A DNA stretch of 64,000 nt from Thysanoteuthis rhombus (Eukaryota > Mollusca > Cephalopoda > Oegopsida > Thysanoteuthidae). Both the position numbers and the translations under genes were made by a program. Below the pieces are notes generated by a model that ran no database searches, was not told the origin of the DNA, and was given only the letters and a program-made list of their open reading frames with translations. The stretch lies in assembly GCA_963457665.1 (NCBI GenBank), contig OY735207.1, forward strand, positions 45,411,679 through 45,475,678, written 5' to 3'. This document shows, piece after piece, positions 1 through 64,000 of the stretch. The stretch's first letter is position 1. Every line of letters begins with the position of its first letter.

Positions 1-1820
1 AGATCGGAAGTCCCAAAGCGATTTTAAAAAGAAAATGTTCGAACATAGTACAAATGCAACCATTAAAACGTATTCAACTCAACAATTCTATTACAAGAAC
101 TTTCAGCAGGAATATTGAACAAATTCTAAGTAGAGCATCACATCAAATCAAAACAAATCGAACCACAATTGAAAACAATTCAAACTAGAAAATTCAACCA
201 ACTTTTTTTTCAATACAAGAGCAGTAACATATGAATAAACAAAAACAAACTTCAGAGCGGAATTCTGATTTGTCACACCCACATTCAGTACCTGTAAAGT
301 AAAACATTTTTTTCAACTGCAGCAAGAACTAAAGATATAGTAACTTGATACTGAAGAGCCACTTACATTATTACTTCGCAAGAGTTGTCTCTTTTGTACC
401 CATCATAAAGCAGATCGTCAAGCGAGTGTTAGTTGGACAGAGATGACCCCTGGAAGTCAGAGAGCTGACTCGACACATAGGAACTGCAGGTCGGCCTAAA
501 GAACTCACCAGCCATTAGCTAAACATACTCCGTTTCCAGTAGATCTTGCACTGGTTGAACCAATATTGGCATTGCAATCACTACTGCACATGGGTTTTCA
601 TTCACATTCAATTCAAGGAAGCAGAGGCTATATAGAATAAAAAAATTCAGGAATAACACTGGAAACAATTCACTTTAGTCAAGCACTCAATATACTCCAA
701 GTCTTAATTTAATCAAATTAAAAATATCAAAAAATCTAGATTTACCCATTAAAAATTTTGATCATTTTATACAAGTGTAATTAAGATGATTAATTCTATA
801 ATGATGCATTAGGACAGTCTATCACACTTTTTTTTCACTTTCCAGCGATTATAATATGTAATATAACAAATCAAGTAATTAACTATTTGCGACATTCGAT
901 TATGTGATCGATAGTTCAGAGTTACGACACGCCACAAACTGAAACAATGGCAAGAATTTCCATGGCAAAGGGCAGCGAAAAAAAAATTTGTGTCCACTCA
1001 GTATCGGTTCACATAGCTTACCGTTACCTAACCTTACGGACATACAGGGGGGATTCGTTGTGAATAAGCGCCAGAAGAGGTTCTCAACCCATGAGCCTTG
1101 CTTTCAGCTTCCCTCGTAAGAATTTTGAGACCAAATTGAAGAACTGTGACCAGAAGAGTCGAAGAAGGTTAATGTAGTTTCACTAGCAGAGGACGGGCAG
1201 ACTCGAAATGTACACAGGATTAATTCCATACTCGTCTTTCTTTCTCACATGTTCTACCAACGTCGGACTTGCACAAGTTTCACATGAAGGAAGTAACATA
1301 GCCATCTAACCCCGATGTAAACCCGGTCACGATTAGCAACTGCGAAAGAAAAAGGCAAGCGAAATGATCATCAAACGGAAATTCAAAAATAAATTGATAA
1401 ACTTTTATTTTTCAAACAAATCGAATACAGAACAGTCTTACCCAACTCGGAAAAATAAAAAGATACTAGTTACGGTTTATTCGTTATATTTTTTCCGGTT
1501 GTGTACAATACAGAAATTTACAGCAGCGCTTTCTCCGGCAACAGCTCACACAGCAACTACATGCGCAGAGCATTTCAACAAGATTTTATACTCATATTCA
1601 TGACGCTGAGCCTGCTCACCATGTTCATACGCGCGTTTGAAGAAATTAGTGCTCCAGAATAACAATCATTACAGATTTCTTTAATTAAAATTTGACTGTT
1701 TTCAAATACATCTGATATCAAAATAATATGCTGCAATTGAATCGATTAATAAAAAATATGTTTAATCGAGAATTTATTGAATTCGATCTGCGGTATGATA
1801 TTCTATAACGCGAGGCGGAA
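1..1820. other. No gene recognised; AT-rich flank
   Basis: I see no exon with both credible splice sites and recognisable protein content. Short open frames here (for example on the minus strand around 809-997 and on the plus strand at 1364-1603) have low-complexity composition and no family resemblance. Slightly higher GC and CpG around 1020-1350 could be a promoter or 5' UTR of a gene lying off the left edge, but nothing proves it. Confidence 0.4.
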
Positions 1821-1825
1821 TCATC

Positions 1826-2072
1826 GTGCTTCGGCTGACTGTGACACGTCATTGTTTTGTTGCAGCTTGTGGTAAACAAATAATGTTTATTTTTATCTAT
1901 GATGGAAGAAGGTCAAGGATGGAAAATATCTCGGGCAATTTTGTACCACGCGAAACAAACAGGGTGCTTCAGCTGACTTGTGACACGTCAATGTTTAGTA
2001 GATTGCAGCTCTGTTGAACAAATGATTTTTTTTTCTTGTTCATGACAAAAGGTTTAGGATTTAAACTATCTG
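1826..2072. repeat. Tandem duplication of a ~125-bp unit
   Basis: Two diverged copies lie head to tail (about 1826-1948 and 1963-2072). Both contain GTGCTTC(A/G)GCTGACT, then TGACACGTCA, then a GCAGCT/ACAAAT block, and both end near an AAGG...AGGAT...ACTATC-like stretch. The TGACACGTCA core resembles a CRE-like site but is probably just part of the repeat. Confidence 0.65.
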
Positions 2073-2509
2073 ACTGTAAAAAGTTATTTACGATTTTTAA
2101 CTTTTTCTCCTTTTTACAAGGAATTGATTTTACAAGAAAAAATCATGAGCGAAGATTTAACTTTGGACCAGATCGAATGATCTAAAAAAAAGTGGGGGGC
2201 GCTCCTCACGACTCTACTAAAAAAATAATGCCAGCGTATCTTTCTTTCTTTAAATTATGAGTTTTATGTTTCTTGGAGAATAAGTTCAGAGTTGAATGTT
2301 TGAGATATAGACCGATGATAGGTTAACCAAGCCAAAATTTATTTTCGCCAGCAATTGTGCTTTTAAGCCATTAGACCCTGCCAATCTTCAGAGAATTTGT
2401 CAACTTTTAGAAAAGATATTTTTTGTGTGGCTAAGGTAATTGCTTATCTCCTGGTTGATGGGAAAAGTCATCGTAAGAAAAAGTAACAAAATAAAGGTAC
2501 GGATCATTC

Positions 2510-3620
2510 CTGGATCCATCCCAAAATTTCATCACCCCTTCCTTACCCCCATGGCTTACCTTTCCACAAAATTTGATTGAAAATTCATTGAAAACTTCTG
2601 GAGATATCGTATAAATAGACAGGAGCAAATGTAGAAATGTAGGAAGAACAAAAAACAGAAAAAATATCTCAATGACAAATTCTTTGATTTACCCCAACGT
2701 TCAAACCATATCTACTCTTCCATGAAACTACATTACAATTCATTGAAAACTTCTGACAATATCATGTTGACTGGAGCGAATACAGAAACTTATGAGAAAA
2801 AAGGTCTTTTAATCAAACACAATTTCTTGAACATCATATCAAGGAACTCCTTTCTATCAAGTTTCAAGTATAACTGATTCTAAACAGCTTAGAAAATCGA
2901 TTTTAGAACAAAGTTGAAATGCCATTATAGGCAGATCACATGATCCTGAGAAGAATATAATTTTAGGTCAGAAGCATCTTATCAAGAAAAACATTTTAAC
3001 CAAGTAAATCTGACTTGAAACAGCTGAGAAAATTTATTTTAGAATAAAAGTTTAATTGCCATTATTGCCAGATCACGTGTTCCTGGATAGAAGATTTTTC
3101 TGGGTAAGAAACATTTCATCAAGGAACAGCTTATTACAGAATTTCGAGTGAATCTAACTTGAAATAGCAGAGAAACTATATGGGGACAGACCTGCCAATC
3201 AACAGACAGGCAGAGCCACAGGGCATCTCCAAAACTTCTCAATGAATTACAATGAAATTTTGTGGGAGGGTGAGTCACAAAATAAAAAAGAAGTGATTAA
3301 ATTTTAAGGCGGATCCAGGAATTGTTTCATTGGGAAATATTTTTGCTTTTTTAGGCATTTCTGTATTCACTCCTATCTGTCCATTTGATATTTTCAGAAG
3401 TTCTCCATGAATTGCCATGCAATTTTTGTAAGGGTAAAGCACATTGTAAGAAAGAAGTATTTAAATTTTGGCGAAGGAACAAGAAATTCATTCTCAGTTG
3501 AAAGATATTTACTGTTTTGATATTTTAAATATTTCTGTATTTACTCTAGTCTACACAATATCTCCGAAAATTCTCAATGAATTTCAATGAAATTTTATAG
3601 AAAAGTGGAGTGATCAGATT
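2510..3620. repeat. Degenerate satellite-like repeat, unit ~150 bp
   Basis: Several diverged copies repeat the same order of blocks: a CCCAAAATTT..TCA..CTTC stretch, then CCCATGG, then CCACAAAATTT, then TTCATTGAAAACTTCTGGAG, then ATAT with a short CAGACAGG-like tail. Copies are recognisable near 2515-2620, 2735-2780, 3190-3260, 3380-3440 and 3560-3620, partly in opposite orientation. The same family reappears at 58440-58900. I know similar 'ACTTTTGGAGATAT' repeats from many marine invertebrate genomes; the name of the family is not known to me. Confidence 0.6.
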
Positions 3621-4780
3621 TCGGCACAGGTTTAGGAATTTGTGTTTCACTGAGAGATATTTATTAGCTTATTGGTAGGTAGGAAATATTGCCAAGCCAC
3701 TGTTTCAGAATGTTTCCATGTCTGAAATTGTTCAGTACACTCCAAAGTATCACTATGCCAAGTTTTATACCTCTATCACAAAGTGAGCGATTCCAATCAA
3801 ATTCTAGACTCTCACAAATACATATGTTCAAATAAATGGAACAAAAACCTTCCCCGGATGATGCTGATTCTAATGCTCCTCTATTTAGGGTTGAGCACTC
3901 TTTAAGTGAGGTAACTCATCCATTGTAAGCTTACGCAATGCTCTTCCATAGGAATAGAGCACTCTGGTGGATGAGGAATTTCTGTGTCTTCGTCCATCAG
4001 TAACATTTTTGAATCTTCTAATTATTCAACTATTGAGCTACCACGATTTTGAAGCCTACCAATTTGTGACTCCCAACACCAAAATCTTATCAAAAAGGCA
4101 TCCCCCTTCTCTTCATACGTGTAGGTTGAAATAAATGGTTAAAAAAACTTTCTTTAGTTGGTGCTGAATCCAAAATATTTATATAGTTTCATGGATCTAA
4201 CTGAAATTTTTTGAGAAAATCCAAGATAAAAAAAATACACACAAAAAATTTTTTTTCAGTGAGGGTGAACACCGATCCTAAGGAAATTGATGACGTTTTT
4301 TTGTAAATTTCAATCCAAAGATGTGGGCTGTAGCTCATTTGAGACCTGCTGATACTGCCAAAAGGAAATAAATATGCATTTCACTCTGATAGTTTTTGAA
4401 ACAATCCTAGATGGAAAAAAAAACAAAAAAAGAATATAGACAGACTTTTGCAAAATTTGACCTGAGGATATTTGCAGTAGGTAATTTGAGACCTGCCTTT
4501 ATGATTGTTCTTTGATGCATGGTGCATGACATCTTAGGGTGCATACATACATACATATTACATATATACTTTTGTATATAAAGGGAGGCCTACAAGAGTG
4601 GACTAACAAACATAATGTGACAGCTGTCTCCATCTCCCTGCAACACCTTGAACATAAACGGAAGGTTTAAAAGCTCAGGGAAATAATTCTTGTTTTTTGT
4701 GTGTTTTTTTTTCTTACCAAAAGTGATAGTACTAGTTGTTTTATTGCAAGTTTTATGTTTTTCATCAGATCTCACTAAAT

Positions 4781-4972
4781 CAGTGGTTTCCAACCTTTCC
4801 ATCACCAAGGACCGCATTTATCTAAATGAATTTCCCCATGGAAAAGCTTTAGAAAGACATGCCTATTCAACTAGCTCATTGACTATAGGCTTTTGAGAGA
4901 TCTGTATGCAGACCCGCAGTAAAACCTTTGTAAACACACAGGGATCCATGGCCCATAGGCTGGGAATCACTG
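4781..4972. mobile_element. hAT-superfamily MITE with 8-bp target duplication
   Basis: The element opens with CAGTGGTTTCCAACCTTT and closes with the inverted counterpart, AGGCTGGGAATCACTG. This terminal form (CAGTGGTTCTCAACC) is typical of Charlie-like hAT elements. It is flanked by an 8-bp target site duplication, CACTAAAT (4773-4780) and CACTAGAT (4973-4980), differing at one base, and 8 bp is the hAT hallmark. At 192 bp it has no coding capacity, so it was moved by a transposase supplied from elsewhere. Confidence 0.85.
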
Positions 4973-5099
4973 CACTAGATGTTCAACTAACTTGAAAATC
5001 ACTATTCCACTAGATTTCTTTTAAAGATATTTATATTTTTAGAAAAAAAGCATTTTTGACCTTTAGAAGGCCTTATTCTGACTGGTTTATTAATTTGTT

Positions 5100-5320
5100 T
5101 ATTTGTTCCAAGTTCTACGAGCCATACTGTTTTGTCTATAGACTTGTAAATTGTTATCAGTACTTGACTAAACCCTTTCCAAATAAATGTTTTTTTCTAA
5201 ATTTCTAGACAAAAAGCTTTTTTAACATTTTGGGGGCTTCTGATGGCTTCATTAATAACATCTACATTCTAGAGAATCTAGATGTTTTTTTCACAATATT
5301 TTAGATGTTTTCCAGCAGAA
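5100..5320 (+). repeat. Dispersed repeat family W, copy 1
   Basis: One of four copies in the window (others at 47455-47700, 54475-54725, 61960-62215). The shared core reads CCATACTGTTTTGTCTA, then AGACTTG.AAATTG, ATCAGTACT and GACTAAACCCTTTC. It is followed about 80 bp later by a hairpin, ACATCTA..ATTC / GAAT.TAGATGT, which is nearly perfect here at 5259-5286. The family is unnamed to me. It may be the end of a larger transposon. Confidence 0.6.
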
Positions 5321-6387
5321 ATTACTTATTTCATTAATGATGCTGCTTATTTTACAGAAACTTAATATTTTGAACTGAGAAAAGATGCCTGTTTGGAAGA
5401 TGATGAGGTGATCCAAGTACGTAATTTAAGATTGAGAAAAAATACGTTTGGATTTGTTTAATCTTAGACTGTATTCATGTAATTGGTCAACTAAGTTTAA
5501 ATCTCTCTAGGTGTTCTAGAGTATTAGATCATATCATAGTGTCAGCAATTTTTTTATTTTGTTCCTTTGATTCCTTCAATTATTTTTACTACTTCAATTT
5601 GGAACACTTAGCTTGAGCTATCTATTCTGTTGGGTAACCTGGTGAAACGGCATCTTCAGGGATTTGCCAAAGTCTGTTAAAAGCATCTAGTTTAGAAAAG
5701 TATTTTGGACCATGCATTCCAGTGAATATTTCTTCTAATTTCTATGTATATTTACAGTTTTTGTGATCTAGAGTAGCAGTAGTACATTTTCCTAATACAG
5801 GAATCTTTAATGTTATTATATGCTGACAATTTCAATGAGGCATTTTTCAGTTTGGGCTGGATATATAGATTATTGTAGTATTTTTTAGGTGACACATTTA
5901 TTTCCATGCTGAGTCTATTTTAGATTTTACTGTATACTTGTTGAGTTTCAAATTTACTGTCCATATTTTTGAATGTCCGTCATTCATTATTATGTGGACC
6001 TTATGAGGTGGAAATTCTATCTCCTGGTGTGGATCTTTGAAGTGGCTGGGTGCATCCCAGAAAAATCTAAGTGCATCAAAAAATAAATATTTTTCTCTGT
6101 GTTGAGGAGCTTCTGTTTCTGCTTTTTGAATATCATTGTTGTATGCATCACCAGGTGTGGAGGATATTGAGCTCTGAACACCCTGAAATTAGCCCTGTTG
6201 ATCCTGTACTGTTTTGATCGGTTCTTGGTTATCTTCTCTTTGATGTTTTGCTCACACTGTCAACAGATGCTGCATTTGAAAATACAATAAAGAAAAAAAG
6301 TCTCTTTTTTGTAAAGAAAGTACAATGCAGACTCATAATAATGTAGAAGTTGAGATCAATAATTTCCAAGTGCGTTATAAGCGAGTC

Positions 6388-6614
6388 TGCACTGTAACAA
6401 GTTTTCTATCTATAAAACCTACCATACACCATCATCTCCACAAAAAACAGATTTGTTATCGCAAAGAGAGAGAGAGAGAGAGAGAGAATCGTTGTGGAGA
6501 AGAGACCAAGAAAAAAAACAACACTGTGAAAAGTGAGTCTGTACTGTAACAAGTTTTCTATCTTTATAAAACCTACCATACACCAACATCTCCACAAAAA
6601 ACAGATTTGTAATA

Positions 6615-6664
<50 letters not shown>

Positions 6665-6712
6665 GTTGTGGAGAAGAGACCAAAAAAAAAAAACAACACT
6701 GTGAAAAGTGAG
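6388..6712. repeat. Tandem duplication of a GA-microsatellite-bearing unit
   Basis: Two copies of a ~150-170 bp unit, each made of a GAGTCTGYACTGTAACAAG start, an ACCTACCATACACCA stretch, CTCCACAAAAAACAG, a (GA)n tract, then GTTGTGGAGAAGAGACCA and AACAACACTGTGAAAA. The first (GA)n is about 24 bp (around 6464-6487) and the second about 43 bp (around 6619-6661). Open reading frames here on both strands are artefacts of the microsatellite. Confidence 0.85.
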
Positions 6713-6892
6713 AAAAGAATTAAGGAAAAATGTTGAGAAAAAAAAGTAGCAAAAAGAGAGAAAAAAAATCATACTGAAGATCCCCTGCCTTGTAAAAATA
6801 ATCAAACAATCCAACCAATTTATCAGTTAGAAGCTGTTGGCTTTATCAACAAACTTTTTAGAGAAATATCAATATCATTTATTGATATTACT

Positions 6893-7868
6893 AAGTGTGT
6901 ACTTTTAGTTGTGAATCAAATACGAAACCCTTCTTTTAGCTAGATATCAAAAACATCACATCCTACAACAACCCCCTATAAAAGCCCTGGATAAATATGT
7001 TTAACTGCTTATTGGTGCTGGCATTTCTAACTAGTTACTCTCTCTCTCACTTTCCTCCTCTTTGAGATTGATATCATTTCACTGCCCCCCCCCCCGCCTG
7101 ACCTGAACTTCACCATTATTCCACCATGACCAATCTCTGTACTAACTTTACCCATTTCAGTTCAGTGATTTCGAGGCATTTCACACATGCATAGCTATTC
7201 ACCACTAGCTCCAAACACGTATACTCCTCTAACTCTCATGAATGGAATGGCAATGTTTTTTACTACCCGATGGTCACAATGATCAGTCATGTAATTCTCC
7301 TTACTTTGGGAAGCACACATGGATTAAACCCTATGTGTTTTCTGTCTTACATAGTATGTCTGTTGTATGTTTACCAGCATCAGAGATGGCCCCAAAGTTG
7401 TACACACATGATCCCAAATACATCATATGCAACTTGGCAGTTAAGCATACAACCTGAACCGAGTCTTCATAACCATTCCAAATCATATGGATTCAAAGCA
7501 GTTCAAGCACCTATGCCTTGACTCCGATGACTGCACTATCATGGCACCAAAGCTTCCAAGTTTTGCATAGAAGCTATCTCCTATCTTCTCTCCTCTTCGC
7601 TTAGCATAATCGTATCTATGTTGTCTCATACATATTTCCATTTCAGTCCAGTATTGTCATTAATGTTCATGTATTAATGTACGTTTTATTCGTCAAGCTA
7701 AATACTTGCAAACGTCCTTTTTACTGTTTCTGCATTCATGACCATACTTGGTGCACATTCTCTCCATAAATCTACTTTTCTCCTTCAACATTTCCACTGA
7801 TGTCCATGTATGGGTCACAAACACAGTGGGCACCCATTCTTCAAATAGAACTATCTACCATACATTTT
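6893..7868 (+). mobile_element. Solo LTR fossil, family A, copy in + orientation
   Basis: This stretch aligns along most of its length with the reverse complements of 30274-31116 and, in part, 12121-13013. Shared blocks are CTTTTAG...TACGAAACCC, CATCACATCCTACAACA, a TATA-box-like CCTATAAAAGCC, GTGTTTTCTGTCTTACATAG, CAGCATCAGAGATGGCCCC, ATTTCCATTTCAGTC and TGTACGTTTTATT. No coding sequence lies next to it, so it reads as a solo LTR of an LTR retrotransposon (Gypsy or BEL type not resolved). It is clearly diverged from the other copies and therefore old. The ends are approximate. Confidence 0.7.
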
Positions 7869-7914
7869 AAAGAGAACCTTGCACTGATAGACCTTGCCAA
7901 ATTTTATTTTGTGA

Positions 7915-8525
7915 CTTTTTAGGTAGTTTTGGATGTTCAGGGACTTTGAATTATAGCCAACTCCCCTTTTGCCAAAATGGTTAATTATCCATCATTTTTC
8001 GAACTACATTCTTTTCACTTTGTTGTTAAGATATTGCCATGAAATATTCTGGCTATTTCAGCCATGCTCATTTAAATAAATGTTATCCTATTATCAAAAG
8101 TTAGCTTTCTAATGTTGACCCCCCCCCCAAAAAAAAACAAAACATCTCAACTACTGCTTTTTAGGTTTTGATAACCTGAAGGAGATTCCATACATGAGAA
8201 GAACAAAGACAATGATCAAATCAAAATTTGAAATAAACTTTCAATTTTATTATTTCTTGACTAATTTTAAACAATATTAGTAATGGTTCACGTATTTCAG
8301 AATGAATAAGTATGGAGAGTTAGTAGTTTTTCATAGATAAATTATGATCTAGTAAATAAATGATTAAATTAATAAATTATCTTTGATATCAACAATATGT
8401 AATTTATATATTTAATATTATATTCATGGTTCACATATTTTTAATAATCTTGTAAATAAATAATTGATCAAATAAATTATAATCTTACATTTCATATTGT
8501 CATGTTTCATATACTTATTTTTTTT
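7915..8525 (-). repeat. Dispersed element P, copy 1 (inverted relative to the 19-20 kb copies)
   Basis: The reverse complement of 8418-8525 matches 19195-19312 (shared TATGGTTCACAT, AATCTTGTAAATA, AAATTATAATCTTACATT). The reverse complement of 7979-8075 matches 20328-20420 (GCTGAAATAGCCAGA, ATATTTCATG.CAATATCTT, GAATGTAGTT.GAAAA). A third block at 7915-7980 matches 19325-19400. The blocks keep their order, so this looks like one element type now broken up. An internal partial tandem copy lies at about 8283-8400. Confidence 0.6.
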
Positions 8526-11510
8526 TTTTAAATAAAAAAAAAAAGTAATAAATACATTTTAACGAAAAAATTAATTACAGCAAAGAAATGTTAGCTTCTT
8601 TTCAAAAGAATACGGTGATTGCTGAAAATCAGTCCCAATCAAATGATCCATTTTTGACAGCCCAAATGTTGAACTTGGCTGAACATTTCATTATGGATAT
8701 GAAGTTCAAAATGCTTGAAAACATCTGTAGGCAAAATGTAAAGAGATTTGAGGGATGCTGCAAGACTTCATGTGCCAATTTCCTAAGCTTAGAAACAGTC
8801 ATACAGATGTAGACAATAGAACTATAGTAGAGCATTTCATTGTTCATTTTTCCAACTTTTCATCCTTTCCTATTAGCTACTGATATTGATTATTCTTCAC
8901 CATTGAGAACAGGTTTGGGCCTCCAGTGTGGTCTATATTTGGTAACCCTACTTCCAGACCGAAACCTATCGAACCAATGCAGAACAATTAGCACTGTAGT
9001 AGCATTCACTTAGAGGTTGACAGATTGATCAGACTGATAATTGACATTTTGAGATAATTGGCATCGGCTGATCATTTAGCTACATAAGTCTAACAAAAAA
9101 ACCCAACTTTAAAAACACAATTGATATTCAGAAAAAATTATTCAAGTTATTTCTTGTTTTTCCTGGAAAGAAAAAAAAGACCAAATTTTATCTATAAAAA
9201 AAAAAAGGAAAAAAAAAAACGAAACAGATTTTCATTAATTAAAAGTACAATTCGGTAGTTTTTTAATGTTTACATCTTTTGGCAAAAGATGCTATTTGTT
9301 TTGTTTTATTTTTCCATTTTGAAATTAAATTTTCTTTCCAATGAAATTCCTTTCTTTATGAATGATTAGTTCCATCATTATTCTATCGAACTGTCCAAAA
9401 ACATTTCTGACTTCTGCATGAGGAATAATGAACATATCTGTAATGTTCTGGCACTTTCAATGAATCTCATCACCTTGTCTAAAAAGCTACATAGGTATAT
9501 GTAAAGCTAATTGTTGTCAATTTGTATTTTATTCCTTATGTCTTTACAACTTTAATTGCTGCAGAAAAGTCTGTTGTCACATGGCCATAATATAAAAATA
9601 GTAAAAAGATTGCCATGATTTAATCAAAATTTCATTCGAAACAAAAGTAACTACGTCAAAGCTTTTTTTTTTTTCAAAGTGGAATATTCAAAATTAAATA
9701 GAAAAAACAAGACTTTTTGTAAGTAATTTTGGTATTTTGCACCTCATAAAATCAACTTTTTATCAAACAAAAACTTTTCCTTGTATACTCATACATCAAA
9801 GATTCTAAATATCCTAAACAAAATATGGTGGCATTGGGAAAGTTTGTAATGTCAAATCGAAATAAAACTGTTACAAAATAGAATTTGGTACCTAAATCAT
9901 GCTTTTCTTACAATTTTGATTTCATGTTACAAACCTGCCTGTTGCCATCATATTTTGTGCCTACAAAGTGGCATTCCCAGGATTGGTATCACCCGGGGCA
10001 GTAACTCAGGGTGTTGTCCCCAGTGTTGTCAACTCAAATTTTCTTTGAGGTAACTGACCCCAAAAAAGTATCAAAAAATGCCAAAACGTTCTAAAAAAAA
10101 AAAAAATACCATTAGCCTCTTTTTCACCATTTTCAAGAGTTGAAATGGCTAATTTGTCTAAAATGGCTAGAAAATAGCTAAAATCGCTAAAAAATACCAC
10201 TAATAGTTGTGCTATGTGTTGAACTTTCACTCTACTCAAACAAGAAATACTCTAAATGTAGTGTGGAGAGTGCTAAATTGGCAACTCCTCTTGGTGTACT
10301 ACAGATATATGTATCTCAAAAGATACACTAAATTTCTTTTTTGCATGAATACTACAACTGAGTAAAATTCTTCCTCGGGGATTTAAGTGTTATAAGACAA
10401 GGAATCATACTTGCAGAATAGTTGAAGTTTTTCATTTTTTTTCTCAATAAATTACTAAAAAAACCAACAGATATAGTCCTCCCTAAATTTCATAGATATT
10501 ATTCCTAGAACCCTATTTTTTTTGCTTTTCATTGCACCACACGAATAATCTCACTAACACTAAATATTCTAAAACTCAAAAAAGGTTTTCAGTTAATAGT
10601 AAAGAGTATTGAAAGTTATAACCTTTTGTAAAGAAGTTTTCAGCACTGAGTACCTCAAAAGATACAAAGACAACACTTTTTTTGGTACCTGTTTACCATT
10701 TAATAACTATGAATTATTGGGTTCTATGCGTATTTTTTTAAAGTAACAAGGATGGGATATTTACCCACTGAAAACCATCTGATTTAGCATTTCCATCTCA
10801 AATTTCAAAATTTTCCACAATCGAGTACCTACTACTAAATCATTTCTATTTATAACTCTTCATTGTTTTTTTTTGACTCATTTTAACACATTGTTTATTT
10901 AATTTTAGAAAATAGATTGTTTTGTTTATTTGTAATTGAATATTTGTTTCTTTTGTGAATTATTGCTTTAATGATTTTATAAAATTCAAGAAAAACCATT
11001 GTTTTTTTTTTTATCAATTGAAAAGAAAAAAATTGAATGAAAATTCATGAAGAAAACAATTAAAACACAACAAAAGGCTGGATCACAAAATTAGTATAAT
11101 GCCCCAAAATGAGACTTTGAAAAAAATATTCATTTTTAAAAGAGTGCTAAAATAGTGTGTGGTAGATGCTAAGACATAGAAATGGATGAAATGAGAAAGA
11201 ATAAATTTCTTATCTTTTCTAGTTACCTTTAATTTGAAGAACTTTCTTACCAACCCAAAGGGCAGTTTTTCAAAAAATATTGCAGTGAACAGCAGTAAAA
11301 ATTTGACAATAAAATAATAGATTAAAGGGTCCAAAGTGAAAGGAAACTTTTCTCTTTCAAATCTGAAATTTCAAGGGAAATCAGACAGAAGGAGAGAAAA
11401 TTGAATACAAAAAGCAAAAAGACTTTCAGCTACCTTTCTTCCTGAAACACCCGAACAGCTTCATGGAAATCAAAGCCTGGCTGATCAATACTATTCTTTT
11501 GCCCATACTA
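8526..11510. other. No gene recognised; AT-rich with homopolymer runs
   Basis: The stretch is rich in A and T runs. A short open frame at 8588-8812 shares a ~55-bp block with 19857-19915 (CCCAATC.AA.ATCCATTT and TTGACAG), so it is repeat-derived rather than a gene. At 10080-10220 there is a simple repetition of TGGCTA/AAATGGCTA-like words. I see no convincing exon. Confidence 0.4.
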
Positions 11511-11514
11511 ACCT

Positions 11515-11690
11515 ACCAGTGTTCAAAATGGACACTGAATAAAGCACAGAAGAGAAAATATCACCACCTATGAGATGAGGTGCCTCAAACAAGCAGTAAG
11601 CAAGATGAAAAGAGACTTAATTTACAGGGAAAAAATAAGAAACATTGTTGAGGCAAATGTTTTGCAAGTTCACACTTTAGAAGAGGTTGC
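11515..11690 (+). mobile_element. LINE reverse-transcriptase C-terminal fragment
   Basis: Translated on the plus strand this gives a stretch like KWTLNKAQKRKYHHLEMRC followed by LKQAVSKMKRDLIYREKIRN. The EMRC..R..L....RD.I...KIR pattern is characteristic of the region downstream of the reverse transcriptase in many RTE/CR1-type LINE proteins (family norm: W.L...... ..FEMRCLRR.L...RRD.I.NE.IR). Only about 50 codons are left, with the family's flanks missing, so it is a fossil. Clade is uncertain. Confidence 0.55.
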
Positions 11691-12120
11691 TCATAGATCA
11701 GTCAACACAGATCAGAATGAACTAGTTCATGTTCATAGTTCACAAATTTTGATTTTGAACCCCAAAGTTCACAGTCCCCAAAATGATCTAGTTCACGTTC
11801 ATTTTGTTATAATAGCTCTTGAATAATGAGTTTTACTCATATATAAAGAGAGACCTATGGCAATATAAATTCTGTTCACTTTTTGAAGCTTTGGTGGGAA
11901 ATCGTCAACTGAGCTTTATTTAGGAGTTTGAAGAAAACTAAAAATATAGCTCTTCTTTGCAAGTTTAAAACTTCATTTGCTAACTTTTGTGGTAACTTTC
12001 CATAAGAAAATAATATCAAAATTAGATAATTTTCAATAAAGATTTCTTATTACTATATCGATCAATCAAGTATTTGAAAAAAAAATCTTGTTATATGCTT
12101 TTTTCACGCGTAATGTCTTT

Positions 12121-13013
12121 TGTGGCGGATCCGAACACGCAAGGGGATGTTGGAGAGAGACGAGGATTTTGGATCCTTGTAGGTGATGTGTAGTGCACCG
12201 GCCCTGTAGCTGTGGGAGGAAGGACGCTGTATGAAGAGAAGGAAATGGAATGCACACCAAGTATGAAGTCGGACGCGCATTGAAATAAAGAGGAATTGAA
12301 CACATACAAGAATTGTGGCCAGACAAGAGACGTACGTTTAATACCAGAATAAAGATGAGGTACAGCTACGGGTAACGTTAATATGATTTATCGTGAGAAG
12401 TAGTGTTAGGAAAAGAGATGGTAAAGGTGGGAGTTCCCTTGTCTTGATAGTGCTGGCGTCGGAGTTGTAGCGGAGTTGTCTGAACGTGTGCATTATGTAT
12501 GGTTGGATAGCTCCCAGATACATGGAAACCGGATTCAGTGTGCGAGCCTTACTGCCGAGTAAGTGAGTTAACTTGGGGGCTATTCTCAGACGCTGTTAGA
12601 CTCTCAACGAACAGACTATAAAAGACATAGAATATGAAGTTTTATCCATGCGTGTTTCCCGAAGTGAGGATGGTGGTTAAGATTGGATTGGCCTGTGGGT
12701 TGGCGACATGATAATGATCTTAGAGAGAAGGAAAGAGAGTGGCCGGCTGCAAAGGCCGGGGCCAGAGGCATGATCAACTAGGAATACTGGCGCCAAGAAG
12801 CATTGGGCCAGGGAGAAGGAGAGAGAGAGGATGGCCAGCCACAGAGGCCGGGGCTAGAAGCGTACCCAGCTAGGGGTGCTGGAGCTAGTGAGCACTGGAC
12901 CATGTGCGTCCAGGGGTTTTATAGGGGTTGTCAGAAGAAGTGATGTTTTGGATATTAAGCTAAAAGGAGAGTTTCGTACTTAATTCCTTACTAAAAGTAT
13001 AGGGGGCACTACA
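12121..13013 (-). mobile_element. Solo LTR fossil, family A, 893 bp with 4-bp target duplication
   Basis: On the minus strand the element begins TGTAGTGCCCCCTATAC and ends GATCCGCCACA, with the inverted TGTRG/CYACA termini typical of an LTR. It is flanked by CTTT on both sides (12117-12120 and 13014-13017), consistent with a short LTR-retrotransposon target duplication. A TATA-like CCTATAAAACCC lies about 100 bp in. It holds an internal tandem duplication of about 88 bp (around 12725-12895, two GGCCGGGGC..GAGGC-like halves). Its local GC is higher than the surroundings. No internal coding region accompanies it. Related copies lie at 30274-31116 and 6893-7868. Confidence 0.75.
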
Positions 13014-13917
13014 CTTTCATTCACAGTTGAAAATAGAAATTTATTCCATTTTTATGACGCAATCGTAAATTATCAAAAAAAAAGATTATACTTTCCTGAG
13101 GAATTTTCAATATACTTTTGTTATTTTTACAGATGGCCATGACTAATAAAATGTTGCATAGAGTCATTTCCGGTAATTAGGAAGACCCCATTTTTTCTAT
13201 CTTTCAACATCTACAGTTGAAAAAAGCTGTAATTCATTCATTTTTTTTTTTGCATTGCATCTTTTATCAGAAATCAGTTGAATAACGATGGAACTAACTT
13301 TATTGAATTAAATTATATCAATTGTAAGAATAAATTATTTTTAATAGATCTTTTAATAACAGAATTCTAATTTTTGAAAATTTTCAATACCAGTCAACAA
13401 AATGGCATCAAAATTATCAATTTATTGATAAAAAGGTAAACATAGATTTTAAAAATTCAATTCTAGATTGTAAGTAATTTTTGGATGCAGTTGCAATTGA
13501 ATTTGACGATTGACCAAGTTGAGTACGGATGCTCAAAATGGATAAAAACAGACCCACATAAGGAACCAAATTGATTGCAACTGATTGAACATTAATTATT
13601 TTATATTATTTATTTATGTATACTCTTTATCTATTTATATTCTTTATTTTTACCATGACCAGTCTGTCACAGGAGTGACCCACCAAGCCATTGATCTCCA
13701 CCTCCTACATGATACCTTTTTGTGTAAAAGAAAAAAGAAGAATTTAATTTAGTTGATAAAATGATAAAATAACAGGTGAACAGACATGGGAAGATAAACC
13801 TCGACCACAGAAGGGCTAAATTCCAGTCTTGGATACTGCTCTAGTTGGGGAAGGGACTATTCGATGTGCCTGACGTAATATGCCCCAACTCAATGCCAGG
13901 ACATCTCAATGCAACCT

Positions 13918-14340
13918 CCATTACTCATTCATTCATCAGTCTTTTATCGTCCATCGTTGGACAAAGCCCTTCCCCAGGATTTGCCAGATCTCTTTATCAT
14001 GAGCGTCATGGAGCCAGTACTTTCTAAACTTTTTAGTTCATCTCTCTATCTTGTATTCTGTTGGCTTTAGTTTTGCATGTGATCTCTGTGGATCCATGTT
14101 ATGAATCATGATGTCCGCCAGTTGTCTGCCAATCTTGCAACCTGACCAGCCCATTGCCATTTGAGTTTTCTAATGGATTCTAAGAAGTCTCAGACTCCTG
14201 TTTTTCCCTTAATATATTATGATGTCTTGATCTTCCCATGTGAGGTTGTGCTCTATTCTTTCATATGCAAGTCACATAGTTTTCAGTTTGAATGTCAATG
14301 TCCTTGTAAGGTTCCATGTTTCAGCTCCATAAGTGACTAT
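13918..14340 (-). mobile_element. RTE-type LINE, 5'-truncated tail
   Basis: The minus strand reads VTYGAETWNLTRTLTFKL, then LAYERIEHNLTW, then KKTQMAMGWSG, and near the end KYWLHDAHDKEIWQILGKGF and VQRWTIKD followed by a stop. This is the well-known C-terminus downstream of the reverse transcriptase in RTE-clade LINEs (TYGAETW, LGEAYVQQWT). Just after the stop comes a short ATGA-type repeat, as RTE copies commonly have. In-frame stops and frameshifts break it, and only about 130 codons survive, so the copy is a dead 5' truncation. Confidence 0.85.
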
Positions 14341-14841
14341 CGGGCGATTGGAGATGGGCTATTTGAAAAATTCGAAGTAGCCTTTTCTTATGAAATAATT
14401 GTAGTGAAAAATACAAATTCTAAAATAACTATATGACTGCAATGTTGAAATATATGGTCTTAATAATCTGAAAGATTAATTCTCTGAGAACGATAGGCAT
14501 TACTCGGTCAACGCGGTTCAAAAAAAGGGGAGATAACGCACAATAGAAAACTAGAAATCGTATTTTTTCATTAGTGAAAAAAAAAAAGAATTTATTTGTT
14601 ATTGTTTACTCTTTCTGCTAAGCTAAAACTGACCATGACGTAAGTAGCACGTGCTTCCCAGTAGGATGGACCCCTGTTACGGATATAGTTAACACTTAAT
14701 TCATCATCATCACATGCCAGTAACGAGCGAGACACGAACAGGTGCCACCCACTAACACCGTTTACCAATTTCGAATTCATTTAAAAACTAGATTTTGTGA
14801 AAAATATTAAGCGACAAAACTAGCTCCTCAAAAAAATCAAT

Positions 14842-17800
14842 ATGATTGGTGGTCTTCAACAAACGTCGCAAGCTACAGAAGAAATTCAGTCATACTGCAA
14901 TCAAGTAAGTACAGTACACAAAGGATAATGAGATTGATAATTAATTTTATTGATTTATTAATCATTTTTACTTCCAAACTTTCATGTAATTTGCCATTTT
15001 TATTCATTCATTTATTTACTCACCGTAAAGAAAATATGGGGTCTTTCGTTAGATTTTGAAAAAAAAAAAGGTGTGGCAATCTGGACTGTTGATAACCCGG
15101 GTTTGTTAATCGGTCGGGTCAAAGGTTAGTGTGACCTGGGGCTATGGCTATTTTTACATTTTACATTTATAACAAACAAAAATACGAGGAGTTTTATTAT
15201 TTAGTGTAGTGCGGACTCGTGACAAAGTTTCAAAAGGTGTTTTTTAAAAACTCATAATACGCTCCTCCAGCCTCTGATGGAAGCTTAGCTTGGTCAGGCA
15301 CAAGGCCAAATTAGTGAGGTACATAATGTGGATCACTCTTCCTCACTACGTTATACTTGCGAGATTAGCATGCCAACATACGAAGGTTTCTGGACATTTC
15401 GGCTCACAAGACGATTGATTGATTTGATTAATTATTCAAATATATTCGTCTTTTTTGTGAAGTATTAAAAGTTATTGATTTTGCAAATATTCAGAGTAGT
15501 TTACGAGCAGGATGTATTTTTGTCGGAATCACTTTGCAAAGTGGATTTTCAAACACAGTACGTTTTTGTTGGGAAAGTTCTGATAAGCATTTTTGAACAC
15601 TTTTTTTGGTTTTAAGTTTTGCGAATAACTTTCGAGCACGATATTTTTTTATACGAAAAGTAAGGTTGGGGACCTCCTCGGACTTTGACAGATAGAACAC
15701 CTTGAAATCTATCAATTTGATGTAGTAAAACTTCGGGTTATTGGTAGATTCTATTAAATAAAAGAATTACTACAGAATATTATCAGCTAAAAACCATTTC
15801 TACAGACAAAATAGGTTCGAAAACAATAAACTTGTTCAATGTTTACACTTACTTCGCTATCTGCAAGTAACCATGGTTATAGCAATAAAATCTTACTGAG
15901 TAACTGGTTTATATTAAATATAATATTGGATATATTTATCAATATAGATTTGGATTGATGAACATGTAAATCAAAATGAAAATTCTTCTTTTAAGTTGAA
16001 GAATAAATGCTCCATTTCTTTAAAAATGAATCTTTTATCGAATCGACCATTTGCCAAGGGAAACCATAAATAGTAAATTCGGACAATAAGGAAAACTCCA
16101 GAGTTGATGAGTTGATTAAGTCGGAAAGCATACCATAAAAAATATTATAAACATCACATTAACACCATTGAATTCAACTGGTACAACATCAAAACCAAAT
16201 AGGTAGCCGGGGTCTATTTACAATGTAAATATGATGTTAATCTCCCGTTTTAATGTGGATGATAGTGAGAAATCCAAAAAATGAAACTCATGAAAAATCA
16301 TCGGGGCAACTTCGACGTATTATCAACTTATACAAATAATTTGATACTTAAAAATATATGTATATATAAATATAATAAATGGTGTGATCTTCAAAATTTC
16401 ATCGTTTTAGTCAATTCCGGCCTTCCATATTTGCTTTTCAAGAGGGTTGACATCACTGCGACCGTTTCCGAAAGATACCAGACACATAAGTACAGAATTT
16501 GATTGATCACCGATATCATTTTCTGTTTACTCGCTTACAATATGATATAAAATTAAACTTAACTCCTACTTAAAAAATATTTCTAAATAATTGAATAAGT
16601 CTTAATAGTTTGGGCAATGTCCGAAGTAGTGGGCCATGTCCTGTCACCACCCCGAATAACCCGAAATGAACTATACTTTAGTTTGAGACTTCTTACCGTG
16701 GTGTAATTCATTTGATGGTCTCTCATTTCGTGTCAATACAGAAAAACAACTATATTTGGTGAATTAAGCTATACTTAGAAACTATTGAAGATAGAAGCAT
16801 GCAGTTTTCACAATTCGAAAACATTCATAGGAAACTAATGAAATTAAAAAGTTCATAGAAAAAACTGACAACAATTTTTTCCTAGAATGGGTGGTTTTTA
16901 GATTTGAATTGTTGCCAAGATCTTACCCACCTCTTTACAATAGACTAATGAAAGTGTATGCTGGAATACCTACCTTCACATTTTTGGTTATAACTTCTTT
17001 TGCACATCAGATACAAACTGACAAGCTACACCATTAGAAGACTGACAAAATTCTCTTTCCAATGATATGTCATGTTCTCTGTACAAATATTGGCTTCAGT
17101 ATATGTATACGAATAACTATATATTAGAATACTACATTTTCTGTGATTTTTTTTTGCGTGACTGATACAGATTGACAAGATACACAATAAAAAAGCTGAC
17201 AAAATTCTCTTTCCAACAATATATCATGTTATCTGTAGGAAGATTGAGTTTTCAGGCCTTAACAACTTAGGTGGGTCAATTGGTGGCCATTTTATATTTT
17301 CAATTGGCTAACATTGACTTCTTATTCAGCTGCTTGAAAGGTGTGCCACATGCAAAATTTCATGCTTGTAACATCTGAACCATTTTTGCAATTAGCTGTT
17401 CCACTAAAGCTAGATTGACTAAATTATTAAAAGTACTAAATCTAATTTTGTTAACAGTTTTTTGTAAAAATATTTGAAATAGCCATATTAACAATTTTTT
17501 TTCTTTTAAAATTACGTTAGATATTTTTAATTCTTATACAGTATTTTATTGTTAAGACATCGGAAATTGCAAAATCATTGAAATCAATGTTTTTAAAAAA
17601 TATCAAGTGAGAGTTTTTTTTATCAATATTATATTTCTATATTTTTGAAGCACTGTTATTATATAAAAAATGATATTTTTTATTACAGGAAAATTAAAAA
17701 AATCTTCAAATGAATGTTTACCAATCGATAGCTTTTCTGCTGTTAATTTTCTGTAAATTTCTGATTTTTTTTCATAACAATTTTATCAGGTTTTTTTCCA

Positions 17801-20800
17801 ATCTTTCTTCTTGATAATAACACAAAAATTTTGATGATAAAATCAACTTTTATCCATGTTTGAGGCATTTTTCCTTGTAAAATTTTTGACCATAAAGCAA
17901 CTAAAATCTTCCTTTATCTTTTTTCTCTTTCATCTTCCTCCCCTCAGTTTCCAACTCTATAACAACTCAATAATCAGTTTTAAAAGTTTACTCTGCAATT
18001 TTCAATACTTTTGCCCAAAATTATTGACAAATTCTGATTTAGTATTTATCATCATAATAGCGTTCATTTTTTGTTTTTGTTGATTAAATTTTTCAGGGAT
18101 TGATCTTTCTGAAATGTGACCATTATGTATAAGAATTAGAAAAAAAAATGATATCCTGGGTATTAAAAGAAAAATTATCAACTCATTTCCAATATTTTCA
18201 TGTAAAATCATTGACAAAATTAGATTTAATACTTATCATAATTGTTAAGACAATCTGGCTTTAGACAAACTGCACATGAACCATTACAATTAAGTACCAA
18301 ATAATTCATGGCAATTTGATTTGGTTATGGAATGCATATCTTGTTATTGTAGGGTTTTTGCTGGCAATTTCATAGAATTTTTTACTTAGGATTCAACATT
18401 GTTGTAAAGAATCAGTAAATGAATTTTTGTCATTAGTTGCCCTTCAGAAGGGCGGATTCAGACCGTTTTCACTCCACCTAATCACCTAATGGAAATAAAT
18501 AATATATAGAAGAGTCTAACTTAGGGTTTCTGGTAATTATTTGGATGAGGTTCGCAAAAAAAAGGGAGTATCTAATATACACACTGCACGTGATAAAAGT
18601 GTAAATCATCAAAACAATTTGGAATGAATAGATGACTGCTTACTTCTTGTTCACATGAGTTAGATGAGCCCTTGACGGCATTGGTGTCTTCCGATTAAGT
18701 TTGAATGATTTTCATGTATGATTTCAAATTAGGACTTTATGCTACTCAAGCTGCTGATAATGTCAACAAAGCATTTGATGTGAATACTATTAAAGATGCA
18801 AACTGTTCCACATTGGCTCAATAGGTGTAGATCTCAAAGTATGGATACCAAATATAAACCTCATAGGAGGGCCAAAACCTGTTGTTAATGGTGAAGAATT
18901 ATTGATATCAGTGGCTAACGGTTAAGAACAATGGTTCAGTCACATCTTTGAGGCTTTGGACGCAAAACATTTTTGTTGGACATGATCAGTTGTAATGGCC
19001 ACCAATTGTTATGTTCAATGGGCAAAAATGCATCTGCACATCATCTGAAGATGGCTATTGGGTACAGCAGCCAGAACGCTGTCCTTAAAAAGATGAACTA
19101 AGATGAAGACAAAAGTCTTTATAAAATTTTATGTAATAACCTATTTCTTTTTTCACACTTGTTTCTAAAAAGGTTTTTAGAATTTCATCAAAACAAATAA
19201 AATAAGTATCTGAATCATAAAAATATGTAATGTAAGATTATAATTTATTCATTTGATTATCTATTTACAAGATTATAAAAGATGTGAACCATAACAATAT
19301 TATTCTCTGATAATGTTTAAAAACCAGTGGATAATCAACAATTTCTGATGGCCCTAAAAGGTGGGATTTGGCTATTATTTGAGGTCCCTGTAAGTCCTAA
19401 ACTACACTAAGTACTGGAAAAAAAATTCACATGGCCTGTTTTCATGAAATTAGGAAAGGTAGGGTTGAAATGATGATAGCAGCAGAAAATTTCAATTGTA
19501 TATAGTAGTGACTAGAGAAAAACACCAAAACTCATCACTTGCCAGGCAGCCTGGCTGGTGAGGGTGAGGTTGGGGGAAGTAGCTAGAAGGTTAGTGTCCA
19601 GATGGGATGGAAGACTGAACAACCAACTATGAATGATACACAATGCTAATCCCTGGAATTTTTTGTGGAAATTCACTTTTCAATGTCTGTACTCCTGTCT
19701 AATTTGAAACCATAATTTCCCTCATCAAATCTTTGTCCGGCTATTGTTTTTGTGTTAGTTTTTCAGAAGCTGTATTTAATTCGCAATGATTTTTCCTTGG
19801 ATATGCACGTGTGCCATGATGGAAACAAGTGTTCCATATGGAAAGGTCCGAATTTCGGTCCCAATCTAACAATCCATTTTTGACAGTTCAAAAAGTTAAA
19901 CTTTGCCAAAGGTTCAATTACTGGGAAGTGATAATTCATCCCTTTACTGAATTTGTGACAATTTCATAGCAATGACATATTAACATTAGAGGATTGTTAT
20001 TAAAAGGTTATTGCTTGTTTATATCATTCTTCATCTTGCTATCCAATAAATGGCTTTTTAGATGTAACAACCTATTTTATATATATGTATATATTCTTTT
20101 CTCTTTCTCCAATTTTCCTTATCGGTTTTGGCCTTTTCCAGCTGAAGAGTCAAGTTGAAGAAAAGGCTGGAACCAAATTTGATGTCTATGAATGCAAAAC
20201 CTATCGGCACCAACTTGTGGCTGGCATGAACTATTTTGTGAAGGTAATACCATTGGATACAATATAATATATTTTATTTTCAAAAATAACTAACTTTAAG
20301 GAATGAGGTTTACGGTTTTCAAATCAGTATTGCTGAAATAGCCAGATATGAATATTTCATGACAATATCTTGATAATGAAGTAGAATGTAGTTTGAAAAC
20401 CAGTAGATAATCAATAGTTATATTAATTACAATAATAATAATAATAATCATATAGTACAAGTTGTACGTTTCTAATCCCATGTTCTATGGTTCGGCAACT
20501 CCCATGGTTGAGTATGTTTTAAATCTGCTACCATTAGTTTGTGCATCTGCCTCTAGAGTTCTTTAAATTAGTTTCAAAGCATAGTTTGAACTATAATTCA
20601 GTGCTTTATGAACTGAATCTTAAAAGTGAATGTGTAGAAATCTAACCATGGTTTGAAAATTAATCAAAGAACTCAAAATTCATCAATTTTCAGTGTTTAT
20701 TTTAGCATAAAATAAAAACATGTATATACTTATTTTTTTCTGAATTTTATAAATTGTCTTTAGTGCAAACAATTAGAAAAAATAAGCAAATTTTCATATA

Positions 20801-21356
20801 ATTTGCATTCTATAAAATATATCATTTTATTTTTAGAAAAACTTCTCTCTGGCATTTTCTGTGGTCTGGCATTGTTGCTAGATTGAAGAGGTACAACTGT
20901 AAATAATCATTAAATACCTCCTTGTTTTTGTCTTCTTTTAATATCATTACAATTTTTTGTTGCTCAAATGACTAATAGGTCAGTGTAATTACAAGAATGC
21001 AATTATGCTTACATAATGATCATTATTAGTCATTTGTTACCAAATTCTATCTATAACTGCGTATTGAACTGAAAAGTTATGATTAAAAGAAAAAAACAAG
21101 GTATTTATATTTATGCTACAGAGAAATGATTTTCAAGGTTCAAACCAAATTTCTAAGCAGACCTTTCATTTCAATCTGAATTTGGAACTTGGTCTCTGAA
21201 AATAAGCACTATTTTGATGATTGTATTTTGTAGGTTCACGTTGGAAATGAAAACTATATTCATCTAAGAATATACAGGAAGTTTGATGGATGCCTGGAGT
21301 TAACTGCTGTTAAATTGGACCAGAAAGATCACCATGAATTGCAATATTTTCAATAA
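14842..21356 (+). CDS. Cystatin B-type cysteine protease inhibitor (stefin), three exons
   Basis: Exons are 14842-14904, 20142-20243 and 21234-21356, both introns phase 0 with GT-AG ends (GTAAGT...CAG; GTAATA...TAG). They join into a 95-residue protein, the usual size of intracellular type 1 cystatins. The parts are an N-terminal MIGGL with the protease-binding glycines, LKSQVEEKAGTKFDVYECKT, the first inhibitory loop QLVAG at residues 45-49 (family QVVAG), NYFVKVHVGNENYIHLRIY, and a C-terminus HELQYF like the family's DELTYF. There is no signal peptide, so it should act in the cytosol on papain-like cathepsins. The second loop, usually LPH, is replaced by FDG (residues 72-74), which may alter target preference. 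The three-exon layout resembles vertebrate CSTA/CSTB as I recall it. The start is the first ATG, with the exon opening AATATG in a non-repetitive region. Intron 1 (5237 bp) carries a mariner fossil. Confidence 0.93.
16990..17262. repeat. Tandem duplication in stefin intron 1
   Basis: Two copies about 170 bp apart share GACTGA..CAGAT.GACAAG.TACAC, AGCTGACAAAATTCTC and TTTCCAA.(A/G)ATAT.TCATGTT. No coding potential is apparent. Confidence 0.6.
18705..19090 (+). mobile_element. Mariner-family transposase fossil (N-terminal part)
   Basis: From 18717 the plus strand encodes YDFKLGLYATQAADNVNKAF then DVNTIKDANCSTLAQ before a stop. This matches the N-terminal helix-turn-helix of mariner transposases (FEFK.GR.AAE.ARNIN.AFG..T.NERTV.RWF). 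Shifted frames further on give KPHRRAKPVVNGEEL, like the GRP..VVN.EEL linker that follows. Stops and frame changes show it is dead. It sits in intron 1 of the stefin gene. I could not identify terminal inverted repeats. Confidence 0.65.
19195..20420 (+). repeat. Dispersed element P, further copies
   Basis: 19195-19400 and 20328-20420 match parts of 7915-8525 in inverse orientation (see that entry). The first copy begins just after the mariner fossil. The second follows exon 2 of the stefin gene by about 85 bp, within intron 2. Confidence 0.55.
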
Positions 21357-21391
21357 AAATGACCATGAATTGAAAAATAGAAATCAGTTCA

Positions 21392-21397
21392 AATAAA
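21392..21397 (+). promoter_or_regulatory. Poly(A) signal of the stefin gene
   Basis: A canonical AATAAA occurs 36 bases after the stefin stop codon, in the setting TTCAAATAAAAAAATATC. An earlier AATAAA overlaps the stop codon itself (CAATAAAAATG). Either could serve; the downstream one is the more conventional distance. Confidence 0.5.
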
Positions 21398-21576
21398 AAA
21401 ATATCACTTCTTTATTGATGTGTTAAAACTGAAAATATTTTGTTGTACAGTTAATTTGTTGGTTATCCTGCTGTTTGAAAAGAAAACTGATCTTACCCTG
21501 TGTTTACAATAAATATTTGCAGACTAAGATAATATCAAAACTAAACAGAAATTACTTCAGCTACCATTCTATAATA

Positions 21577-21620
21577 TTAGTATTAGTATTATTATTATTA
21601 TTATTTTTTTTTTTTTAGAT
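21577..21620. repeat. (ATT)n microsatellite and T-run
   Basis: An impure (TAT/TTA) trinucleotide tract runs straight into a poly-T run just downstream of the stefin gene. Confidence 0.8.
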
Positions 21621-22327
21621 GCGTCCACACGCGTCTCTATAATAAAGTCTGTCAGTTGGTCCATTCCCAATATGTTCAAAATCAATTTTTGGCTCGTGGT
21701 AAAAAGAATCTTGCATTTCCACCTTACTCTAATTTAAAGAACAAAATGAGATTGGGTAATTTTCACTCATTACATCTTGATTTAGAAGGGGGGTTTAATG
21801 TCATACACAATTAAAATGTAAAATTGGACACTGACTTTATGGCCACTTGAAATTACATCATTCAGAGAATAAAAAGAGATTCATGAAATTTTTAAGAACA
21901 AAACAATCTGATTGTATATACTTTCTTTTGAAAGTTTTTTTTTTTTTAAGCTGATCTCATTTTGGTTCAAAAAAAAAATTCTATTAGTACATGCATCCTC
22001 TGATATAACAGTTTGCGCTATCAAAGATGCAATTATTACATTGTTATAGGAATCCCCAGTTTAGCACAATTTACAATATATGCATATTGTACAGATAAAA
22101 AATATTAATATTGACATCAGTTGATAAGATGTGGTTCATTATAGCATAGTTCATGATTTATATGTATTGAATGTGAATCTTCTCCACCTGTAACAGAAGA
22201 GAGATGTAAGTAAAAGATTTATTGCATCTTAGTAATGGCAGGTAGAATGGGGGTGCATCATTGGACAAATGTCCATGTTTTCTGAAATCTTTATATTATC
22301 CCTCTACCAAAGATATTTGAAGTACTA

Positions 22328-22416
22328 AGCCAACTTCACCTCAAAGCCACATTCATGGAGCACCCAAAGAAGTGTGAACTCACCAGCAGTCGCTCAAAGG
22401 TAGGCAAAATCTAAAT
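22328..22416 (+). repeat. Dispersed repeat Q, copy 1
   Basis: The block GTACTAAGCCAACTT, then AAAGCCACATTCATG, AGCACCC and GAACTCA recurs at 24836-24960 (same orientation). The copy here stops right at the TA where the pogo-type element 22418-23910 is inserted, which suggests the element landed in or beside an existing repeat. Confidence 0.6.
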
Positions 22417-22417
22417 A

Positions 22418-23910
22418 CAGTAAACCTTTGATTTGATGATCTAATTGGGGGAAGGGTGTTTGTTAATGCCAAAAGTCCTTTAAATCAGAATTCAATATAG
22501 GTGGCCGTTTCTTATTTTTTTTCTTGAGTAAAAAAAACTTCAGTACAATACATAGTACTGTACACAATTAATAGGGAGGTCAGTCACATGACAAATATGA
22601 TAGAAGAATAACCAGTTCACTACAATGTCATTAAAATCAATTGAGATTTTTTTTCTGACAAACTTTTTCCAGGATTAAATGACCGTAACTTGATCTGATT
22701 ATTTCTATTTTCTAATTGTTTTGGCAATCAAAGATTGCATGCAAATGTTCCACTGACACCTTGGCCTGTTAAGCTCTTATACAGAGACCCCCCCCCCACC
22801 GTGTTAGAATAATGAAAATATCTTTTGATCTGACTTATCCATGCTTTCTTCTTGATTACCTTAGGTTATAAATCTGTCTCCTGGGTATTTTACTATATCA
22901 TGCAATGGAATTAATCAATGATTAATAAAACTCACAGACTCGAGTAACCGATTGCATTGAAGAAATCTTGGATCAGAGAATTTTGCATACACAGACTTTG
23001 AATCTTACTGCTCCATTCCAGTGATGCCAATTTAGTTGTTTTGGGATCAAAATTTAGCCCATTTACTTACGGTGTAAACATCAGCAGTATTTTAACTTGT
23101 AATGATATTACCACAGATTATTCACTTGACCAGATCTAATATTTTGAATGTAAAATTAATATGAATATCAATTAATATAAGATTTGAAGTTAAAGGCAAG
23201 ATTTTGAATTAGTTGCTAAACAAGAGTTCTACTGAACTAAACCTGTTTAACTGATTACCCATTGGAATGATTGCCTTGGAAATATGGGTCCTACGAAAAT
23301 ATAAAGATGAAGTATGAATTTCCCTTAGTGATTTACTTTTTTCATCCCTGAAAGTGGGCAGTTTTTGCAATAAAAGGATTTTCTTTTTGCATCATTTTTC
23401 TTTAATGGACCATGTGGAAAGGATAAATTCCATTACATCAATTTCTAAATTTTATGCAAAAACTGTAACTTCAAACTTCCATAACCTTTGATCTAATGAG
23501 CGGATTTTGGTCAAATAAAGTACTTTGTGCTCTGCAAAATTCCCATTATCATTTACTTCAACTCTCAGTAATATTACTCGCATAAGTAAAAATCACCTGA
23601 CCTCCCTAATATTAAAATTTAGTAAAAAAAATTTACTCATTTTGTAATCCAGTTCTGTGCTTCTTAACCTTTTTTTGACTGACCCAATATCTTATCTAAA
23701 ATCTATCATGGAGACCCGTGTTCTCATGAATAAGATTGATTTTAGGCATGATTTGGAAACAATGTTAGCCATTATGAAAAAAAATGAAAGGTTATTTACA
23801 ATATTTTAATATTACAGAAATATAGAGAAATGAAATAAAATGTTCTTGAAAAAGGTCTGTTAAATCAAAAATCGGTCATACTGGGGGTTTGTTAAATCAA
23901 GGGTTTACTG
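22418..23910. mobile_element. pogo/Tigger-type non-autonomous DNA transposon, 1.5 kb
   Basis: The termini are CAGTAAACCTTTGATTTGAT at the left and, inverted, CAGTAAACCCTTGATTTAAC at the right, each directly flanked by TA, the duplicated dinucleotide target of the Tc1/mariner/pogo superfamily. CAGT(A/G)AACCCT is the familiar Tigger-type end. The right end carries a second internal copy of the GTTAAATCAA motif. No transposase reading frame is visible in the 1493 bp, so it is a deletion derivative. At about 23650-23720 it contains a CTTCTTAACCTTTTTTTGAC...GACCC stretch that looks like one end of a hAT MITE nested inside. Confidence 0.85.
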
Positions 23911-24360
23911 TATAAATAAATAATTCAAACCATGAGTTGTTGATATTTGCTAGATAAAATGTGTGAAAAAAATATACTGTGAAATTAAACTCTTTTGTTT
24001 CTATAATGGATACAAATTTTGAAGTAATATATTCTTTGGTGTTATTTGAAAGAAAAAAAAAGTGGAATGATTCATCCATTTTGCGGAACAGTATGCTTAT
24101 TAACAAGCTTTGTAAATTCTGTATCATTTGCAGATCTCTGGTCTACACATGAATATACTTCAAATTCTACTTAGCAAAAAATTTTTAATCCGTAACTGAA
24201 AATCTACAATTGGTAAAGTCCGGCAAGCGACTTCTGGTAGCTTCAGTGTATGGCTATTTTAGGTGCAGTTGCTTCCCTTTATTTATATCTAAATTGAAAA
24301 GTAGAACATGAACTATCCATGGTAGGCTCAATCATTGTTATTGTGAGTTTTTTTATGAGG

Positions 24361-24530
24361 CCAGTGTACTAACCCAATGTCAGAGATGTACTGCCTTACC
24401 AAGCTAAAGTGCTCCAACTGCCCCACTATTTACCCATAGCTGATGGGAGAAGTGGCTTAATGCTTTTCCTAAAGGCATTCCAAAAGAGGACTACTTGATG
24501 AAGACTTCAACTTGAGATAGCTTAAGAATT
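24361..24530 (+). repeat. Dispersed repeat R, copy 1
   Basis: The order AAGTGCTCCA, C.CT.CTATTTACCCATAGCT, GATG.GA..GTGG, then TTTTCC.AAAGGCATT recurs at 63805-63880. The start (AGTGTACTAACCCA) is weakly like the A-box strand of a tRNA-derived SINE. Copy Q of 24836-24960 lies about 300 bp downstream. Confidence 0.55.
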
Positions 24531-24835
24531 AACCAGCCGAAATTATTGTGGTACAAAAAACAACCAAGTAATGTTAACACTAGCTCAGAAGAAAAAAATG
24601 ATTGGAAGTAAATCTTAATTTTATGAATACATTCATTTAAAGAAATCTTCAGTGATTTTCTAACTGCAAGCAGTTTTCACATGAAATTTTTGAGATCAGA
24701 GAGAAATATTTTCAAAAAGATACAGCAAAACCTTTTTTTTTCTCTTAGAGCTATTAAAAAATTAATATAGATTTCAAATAGCTTGGAGTGGATTCTGGCT
24801 TATATGAAGAAAATAGTACACATGACAAATTGATG

Positions 24836-24960
24836 TACTAAGCCAACTTGGCCTAAAAGCCACATTCATGAAGCACCCAGACAGAAATGAACTCATTAGC
24901 ATTTACTTGCAAGACTTGAGAACAAATCATTGCTCTATTGCTGGCAAAGTCTAAACATCT
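24836..24960 (+). repeat. Dispersed repeat Q, copy 2
   Basis: Copy of the block at 22328-22416: GTACTAAGCCAACTT, AAAGCCACATTCATG, AGCACCC and GAACTCA in the same order and orientation. Confidence 0.6.
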
Positions 24961-24969
24961 ATACTATTA

Positions 24970-27230
24970 ATACTCATGTCATGACACTTTCAATGGTTAA
25001 TTTTTTAGTGAATTGACCAATCTCAAGAGAATTAAGGTAAGAAATTTGAGTAAGACTTCTGTGAAAGATTCTCTTCAAGTTCATTTCTTTGTTAAGGAAT
25101 AACGAGTTAGTTAAAAAATCTAGATCAAGATTCAGTTTAGCAAACCAGAGTAATTATTTTCATGAAAAAATGTCCTTTCTTCTATAAATCGATTAAAAAT
25201 GTTCCTCATTTCATTAGAAATATTTTTTCATCACTATAGATTATACAAATCAAAATATTACTTAATTTATTTTATTCAAAAAATCCCTTATTCTATTTAG
25301 GGAATTAAAAAAAAAAGTTAGGTAACTTACTGAGGGTGTAGGGAAATGGATTTTAGGTTGTTTACTAAGAGGGTAGAAAGGTAATTAGTTTAATATTGAG
25401 GTAGGAAAGGACAAGGCAAAGAAAGTGAAGTAGTTAACTGAGACTATGGAAAAATTTTAGCATATGAAACTAATCCATGTTTGTATAACACTTGGATCAA
25501 ATCAAGGACTGGCAATGAAGCTTGGAAAGGATAAAGGAGAGAATGAGAATATAATGGTTGTAAATGTTCAAATGGTGCCAGTAGTCAGTGTTCAAGCCCA
25601 GATGAAAGTAAAGATTTCAAATTCAGTTTTTTCATTAGGCTGACAAGCCATCCTCATTTGAAAGATTGGTGCAAGACAACCTTCCAATCAACCATTTCCC
25701 CCTGTTTGGCCTTGTGCTATAACAAAGCATAGTAAATATCAAGTAACTATCAAGATACCTGACAGACCTTAGATGACATAAAATGAACATCAGGATCAGC
25801 ATCTTTTGTTACAAATCCATTGCAAATAAAAATGAGAAATAGTAAATGATTAACCTTGAAAGTTTTAAATAAGGAAAAATACTCTATTCTTTTTTCTGAG
25901 CAAATTTAAAAAAGATGGCAAGCAAATTAAAAAGAGGTGACAATCAGAATCCTGAATTTCACTAGGCTGAACACAGTTATCCGGAATGTTGACTGGCCAA
26001 ATTTCCAGTTGGCTGACTTGATTTTCCCTAATGTTCATTTGCTTGAAAAACAGAGGAAGATAATTTGAGTAGTTGAACGAGCCTTTTTTTTTCCTGAAGT
26101 TAATGTGATGGGGGTATGGTTACGATTAATAAAAGAAAATGCATCTATTGTAGATGTAATATTTATTTAAGATAAGAGTTAGTATTTACAACATGTATCA
26201 GTCATCTTTGAAAGCAACTTTTGAAGGCCGGAATTGAGGAGTCAAAGTTTTCCGGAATTTTTTTTTTATGAATTCAATTATCCACATTAAAATTTGATAG
26301 ATAAAAACAAGCATAACATTCTATTGTAAATAGAACCCACCCCTCAAATAAAAAAGGAAAAAAAAAAACTAGAGGATTTCTCCTCTATCTTGAGAAAAAA
26401 AAAATTGAAAAGAAAAATCAAAGGATTTTTCCATCTTGAAGAAAGAAGCGTAAGAAGAATTGAGAATTTTCTCTCCTCCTCCTTCACAATTAGTCATTGT
26501 AAAAGAAAAAGAAAAAAAAATGTGAGGGGGAAAATTTTCAATTACACTGAGGAAAAAGTGGGTTTGTTACCAATATTGACTGAAATAGGTCATGTTGACA
26601 ATAGGAAAAAGAGCCTCACCTAAAGTCAGCCCAATTAACAGAACATCAAACAGAAAAAAATTGTACAGTTGTGAAAACAAAATCAATTGTGAGATAAGGA
26701 AGTTAAAGAACAATTTAGTAATGGTGTTGGTAATGATCTTGGTTTGCAATAATAAATGTCCTATCACTATGGGCAACAGTTGACAGAGAGTTATTCTATC
26801 TCAAGCTTCTCATACCATTTGACCCTTTATCTTTTTTTGCTTGCTGTGACTATGAGGAGTCGAATTTTTGATGAAGTCATCCCAGAGGAATGTTAGAGTA
26901 TGGACCACCCTATCGAAAGATTGTATGGAACTTAGCTCTCAGTTTTTCCTGATGAGGACAAGGCTACCAATTTGTATATATATTTTGTGACATGTCAAAG
27001 GAGGCATATGGTTTTTGCAGCCTATGCTATACAAGATTCATCTTTGGTATTTGCCAAAGTCAGAATGGCACCAGTTAAAACCAAAACTTGACCTGCACTG
27101 GAGCTGTTGCCTGCCTTTCAGGTAATCATGTGTCTTCATACCCTGTTGAGTGAATACTCATGCCTTCACTTTGAAAATGTTTATGTTGTGGTAGAAGCAC
27201 AGATTGTTTTTATTTTTATTTTGGTTGCCC
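24970..27230. other. No gene recognised
   Basis: Ordinary AT-rich sequence with a purine-rich stretch around 26350-26530 (many GAAAAA/GAGAAA words). Short frames there, including one at 26390-26623, look like low-complexity artefacts. Confidence 0.4.
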
Positions 27231-27239
27231 TCTAAGGAC

Positions 27240-27560
27240 ACCAAGAAAACAGACTGAAAGATATTAACAAAATGGTGCAAGAGCTTGAGTTCAAAGGTCT
27301 CCACATCAATAAAATTCAATGTATACTCTGTCTTCCCTGAAGGATTATTTGCGAATAAAATGAAGCTTTATTTTGACTTATGGTTTACAGGGGGTGAATG
27401 GATCAGAGGCCTGCCAGTTTCTTGGTCAGTCAGTGATTTAGTCCAAGTCTCAAAAATAAGAATCTTGTGCAGTTGGATGTGTTTCTAAAAGTTCAAAAGA
27501 TACAAAACATGTTCATACGATAATTGAAGAAATAACATTGAATAGGGAAAAAACTTGACT
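27240..27560 (+). mobile_element. Probable LINE reverse-transcriptase remnant
   Basis: Reading the plus strand gives KMVQELEFKGLHINKIQC, then in a shifted frame VNGSEACQFLGQSV. Both resemble the RTE-type stretch L....L..GL.IN..KT and its VNG...E....F.YLG block. The match is weak and broken by stops and frame shifts. It could be chance, but the order and spacing fit. Confidence 0.35.
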
Positions 27561-29478
27561 CTTACAACGCAGCTTTTCTGCTGAATACAGAATAGGGTAA
27601 CACTGCTATAATTCACAAAATCAAACCAGTAGTGAAACAGCAAAAATGAGTCCATGAGGAAGTTTCATCCTAATGATTCAGCAAGTAAAGAAAATGTCTT
27701 TCTTTTTAAAAGAAGGAAATGGCTCATATTCAGATACAAGCCACTTTCTCATTGGTCAAAGTTCATGTAGCTTTAGGATCTTAAATTGATGTCTAACAAG
27801 TAATAAATTTTTAACACCCATGCAATAGAGCTAGTGGCCTCAAGAAAATGTGATCATATATAAATCTCACAAACCTGTTGAAAAACTAGATTGCAATAAT
27901 TTTCAATGCAACTATTGGTTGACTCCATGCTGTGAAGTAAGTAAACTTGTTTTGCCGAAATGTATTGAATAAAAATTGACAGAATTTTCATTTCAATTTA
28001 TTCATTTAATTACAGATAAATAGATACATTTAATGTTGTTCCCATCGGTAAAATTATACATAATTTAATTCTATAATTTGATATTTTCTGTAAAATAAGT
28101 AACGACACCCATTTTATTTCCAGTTGAAATTAAAAGAGTCAAGCCATTTGGAGACTCTTTATGATTAGTAAACTATATTTACTGATCAAATAAATCTCGA
28201 CCGTTGTGAGAAATTATGAGATTCCCAGCCAATGGAGAATCTATGGACCTCGGTGCAGAATGAAAATCCATAGCTCCACACAGAATAGAAATATTCTTGC
28301 TAACTCCTCATTAAATCTTACTGCTTACACAATAAAAGCATAATGTGATAAGATTTTTGATGTATTCATTATCAAACTTGCTATAGCTTAACTAATTGTT
28401 TCAGTGTCTTTATATTTTTTCAGGCAAGTAAAGTGAGTAAAAGCCAACGAATTGAACGTTTGTTTCTTAAAAATTGTTCTTTTTTTGTACGTGTCACTGC
28501 CACGTTCTAAACGTAATTTGATGTAAAAATTATGATAGATCGAATTTTTTGAAAATGCTGCCAAAGAATAGAACAAGACGTGATAGTGACTCCTACAAAG
28601 AAGAATGCTTAAAAAAATAAATGTTCACTCGTTCAGTGTAAACAATCCAAACAGAATAAAAATAAAAGCATTTGTACATATGATATTAAAGGCCTTCTTG
28701 GCCAGCGGTGGACTTGAAAAAGCTTATATTTCATAATGCAAAAATAAATACGAGTAAGTATATACCATTGAATACGAAGCTTGAAAGCTAGCCACATATT
28801 TAATGACGTCACTCCTTCTAACTCTTAGCTCACTTCCATTAATCATTGCTTACTTCATTCAATAGATATATTATTTTCTCTTTATCTTTAAATTTCTCCT
28901 GAATATATGCAATAATCTTTTGTCAATGATCTTCTCATTGTGAGAATCCGTAAAAGCTTGCCTATCACTTACCACAGTTGCCATGTTAGCTTCTTGCACC
29001 AAAAACTGAACCAACCACTTTTCAATAATCTATCACAGTCAACTACACCATTCATATTAAAGGAATCACCCAGGTTCATATTACACAATATTAGACCCAT
29101 TATGTCACGTGTTTCCCTAACTAATCATTGTTCTCTCCTATATAACTTATGTATCGGAATGAACCAATCGCTAAGTCTCTCCTTGACATCTCCCTCCTTA
29201 TAAACAACTAGCAGGGAATCCCAGCTTCGTCTGTGGAAAAATAGAACATCAGACAATACAGAAATAAAACATGTTCTTTACTATACGTCTTCTTGCATAA
29301 TACGACGAGGTGAGTGGATTGATGGGAGCAGAAAAATTGTTAGTATATTCAGTGTACAAACTGGCAAGTTGTGCAATCGAATCTTGGCGTGAGTGTCGCA
29401 CACACTTGGGCAGGTTCATGCACTCTCCTGGTAATACCTGCACTGACCCTAACTCAGTTAGACAGGTCACTGTGGTTG

Positions 29479-30269
29479 TGACACTAGGGGACCAGGAGTC
29501 CCCCGTGTCCTAAAAATTACTATGGTTATTACCAAAGGAGTTGTCTGTATTAAAGGGTTAATCTACAACTGAAAAGTAAAGGGTTAATATGTTTTTGAAA
29601 TACTGTAGGAAGTTGAGAATTATGTGCTTCCAAGTACGGGCACCTGCAGTTTCTCAATTTAATGTGTTCTGTCAAATCCCTGGGTTGCAAAAACAAGTAC
29701 TTTTAGAGAAGTTCTCTTCCTGATTCGATGACCAGATAAGCGCCAATGTCTGGGGTTTTGAAAGAAAAGTAATTTGCAGAGTTCTTGAAAGAGGGGGAGG
29801 CTAATTGATGATCTTGGATGGACTTGCGTCGCGAGATGGATGAGGGTCAATATTTGGGATTTTCTGGAAGGATCGAGATAACGTCAACAGGAAAAGAAAG
29901 GAAGTTAATTGATTTGTTTGGACAAAGTGACGTCACGGAGGGGGCAGTGTTGGTGCCCGGGGCTTAAATAGGAGGGATTTTCGTAACAGTGCAAGTAGAG
30001 TTGGGGGTTCGAGAAGAGAACGCTACCAGTCTCTCTTGTCAGCTGGTCCGCCTTTGTAACCGTCAACCGCTGCTACCATCAAGTAGACTACTGTTCATGA
30101 CATGAGAGACCAGTCAGTTTGATTTAGATGAAAATCGGCCACCTCTCTTTTCAAATGCGAATAAGCATTTCCCGTCTCCAGAGATATTGATAATCAATAC
30201 TCTATATAAAACAGTTAAACGGAACTCTGACTTGTTGCCTTCTTTTACTAACCCAGTACCACGGCTGGT
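29479..30269 (+). mobile_element. Probable solo LTR fossil, family B
   Basis: The stretch opens TGTGACACTAGGGGACC, has a TTAAATAGGAGG TATA-like block at about 29965-29976, an AATAAGCATT poly(A)-like signal at about 30160, then a U5-like CTCTGACTTGTTGCC tail and a CCAGTACCA end. Its GC is higher than the surroundings, and it abuts the family A LTR that begins at 30274. No coding region accompanies it and I could not fix a target duplication. Gypsy type is my guess. Age unknown. Confidence 0.45.
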
Positions 30270-30273
30270 TTGG

Positions 30274-31116
30274 TGTAGTTTGTGAGACCATCACTTAGAC
30301 GCTGAAGGTCTACATGGTTCACGCAGCTTTTCGTGTCACCATGGTTGAAAGTGGTGTAGGTATTATGGTTGTCCGGCTTCTATGTAGTTCTCGTTGAAGA
30401 ATGAGTGTCTGCTGTTTGTGGGTCTACACGTGGACGTCAGTGGAAAGGTTGAAGTAGGAAGGGAGATATATAGTCACGATGACAGCAGGGGGAATATACA
30501 CGCCAAGTTTGATTGTGGATGTGGAGATCAAACAGTGAAGACCACACATACAAGTAATTAGATGAACAAATAAAACGTACATTTAGTACTCAAACATTTA
30601 TAATAATACAAGACTGAAATGGAAATACATATTAGAAAACATTGATATGATCATGTTAAGAGAAGGGGAGAAAAGATGGGCGATAGCTTCTAAGTGAAAG
30701 TTGGGAGCTTGGTGCCATGATAGTTGTTGTCATGTGTTGAAGTAGAGTTGTCTGAACAGCTGTGAATCCATAAGACTTGACGTGTACCAAGGAAGTGTTA
30801 TGGAGACTAGTTATCAGTGCGTATGCTTAACAGCTAAGTTGTGTGCGATATATTTGGAATCACATGTGAGTAACTTGGGGGCCATTCTCTGATGCTGGGA
30901 AACACGACAAACAGACTATGTAAGACAGAAAACACATCAGGTTTAATCCATTGGCACTTTGCGAATTAAGAAGAATACCAATTCTGGAGAGGATGAGGAG
31001 AGAGTAACCAGCTAGAGGCTCTTACAGGGAGCTGTCATTGCTGAAAGTGATATTTTAGAAATCAAGCTAAAAGGGTCTTGTATTAAATTCTTATCTAAAA
31101 GTATGGGGGTGCTACA
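30274..31116 (-). mobile_element. Solo LTR fossil, family A, second minus-strand copy
   Basis: On the minus strand it begins TGTAGCACCCCCATACTTTT and ends CACAAACTACA. Flanks are TTGG (30270-30273) and GTGG (31117-31120), a possible 4-bp duplication with one change. Blocks shared with 12121-13013 include GAGT(T)AACTTGGGGGC, ACAAACAGACTAT, AAGCTAAAAGG and AAAAGTATRGGGG. Shared with the opposite-strand copy at 6893-7868 is nearly the whole middle part. It has no coding interior. Divergence from its sisters is large, so it is old. Confidence 0.75.
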
Positions 31117-31119
31117 GTG

Positions 31120-33540
31120 GTTCAAAGTTCTAATAATATGAAATTTATAAAACAATTTCTCTCTACCCTAAACAATTTCAAATATCTTGTTGAGTGACAT
31201 CAACTATTCAATTAAGATAAATTTCCCAAAAGAAAAACATTTTCGACAATAAATATCAACTTTAACATTAAAAACAAAATTTATAGAAAAGTGATGTAAA
31301 TTCAAGTGAAGGTTGAGCGAAGCCCGATAATATGAATGAGTATTGACCAGATCGAGTCGAAAAATCATCGGCCAGGCCTGTTTCTTCCTTTTTTGCCCCA
31401 TCTCCCATTAATGGCCTACTTTGATCATTCGTGTACACGAATACGATACCGACAACCAAGTTTACACAACGATTACTCAGCAATCAATCCTGGTCAAACA
31501 CGATCGTACATGAACGTTTGTTTTCCTTTTCAGCTGATATGTACGTACTGTCTACGATTGTCTTCTTTGTTGACTATTAAATACATGTTTTATTGTTTGT
31601 CTGAAAGCGCAGCATCTGTTCTCATTCCTTCTTTCATGAACTCTTAGTAAGACTATTCGGATCCGTACATTTAAGGTTGCCGCTTGTTCTTGTAAGGAAG
31701 GCAACATGGCGATGACCGGATGTTTACATCAAGATCAAACATGACTGATTCTATACTTGTAGCTTTCTCTCCAATACTCTTTTTGTAACGTCATACATGG
31801 TAGCAGTAACCAGGATGGGGTCTCAATGGGAGCTCTAACATTTCTCGAGGGGTTATAAGCTATGGACACCACAATAATTATTATTACTCCCCACATTATA
31901 AGATTCTAATACCTACCAAGACGTAGACATTTTAGCCAATTCTTGCCTTCAAAGATGGTTGAACATCTGGCAACCATCTATGAAAGCTCATCGAAAAAAA
32001 ATTATATTATAAACAAAACACGCAAACAGTAGATATGGAGAGGTAGACAATCATAGAATTTCATCCAGTCGAGACTGGTCAATTCCACTGGAACTAATAT
32101 CATGCGACACCGCCCCTTTCATTAGTTATGCAACTTCATGTATTTGGCCCCCAAAGTAGACTTGACTGCGATATCGTTGTTTACTGTTCGTTTCAGCACC
32201 CTAAATTTAGTGATTTGTATTTAGCAAATCTTTTTAGCTGTTGAACATACATCGTGCAGATATCAGCAGACGAATTATTCTTTCTTTGATTTTCAAAACT
32301 AAACACTCAGGATAATTTCACGTCATTAAATTGCTACCATTCACCAAAAATGTATGATTTTTATTTATCTAAGATATCAAAGGATTTTTTTAACGAAAAT
32401 TTATGGAAACTGAAAGATTTCTTTCAATTTCTAAAGTTGGCGTTCTTTCTGCAGATGAATGATGACCAATAAACTACACACTAAGAAAGATAGTAAGATT
32501 ATATATTATTAACAGTATGCCTGCATACTTAATGTTCTCTCATGTCTTTTAGCTCATTTCACCCTAAAAAGAAAATGCATGTCTCTTTTAAACCTAGACC
32601 GCAGAGTACGACAAGTGCACATCATGATATTTTCTGTCAGAAAGAGCTGCACGCTTGAGAAAATCGAGACCACTGAATGTTCAATGTTTGATAGAAATGA
32701 GACTGAAGTTTTTACACCTTTCAATGTAAAAAATGCGACCCTATATCCGAGGGACACAAATGAAGCAGGCGGTCTCTCAGGAGATTGACCCTTCCTTTCC
32801 TGCATTCAGGTGAATGTTGATCAACACTTGGTGCTTTTTACGCATGAATTTTTCACGCAATACCTAGTATGCGCTTTGTCAGAATTATTGAACTCAAAAT
32901 AGGATTTCCTTTCCTTTAACTGAGAACAATTGTGCACACTTGGGTCGAATTAAACTCTTGAAAATTTGCTTCTGTAGATCAGAGAAATTGTGGCAAAAAG
33001 AAAAGGCCGTACTCTGCAGTTGGGCTTTACAAATTGCAAATAAAATATTCAGATGATGACCGCTGGGAAGGAAAATATTACGATCAACACCGTCAACATT
33101 GTTTATTATTTGTGTTGGTCGGAAGTATTTCCGCAAAGCTTAAAAGCTTCACAATTTTTTTGTTATAATGAATTATGTAAGTAGATTTCGCTAAAAAGCA
33201 AGGTGAGAATATTTTTTTTTGCCAGACTGCAAAGAACCTGAAAATGTGATTTTGCATTATCAGAATAATTTTCGTGACTTCAGAGGTAATGCACGCTTTT
33301 GTTTCATCAGAAACAAAGGGTTTATCGAACGGAGATGAGGGTCTTAATTGATCAAATTACACCTTTTTAGAGATGTATTCTTCTATTCTAGTAACTGTAC
33401 ATAGGCTTTCATGAGTTTAATCAACGTTGTATTGCGATTTGCTTAGTGTTGATACCTATACGCTTCTGAAAAATCTTCGACACCTTATTTTAAAAACATA
33501 ATTTTATCTCTGAAATCATTCTTTAACTTTTTGTTTTTGC
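31120..33540. other. No gene recognised; some CpG-richer sequence
   Basis: The plus-strand open frame at 31336-31647 (103 codons) is the longest here. It has no recognisable domain, and its composition does not persuade me that it is coding. Around 31340-31800 CpG is more frequent than nearby, so a promoter is possible. Confidence 0.35.
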
Positions 33541-33543
33541 TAG

Positions 33544-33725
33544 GAAGAGAATTTCTTCCCCATTAATTATGACGTAGAATTGGACTTGAAAAAAAAGTCA
33601 GTTATTGTTTACACCCATTGTTATCGGCTTAAAATTACCGAACGGGAAGAAGTTGCGTATCAACACTCGGCAAATCGCAACATAACGTCGGTAAAACTCA
33701 CGAGAGCCTGTAAAGTTACTAAAAT
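33544..33725 (+). CDS. Candidate internal exon, unknown product
   Basis: A frame of 60 codons plus two bases stays open between a good acceptor (TTTTGTTTTTGCTAG) and a good donor (AAAAT then GTAAGA). It starts EENFFPINYDVELDLKKKSV and continues IVYTHCYRLK and ITEREEVAYQ. I do not recognise the family. There is no ATG at its start, so it would be an internal exon with its neighbours unidentified. An open stretch of this length can arise by chance, so the call rests on the paired splice sites. Confidence 0.3.
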
Positions 33726-35047
33726 GTAAGAATAATATCCCGAAGTGCAATTAAATCAATTAAGGCTCTCTTCAGTATATTATTTATGTCAGTACGGGAT
33801 ATCCGTTCTGTTCGCCCGGTAATTATTTATCCAACCGAGAACAAAGTTTTTGAACATTTTTGACAATCTTTTGTTTTTAGGTAAGTGCAAATTTTAACAG
33901 TAGACAAAATCGACCCCGGATGCACAATACGGACTAAAACAAACGCAGACAGATGGGGAATAGAGTTCATTACAACCCATCAAACATTAAAACCATTTAT
34001 GTGACGAAAGTTTTCACAGAGAAATTAACTTTGTGGTGAAATTTCCTACAGAAAACCGCAAAAAATATCACTTGATTTATTTTTTAATATTTTTGCACAT
34101 ATATTTTGACAGAATTATTGCAGGGCCAATACTTCAGTGAGTTTGTTTTGGACGAGTTTTTGATAATAAACATAAATGGCCAATAATATAAAACATGAAT
34201 AAAATTTTAAAAAAAAGAATAATATAAGTCAGTACAGAAATTATTCACCTCATTATTTGCGCATGTATATTGACGGAATTGTATGACTAATATTTGATTA
34301 AAATGAGTTCGTTTTTCAAGTTTTTTTAATATCAAGTTCAATAAATAATAATAAAAATGAAAAGGAGTAATAAATCAAATAATACATATTGAATTAAGTA
34401 ATTTGTGTGAACTGTAGCAACTAACTATTTTGTTGTCCATGGTTAAAATCCGCTCTTACCTAAAACACAAGATTGCCTTGTTTTGTTTTTTGTTTGTTTT
34501 TTCAAACTTTTCTTTGAAGTCCAGCTAAAATTATTGTGCTCCTTGTTGAGGTATGACTCAAAGAAATGAGCTTAAAAATTGAAATACGGATTTTTATCAG
34601 AAGTATTTCAGGTTTCTAATAAACACCACTTTATGGTTCAAATAGATTTTTCTTGAATTTTGCTCATCAATCCTATCAACAGATTTAACTTTCATTTCCT
34701 ACCGTCAAAACTGATTTTCATTGGAACTATTTTCATGCTACACCGTTTGTCAGAGGAGCTAAGATTTTTACTTTCGTATCCAATCCAATTCAATGCGGTG
34801 TAAGAAAATAGAAATGCTAACAAGATGAGATAGGCTTGGTTGCACTATGGTCGAACTCCCTAGCTTCATTAAAATTGAAAAAAAAATCTGGATACAATAT
34901 CATCCATAAACTAATGGGTATCCTATTTTAACCCCTTTGTAAGTAGTTCTTGTAAATGATAGTTGCTAACTTTATCAAAACAAGTCGACGTGAATTGAGA
35001 GAGTGATTTCGTCATCAGTTTTTGCACACGTCACTCTTATTCGTGCG

Positions 35048-35055
35048 TGACGTCA
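35048..35055. promoter_or_regulatory. Perfect CRE-like palindrome
   Basis: TGACGTCA occurs in a short tract that also has CACGTCAC (35029-35036) on the upstream side. This is suggestive of a CREB/ATF-type regulatory region, but no promoter or transcript start can be tied to it. Confidence 0.25.
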
Positions 35056-35404
35056 CTGGTTTTTGGTGTGGTCATTGTCATCCTCATTGTTGTGATAAAC
35101 GTAAATGATGTCAAAACTCAACAATACTTCGAGTTTGACGGTATATAGCTAGTAAAATTAGGCAATTGTTTGGAATACGTAAGGTTAAACATTATGTCGC
35201 CACCATTTTGAATGGCTAAATAATAGTTATTGGATAGATTTACTGTTACTGTTGGGAAAATTTGATTGAGCCAGACAACAATTTGTTCAAAATCCTTGTA
35301 TGATTTATCAAAAACGCTCAAATGTAGCTATTCCAGCACTGATATATAATTGAGAAATTTGAAGCACTAACCCAATACCTACTTACTAACTATATTCTAC
35401 CAAA

Positions 35405-35431
35405 TAACCCTAACCCTAACCCTAACCTTAA
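35405..35431 (-). repeat. Interstitial telomeric repeat (TTAGGG)4
   Basis: On the plus strand TAACCC repeats three times and then continues TAACCTTAAC, a slightly degenerate end. This is the TTAGGG motif of most metazoans (not the TTAGG of most arthropods). A looser GGTTAGTG...GGGTTAGGG stretch lies at 50685-50745. Confidence 0.8.
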
Positions 35432-35689
35432 CAGTACCTTCTAACCGTAACTAAATGCCATTTTGGTATAAAGTAAACATTATTTTTAAATCGAAAATAA
35501 CTTTATTTAATCAGTGGCAAAAATCTAGCCTTTTTCAGCCATTTGAAAACACATTATCTCTCTTGACTACCTCCCTTGCAAAATGTCGACAAAATGTTAA
35601 ATCTTACCTTTTCCAAATGATTACCCTAGTTACTATCATTTCTGTATCTCAATTCATTAATTAGTTCTGATTGCTGACATCTCTTTGTT

Positions 35690-36020
35690 GGAAGTAATTT
35701 TTGGCCTTTTATATCATTTCATTATATATTTTCTTTAATTCATTGTAAAGATTTTTTTTAAAGCTAGGCTGTTGTCGATGTCTTTCATGATTTTAAATGT
35801 TTGTATTATGTCTCTTCTGTTTTCCTTTTCTTCTATTGTTGTTAGTTTTGATTTTTCAAGTCTTTCTTCATAGGGGAGTTTATTTTAGTTCTGGAACATG
35901 TTTTATTGCTCTTCTCTGGATATTTTATAATTCTTTCATATGGTTTTTCATTTGAAATGTGAGGACCAAGCTTGCACTGCATATTCTCATTTTATGTATG
36001 TTGTATATAATAATACTTGG
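35690..36020 (-). mobile_element. LINE tail, CR1/L2-like reverse-transcriptase C-terminus
   Basis: On the minus strand the translation includes YAVQAWSSHFK, then a block like K.SREEQ..M, LPYEERLEKSKLTTIEEKEN and RRDIIQTFKIMKDIDN. This matches the thumb region of CR1/L2/Rex-type LINE reverse transcriptases (Y...VW.P......LE..QRRATK.......YEERL..L.L.TLE.RR.RGDLI..YKI..G.D). The order is right but several stops and frame changes intervene, so the copy is dead. Clade assignment within the Jockey superfamily is uncertain. Confidence 0.75.
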
Positions 36021-36819
36021 ACCTTAGGAAATTTGCTTTTTCTGAATTTATACAACTCTATGTTTGGCGTTTTTCAAGGTTTTTGGGGCTACGATCGGTT
36101 TTAACTTCTGAAACAAATTTTAGATTCGAAATACTGAATTACTTCCCTTGAATTTCTTTATCTTGCCTCATATTCTGTGAGCTGATTGGACTCAAATATC
36201 AATTGTAATGTATTATCAGTTTACATAATGAGCAGTGATATTTTTTCTGGCCTCTTCAGCCTCAAGGCAACAATTTTATTGATTAAAATATCTCCAACCA
36301 ACTATTTGAGACAATGGATTCTTCTACTGAAGCGATTTCAGTACTATCTTATAAAAATTCAAATATGTCTATGAATTTTTTTGCAGGATCAACTGATTGT
36401 TAGAATATAGATTAAATGAATTATATTGCATATCGGACACTATTATTTGTCAATTTCTGACGCACAACTTCTCAAATTTGAATCCTTTTTCATTTTAGTT
36501 ATTTACTTTGTTTGACAAGTTCTAAGTATTATTGGTCATTAATATTGAATTATGTTTCATTCTTATTCATGGAAAAAGATGTAATTGGGATATGAGGCTT
36601 GGTAAAATAATCTAAGGAATGTAAAAATTTGTTTGGGACATTAAAGCTGATGATGTCTGCTTACTGTAAGAAAAATAAAAAACTATTTTGATTGGACATT
36701 AACTACTTTTAAGATACATTTGTTCATTCATTCATTTATCTGTTTATTTTTCTAAGAAGCTGTTCAAAATTTAGAGCCATGATTTTTCGAATGAATAATT
36801 TGTTTTTTTAAACTTTCAG

Positions 36820-36870
36820 AAAAGTGCTTCATCCACTATTTTGATTGTAATTGGCAACTGAAAATTTCTA
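36820..36870 (+). promoter_or_regulatory. Possible spliced 5' leader before the Tigger-derived gene
   Basis: A polypyrimidine tract and AG (TTTTTTTAAACTTTCAG) end at 36819, 51 bases upstream of the first ATG. If used, the 515-codon frame sits in one coding exon preceded by a non-coding first exon elsewhere, which would favour a host gene over a simple transposon copy. Confidence 0.35.
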
Positions 36871-38418
36871 ATGATGCCACGGAAACGCAACGATCTAACA
36901 TTGGCCCAGCAAATGAAAGTGATCAAAATGCTGGAAGCAGTGCCAAGAATTTCACAGTCCATAATTGCTAAGCATTTCATGGTTTCACAGCCACAGATCT
37001 CACGTATTGGAACTAATCGAGTTGAAATTCGCAAAGAATGGGAATCGAACAATAATCCAACCCAGAAACGTCGACGTTTTGTTAATAAAGATACTGACAT
37101 AGAGAGGGCTTTACTGCGTTGGTACTATTTTGCTGTCACACATAAGCTGCCAGTCTCTGAGGACACTTTGAAGGGAAAGTCAGTGCATTTTGCTGAGAAG
37201 TTTGGTATTACTAACTTTCTTCCTTCAACTGGCTGGCTTCGACGTTGGAAAGAGAAAAATGGTATACAGTTAGCATCAGAGGGACTTGAGATAAATGCAG
37301 TGCCCAACACTGTTGATGAACAAATGGAGAATCTAATTCACACCATTCTGACACTGTACAAACCCTGTGATGTGTTTGCATGTCAGGAAACAGGCCTATA
37401 TTTCAAGTACCTACCCGAGACGAAAGGCTACATCAAGTCAGAAGTCCTCTCCCAGCAACCCCCAGCTATGCAGAAACTCACATTACTTTTCGCTGCTAAC
37501 ATCACTGGGACAGACAAACAGGTCCCGGTTGTAATTGGAAAGCAAGAAAAACTATCTGGTTTTGCTAACACCAGAATTCCTTTGCCTTATTATTACAACA
37601 GAAGTTGCTGGATGACGTCTGAGGTTTTTGGACATTGGCTTACACAGTGGGATGCACAGTTGCAAAAATGCTCCAGAAAAATTCTCCTTCTTTTAGAAGA
37701 GAGTCCTGCCCATTCCAGAAATCTACAGCTACAAAATATTCGCTTGATTTTCCTTTCACCCAAAGTCGCCACTCCAAGGCAACCATTTTCTTTAGGTATT
37801 ATCCATAATTTCAAGGCAATATATCGACAACATATGATACAACGGGTTGTTTCACTTGTGGGCAACTATGAACATTTAGAGGACAGCACTCATACTGGCA
37901 TGGTTTCCATCATTGATGCTCTTTATTTGATAAAAGCTTCATGGGATTGTATCTCCAAAGACGTCATAACATACTGTTTCAACAAGGCTGGTTTACCATC
38001 AACTCAGTTAATAAATGATGTTGATTTGACTGTTGTGCCTCCTGTTGGCATGTCAGATATAGACTTCCAAGCTTTTATCTCTGTTGATGATAATCTGCCA
38101 TGCACAGGTGTTCCAAGCGATGAAGATATCTGCCAATCTGTTCTTGAAGAGCGTGAGGGTGCTGCGGTCATCGTCGATTGGATGAATGGCCCAGAGCCAG
38201 AAGTACAATCAGTTTTAGGATTCTCAGCAAAGACACCGTCCCCATCATCTCAACAAGTAGTTGCTGCCTGTGAGATCCTACGCCTTTGGTTACAGACCAA
38301 GGGTACTGAACATTATAATGCATTTCACATCCTAGAGTCAGAGATTCACTCGAAAGTGCTTCAAAGCAGGGAGCATCAGAGTACTTTTACTTCAGATGGA
38401 AATCTTGAAATTCTATAA
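36871..38418 (+). CDS. Tigger/pogo transposase-derived protein (TIGD/JRK/CENP-B superfamily)
   Basis: An uninterrupted 515-residue frame, about the length of vertebrate TIGD proteins. Residues 1-50 form the first helix-turn-helix (LTLAQQMKVIKMLEA...IAKHFMVSQPQISRI). Residues about 75-135 are the CENP-B-type second DNA-binding domain (ALLRWYYFA, then GITNFLPSTGWLRRWKEKNG). Residues about 160-345 correspond to the DDE_1 core. At the first catalytic position the usual NADETG is ACQETG (Q172). The second, LLLLDNAPAH, is LLLLEESPAH (E276). The third, QPMDQGVI, is QPFSLGII (S307). No expected Asp is retained, while the fold-defining residues around each are. The C-terminus (about 395-515) is acidic then lacks known motifs. 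I see no CAGTRAACC inverted ends or TA target pair flanking it. The first of two adjacent ATGs was taken as the start. Likely a nuclear DNA-binding protein exapted from a pogo transposase; its target is unknown. Confidence 0.88.
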   Translation: MMPRKRNDLTLAQQMKVIKMLEAVPRISQSIIAKHFMVSQPQISRIGTNRVEIRKEWESNNNPTQKRRRFVNKDTDIERALLRWYYFAVTHKLPVSEDTLKGKSVHFAEKFGITNFLPSTGWLRRWKEKNGIQLASEGLEINAVPNTVDEQMENLIHTILTLYKPCDVFACQETGLYFKYLPETKGYIKSEVLSQQPPAMQKLTLLFAANITGTDKQVPVVIGKQEKLSGFANTRIPLPYYYNRSCWMTSEVFGHWLTQWDAQLQKCSRKILLLLEESPAHSRNLQLQNIRLIFLSPKVATPRQPFSLGIIHNFKAIYRQHMIQRVVSLVGNYEHLEDSTHTGMVSIIDALYLIKASWDCISKDVITYCFNKAGLPSTQLINDVDLTVVPPVGMSDIDFQAFISVDDNLPCTGVPSDEDICQSVLEEREGAAVIVDWMNGPEPEVQSVLGFSAKTPSPSSQQVVAACEILRLWLQTKGTEHYNAFHILESEIHSKVLQSREHQSTFTSDGNLEIL

Positions 38419-38877
38419 TGTATGGAGGCTTTAGGTAAATTATATTTGACATTTTTATAAGATATTTTAACCATATAGTCATCCTAGGGTGACAGTAAAA
38501 GTCATAACGTGTATCAGTTGGTATAATTTATGCACATAGTCTCACATAATGTTTAATAATGTATAATATACTGTATGATAAATTTCTATCTAATAATGTT
38601 TAGTGTAATGTTTTGATGATGGCCCTCCAATGAAGGGGTTACATCAAATGCTCCATAGATTGTAATTCACCTACTGCATTTATTACTGATCAATCTCACT
38701 CAATGTTGGTGGAAGCCCTTCAAGTATCCAACCCTCCCTGGGCTCCTAAGTCTCTGAAAACATATACATAAACCTTGAGCAATTCATACATAGTACAGTT
38801 TACAAATTGCAACTTATATGAATTGTCATGCATAAATAAGATAACTGAATGTTTAATATCTATTCTATGAATTGAAA

Positions 38878-38883
38878 AATAAA
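38878..38883 (+). promoter_or_regulatory. Candidate poly(A) signal for the Tigger-derived gene
   Basis: AATAAA about 460 bases after the stop codon, in the context GAAAAATAAAAGATG. A second similar site follows at about 38913-38919. Which is used cannot be told from sequence. Confidence 0.3.
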
Positions 38884-39395
38884 AGATGATTTCATCTTAT
38901 GCATAAATCTTAAAATAAAAGCAGAAAATAATTTTTTAATTAAATCTTTCAAATGAGAAAGTGGAAATGTTGGTTGTGTTAAATTTCAGTATGATTTGAC
39001 TAAAAATGTTGAAGTGCTACTTATTACGTACCGTTGTTAAGCTATTACATATTGTAAACAAATTTTCAAAGACGAAATTCTCAGATTCTTTACATTAGAT
39101 ACAAATAATTTTTATGGCAGAATTTTTCTCCAATTATTATTCGAGTGAGTGGTTCAAAATTATAGCAATGAAATTAACATGTTTACAAATTTCAGGCATT
39201 TTTATCGATATGTTTAATCTTAAGTGCTTTTGAAAGATCACGTCTTCAACCTGACATAATTTTTGTTTCTGAGTGTGTATTATAAGATTCCAAAACAAAT
39301 TATGATCAGATTATACTATGATACTGTAAGAAAATGATTATTATAAAGAAAATCGGTCTCATTTAATGAAATTTTAAAAAAAAAGAAGAAATCAT

Positions 39396-39640
39396 GAGGT
39401 GTGCTCCTGAAATATAGCACACCTTATATACACCTGCTTATTTTTATCACTGTCACCTTAAACCTTCATCTGACATACAACTTGCCATTGGGTGTGCAAT
39501 GTTTTCTCCTCAAAACTGGCAAAATATTTAATTACAAGGGACAGAAAATTTTGTTTCCCCATTATTAACCATAATCACATTATTGAATCAACTTAGCAAT
39601 ACCAAATTAATGACAAATTAACAGGTGTGGTGCACACCTG
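39396..39640. repeat. Two short hairpins sharing AGGTGTGC arms
   Basis: AGGTGTGCTCCTG...AGCACACCT at 39396-39425 is a stem-loop, and CAGGTGTGGTGCACACCTG at 39621-39639 is a second, related one. Both are followed by TATATACAC. They may be the two ends of a small palindromic element of about 240 bp. Confidence 0.4.
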
Positions 39641-41232
39641 ATATACACACATATATATAATAGCCCTATTCTGTCAGTAATATTTGCCCTAATTTCTCAC
39701 CACTTTTAGGTGAAATATAGCAGAATTTGATTTTTGTTCATCAAATTTTACTTAATGTCTAATCTTACTTTGGTGATCTTCATTTATAATCTTGTGAGTG
39801 ATCTATTATAGTTAATTCAATAATGTTATATATTATATTCTATGGCGATTTCCTTGAATATAATTTAGAAATCAAATTATATTCTGAGAGACAATGATCA
39901 ATGAAAAATATTGTCATTCAAGTTTGATTAATATTCTGGAATATCATGGTTTTTTAAAAATTATATTTTCCACTAAGACTAATCAACATTTACCTATCCT
40001 CAGGGCAAGGTAATCTTTTATAAAAGTTTTCTATGAGAAGATCATCATGGCTTAGCTTCATGAGTGAAGATTTATGAGGGGATTCCATGTCTATTGGGTG
40101 ATGGCTGGCATGACCTACAAGAGACTGACAAGTTTTTTCACAACAGCTGCCGAAGATGGTTTGGCAACTGAAGGGAGCGCCAGTTTTACAGCATTGCTTC
40201 ATCTACTCTAGTTTTGCAGATTGCAGACTGATCTGTAGCTTTGTGGTGGAGTGGTGTGTGCGCATACATTTCTCCACCTATTTAACTATGGCTTCAGTTG
40301 TCATGGCCCAGCAGGTCCCTAGATGGTAGGTTTCATGTTGAAGTTTCCTTCTCCTAGGTCAAAAATTGAGCTGTCTGAAGGAGTCTGCCACCCCTTAAGT
40401 CTTTGCTCGAAGGTAAGGCTAACTCAAGCAGGTTGAAAGTGCTGGTCCCAGAATCCAATACAGAACTACAGAGTATTTGATATAGGTTTCGAAGTTATGG
40501 AGCTTTATGAAGTTTTGATATAGTATAGGTTTTTGCGGTATACTTTACATGACATCATCAATCATCTCTTGGTTCTAGCCTCCTTTACATACTTGGGTCG
40601 ATTACCACAACCATTTTCATCGTTTAGTTAAATAGAATGATTGGGCAATTTTCAGTGACCTTATTTCACTATGTCATAGTTTGGCTGTTGTGTGCCTAAG
40701 CAAATGGTCAAATATTTTTCTATCTCATTCTTTCAATGCTGCTGGTAAGATAAAAATAGATAAGTAAATGTGGATTTTTGAAGGAAATGTGAGTGCTGTA
40801 TGGTAGAAAAGTTTTTCTCTTTGAAAATAAGCAAAGAATATTTAGTGTGGCAATTTCTGCTTGTGACCACTGATCCTTTGATTCAAATATGCAGTTTTAA
40901 GAAACACACACACTATGTACTGAAAAGAGAATGATCAAGTCTTAGCCTATAAGAATTAAATAATGTTGTTTGATGCTTAACAGGTAAATAGCTAAAACAT
41001 TACCATCCTTGGATGCTGAACATGTTGATATATAAATTTAATTCTATTCATTTCTCTATTTTTATGTTATTATATGATTAAGCTTTTTAATGATGATGTT
41101 CATTATTTTTGATGAAACGTGTCCATTAGTTTTCTATAAAATTTCATAAAAAATAACCTGCATTAAAGATAGAAAATGCTGTTCATATATTGGATTTTTA
41201 AATTATTTTCTTTCTTTTTCTTCTTTTTCTAG

Positions 41233-41418
41233 GGTCTTGGATATGGAATGCTGACTCTGGCTTCAAAAATCATTGTTGGAGAAACGGAAGAATTGAACTT
41301 GATAAATAAAGACAGAAAGTGCAGAATATTTTTAAATACTCAAGGGGGGGAGTCTTTTATACGAATTTTGAGAGCTATCTCAGGCATAAAGAGAGAAAAA
41401 ATACAGAAAATTTTGTAA
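41233..41418 (+). CDS. Candidate terminal exon, unknown product
   Basis: After a strong acceptor (TTTCTTTTTCTTCTTTTTCTAG) a phase-0 frame encodes 61 residues to a TAA: it starts GLGYGMLTLASKIIVGETEE, continues LNLINKDRKCRIFLNTQGGE and ends with a basic SGIKREKIQKIL. Composition and the absence of stops look like real coding. I do not recognise the protein, and I could not find the preceding exon. It lies 2.8 kb downstream of the Tigger-derived gene on the same strand but cannot extend that frame, which has its own stop. Confidence 0.45.
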   Translation, partial: GLGYGMLTLASKIIVGETEELNLINKDRKCRIFLNTQGGESFIRILRAISGIKREKIQKIL

Positions 41419-41835
41419 TGAAAAAACAATGTTTCATTGTGTATTTGACATTTTTAGCAATGGTTTAACTGTTTTTTTCAACATGCACCTGTATTATGTG
41501 ACGTTTACTTGAAATGTTAGCATTATTCAGATGAACATTTATTTTCAAATAAGTTTAGTATAAGTATCTTAGTGTCATTGGTAAAAAATAATGAATTTAA
41601 AATCCTGACGTGTTCTTTGTGAAAACCTGAAACACCCAGTGACCCCAAGAAACATTACTAATGTGTCCAGGTGTGTCACAAGGTGATGTATGTGAAAAAA
41701 GCTTCTCTTTTAGCAAATAATCTTGAATCTTGAGTTCATTATCTTCATAATCCCTGCCATCACCTGTCATTGATGAAATATTTCAATGCAAAACCATCCC
41801 TGCCATACATTAATGAAATATTTCAATGCAAAAAC

Positions 41836-42006
41836 TATCTCTGCCACTTCCTTATACTACAAGTTCTCAAACATTAATGAAACGTGTGGCAGGGAATGGC
41901 AGTGAGTTAATTTATGTTTGGAAACTAGTAGAATTGAGCAGTGGCTGGGAATGGCTGAGAGTTTGTTTATGTTTGAGAACTAGTAATATCAAGAAGTGTC
42001 AGGGAT
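41836..42006. mobile_element. Small foldback/MITE with ~45-bp inverted ends
   Basis: The left arm, TCTCTGCCACTTC then ACTACAAGTTCTCAAACAT, pairs with the right arm (reverse complement TCCCTGACACTTC then TTACTAGTTCTCAAACAT). Just upstream (41755-41835) the words CCTGCCAT.AC and ATGAAATATTTCAATGCAAAA are repeated twice in tandem. No target duplication could be fixed. The open frame across it is not a gene. Confidence 0.6.
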
Positions 42007-42248
42007 AAAAAGTGCTGCCCTGATATAACATATTCAAGAATCTTAGAGAATTCCCGACATGTTTTTATATTAAAATTCTAATCTTGAATTTTTTTGAAAA
42101 TGGATTGACCTAAGTTTGATTATTATTTATTGAAAAACAAAGCATTAATTTTGCTATGAAAATCATCCTGTAATGATTTATTATCCATAAAAAAACTACC
42201 ATGTGTATTGTTTACGAATAAGATCTAATTTTTTTTCCTTTGCTACAG

Positions 42249-42427
42249 ATTCTCTGAAAACAATTCTTTGTGAACATATCATATTTCTAGACACAACATG
42301 GCCATTAATTGTACAAATGGGAATATTTTTGTTGTCCATCATCCTTGTGATTTTATCATTTCCTGAAAATGTAGAACAACTGCAGATGTCAGCATATGGT
42401 GTTTATATTATCATAACCTCCTTGTAA
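42249..42427 (+). CDS. Candidate terminal exon with one membrane segment
   Basis: After an acceptor (TTTTTTTTCCTTTGCTACAG) a frame needing one base from an upstream exon encodes about 59 residues to a TAA. It begins SLKTILCEHIIFLD. A hydrophobic stretch, WPLIVQMGIFLLSIILVIL, is long enough to span a membrane. I do not recognise it. It may be an alternative last exon of the same unknown gene as 41233-41418, but their phases differ. Chance is a real alternative. Confidence 0.3.
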
Positions 42428-42867
42428 ATAAACCTGCTAATATCAGTCTACAATGTATTTACAAACTCTGCTTCATTTTTTCAATGAATTTTTCCATTAG
42501 AATATTCTTCTTTGGAAGTCTAGTATTCATCAATACTGATCTGTCCTTGGAAAAGCTCATATTGTTCACCAAGTGATATTTTGAAATGTTAGTTGTAGCT
42601 TGTATAAATACCATACTCTTTAAAACCCATCTATGCATGACTGAAATTTCACCTACCCTCCTTTCTATGAGACGTCTGTACACAAGCATAGACTACTTCA
42701 CAAACATTATTTCCTCAAAGGAATTACAGATCAGTGACATGAAATTTCTTGTACTGAATCCTCCCCCTCAAAAAACTATTGAGCTTTTTTCCTTCTCAGT
42801 GATAAGTGACTTGAGAAGTGTCACTTATTATTGGTATTTTACTAAGCTTACCTTAATCTGGTACAAA

Positions 42868-42947
42868 ACTACAAATGTGGAGTGTCCAGTGAGGATTGAA
42901 TCTACTGCAATACTAGTGTGCTAACCACTACTACTTGGCAAAACAAA
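42868..42947 (-). mobile_element. tRNA-derived SINE head or tRNA pseudogene
   Basis: The minus strand reads AAGTAGTAGTGGTTAGCACA, then CT.GTATTGCAGT, then AGATTCAATCCTC. The first part matches the A-box region of a tRNA (TAGTGGTTAGCAC) and the last is a decayed B box (GGTTCGAATCC). Spacing is tRNA-like. It lacks a well-paired acceptor stem, so a functional tRNA gene is unlikely. Confidence 0.5.
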
Positions 42948-44305
42948 GATTAAGACATTTTGAAATGAAAACATGCATGGAATTTGCTGAAAAATATTTT
43001 AAAAAAGCATACATTTATAACTTTAAAAACTTCTATTAACATTAGGAATCAACAAAAACTGTCAACATAGGTTTCTTCAATTTTCAAATTGGTTTGATTG
43101 GTTATGTTTGTATGTATGACAGGCCATGCCAATGGAGCTAGAGGGCTGAAAATTTAAACTTTTATCCCTGCACACCCAATAGGTTTTTAGAAGTTTATGT
43201 AAGTTTATCCTATGGTTTCTTAGTTTGTGTCCGACAGTGTTCATACTTGGTTTTTGAAATTTGTAAGAACTTATTCATTGATCACCCCTTTTTAAAAATC
43301 TTTTAATTGATCAACCTCAACATGACATGCTGCCAAAAAAGTCACATGATAGTTACTACTGAATGACTAACCAGACCTGTTTTCATTTGAAAGATTTTAC
43401 ATGGGAGAAACTTCAATGTTAAGGCATTTATTTATTTAGAGCCTTTAATTACTAATTTGTGGATTTAGCATCTGATATTTTAGTGCAAAATTTTTGTTGT
43501 CAATTTAAGATTAAAATATTAATATGTTCAAAAAAAGAAGGGTATTCAAAGTTAAGGGTTTAAAAAAAAAACTCAACGAATTTCAAGTACAGATTTTTCT
43601 TTGAATTTACTGAAAAATAAACTTGGCATTATTTCATAATTGTTGAAAAGTGCAGAATCCTACATATAGCTTTACATTGGAATGTATTCTCCACAGTCAT
43701 TCCATATCAGATCACCTGATTTTAAGAACTTTCCCCAGGTCACACTCATTGATTCCAGTGGAAAAAATCATGTGATACATTACCAAAGAAAAATCCAAAG
43801 TATTATATCTAATGGTTTTGAAATCAAAAATCTTTGATTTTACTCAATTTTATATATTTTGCCAAACAAGCCTTTCCGTCCAAACTCAAGACATATACAG
43901 CATCTTCCATATAGTGTGTACTGCTTTGAAACTGTTTGACTAGTGTTAACTTTTTCTGTGGAATTCAAAAATGTATAGATCAAGTGTATCTACTTTTCCT
44001 CCTTCATGGCTCTGGAAATAGCTGGAAATCCCAAACGTAAAAAAATAAGTGCCCATTTAGAGAGTTTCTCACTTAAACAGTATGCAAGATAAAGCACTCA
44101 TAGTTTTTTTCCTGTCATATATAACATAATATGTCATGTTTATGCAGTAATCATACTTATTATTTATATAAGAGTGTCAAAATGATTCTTTGAAATACTC
44201 AATTTTCAGGGGTCTTTAAAATAGCCTATTTTCATGTCTTAATTTGAGAATGTGTACAGTTAATCAGCTCTTTAATATCTTCACCATGTACTCTTATGTA
44301 CTTGG

Positions 44306-44914
44306 AGATGATCTGGCATAAGTTTGGTGTTGTTGCTGAGCTTCCTTGTGGAGAAATGATTTTTTAATGCAGGTTGGGGGATGCTGAAAAGTTCTCGGCT
44401 TGAGAAACATTGTCTGTTCTCAGCCCAACCCACCTCCCAAAATCTGAGCATCATTTTGTCACTGTAGCAGGAAAGAGTGTTCCGTTGTATTGCAAAATCT
44501 CAATTTGCAGGATATTTGCACTTTAAAAAAAAATTTATATCCACATCATTCCCTTCTTGGTCAGGCTGAGAACTTTTCAGCACCCAGAACATGTCAGCAC
44601 AACATCTAAAAAAATTATGATTCCAGAATGAAGTTCAGCAACAAGGCCAAATTTTTGTCAGATCAACTTCAGATACGTTTGATTTGAGTGAAATAATCAG
44701 TTTCATTCCAAGTAACTGATATCCTTATTATTTTCCTTCCAATTACTGGTATAAAATGAGTGATCACAATCAAAAAAGAAATATTGATGATCAGGAAAAG
44801 GAGGAAAAAAAGATGATCTGACAAAAATTTTGCTTTGTTGCAGAGCTTCATTCAAACGTTTTGATCTTTTAAATGCTGAGCTGTCATGCTCTTGGTGCTG
44901 AAAAGTTCTCAGCC
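44306..44914. mobile_element. Three-arm inverted repeat element
   Basis: A ~100-bp arm occurs three times in alternating orientation: A 44306-44402 (+), B 44564-44665 (inverted) and C 44813-44914 (+). Arm B begins GGCTGAGAACTTTTCAGCAC and goes on through CATGTCAGC, AATGAAGTTCAGCAACAAG and TTTTTGTCAGATCA. The reverse complements of A and C show the same order. B and C match best. A/B and B/C could each fold into a long hairpin with a 150-160 bp loop. The arm end GTGCTGAAAAGTTCTCAGCC is a terminal repeat I associate with invertebrate DNA transposons, though I cannot name the family. Confidence 0.65.
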
Positions 44915-45322
44915 TTTTGCTATTTTCGTATTTAACCCGTTTACTCAAGTATAATGCGATCTTGAATATAATTTTTGTAGCGGATCACTGGGAAAAGTGG
45001 ATCATTATGATTTTTTACAGCTGTGAATACACAACAGGATGGCTACTTTATACTTTTTCTCAAGTCATCACTTTGTCATCTTATTTAATGAAAGACTTGC
45101 CTGCTTGAGCATTGCTGCACAGTGTTCAAGCTGAGAGACCTAATTTTGAGCCAGAAGTAATATTCAGATGTACTTTTACTTTCATTATAGAGCTACAACT
45201 ATTCATAATATTCCTATTGTGCTCCATGAGGTAAAATTAAGATTGTATTAGAATTATTTCTTATCAAAAATGTGATCACTGCGCTTGCTCTTTACAGAGA
45301 TGTAAGGTTATCTTTCTCACTG

Positions 45323-45886
45323 GTATGAGTGGGGCGCAGTGAATCAGGGCTGAGTGGATCATTTCTGGGACTGAACAACTTCAATTCTTTTAATCTAAAT
45401 TGATCCAGTCAATTCATTTTATGTAGTCTACTCGGAAACTAAAAGAGCATTTCAGTTTTACTTTTGTATCATTTTTTTTCTCCTCTTGAATCTCTTTGGA
45501 GACTGTGTGAATGTGATATTGTTTTGAATGTTCCCTTCAGTATGCCTAACTTTTACCAATGAATGTTTGATCACCTTTTGTAACATAATCTATAATTCAA
45601 CAATACTTTAATAAAATGTGTAGTTGGTTTCACTCTGGGACTATGAATCTTTCAATCTTATCTTGATTCACTGTTCTGCTGGGGATGATTCACTCTTAAG
45701 GAGGGTTTGGGCACAGTGGATCAGGAGAAAAGAATCTGCCAGCTGATAACTTGAAGAAATATTACTTTCTTATCTTCATATTACCTACTCAAATGAGTTG
45801 ATCTTTCATTTTCCCACTCAAATATATTAATGAAATTAGCTTCTACTACAATTAATTTTTCTGATCCACTGTGTCCCGGTTTCCCC
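45323..45886. mobile_element. Two adjacent short inverted-repeat elements
   Basis: GGGTTTGGGCACAGTGGATC (45703-45722) pairs with CTGATCCACTGTGTCCCGGT (45861-45880). GGGGCGCAGTGAATCAGG (45331-45348) pairs with CTTGATTCACTGTTCTGC (45662-45679). The shared core, GCACAGTG(G/A)ATCA, suggests two members of one MITE family side by side. There is no coding content. Confidence 0.55.
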
Positions 45887-46181
45887 TTTATGCAGGTATA
45901 TATTTTCTCTTATAAATGATATTGTCAATTTGATTAGTTCATGAGTCCAGAGAAACTGTTTGCTGTATGTTTTGATTTGACTCTTTCAATTTCTGATTTT
46001 GTAATATAATGTAGTGAAATTATTTTACTTTACTCCTACAAGTTGAATTTGAAGTTATTTGGTTAGAAATTGTTTCATGAATAACCTTAATTTCAAGCAT
46101 TGCCAACTCCTTGTGTGAGATCTCTTATATTGAGATTTCCTACTGATAAGACAAATCTAGTGCTGCCCCCCCAAAAAACTA

Positions 46182-46207
46182 TAAATAAATAAATAAATAA
46201 ATAAATA
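46182..46207. repeat. (AAAT)n microsatellite
   Basis: A pure run of about six AAAT units. A separate (CT)n tract follows at about 46349-46364. Confidence 0.85.
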
Positions 46208-47454
46208 GATCGTAGGCATCCCCTGCTTTCTGAAAGTTCACTTCATGTCACTTTTTTGCCTTTGCATTAAAGAGCAAAAAGTGAAAATAGCATTCAGCAT
46301 TTGTTTTTCTGTAAGCCATTATAGAGGCAACTCACACCCTCTTCATCTCTCTCTCTCTCTCTCCTACATCCAAGTTTCCTGTACCTCCCACCACCCCAAA
46401 TGCTGATGACTCAGCTTAACATACCATCATCACCATATTTGGGGCTTGGGGTCGCTCAAAATATTTTCTCAATGATAATTGTTTCTAGTACTTAGATGGC
46501 AAGTGTAGCAGTATGAGTTTTTTCCATGTGTTTTCACCCCTGTGAAATTTAAATCAAGGTAGCCTGATTCTAAGTGGCTTCATATATTCATTTGGCCTTG
46601 GAATGTTAAGTAATTCAAAGTAGATGAAGGTTCAATTTTGATCAAATTGTTCTTGACAAGAAACCGATAAATCCAGTGATTCACAGTCAAGAGACAGTTG
46701 CAGCAGAGGAGATAGGGTTGTTAAGATAAGGCCTAATGATTTTAGTCAACATAGTCACAGATTGTAAGCTGACTGGGAATGGATTAGACAGGACAAAGAA
46801 GCCGCCCGTGGATCTAGTGAATTAATTCAAGTACGCATGTGTTTTTGTATAGTTCTGTTCTGCTGTATTGCTACTGTCTTGCACCTTTTGAGAGCAAGAA
46901 GAGTCGCTGGTGCAAGAATCAAAAGAATAAATGTTAAGATGTTTATTCTTATACATAGTGTGTTCTGCTTGAGTGTTTTTGTTTATAAGTGATTGTGTAT
47001 CCTCAGTACATCTTCTTAGTGCACTGGAATGTTGAAGATGTTATCTCTTGAGAACAAAGTGTTTGAGTCATGTAGTAAGTCATGGCGTCACTATGTGATT
47101 ATGATTATGATTTTCGTCGACAGGTGTCTCCTTTCATTTGATGTATATATTCTTGCTGTGCAGCCTATCATTTGTCCCTCCTCCCTCCCCTCTGGCTCAT
47201 TTTGGCTTACGATTGGTTTTTATGGTAACGCTCTATTTTCAGATAGCAAGGGAAATTTGTACCTGATTAAAAAATCATAATTAGCTACCGCAGTCAATAA
47301 TTGAACAACTGTAGCATCAAAATTTAAAATCCTACAAAAAAATTCCAGTAAAGAATAAATATGTTCAGAATAAATTCTATTTATGACATCATTGGTGTTT
47401 TCCATTGGAAAACATCTGAAATAGAATTTAAAAAAACAAAAAACAATTAGAAAC

Positions 47455-47700
47455 AGATTCTGGAGAATTTAGATGTCATTAATAAAACTCCCAGAATAAG
47501 GTCCAAGAAAAGGTCAAAACTTTTTTTTCCAGAAATAAAAACGAAATTTCAGAAGAGGTCCAGTGGAGAACTGATGCCAACTTTTTAGTCTGTAAACAAA
47601 ACGGTATGGCCAGGAGAGCAATGTACAAACATACAAACACATGCATATAATACAAAAAAAGGATTGAATCCATCACCATCTTTGATGGCTACAGTTGTTT
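47455..47700 (-). repeat. Dispersed repeat family W, copy 2
   Basis: Minus-strand copy of the family at 5100-5320. It starts with CAACTGTAGCCATCAAAGAT, has GCCATACCGTTTTGT, a CATCAGTTCTCCACTGGAC core, and ends in the ATCTAAATTCTCC hairpin half. Confidence 0.65.
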
Positions 47701-48499
47701 GACTGTTTCAAGTTTCTCCATTGAATTATTTAGTCTTTTCAGCTATATTGGAATTATATTTGGATTACACATGAGCGTACAGATGAATTACATTCTTGTA
47801 TTAGCAATGCAATACTCAAATGGAAATTAGAATTTCAGTCCCTTTCTTTCTAAAAGATAGAATTGCTTTTAAAAAGAAAATAGTATGTGCAACACAAACT
47901 CATAGAAATGAATCATTTTTGTCAATATTATTTCTTTTAATATCAGTTCATGAAATATTATTTTTTAAACGTGCACACACTCTCTTTCTCTGTTATAGTA
48001 ACTTTTTCGTAATGTACATCAACAGAAGATTATGTAATCATAAGATAATTTCTTCAGACAACTTGCTGCCATCTTGAATAGTTTAGAGAGTTGATTCTGA
48101 GATGCAGGCCTCTCAGCCAGTAATAAGGTGAAGTGTCCTGTCTCTTAAGAGATAACCCCAATGCAGTATAACGGTCAGTAACGGAGTCTCGGTTTCTGTT
48201 GCACGTGTCAGCATAGTGATTCTTTCAAGCCTCGAGACCAGGAATTGATACCAATAAATTTTTGTCCAGTTGCAAGTCACTACCCTCTAACTTTACCACT
48301 ACTCCCCAACACCTCAATTTAACTAGTCATTTTTTACTTTAACAAACAAAATATTTTTGACTGTATAGAAAAATTAACTCTGAACTTTGCTATTGATTAG
48401 TGAAAAAAAACAAAAGCGAAAATAATCCATATTTTTAAGGGAAAATGAGAATTTATTTTAAAGAAAAATAATTCAGCCAAGGATTTTGAAGATTTTAAT

Positions 48500-49495
48500 T
48501 AACCATTTTCTATCAATTCAGAGAGAAACAAATATTTCATTTTCTAAAACAAAAATTCTGGGCATGACTTCAGATTCTCTCTCATATTTGAACCAAACTT
48601 TTTTCGGAGTAAGAGAAAAAATTTCTTTCCCAATTACAAAAATTAAAATGACAAAATTCATTCACACAAAAACTTGAAATTTTTTTTGTCAATTCTCACA
48701 GATTGAATTTTTTCTCCATATGAAGTAAAATGAAATATTTCAGAATTATTTGTACCCCAAATATTTCCAGTTGAGGGGTCGGCATGAATCAGGGGTTGAC
48801 CCCTTGACCCAAGTGTAATTATATTTATGTTTTTACCTGTAATGGAATAAATGTGAAGAGACGTATTGCAAACAATGATCAATTTGTTAATTTGACACAA
48901 AGAACAAAATTTCTCCTGTGTCGATGATTTATTTCATATTCAAAAGTGGAGGAATTTTTCTTCTCTCCCAAAACATAAGTTTATAACAATAATGATTTCC
49001 AAAGTCAGAACAAGAACCAGTTACAACAAAACTGTCTGGGGAAATCAAACACATATCAAGGGGGAGGAGGGAATTTGTTAAATAAAAGACTTTCACAAGC
49101 AAATTCTCCTGCTTCAGTGAATCCTGTTATCTATTCGTCATTGTCATCACCAAGAAAGACATTGTTTTCTTTGCTAACATGTATCAAAGAAACATTTAAG
49201 CCCAATCTGTTCACATTCCATAGCTTATCAAATACCAAGTTCTTGGCAGCAGGCAATCAATCCAAATTGAATTTGTCCCATCTTTTCGCACAACTTGTTA
49301 ATTTCCTTCTTGGTATTCTGTATTATTTCCTTTAAATTCTGCCATGATTACTTGCATTTTGAACCACAATCTGTATTCAGTTCTTTAGTATACTTCTTTG
49401 TTCAATCATTCAACCATCTTAGACTCCTCTGGAGTTCCTGTATTTCTTTGGCCAAGGTGGGGCCTTACGATTTTCAACAAAGACCAAAATTCAAC
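48500..49495 (-). pseudogene. Decayed coiled-coil plus beta-propeller (TRIM-like) gene copy
   Basis: From about 49495 downwards the minus strand gives, after an acceptor-like TTTATTTCCAG, a heptad-rich coiled coil (PTLAKEIQELQRSLRWLND, later SWQNLKEIIQNTKKEINKL and CEKMGQIQF). Then come propeller-like strands: KNLVFDKLWNVNRLGLNVSL, ITGFTEAGEFACESLLFNKF, LDMCLISPDSFVVTGSCSDF, and in 48900-48658 KLIIVCNTSLHIYSITGKNI and HADPSTGNIWGTNNSEIFHF. Further remnants (KVWFKYERESEVMPRIFVL) reach about 48510. The order coiled coil then propeller recalls TRIM-NHL-like proteins, though RING and B-box parts are not visible. In-frame stops interrupt the coiled coil twice and the propeller at least once, and at least three frame changes are needed, so it is not functional. 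It could be a processed copy or one exon of a dead gene. Confidence 0.55.
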
Positions 49496-49743
49496 CTGGA
49501 AATAAAGAAAAATCATTTTGTAAAAAATGTCATTGAACAAAAAAGCTCAAAGTTAAAAGGTAAAAATCTAGAAGGTGTGAAATATGAAATCAATGTTCAA
49601 AGCCATAAAATGACTTAATGAAAACAGTAAAATGGTCTATTTATGAAACTTGATGTAAAATGAGTCAGTAAATTTTGAGGCGTTACAATGAAAACAAATA
49701 ATTTGACTTCCAGAAAGAAAATTGTTTCCCAATTCATGAAGGT

Positions 49744-49746
<3 letters not shown>

Positions 49747-49781
<35 letters not shown>
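49747..49781. repeat. (GA)n microsatellite
   Basis: A pure GA run of about 17 units, followed by a purine-rich AGAGAGG-type stretch to about 49990. Open frames on the minus strand here (serine/leucine-rich) are artefacts of the repeat. Confidence 0.9.
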
Positions 49782-49783
<2 letters not shown>

Positions 49784-50799
49784 CACAACTAAGGAGAGAG
49801 TGGTCGTCTTTGCAGTAGAATACTGAGAGACAGGATGGCATTTTGAGATTCAATTTCTTTCCAAGATGATGACAAATATTCTTGGAGAAAGAGAGATGTG
49901 GAAATAGAGAGGGGGAGTGAGTAAAAAAAAAATAGAGAGGAAAGGAGGACATGACTGAGAGGGAGAGGACAGAATGAGAGAAAGGAAGATGTAGAAGAGG
50001 AAATAATGTAAAAACATGAAAACATTTCAAGTTATAAAAAGGACAAAATATAAAAAAATAAAGGAAAAATACAAAAAGTTCATTTATAAAACTTCACATA
50101 AAGTGACCTGGTAGTTTTAGAGATTTCAGAGTAAAGAGAAGAAGCAATATGTAAAGGAAAAGAAGCAAATAAGATCACCGCGTTTTCTTCTAAAAGCACT
50201 GCAAACAAATTCATGATGTGTTAGAGAGAGGGAAAGAATAAAGATTAATCCAGATAAGGGATTCGATTTTGAGCGAGAGATAAGAAAGGAATAAGCAAGA
50301 GAGGGGAGATTGGCCGATTATTGAGGGTGGGTACAATGAGCATGACACAATTGCCTGATCTTTATTATTCCTTCTGTCATTTGTGTCGGAAATAAAAAAA
50401 ATAATGATGTTCTATTCAATATAGACCACGTACTTTTAATATTTGTGTGTATTAAAAAGGCTCTTTCAATTAAATACTTTTGGTTTGCTTACCTATTGTG
50501 TTGGAATGAGGGCCTTTGACCTTTTCAAAATTGATTTAAAAAAATAAAACAAGATTCGGTTTTAGTTCATATTACCGTTCTTTCAAAAATAATTTGTTGA
50601 CACTAAGAGATGCCCGGTTGTGCCAGATCACATCCAACCTAGTCCTGACTGACAAGGAATGTGTGTGAATCTGTCTGCAGCCTGGTTAGTGTTGGGGTTA
50701 GGGAGTAGGTTTTCAGTCAGGGTGAATAACGTAGGTTTAGGGTTAGTGTCTCCAATTTCCCAATTATTCATCAGTGTTATTTCATTGCTTGGTAATTAA

Positions 50800-51700
50800 A
50801 CATACTCAATGGACATCGGAAAAAAATGTAGCCACTAATAGCCATAAAAATGGCCACCTGATGCGTGGGTGCGATCGGGCGCGATTCGTTACGTTCGGCC
50901 ATCTTTTAATAGACACCGTAATAGGGTCTAAGGTTTCGGACAGGCTCACATAATCCCCGGGCACGTACACGCTCATGTAATCAGGTATCGAGTGATCGGA
51001 CACGTCCCGACACGATCGGGTATCTTTTAGAGTCACTTGTGACTTTTTTTTACGTTCTTCCTATCAATAAAACCTTCCAGAAATCTTTCCTGATTAACTC
51101 TCTTCTCTTGAATCTAGCTACAGCATTCCAAGGATTGCCGATTTAATCCGAATAAAAGATACGATAAAACAACCCCACTTCTACCTCGCCACGGATTTAA
51201 TCTGAAAAAGTTTTGGAAGGGGAAAAGGGGCAGTTTTCCCTTCCACTGAATGAATGGAATCCCCTTCTATTATTCCCTTCTGCCTGGAGTCCATGGGAGA
51301 TAGATAACTGGATTTGTCAGATGAAGATATGGATTGGAAGGGAAGTGGTTGTATAAGGTGTGGATAAAATCTGTCCAAACGATTGGGCGAAGTCAGCGAA
51401 AAGTCTGGACGACCGGACAAAGCCCAGACCTCACAGCATGCAGCCCTCCCAGGATCGAATACTGATCAGTACGGGTATGTCCATCCTGGTACAGATGGAT
51501 TCGAACCTTACCGAAGCTGGACGTTTACATTTTTAGCATCTCTATGTTCATTTTTTCGAATCCAAGGATGGGACTCGAGGAAATAAGCATCTGGCATCCT
51601 TACATTGCCGGACGTAAGTATTGGGTTCGTTGAATTAAGATATGTGAGGGAAGGAAAGCCGTGGACAGTAAGTGGTTTTATCTTCACTCTTCTGCACGGA
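50800..51700. other. GC- and CpG-richer island without recognisable gene
   Basis: This stretch holds clustered CGATCGG/CGATCGGG and TCGGACACG words around 50865-51025 and a GGATTCGAACCTTACC block around 51498-51513 (a perfect B-box-like GGTTCGAATCC on the minus strand, but without an A box at tRNA spacing). Open frames on both strands lack domain similarity. It could be part of an unrecognised transposon or a CpG-rich regulatory stretch. Confidence 0.3.
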
Positions 51701-51922
51701 CCGATTAAAGATATTCACGTATTTTTCCTTCCCTTCGTTCGTTTAAAGCTTTCAAAATCTAACTTTAGGTAATGTTCTTATTCATGCACGGAAGACATGA
51801 ATAGAAATTTGAAAAAGTAAATAAATTGTTTATCTACCTCTTTGTAAATTCCCTTCCGCAGATGGAGGGAAATAAGCAGTGGTTCGATCGTAACTGTCAT
51901 TCGGTTAAGGCCGGTTAAAAAG

Positions 51923-51925
<3 letters not shown>

Positions 51926-51962
<37 letters not shown>
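51926..51962. repeat. (AT)n microsatellite, left of Penelope-like fragment
   Basis: A pure TA run of about 18 units directly abuts the Penelope-like fragment. Confidence 0.9.
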
Positions 51963-51966
<4 letters not shown>

Positions 51967-52462
51967 ACCCAGACCCATAGGAAAAATTTACCTTAGCCAG
52001 TTATACCACTTGTTCAAATCACAGCCAACACATTTTTGATAACTTGTAAGGTTGATATCTATGTAGCTCCTTGACCTCACCACCACTCGATTTACACTAT
52101 CCCTAACATACCCCAAAAATCTAACTCCACATCACTTCCCTCCTACTCTGACACACTTTGCCCTCTCCAAGACCAACTGCTGCTGCTTAACCAAAGACTT
52201 CATACCTAGCTGGACTTTCTCTCACACAGCAGGATGCCTCCAGCAGCCTTTATAAAATATTTTACCCACAAGGCATAGCTCCTGATTTTGGACTCTGGTT
52301 CTACATGGGAACTTCAAATCCTAAAAACACATACTCACACAGCACACACCACTGAAGATGGGAAAAATCCCGAAACATGTCTGAACCATTAACATCTAAG
52401 GATTAATAAACCTTACTTCTGAACACTTTACTCCCGAGTCTGTCTCACTCTTTACAGTTCAC

Positions 52463-52463
<1 letters not shown>
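51963..52463 (+). mobile_element. Penelope-like element terminal fragment (pLTR-type)
   Basis: About 500 bp of non-coding sequence lies exactly between two (AT)n tracts. Its right part contains a hammerhead-type motif at 52349-52387 (listed separately) and then TTAATAAACCTTAC. Penelope-like elements are known to carry such ribozyme motifs in their pseudo-LTRs. There is no reverse transcriptase or GIY-YIG coding sequence here, so this is only a terminal remnant. Identity rests on the ribozyme motif; a ribozyme-bearing non-autonomous retroelement is the alternative. Confidence 0.55.
52349..52387 (+). ncRNA. Minimal type I hammerhead ribozyme motif
   Basis: The invariant box CTGAAGA (CUGANGA) is at 52352-52358. 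It is followed by a helix II of T-GGG / CCC-G (52359-52362 and 52369-52372) with an AAAAAT loop, and then the second box GAAA (52372-52375). Next come C, a two-base loop AT, and GTC (52379-52381). This gives a two-base-pair helix III (A-U, C-G) and a predicted cut after C52381. Helix I is short (A52351-T52382, C52350-G52383). This is the weak 'minimal' form described from Penelope-like elements, which often acts as a dimer. Activity is not shown. Confidence 0.65.

Positions 52464-52507
<44 letters not shown>
52464..52507. repeat. (AT)n microsatellite, right of Penelope-like fragment
   Basis: A pure TA run of about 22 units closes the Penelope-like fragment on its right. Confidence 0.9.
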
Positions 52508-52509
<2 letters not shown>

Positions 52510-52519
52510 CACGATGAAT

Positions 52520-52640
52520 GTTTCATTTGGCCTAGACAGCGTAAATAGAATGAACAATTGAAGAATTGAAGCGGCTACCTTATCTGTTGTAGGTTCAGTT
52601 ACTGCAGTAACCACATTATTTTCTTTATTCTTCGGATTAT
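52520..52640 (+). mobile_element. Truncated tRNA-like repeat, second copy
   Basis: GAAGCGGCTACC followed by GTAGGTTCAGTTACTGCAG and TAACCACATTATTTTC matches, in opposite orientation, the tRNA-like core at 52893-52972 (GAAGCGGCTACC...GGATCGATTCCTGTAGCAACC). The head with the A box is not recognisable here. Confidence 0.45.
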
Positions 52641-52688
52641 ATATTACTTTCTACTACAACTACAACCAATAGTGATAATAAAATGATA

Positions 52689-52689
<1 letters not shown>

Positions 52690-52744
<55 letters not shown>
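52690..52744. repeat. Compound (AC)n(AT)n microsatellite
   Basis: About 15 AC units run straight into about 12 AT units, ending at the left inverted repeat of the next element. Confidence 0.9.
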
Positions 52745-53167
52745 CAAGAAATGGATATATGAGATCCGACAAAATGATAATAAATTGCGTCATATTATAT
52801 AGAGACTTATTTTAAATGATCTCCCGTTGTTACACGGTTAATACACCATCACAACGTTAATAGAATAAACAATTAAAGAAAATCATTGGTTGCTACAGGA
52901 ATCGATCCTGCCCCCGGTAGGGTAGCCGCTTCAATGTAGCGATGCTCTTATAATTGATCTAAACAGCCGCTGCTAATGCAAAGGCCAAAATACCTATTTT
53001 CACACCAAATTCTCATCTTGTTCAGTCTCGGTCCTACCGCTTCTTTCCACGCAACAGTTATATACCAAGAAATGGATATATGTGGACCAACCGAATGATT
53101 ACATGCGTATTATATACACATAACGCAATTTATAATCATTCTGTCGGATCATTTATCCATTTCTTAA
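52745..53167 (-). mobile_element. Inverted-repeat element with tRNA-like core
   Basis: Left end CAAGAAATGGATATATGAG...GATCCGACAAAATGAT and right end (inverted) TTAAGAAATGGATAAATGAT...CCGACAGAATGATT are inverted copies about 55 bp long. Another direct copy of the left end lies inside at 53065, making the last 100 bp a hairpin by itself. The core at 52893-52972 on the minus strand resembles a tRNA. It has an A-box-like TTTAGATCAATTATAAGAGC and a B box GGATCGATTCC, with a partly pairing acceptor stem (GGCTGTT / AGCAACC). Either a tRNA-derived SINE inserted in a MITE, or a MITE that captured a tRNA head. Confidence 0.55.
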
Positions 53168-53589
53168 TACATTACTGTAAAACGAAATAAAAGTAGACTA
53201 GACAAGAAAAACAAGTCCGTTGGTTTTGCTGCACATCATTTTCTTTTTGTTTTTTGCTTTTTGAAAATTGATGATGATTTCGATGGCCGGGTGAAGGGAG
53301 TGTGGCTGGATCCGTGAAAGGGTTAAGAACCTCCAATGGATTGAAAGATATTTTTTCAGAAGAACGGCAATGTCAGGATAAACAGAATAATCTTGACCAA
53401 TAAAATCAGCATTATGTCTATTTCTCTTCATGTAGGCATTAAGGAAGGTTAGCATTTTTTAAAAATCGATCAAGTTTTTATCTATAGTTTATTCTGTTCC
53501 GGTTTCACTCTTTTATTGATTCTGGTCAAAATTAGAAAAGAAAACAAATAACTCGTTTAGCGTCCAATATTCGCCACAGAGTAAACGGA

Positions 53590-53710
53590 GCGCGATCAGC
53601 GAGCAGCTTGGTACAGTGACGTCAGAGAACGATAAGGAATTTCATTGGATGAGAATTGTCCCGTCTTCGTATAATAAGGTTTTTCATTGGACTATAACAG
53701 AGAAAAGGGG
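53590..53710. promoter_or_regulatory. Promoter-like cluster: CRE and inverted CCAAT boxes
   Basis: A TGACGTCA palindrome (53618-53625) is followed by two inverted CCAAT motifs in near-identical setting, TTTCATTGGATGA and TTTCATTGGACTA, about 50 bp apart, with CpG-rich GGAGCGCGATCAGCGAG upstream. Such a cluster fits an RNA polymerase II promoter. I could not attach a convincing coding exon; the minus-strand frame at 53198-53455 (85 codons, unknown product) lies upstream of it if transcribed leftward. Confidence 0.35.
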
Positions 53711-54474
53711 TGTCATATAAGAGAATAGGATAAAAGGTGAAGAGAAATAGAAAAAGAGCAAGAAATGGTTGTCATTAAGAGAAGGATTTCTCTTTTACGA
53801 CTTAAAAATATCAAACGTGAAAATTTGGGCGTTGTTGGTCCTTTTTCATATACGCACATGATGTAAATTCCGATTTTTCATCATTATTTCAATGCCTTTT
53901 GGGGGATTTTTCAAACATAAAATACGAAATTGCGCGCTTTAGTAGGAACTTCCTTCATTTATACATTTTACTTTTGCCTTAAATAAAACTTTCCGTACCT
54001 ATGATTTTTTTCTCTTCGTATTTACTTCTGCGTAAATTAAATAGAAACTTGTTATACGGGAAGCAAGCTCGGGCTGGGATGGCTAATGCAGTAGCCAGCG
54101 TAAGGTATCCATGGACAGGCTCGTGCATGAACGCCCCTGTGGGGCTGCTTACGAAGGATATGTATTGAAAGAACAAAAACTTTCCCGAAATCTATTTTGT
54201 TTCTATATTTTTAGAAATGTTGGACACTCAGGGAAAATAGTCTCACTTTCTGGTCTCTTGAAAAATCGAGAAATATGTTCTTGCAAGTAATTTTTGAGCA
54301 TTCAATCCATAAGACGTTGCGGTATCCAGGGACTCGATCAGTTTTGAAGAAAGTTGATCTTGGGAGGTGTGTGCTGTTTACAATGTAACTATAATGATGA
54401 AGTGGAACACATAATCTCTGCCATTTTTACAGAGATACGGCTTACATGAATAGTTTCACCTTTATTTTGATAAA

Positions 54475-54725
54475 AACATCCCGGAGAATGAAGATGTCAA
54501 AATAATGCTCCCAAAAGTAAAAAAAAATTTGAAAATTTTTCTTCCAGAAAGCGTCTAGTGGAGTACTGATACCAATTTTCAAGTCTGTAGTCAAAACAGT
54601 GTGGCCAGGAGCGTCAGACCGCACAAACACACTCACACGTACAAACAAATAGACTTACTCATTACAACACGCTCATTTACTAAAGAATAGAACCCTTTGC
54701 CATCCTTGGTGGTTACAGTTGATCA
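54475..54725 (-). repeat. Dispersed repeat family W, copy 3
   Basis: Minus-strand copy: CAACTGTAACCACCAAGGAT, GGCCACACTGTTTTGACTAC, TTGGTATCAGTACTCCACTA, then GACATCTTCATTCTCC. It is the longest open of the four: the part around the core translates as APGHTVLTTDLKIGISTPLD on the minus strand. Confidence 0.65.
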
Positions 54726-55767
54726 ATTAATCAAAACAAAACAGAAGTAAATAACATAAGAAAATTATACTGTAATTGCTTTGAATAAATATAATTTTTT
54801 AAAAATTTGTTCGCCCTTTTTTTTGTGAAAACTTTATCATCAGGATTTATTTCAATGATTTAATATTTTTTGTATAATAAACACAGATAATCCCGTAATC
54901 CCGTCTCAAAATTTCTGAAATACTGTTTCGAAATTAAAAAATATTCTAAAATTTTAACATTTTACAATCAAAATATTTAAATTCCATTTTTAGGGGAGAA
55001 GGCATCATATTTTTTTTCTCGGAAAGGTTGAGCAAATATATGAGATCGGAGAAATGTACTTAAACAAACCAAACCAGGAAATAGAATTTAAAACTTTCCA
55101 TTATTTTTTCAATTTCTGGATGCCTAAAAATGAAGTTAAGCTCAAAAGGATGTGTAATTAGACTATGAGGTTCAATAAAATCAAAATTCGACACGATGTG
55201 GGCTATTTTTCAATTTTTGGAATGAATGCCAAAAGACTTTAATACATATAGATTATGAGACTAAAAGTCATTTATACTATCATCAATCATAAAAAGTTTT
55301 GTCATATTTTAATTCAACTAAAGACTTTTTGATCATCTCGGCATTCGAAGGGGGGGAATTTTGTACGAGGCCCTATTTGTCTGCACCTTGTAAATGTTGA
55401 CCCAATCAAGCTGTTGTAAGAGGCTCTGATTCCTCTGCTTTCAAAGATAAATATAATAAAATAGAATTTAAAAAAAAAGTGAACAGTGGGTTGATGAAAA
55501 AAATACTCGTTTCTGTTCATGGTTAAATTTTTAAAAGTTTGATTAACCACTCTGAAAATTAATGTTCAGAACTATTAATTTGTAGTTGATTAGCAACGCC
55601 AATGATCATTTCAATTATTCGTAGTCATATGCGTTAGCAGCAAGAGTTCGGATTGATACTTCTATGATAGCAGCAGGCAGGAGTCGCTCAGAAGAGGGCA
55701 AAAATAAACAGTACAGTAAACAGAGTGAAAAGGCGAAACTGAAGAAGAGGAAATAGCAACAACAAAC

Positions 55768-58700
55768 ATGGCCGACCGTTATCAACAACAATTGCCGAAT
55801 CTGATTCAGAAGTTACGGGTTAGTGAGACGTTTTTCTCTTCTTTTCAGTGTATGTTGAACTTGTGACAATACTTTTTCTTTCGCTCTCTTGAAAATTTAT
55901 CTGAATGCAAACTTGGAAACCAAAAATAAATCAGCATATTTAATGATTCGTTCATTTCTATTCAATTGTGTTGCTATTTATTCTCGAAAAGTAGAAACAA
56001 TTTAGTTTTGAAGTATTGGTGAATTTTATGTTTTTTCCTTTCATTAATTCATATTTTATCAGTTATACTTGGAGCTTCGTTTCTTTAAACAAAATTGTGG
56101 TCGTGTTCGCACGAAAGTAGCTATGTGAACTGCTTGTATTGTCATTAATACAATAAAGGAGTCAAGAAATTCGCACCATTTTTAATTAGAGTTTTATCGT
56201 AATGTTTTTTTTGTTTTTTTTTTTACAGCGCTTCTAATTTGTTTCGTTCATATTCAATATTTTTCAACATATTTTCTTTTAAAAGGAAGAAATATATCAA
56301 ATGGTTATGACCATGTTAAATCTTCGGTTAGTTACTTTATCTTCGTTAACTATGAATCATTGTCAAACGAAACAACTTTCGTCATTCCAAGTTGGAAAAA
56401 TTAGCTGAAAAACAAAATAAGTCGTCTAGTTGTATTTTTTTGAAAAATAGGAACATAAGGTAAGGAAATTGGTAGCCTTTTAAACTTTTGGTGGACGAAC
56501 GTATGAAAAACAAGCCAAAAACAAGTTAGAAAATATAATTTTTGAAAGTAACTCATTTCAGTGAACGAACCGAGTGACTCAGAGGTATTTTGAAACTAAA
56601 TTTATTGACCCCTCCTCCCCAAAACAACATTTTCAGCGAAAAGTGCTATTAGTTCAACAAATGTAACATGGTGTTGACTCGCAAGAAAATAATTATATAG
56701 CAAAACTGAAAAATATATGAACTCAAAATTACCAGAATTGGAAAATAAATAAACTTGGAAGAGTGACAACTGATGCAATCCCTCGGTGAAGTGATCTAAG
56801 AACTAAAAGTTTGAAGTAAACACTCGATTTAGTACCGGTTCTCTGGGAAGTTCTGAGCTTTTTATCCACGTGGGGTGGAGATGTTGTTATTACTATCATC
56901 ACTACTACTACTACTACTTTATTTGTTTATTTATTTATTTATCTATTCGGGTAATAATTACAACAACAATCTAAACTGTTCCGTGATAATGTTCACTGGT
57001 AATACTCTTGCATCAGTGCACATATTGAAGTAATCCAAAGTTACGAACTTCACTGCTAGTACGGGAAATAATTTCAAGTTGAAATCTTTGAATTGATTCT
57101 GTAACTTGAGAAGAGAGAGCATTGAACGAAGATGGATTAAGCTAAAAAATACAATAAGAAAAATCTGCGTTGACCCCCTCCCTGATTGATACAGTGAACC
57201 CTCGTTAAAACGGACTAATAGAGGGATGGGTGGGTGTCTCTTTTATACAATAAAGTATGCGCTACTGGCGACTCTCACTGAGTGAGTGATAAGTATTTTT
57301 ACGCTCTTTTAAGATGTATTGAAATAATTCAAAATCCACTTTTGAAAACCTAATTTTGGTTATGATTGCCAGAAAGTAGTACAAAGTTGGTTGTGAAAAA
57401 TACCATTGTGTACTCACAGAGGATTTATGTGCTGATTAAGGCCGTGTTCATGTTTTTGACGAAAATTTTATCGATTTTGGTATAATTGATGGATCGGGAT
57501 CTGGAAACAGAAAAATAATTTTCTACGATCTTTCTTTTATTAATCATACAAAGATTATCACAATAAAATTGATAGATTTCAATTTACAGACGTTTTCATT
57601 AACACATTGATTTTCGTCTGAGAGTTGCAGTACTTTGAATAAGATACATCATTGATTAATTAGGATCTGACTCCTCTGGAAATCCATAAATCAATATGTT
57701 TGTTTACTTCAAGATATGGAGAGGTAATTGTAGAGGTAATTTTGAAGTGGTCCACTTACAATACAATTCTATGAATGACACTTATGATCTTTCTGTTCAC
57801 TTTCTTGATTCAGATTTATTTGGTTCTATCAGATATCTGGCTTACAGGGTCCATTTAAAGAGCGTTCACTGTAGTTCAATTAAATTAAAGGAAATAAAAA
57901 CTTGTAATGAAAGAAAAAAATACATTTTAGGTTTTACTCTTGCTATCTTCGTGAAAAAAGTATTTCTAGTTGTAGTAATTGGTAATTGTTGAATCAAGTT
58001 GTTTTAATTTCTCAGGTGAAGTATAATTGTCATAAAGTGAAATTTTAAATAGGTGTTTTTACATATTAACAATCTTTTTTTTTTTTTACTTGAATACTCA
58101 GCTTTATTATCAGTTATTGATTAATTAGAAAATCCAAGGAAACAAAACTCTGAAATCAAGCTTAGCTTTCATAGAAAGAGTGAGACAGAAAATTACTCAA
58201 CACCAACAACTTTATTGTTGTCATTTTGAACTTTTATGACTACTTTTTACCTTTATTGCCTGAAAAAAAAACATAATGAATTGAGATGAAGGAGAAAAAT
58301 AGTCATAAAAATTTGAAATCATAATGATTTATAATATTTCATCTAATAAAAAACAAAAAAAATCTACTTACATCTTTGTTCACTATTCAACTGTTTCAAA
58401 TTTCCTGGATCTGCCCACCTATATTAATCAACTCCTCCTTGGCCCATGGCAATACCTCAATAAAATTTCATTCAAGTTTATTGAGAACTTTTGGAGATAT
58501 TGTGTGGATAAACTGTGTGGATGACTGAATACATAAATGTATGAAAATAAAAAAAAAAAATTTTTTAATATAATGTATAAAATATGATATAAAAATGTAT
58601 ATATATAAAGTATAAAATTTTATAATTATATTTCCTGGAAATACCCCCAAATGTAACCAAGTTTTGTTCTCCTCATGGCCTGCACTAAGAGAAAATTGAA

Positions 58701-60708
58701 TTCAAATTAATTGAGAAATTTTTGAGATATTGTCACTGTCATGATGTAGGAGAGGTAACTGTAAAAAAATTCCTGCATCCATCCCAAAATTTAATAACTT
58801 CTTCTATAGCCCATTGTCTACCTTTGCACAAAGTATCATTGAAATTCATTGAGAACTTTTGGAGACATTGTGACATGAGTGAATATATATACCCCTCCTA
58901 ACTTCTTTGGTAGATGTAAATTATTTATGGAATAAATGTATGGGGAACTCTTTTCTCAATATTGTTTGATTACCTCAAGCTTTTTAATTAATGCTACGAG
59001 AGAAAAAAAGCTTTTAAGATGTTTAAAACTGTACCAACTGTTAAACTGAAATTTAATGAAGTTCAACTGCCTTCTTTTTAAAATGCCATCTTCAGAAATG
59101 GAAGGTAAACATTTTTTGTAGTCATTATTTGCACTAAGATGAAAGCATGGTTAATATTAATCGTTTTATAACACTTATAACATAAAACTCTATTTAGCAA
59201 AGAGTGTGAACAGGATTATTGATTTTTTTAATTGAATGGATGAATTATATTTTGATATTCATAAATTTAGAATCGGAAAAATATAGTTAAAATATAAAAT
59301 TAATTTCTGAAATTATCAGGTAAACAGGAGTACATTATGGCGGCGTCAGTTGAAGGAAAAGGACCCCGAGAAGTACCGGCGCTACTTGGATCAACAGAGA
59401 GTGAGATCCCAAGTGGCTCGTAACCGACTGAAGGTGAATAACCATTTTTATGTGAGATCAAATCATTTAGCCTAAAAACCTTAAAAAGAGTGAGTAATTT
59501 CTAAAATTTGCAAATCTATTTTGAATGATATGGAGCACCTTTTTACATTTTTTTTTTTTAATCTAAGCACTGTAATTTTTGCACCAGTGATGAATTGCTC
59601 TTTGAGTAACATGTTTTTTGAGGCTGTGAGAGAATGTCATGGGGTGAAGACAGAGTGGGTTTTAGAAGCAACAAGGCAAAAAGTTACTGTGTCTCTTGAT
59701 GCGCAGCAAACAGAAGGAAGGAAAAGAGAAAAAAATGGATTGGGATTTTTAGTGCCTGTTATAAAAGAAAAGTTACAGACTTGAAAGCCAGTGTAACTGA
59801 TCTGATGTTCTGTGAATTCTATCATCCATTTGTTTGCTATGATATCTGTTCTTTAGTCTTCTGTTATGTGTCTCCATTATTCAAGCTAATTATTCTCTCC
59901 TCTTGTTCTCAGACTCAACTATTCTCATGTCATGTGGCAGTCAAGGCACTCCACTGTGTATGATTTTCAGCTTGTCCGTAGGTGTTGTTCTAGCTTCTGT
60001 TAACCAGTCTAAGGTCCCTTTTCATTGTCTGTTGCCAGCTTATCTTGGGCTGTCCTCTTTGATCTGCAATTGATGGCTTAATTTGCAGTTCTCCTTGTGA
60101 GGAACCTCAAGACCAGCGGAGGTGCCATCTGCAAATGGTGGTTGATATTGGAGGCTATTATGATCTCTCCTTATCTATTCATTTGACATATAGTCCTTCT
60201 ATTTAATGCCCATGATTTTACATAGGCATCTTATGTCAAAGTGACAATTTCATTCAGTTCAGTAAACCTCAAAAACTCTCAATTGGAGGTGTTATTGACT
60301 AAGCCATCTACAACAGTATTGTTGAAAGGTGGAAGAGTTTAAATTGGGGTTGTTCTTCTGTCAATTCTGGAATGCATAATCATAATAATGATGATAATGA
60401 TGACAAAAATAATGATGCTGTAGTTTTGAATGATAATTTCTCTATGAAGCTTGTGCATTTTTGCCCCTTTTTTTCAGTTTGCTATCAGCATGGTAAAAAG
60501 TTCACCGATGAAAGTGTTGAAAATGGATCGACAAAAGAAGCTGATATCAGAAAGAAACTCTTCTGGGGTGAGAGGACCGCAGCTGGCCAATCTTTCAAAC
60601 AATGGTAGTGTTATGGATTTATTGCTTCTTAACAGTTTTGTTTGGCCTTGTAAGATGAATTCTCCAAGAGATATTTGTAGAAATAGAGATGGTTTGGGTT
60701 GCCATTGA
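55768..60708 (+). CDS. Small basic protein of unknown function, three exons
   Basis: Exon 1 (55768-55818) encodes MADRYQQQLPNLIQKLR from an ATG in good context (AACAAACATGG) and ends at GTTAGT. Exon 2 (59320-59433) follows TTATCAG and encodes VNRSTLWRRQLKEKDPEKYR, then RYLDQQRVRSQVARNRLK, ending at GTGAAT. Exon 3 (60478-60708) follows CCCCTTTTTTTCAG and encodes FAISMVKSSPMKVLKMDRQK and on to a TGA directly followed by AATAAA. All junctions are phase 0, giving 131 residues. Exon 2 is strongly basic with a DPEKY..YLD..R.R motif, which I have an impression of in uncharacterised invertebrate proteins; no function is known to me. A donor-like GGG/GTGAGA at 60568 would allow exon 3 to splice onward. 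Intron 1 holds a pogo-type MITE and a satellite-like repeat; intron 2 holds a LINE tail. Exons 1 and 2 are the more secure; the joining of exon 3 is inference. Confidence 0.6.
57192..57871. mobile_element. pogo/Tigger-type MITE, 680 bp
   Basis: Ends are CAGTGAACCCTCGTTAAAAC on the left and, inverted, CAGTGAACGCTCTTTAAATG on the right, both beside TA. The interior shares many blocks with 62497-63239 (GATTAAGGC.GTGTT, AATTGATGGATC, GATCTGACTCCTCTG, ATCAGATATC.GGCTTA). No transposase is encoded. The 57696-57992 open frame that crosses its right end is not a gene. Confidence 0.88.
58440..58900. repeat. Satellite-like repeat, same family as 2510-3620
   Basis: Copies around 58440-58520, 58630-58740 and 58770-58875 repeat CCCATGG-like, CAATAAAATTTCATT and TTCATTGAGAACTTTTGGAG then A.ATTGTG blocks. 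They sit inside intron 1 of the small basic-protein gene. Confidence 0.6.
59930..60150 (-). mobile_element. LINE tail of a second type
   Basis: On the minus strand the translation runs HLRWS then a block RGQPKISWQQTMKRDLRLVN and, past a stop, AENHTQWSALTA. This is the C-terminal block RGRPK.TWRR....EL.......W........R..WRSLV.AL of many animal LINE proteins. In-frame stops show it is dead. It lies in intron 2 of the small basic-protein gene. Confidence 0.7.
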
Positions 60709-61959
60709 AATAAAATGTATGTATATGTCAAATATAACAGTAGAATACATGTAAAGGAAATACAAGCAAGACAGGCATTTTTTATAATGATAAAAACATT
60801 TAGGATATAATTAAGAAATGAAGAGGTAATACATGTTACAAACATCAATAATACAAAATGATTTATAGTATATTATAACATAATATTGAACAGAATTCAA
60901 GCTTGCTGATATACAAGAGAGATTAATGAGTGCACAATGAGAATTTAGCATTGGGGTGAAATAAAAATATTTTAAGAAAGGAGTTTACACCAGCGTAATG
61001 TAGACGGGTTGGTACGCATTTGGACTTTCGCACAAGAATCCCATGTACTAGTGAGCAAGATGCTGAAAGGCTCTTAGCTACAAATGGGTAACTATTTGTG
61101 TTAGTTTTATACTTCAAATCTTTCCAGGGGAGCTTATTTTGAAAGTTATATTGTTCTAACTTTGTGAAAAGGTCGATGTGTCTATATCTATACTAAACTT
61201 ATTGTTAATTCCACATTTCTCAAGTTAAAGAGAATTATATAAAATTGAAAACTGTCTCCAAAGCTGTTAATGTAAGTCTTCACAAGTTAGTCCATCTGGC
61301 TTAAAATTCGAATTTTTGCTCCATACATATCTACAAAAAAAACTGTTGTTTTTTGTCTTTAGAAAATTCTTTTTTCAAAAAAATTCACCCCCTGTAAAGG
61401 GTTTTAGCGGGGGAGTAAAATTTGCAATACAAGTTTATGCCAAATTGATTTCATAGTTTGTGTCCTGTGTAGTTGTAATAGTTTGGCAAAAAGCAGCCAT
61501 TTGTTAAAATTACTGATTTACTATTGTGATGAAATTTAATATTTGATATTTGATAACAAGGTGACGTGGAACTATGCAAGGTAGGGGTGTTTATCGCCCT
61601 GAGGTATCCCAGCATAACCGCATACCATAAAACCAATAGCATTCTAACCAGCATATAGCAAATAAACTAAAAACAAGCAAAGACATTACACCCCTTTCAC
61701 CCAAAATGTTTAGTTTGTTAGTACATAAAATGACAAGGGGAAGACTTTGCGTGTATTTGGTCTTTCATTCAGGCTTGTTTCCTCTACTGCCAGTATTTGC
61801 TATGTCACTAAATATGTAATCTTTTAGAGTGAAAAGACGTATCAATGGATTTGGTTAAGAAATCCTATCCGTTATATTACGGTTTATTTAAACAACTAGT
61901 TTATCAATATTTGATTAACAAACGGGGAATTCTATTTGATTTTGTTAATATTTGAACAA

Positions 61960-62215
61960 CCATAGCCATCAGAGAGGGGCGAAGGGATCTATCCATTTTT
62001 TATTTGTGTGTGTGTTTGTTTGTTATAGTGTTCATTTGTGCGTCTCAGCACTCCTGGTCATTTGTTTACAGACCTGAAAATTGGCATTAGTCCTGCCCTA
62101 GACCCCGTCTGGAAATTCTTTTTGATATTTGTAAAAAAAGCTTCTCTGGGCCACATTTTGACAAGTTTATTAATAACATCTAAATTCTCTGGAACTAGAT
62201 AGTTCTAGATGTTTT
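61960..62215 (+). repeat. Dispersed repeat family W, copy 4
   Basis: Plus-strand copy: CAACCATAGCCATCAGAG, then a TTTGTGTGTGTGTTTG stretch, TCCTGGTCATTTGTTTACAG, AAAATTGGCATTAGTCCT, and ACATCTAAATTCTC with its hairpin partner ending TCTAGATGT. Confidence 0.65.
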
Positions 62216-62496
62216 TTTTAAAAAAACTCTATTTTATATGTTTTCTAATGGAAAATGCCATTGATGACACTAATAAAAATTATGTCATAATTAAAATTTA
62301 TTCTGACCATATTTATTCTTAGATTGAATTTTTTTACATGACTTCAAAATTTGACACTACGGTTGTTCAATTATTTACTGTAATGGCAAGTTTTATATAT
62401 CTTGATAATGTCCTATCAACAATGTGAATAAACATTGATTATTGACTAAATCTGTCACACTTTTTGCAGGTTACTCGAATGTTGATTATACAAGTA

Positions 62497-63239
62497 CAGT
62501 AAACCCTTGCTCAAATGGATTAATAGGGGGGAGATTAACTGGTAGTAGGGGTTAATACTGTATACATATTCGATATTGGAAAGTGCATACACCAGCTACT
62601 CTCAAGGACTATTTTTATGCTCTTTTAAAATGTATTGTAATAATTCAAAATTTCCTTTGAAGGTTTAATTTTGGTTATAACTGCAAGGAAATAGCATCAA
62701 GTTAGTCAGAAGATTTCTGTGCAGATTAAGGCAGTGTTTACATCTTTGACTAAAATGATATCAATTCTGCCATAATTGATGGATCTATCACTAGAAAAAA
62801 TCATTTTCTGCAACCTTCCTTTAATGATCACCTAAAGGTTACTATGATAAAATTAATAGCTCTCAAGTTAGAGATGGTTTATTTGACACGTCGCTTCTTG
62901 CCGAAAGTCTGTGAGAGTTGCCAATATATACTGCACACTGTATATAACAATATAAAACACATATATATATTTTATGAAATTATCTATCATATATCAAGGT
63001 TTATTTGTTCAGGTCTGATTAATTAAGATCTGACTCCTCTGAAAATCCATAAACTGTTATAGGTTGGTTTACTACTAAACATGGAGAGGTAATTGTGGTA
63101 ATAATTTTGGAGTGGTCCAGTCATAATATCATGCTATGAATGATGATGGTGATGATCTTTCTGGTCATTCTTAACTCAGATTTTGCCCATTTCATCAGAT
63201 ATCCGGCTTAATGGGGTCCATTTTAATGAGGGTTCACTG
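62497..63239. mobile_element. pogo/Tigger-type MITE, 743 bp
   Basis: Sister copy of 57192-57871. Ends are CAGTAAACCCTTGCTCAAAT and, inverted, CAGTGAACCCTCATTAAAAT, flanked by TA on both sides (62495-62496, 63240-63241). The interior order of blocks is the same as in the sister. No transposase is encoded. Confidence 0.88.
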
Positions 63240-63459
63240 TATACTCCTTAGAGTTACTTATCCTTGATTCTATGATGTAAAGAATGGTTCATTTGGAGAT
63301 GAAATTTTTTTCTACCCTTAGTTGGAGTTCTATTTTTCTTTCTTCATAATGATCTTCTATTAAATAACCTGCCACCCTTAGACTCAGTGATTCGGCTTTG
63401 TAATCTCCTATGCTTTATTTTGCCTCTGAATTCCTGTTGTGATTTCTTTTCTTCTACAG

Positions 63460-63641
63460 ATTTTCCATCAGAAAAAGCAGATGAGCCCAAAATCGTTCTT
63501 GACAAATTGCCACACCAAATAAAAATATTTAAAATGTTTCATATTTTGTCCAGCGGTGTCCACCTGAAGTACGCACAAACTTTAGCCCAAATATCTGTTC
63601 AGTATTACTGGCCCACAATGAGAGAAGATGTAAGAAAATGG
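63460..63641 (+). CDS. Exon with integrase-type H2C2 zinc-binding domain
   Basis: A frame of 182 bases (two bases completing a codon, then 60 codons) lies between TTTTCTTCTACAG and GTGAGT. It encodes FPSEKADEPKIVLDKLPHQI, KIFKMFHILSSGVHLKYAQT and LAQISVQYYWPTMREDVRKW. This is the zinc-binding module at the front of Gypsy-type integrases (H....GHLG..KT......YYWP.M..DV..WV..C). Clean splice sites on both sides are unusual for a retroelement and favour a host gene built on an old integrase, as in GIN1 or KRBA2. A fossil in which the sites arose by chance is the alternative. The exon needs a phase-1 upstream partner, so it does not join directly to the exon ending at 59433, nor to the optional 60567 donor. 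Confidence 0.6.
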
Positions 63642-63779
63642 GTGAGTATTTTATTCCCTCATTATCTGTACATCTTAGTATATAAAGTTATATATATATA
63701 AATATATTTTATCAGGTGTTTTCTCTTGCATACATCCATTCATTTTTAGAATCAGTTGCTCCTGTATCATATCCAAGAT

Positions 63780-63910
63780 GGACTGCTTCACAGAACTAAA
63801 GGGCTCCACCTACCCTGCTATTTACCCATAGCTCGGGGATGAGGTGGATTCATGATTTTTCCCAAAGGCATTAGTTGGACGTGAACACAAACAGTTGTAG
63901 CTGGAGATTG
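63780..63910 (+). repeat. Dispersed repeat R, copy 2
   Basis: GGGCTCCACCTACC, CTATTTACCCATAGCT, GGGATGAGGTGG and TTTTTCCCAAAGGCATTAG match 24400-24480 in the same order. It lies about 140 bp beyond the integrase-type exon. Confidence 0.55.
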
Positions 63911-64000
63911 GAGTTGGTTTAATTCTCTCTGCCATTAACTGTTACATCATCTGTGTGCACACACACAGAGTGAATGTTATAAAGATGAAACCTCAAATTG

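Follow-up and report, generated by a model that had tools for sequence, protein, structure and literature searches.

An unbroken pogo-type transposase frame lacking its catalytic aspartates is probably a domesticated gene in a squid

Within the 64-kb stretch of squid DNA analysed here (hereafter the window), we found an uninterrupted coding frame for a 515-aa, transposase-derived protein of the pogo/CENP-B type at 36871–38418 on the (+) strand, identified by its ORF, Pfam matches and a genome DNA search. We consider it probable that this frame is a squid host gene, derived from a domesticated transposase of the pogo superfamily, of DD30 (pogoR-like) type, and kept by selection. An open frame alone proves little here, because the genome has many other long pogo-type frames that are open (17 were aligned). 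It is the open frame in combination with the divergence of a duplicate, the lost catalytic triad and the absence of element ends that, at the level of sequence, speaks for a host gene.

Domains, catalytic site and placement of the frame

All 515 codons proved to be free of stops, as the sequence-only reading of this DNA had claimed, and this was the sole stop-to-stop frame of at least 150 aa within the window. The motifs quoted in that reading (QETGLYFK, LLLLEESPAH and QPFSLGII) were each found as quoted. Pfam placed a CENP-B_N helix-turn-helix at aa 4–56 (36880–37038, (+) strand; PF04218, E 1.1e-4, 22.2 bits, cut-off 21.2), a second DNA-binding domain, HTH_Tnp_Tc5, at aa 76–133 (37096–37269, (+) strand; PF03221, E 5.6e-8, 33.1 bits, cut-off 22.2) and DDE_1 at aa 201–370 (37471–37980, (+) strand; PF03184, E 7e-32, 110.8 bits, cut-off 22). 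CENP-B_N and HTH_Tnp_Tc5 followed by DDE_1, all above the Pfam gathering scores, is the arrangement that marks a pogo-superfamily transposase-derived protein. The CENP-B chain 1hlv was the top solved structure in a sequence search (aa 4–129, E 4e-9), and no Pfam match to the CENP-B dimerisation domain was found in the frame. Net charge was +14 in the N-terminal 135 residues (pI 10.7), +2 over residues 136–375 and −16 in the C-terminal tail. The first ATG has C at −3, a weak start context. Fifty-one bases 5′ of the start codon is a candidate 3′ splice site, a pyrimidine-rich tract followed by CAG (36798–36819, (+) strand), which on a crude, home-made and uncalibrated score ranked 50th among the 3565 (+) strand AGs in the window, a rank that is not evidence of use; a second candidate, ending at 36756, ranked 39th in the same scoring.

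Ten further window frames, picked by eye from 182, yielded one Pfam match above the cut-off. What is left of a retroelement pol gene lies at 63303–63701 on the (+) strand (Integrase_H2C2, PF17921, E 4.6e-11), and two adjoining frames at 48658–49126 on the (−) strand have a translation that appears repeat-like by eye (NHL- or WD-like), with no Pfam match. Elsewhere in the genome, the molluscan haemocyanin domain PF14830 has 52 matches, compared with none in 14 control genomes. One haemocyanin unit (L053) scores 834 bits over 395 residues in its best domain of chain 6r83, which is Todarodes pacificus haemocyanin (PMC6503924), and 716 bits against the octopus chain 1js8; on this evidence the host is most likely a squid close to Todarodes. 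Nine haemocyanin-domain matches of equal score, in 464-residue frames about 2.2 kb apart, lie at C25:56607734–56625492 (G000) and may be a tandem array of recent origin or an error of assembly.

The catalytic positions were read from an alignment of 18 pogo-type frames, each 450 aa or longer, in the same genome. These frames, which also underlie the column counts and the tree, come from 30 loci of 34 genome protein-search matches; the counts exclude L027, whose longest frame is not of pogo type, and C15:28475697 (549 aa) is also outside the alignment. The first catalytic position is Q172 (37384–37386, (+) strand), where 14 of the 17 other frames have D, and it precedes the stretch matched by DDE_1. 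The second is E276 (37696–37698, (+) strand; D in 16 of 17) and the third is S307 (37789–37791, (+) strand; D in eight of the others, N in six and E in three). Alone among the 18, the 515-aa frame has no D in any of the three columns, and the DDD or DDE triad expected of an active pogo transposon is absent. The triads of the other 17 are D/D/D in five, D/D/E in three and have one or two other changes in nine. The earlier claim that all three catalytic acidic positions had been lost therefore stands for the aspartates, every one of which is replaced, but is one too many for acidity, because E276 is a conservative D-to-E change. Across 38 conserved columns (those in which 15 or more of the 17 others agree), the 515-aa protein retains the shared residue in 23 and differs in 15, more than any other of the 18; the others change 0–10 in the same leave-one-out count. 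The changed columns include N170, D276, N298 and Q308, at or near catalytic positions, as well as K197, K200 and R202, and those retained include W84, W122, N210, G213, H281, P305, G309 and Y318. Open frames of 552–847 aa at three other loci, L010, L013 and L021, in which the first catalytic position reads G, G and H, are further domestication candidates.

The protein had also been called Tigger-type. Its domains do belong to the pogo superfamily, but the catalytic spacing and the tree suggest that it sits on the pogoR (CENPB/TIGD3/4/6) side and not with Tigger in the sense of Gao et al. In the 515-aa frame and in one other of the 18, L002 (C6:64634764–64636350), 30 residues separate the second catalytic position from the third; in the remaining 16 the spacing is 32–36. 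In a tree of the 18 frames, which holds no named pogoR sequence, these two grouped with support of 100/99. The QE30S triad and spacing would fit the pogoR side. Tigger in the strict sense is disfavoured by the 30-residue spacing and the grouping with L002, on a measure for which the published ranges overlap (29–36 for Tigger and 29–59 for pogoR in the passages available from Gao et al., PMC7386202). The branch of the 515-aa protein is long (1.85, versus 0.74 for L002), which would be compatible with relaxed as well as shifted constraint.

Compared with L002, the two DNA-binding domains of the 515-aa protein show 34% and 29% identity, and the DDE part shows 34%. Unlike the 515-aa frame, L002 has an intact D/D/D triad and has partial relatives of at least 55% identity on at least ten contigs, several of them with stops. 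Of 76 matches to L002, the nearest full-length relative of the 515-aa frame, 44 carry in-frame stops (82 of 521 candidates scored), which shows that decay is usual in this genome. Open frames of 243–273 aa at L015, L023, L025 and L028 match only the CENP-B-type DNA-binding part of the query and are possibly a set of DNA-binding-only proteins; L015 resembles an internally deleted L002 relative, in two pieces of 84% and 77% DNA identity. In viral contigs, three stretches fit a pattern for relatives and none was confirmed.

Copy number, element ends and a segmental duplicate

When the frame was searched as DNA against the whole genome (2.73 Gb, 514 contigs), the matches were the frame itself and one 222-bp fragment of 83% identity, located 16.6 Mb away on the same chromosome. 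The closely similar copies expected of an active pogo transposon were not found in this search, and the best full-length relative in the genome is only 30% identical to the 515-aa frame. The expectation of a single copy was thus confirmed at the DNA level, and the many near-identical copies that the sequence-only reading had named as contrary evidence did not turn up.

We found that the 222-bp fragment is the start of a diverged segmental duplicate at C10:28.847 Mb (L031 4824–6938). The segment collinear with it in the window, at 38195–42536 on the (+) strand, holds the last 73 codons, the stop region and the 3′ flank. The duplicate begins within the frame (first whole codon 443), crosses the stop codon and continues through five more flank blocks, so that no transposon end is visible on the 3′ side. 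Two dispersed repeats identified by genome search lie in gaps of this alignment, one at 38620–39611, which begins 0.2 kb after the stop codon and for which there is no room in L031, and a second at about 41748–42021. Because both fall in alignment gaps, they are most simply explained as later insertions in the window copy. The first contains candidate polyadenylation hexamers (AATAAA at 38878 and 38914 and ATTAAA at 38939; 38878–38944, (+) strand). We considered whether the shared 3′ flank is itself a mere repeat and disfavour this, since the repeats sit in the alignment gaps and the shared blocks match only the duplicate: the two larger flank blocks did so genome-wide (among 40 of 1883 candidates scored), and the smaller ones did so in a local sample of 215,550 bases. 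The shared flank blocks are therefore likely to be unique in the genome. Comparison of the window with 40 kb of sequence surrounding the duplicate also gave six short matches that are not collinear, and these were kept out of the counts.

The earlier claim that the frame lacks terminal repeats and a flanking TA pair was upheld. Within 2 kb on each side, the best TA-flanked inverted repeats were no better than shuffles, with 52%, 55% and 97% of 60 shuffles equalling the best pair at 14, 20 and 28 nt. Patterns of the CAGTRAACC type and their reverse complement, another sign that had been named as contrary to domestication, were absent from window positions 30001–46000 in strict form in both orientations; a looser pattern on the (+) strand (CAG, 0–3 bases, AACC) had four matches, near 31804, 34049, 37453 (within the frame) and 44421. 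A perfect 14-nt inverted pair at 36345–36358 and 38451–38464 was rejected as terminal repeats, being AT-rich and, by our estimate, probably due to chance. As a positive control, the inverted-repeat test was run on 17 other loci and recovered ends at L009 (start CAGTAAACC) and L011, each with 17 of 20 positions in the inverted ends matching and none of 40 shuffles as good; a pair at L007 also beat all 40 shuffles, but is A/T-rich. L009 and L011 have long open pogo-type frames that keep TA-flanked ends, with triads of D/S/N and D/D/N. Together, the genome DNA search, the duplicate and the repeat-end test place the 515-aa frame at a single locus in host flank without an element end, as expected of a domesticated gene.

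Selection on the frame and competing explanations

The duplicate also served as a measure of divergence. In the flank, 207 of 1046 aligned sites differ (0.198), and 45 gap events, 38 of them frame-breaking, occur in 1103 bases. In the shared coding block there is a single gap, of 3 bases at the last codon, and no frame-breaking gap, and the differences over the 73 shared codons number 8, 10 and 19 at positions 1, 2 and 3. Codon positions 1 and 2 were less diverged than the flank (18 of 146, p = 0.032), and position 3 was above flank divergence, not significantly (19 of 73, p = 0.23); the coding block as a whole was not significantly lower (37 of 219 versus 207 of 1046, Fisher p = 0.35). Over these 73 of the 515 codons, all in the C-terminal tail, the NG86 method gave dN 0.144, dS 0.383 and omega 0.376 (95% bootstrap interval 0.19–0.76) against the paralogue. 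A maximum likelihood codon model gave omega 0.40 and rejected omega = 1 (p = 0.019). It did not reject omega = 0.5 (p = 0.56), the value expected with one constrained and one free branch, and omega alone cannot place the constraint on one branch, because the duplicate, too, could have been coding during part of its history.

We also simulated the neutral decay of a frame of this length on the window branch since the duplication. The inputs were 0.115 changes per site, which is half the distance measured in the flank, and the 38 frame-breaking gaps per 1103 bases over two branches. About 6.7 stops and 26.6 frameshifts would be expected under neutrality, and none of either was observed. The simulated probabilities, 0.0012 for no stop and 2.6e-12 for no frameshift, are to be read as orders of magnitude, since they derive from alignable blocks, which should understate neutral decay, and from gap counts that depend on the penalty chosen. 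The prediction of a dN/dS well below 1, made for orthologues, was thus supported with a within-genome paralogue in their place (omega 0.38 or 0.40, p = 0.019, 73 of 515 codons), and the contrary value near 1 was not seen over those codons. With the single copy, the absent ends and a frame unbroken against neutral expectation, these values support the domestication proposed in the sequence-only reading.

These same results bear on whether the frame is simply a transposon copy that died recently and stayed open by luck. Such a copy could well have lost its catalytic residues, and many long pogo-type frames in this genome are open, but near-identical siblings and detectable ends are both missing, the best full-length relative is remote, the shared 3′ flank has already diverged to the extent given above and the simulation expects lesions where there are none; we regard recent death as very improbable. 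That the element is still mobile, either through an atypical active site or with the help of another transposase acting in trans, is hardly conceivable: E276 leaves it one acidic group, but other conserved residues around the site are replaced too, and neither detectable ends nor copies were found. A once-domesticated gene that is now relaxed and becoming a pseudogene would account for the long branch, the weak start context, the 15 changed conserved columns and the dispersed repeat so close behind the stop codon. Set against this are the 515 codons with no stop or frameshift where about 33 lesions would be expected under neutrality, and we judge relaxation to be unlikely.

If the frame is a host gene kept by selection, as we favour, the selected function would most likely be DNA binding, judging from its domains and charge. 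The two positively charged helix-turn-helix domains would bind a specific DNA site, perhaps in remnants of the parent element. The inactive DDE fold may act as a structural or dimer scaffold, and the acidic C-terminal tail may contact other chromatin proteins. CENP-B and TIGD proteins are thought to act as sequence-specific chromatin or transcription regulators, and we infer that the squid protein would be expressed as a nuclear regulator of this kind. Conservation gives no sign that DNA binding in particular was selected, since the two DNA-binding domains match L002 no better than the DDE part does. Alternatively, the gene might have been kept because the dead DDE fold or the acidic tail makes contact with other proteins, in which case DNA binding would have been lost or would be incidental. 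The DDE_1 score, far above those of the two DNA-binding domains, is consistent with this, as are the equal conservation of the DDE part relative to L002 and the fact that the codons covered by the selection test lie in the tail. Yet both DNA-binding domains pass curated cut-offs, match 1hlv and carry the +14 charge, and we consider protein contact as the sole function to be rather unlikely. A more speculative version of the DNA-binding proposal, to which we give a small chance, is that the protein is an independent squid-lineage analogue of CENP-B. On this view a fully disarmed DD30 transposase would recognise remnants of the element it came from, or a satellite derived from them, across the genome, and these sites would form a host regulatory or centromeric network. 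Were this so, the partial relatives of L002 on at least ten contigs would be candidate binding neighbourhoods.

Comparison with known pogo-derived genes

Pogo-derived host genes are found in vertebrates and also in fission yeast. In the passages available, CENPB, TIGD3, TIGD4 and TIGD6 are derived from pogoR, and the triad is described as unrecognisable in CENPB, TIGD3, TIGD4 and TIGD5 (Gao et al., PMC7386202). For TIGD4 the triad and spacing are given as DD30K or DE30K, and for TIGD6 they are mostly DD30N; TIGD-like clades are described there as limited to tetrapods and their immediate relatives, and independent domestications are inferred (Dupeyron et al., PMC7325037, in part). As published descriptions have it, vertebrate TIGD4 and TIGD6 resemble the 515-aa squid frame in length (about 510–520 aa) and in the order CENP-B_N, HTH_Tnp_Tc5 and DDE_1 (PMC7386202), and also in the 30-residue spacing and degenerate triad (PMC7325037). 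The squid frame, likened here to those descriptions and not to vertebrate sequences, differs from them in that the first catalytic position is lost too. CENP-B shares with it the region at aa 4–129 that matches 1hlv and the unrecognisable triad (PMC7386202); unlike CENP-B, the squid frame has no Pfam match to the dimerisation domain.

Our literature search found no report of such a domesticated gene in squid, a result that says little, as the search reached few subscription journals. The closest published cases are molluscan: convergent pogo domestications have been described in Aplysia, in cephalopods, with separate Nautilus and Octopus events, and in Crassostrea (PMC10027918). No squid gene is named in the passages available from that paper, whose main text does not contain the word "catalytic". 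The approach taken here, in which a duplicate serves as a clock, could be applied to other solitary transposase-derived genes when the genome of a relative is not available for comparison.

Vertebrate pogo-derived host genes are thus already known (PMC7386202, PMC7325037, as far as the passages available from them go), and the mollusc CENPB-type factors described in the available part of PMC10027918 are species-specific expansions, whereas the squid frame is one copy. New here is this single squid case, in which the loss of the catalytic aspartates and of the ends, with the frame retained, is legible from one genome thanks to a segmental duplicate that happens to provide a local neutral clock.
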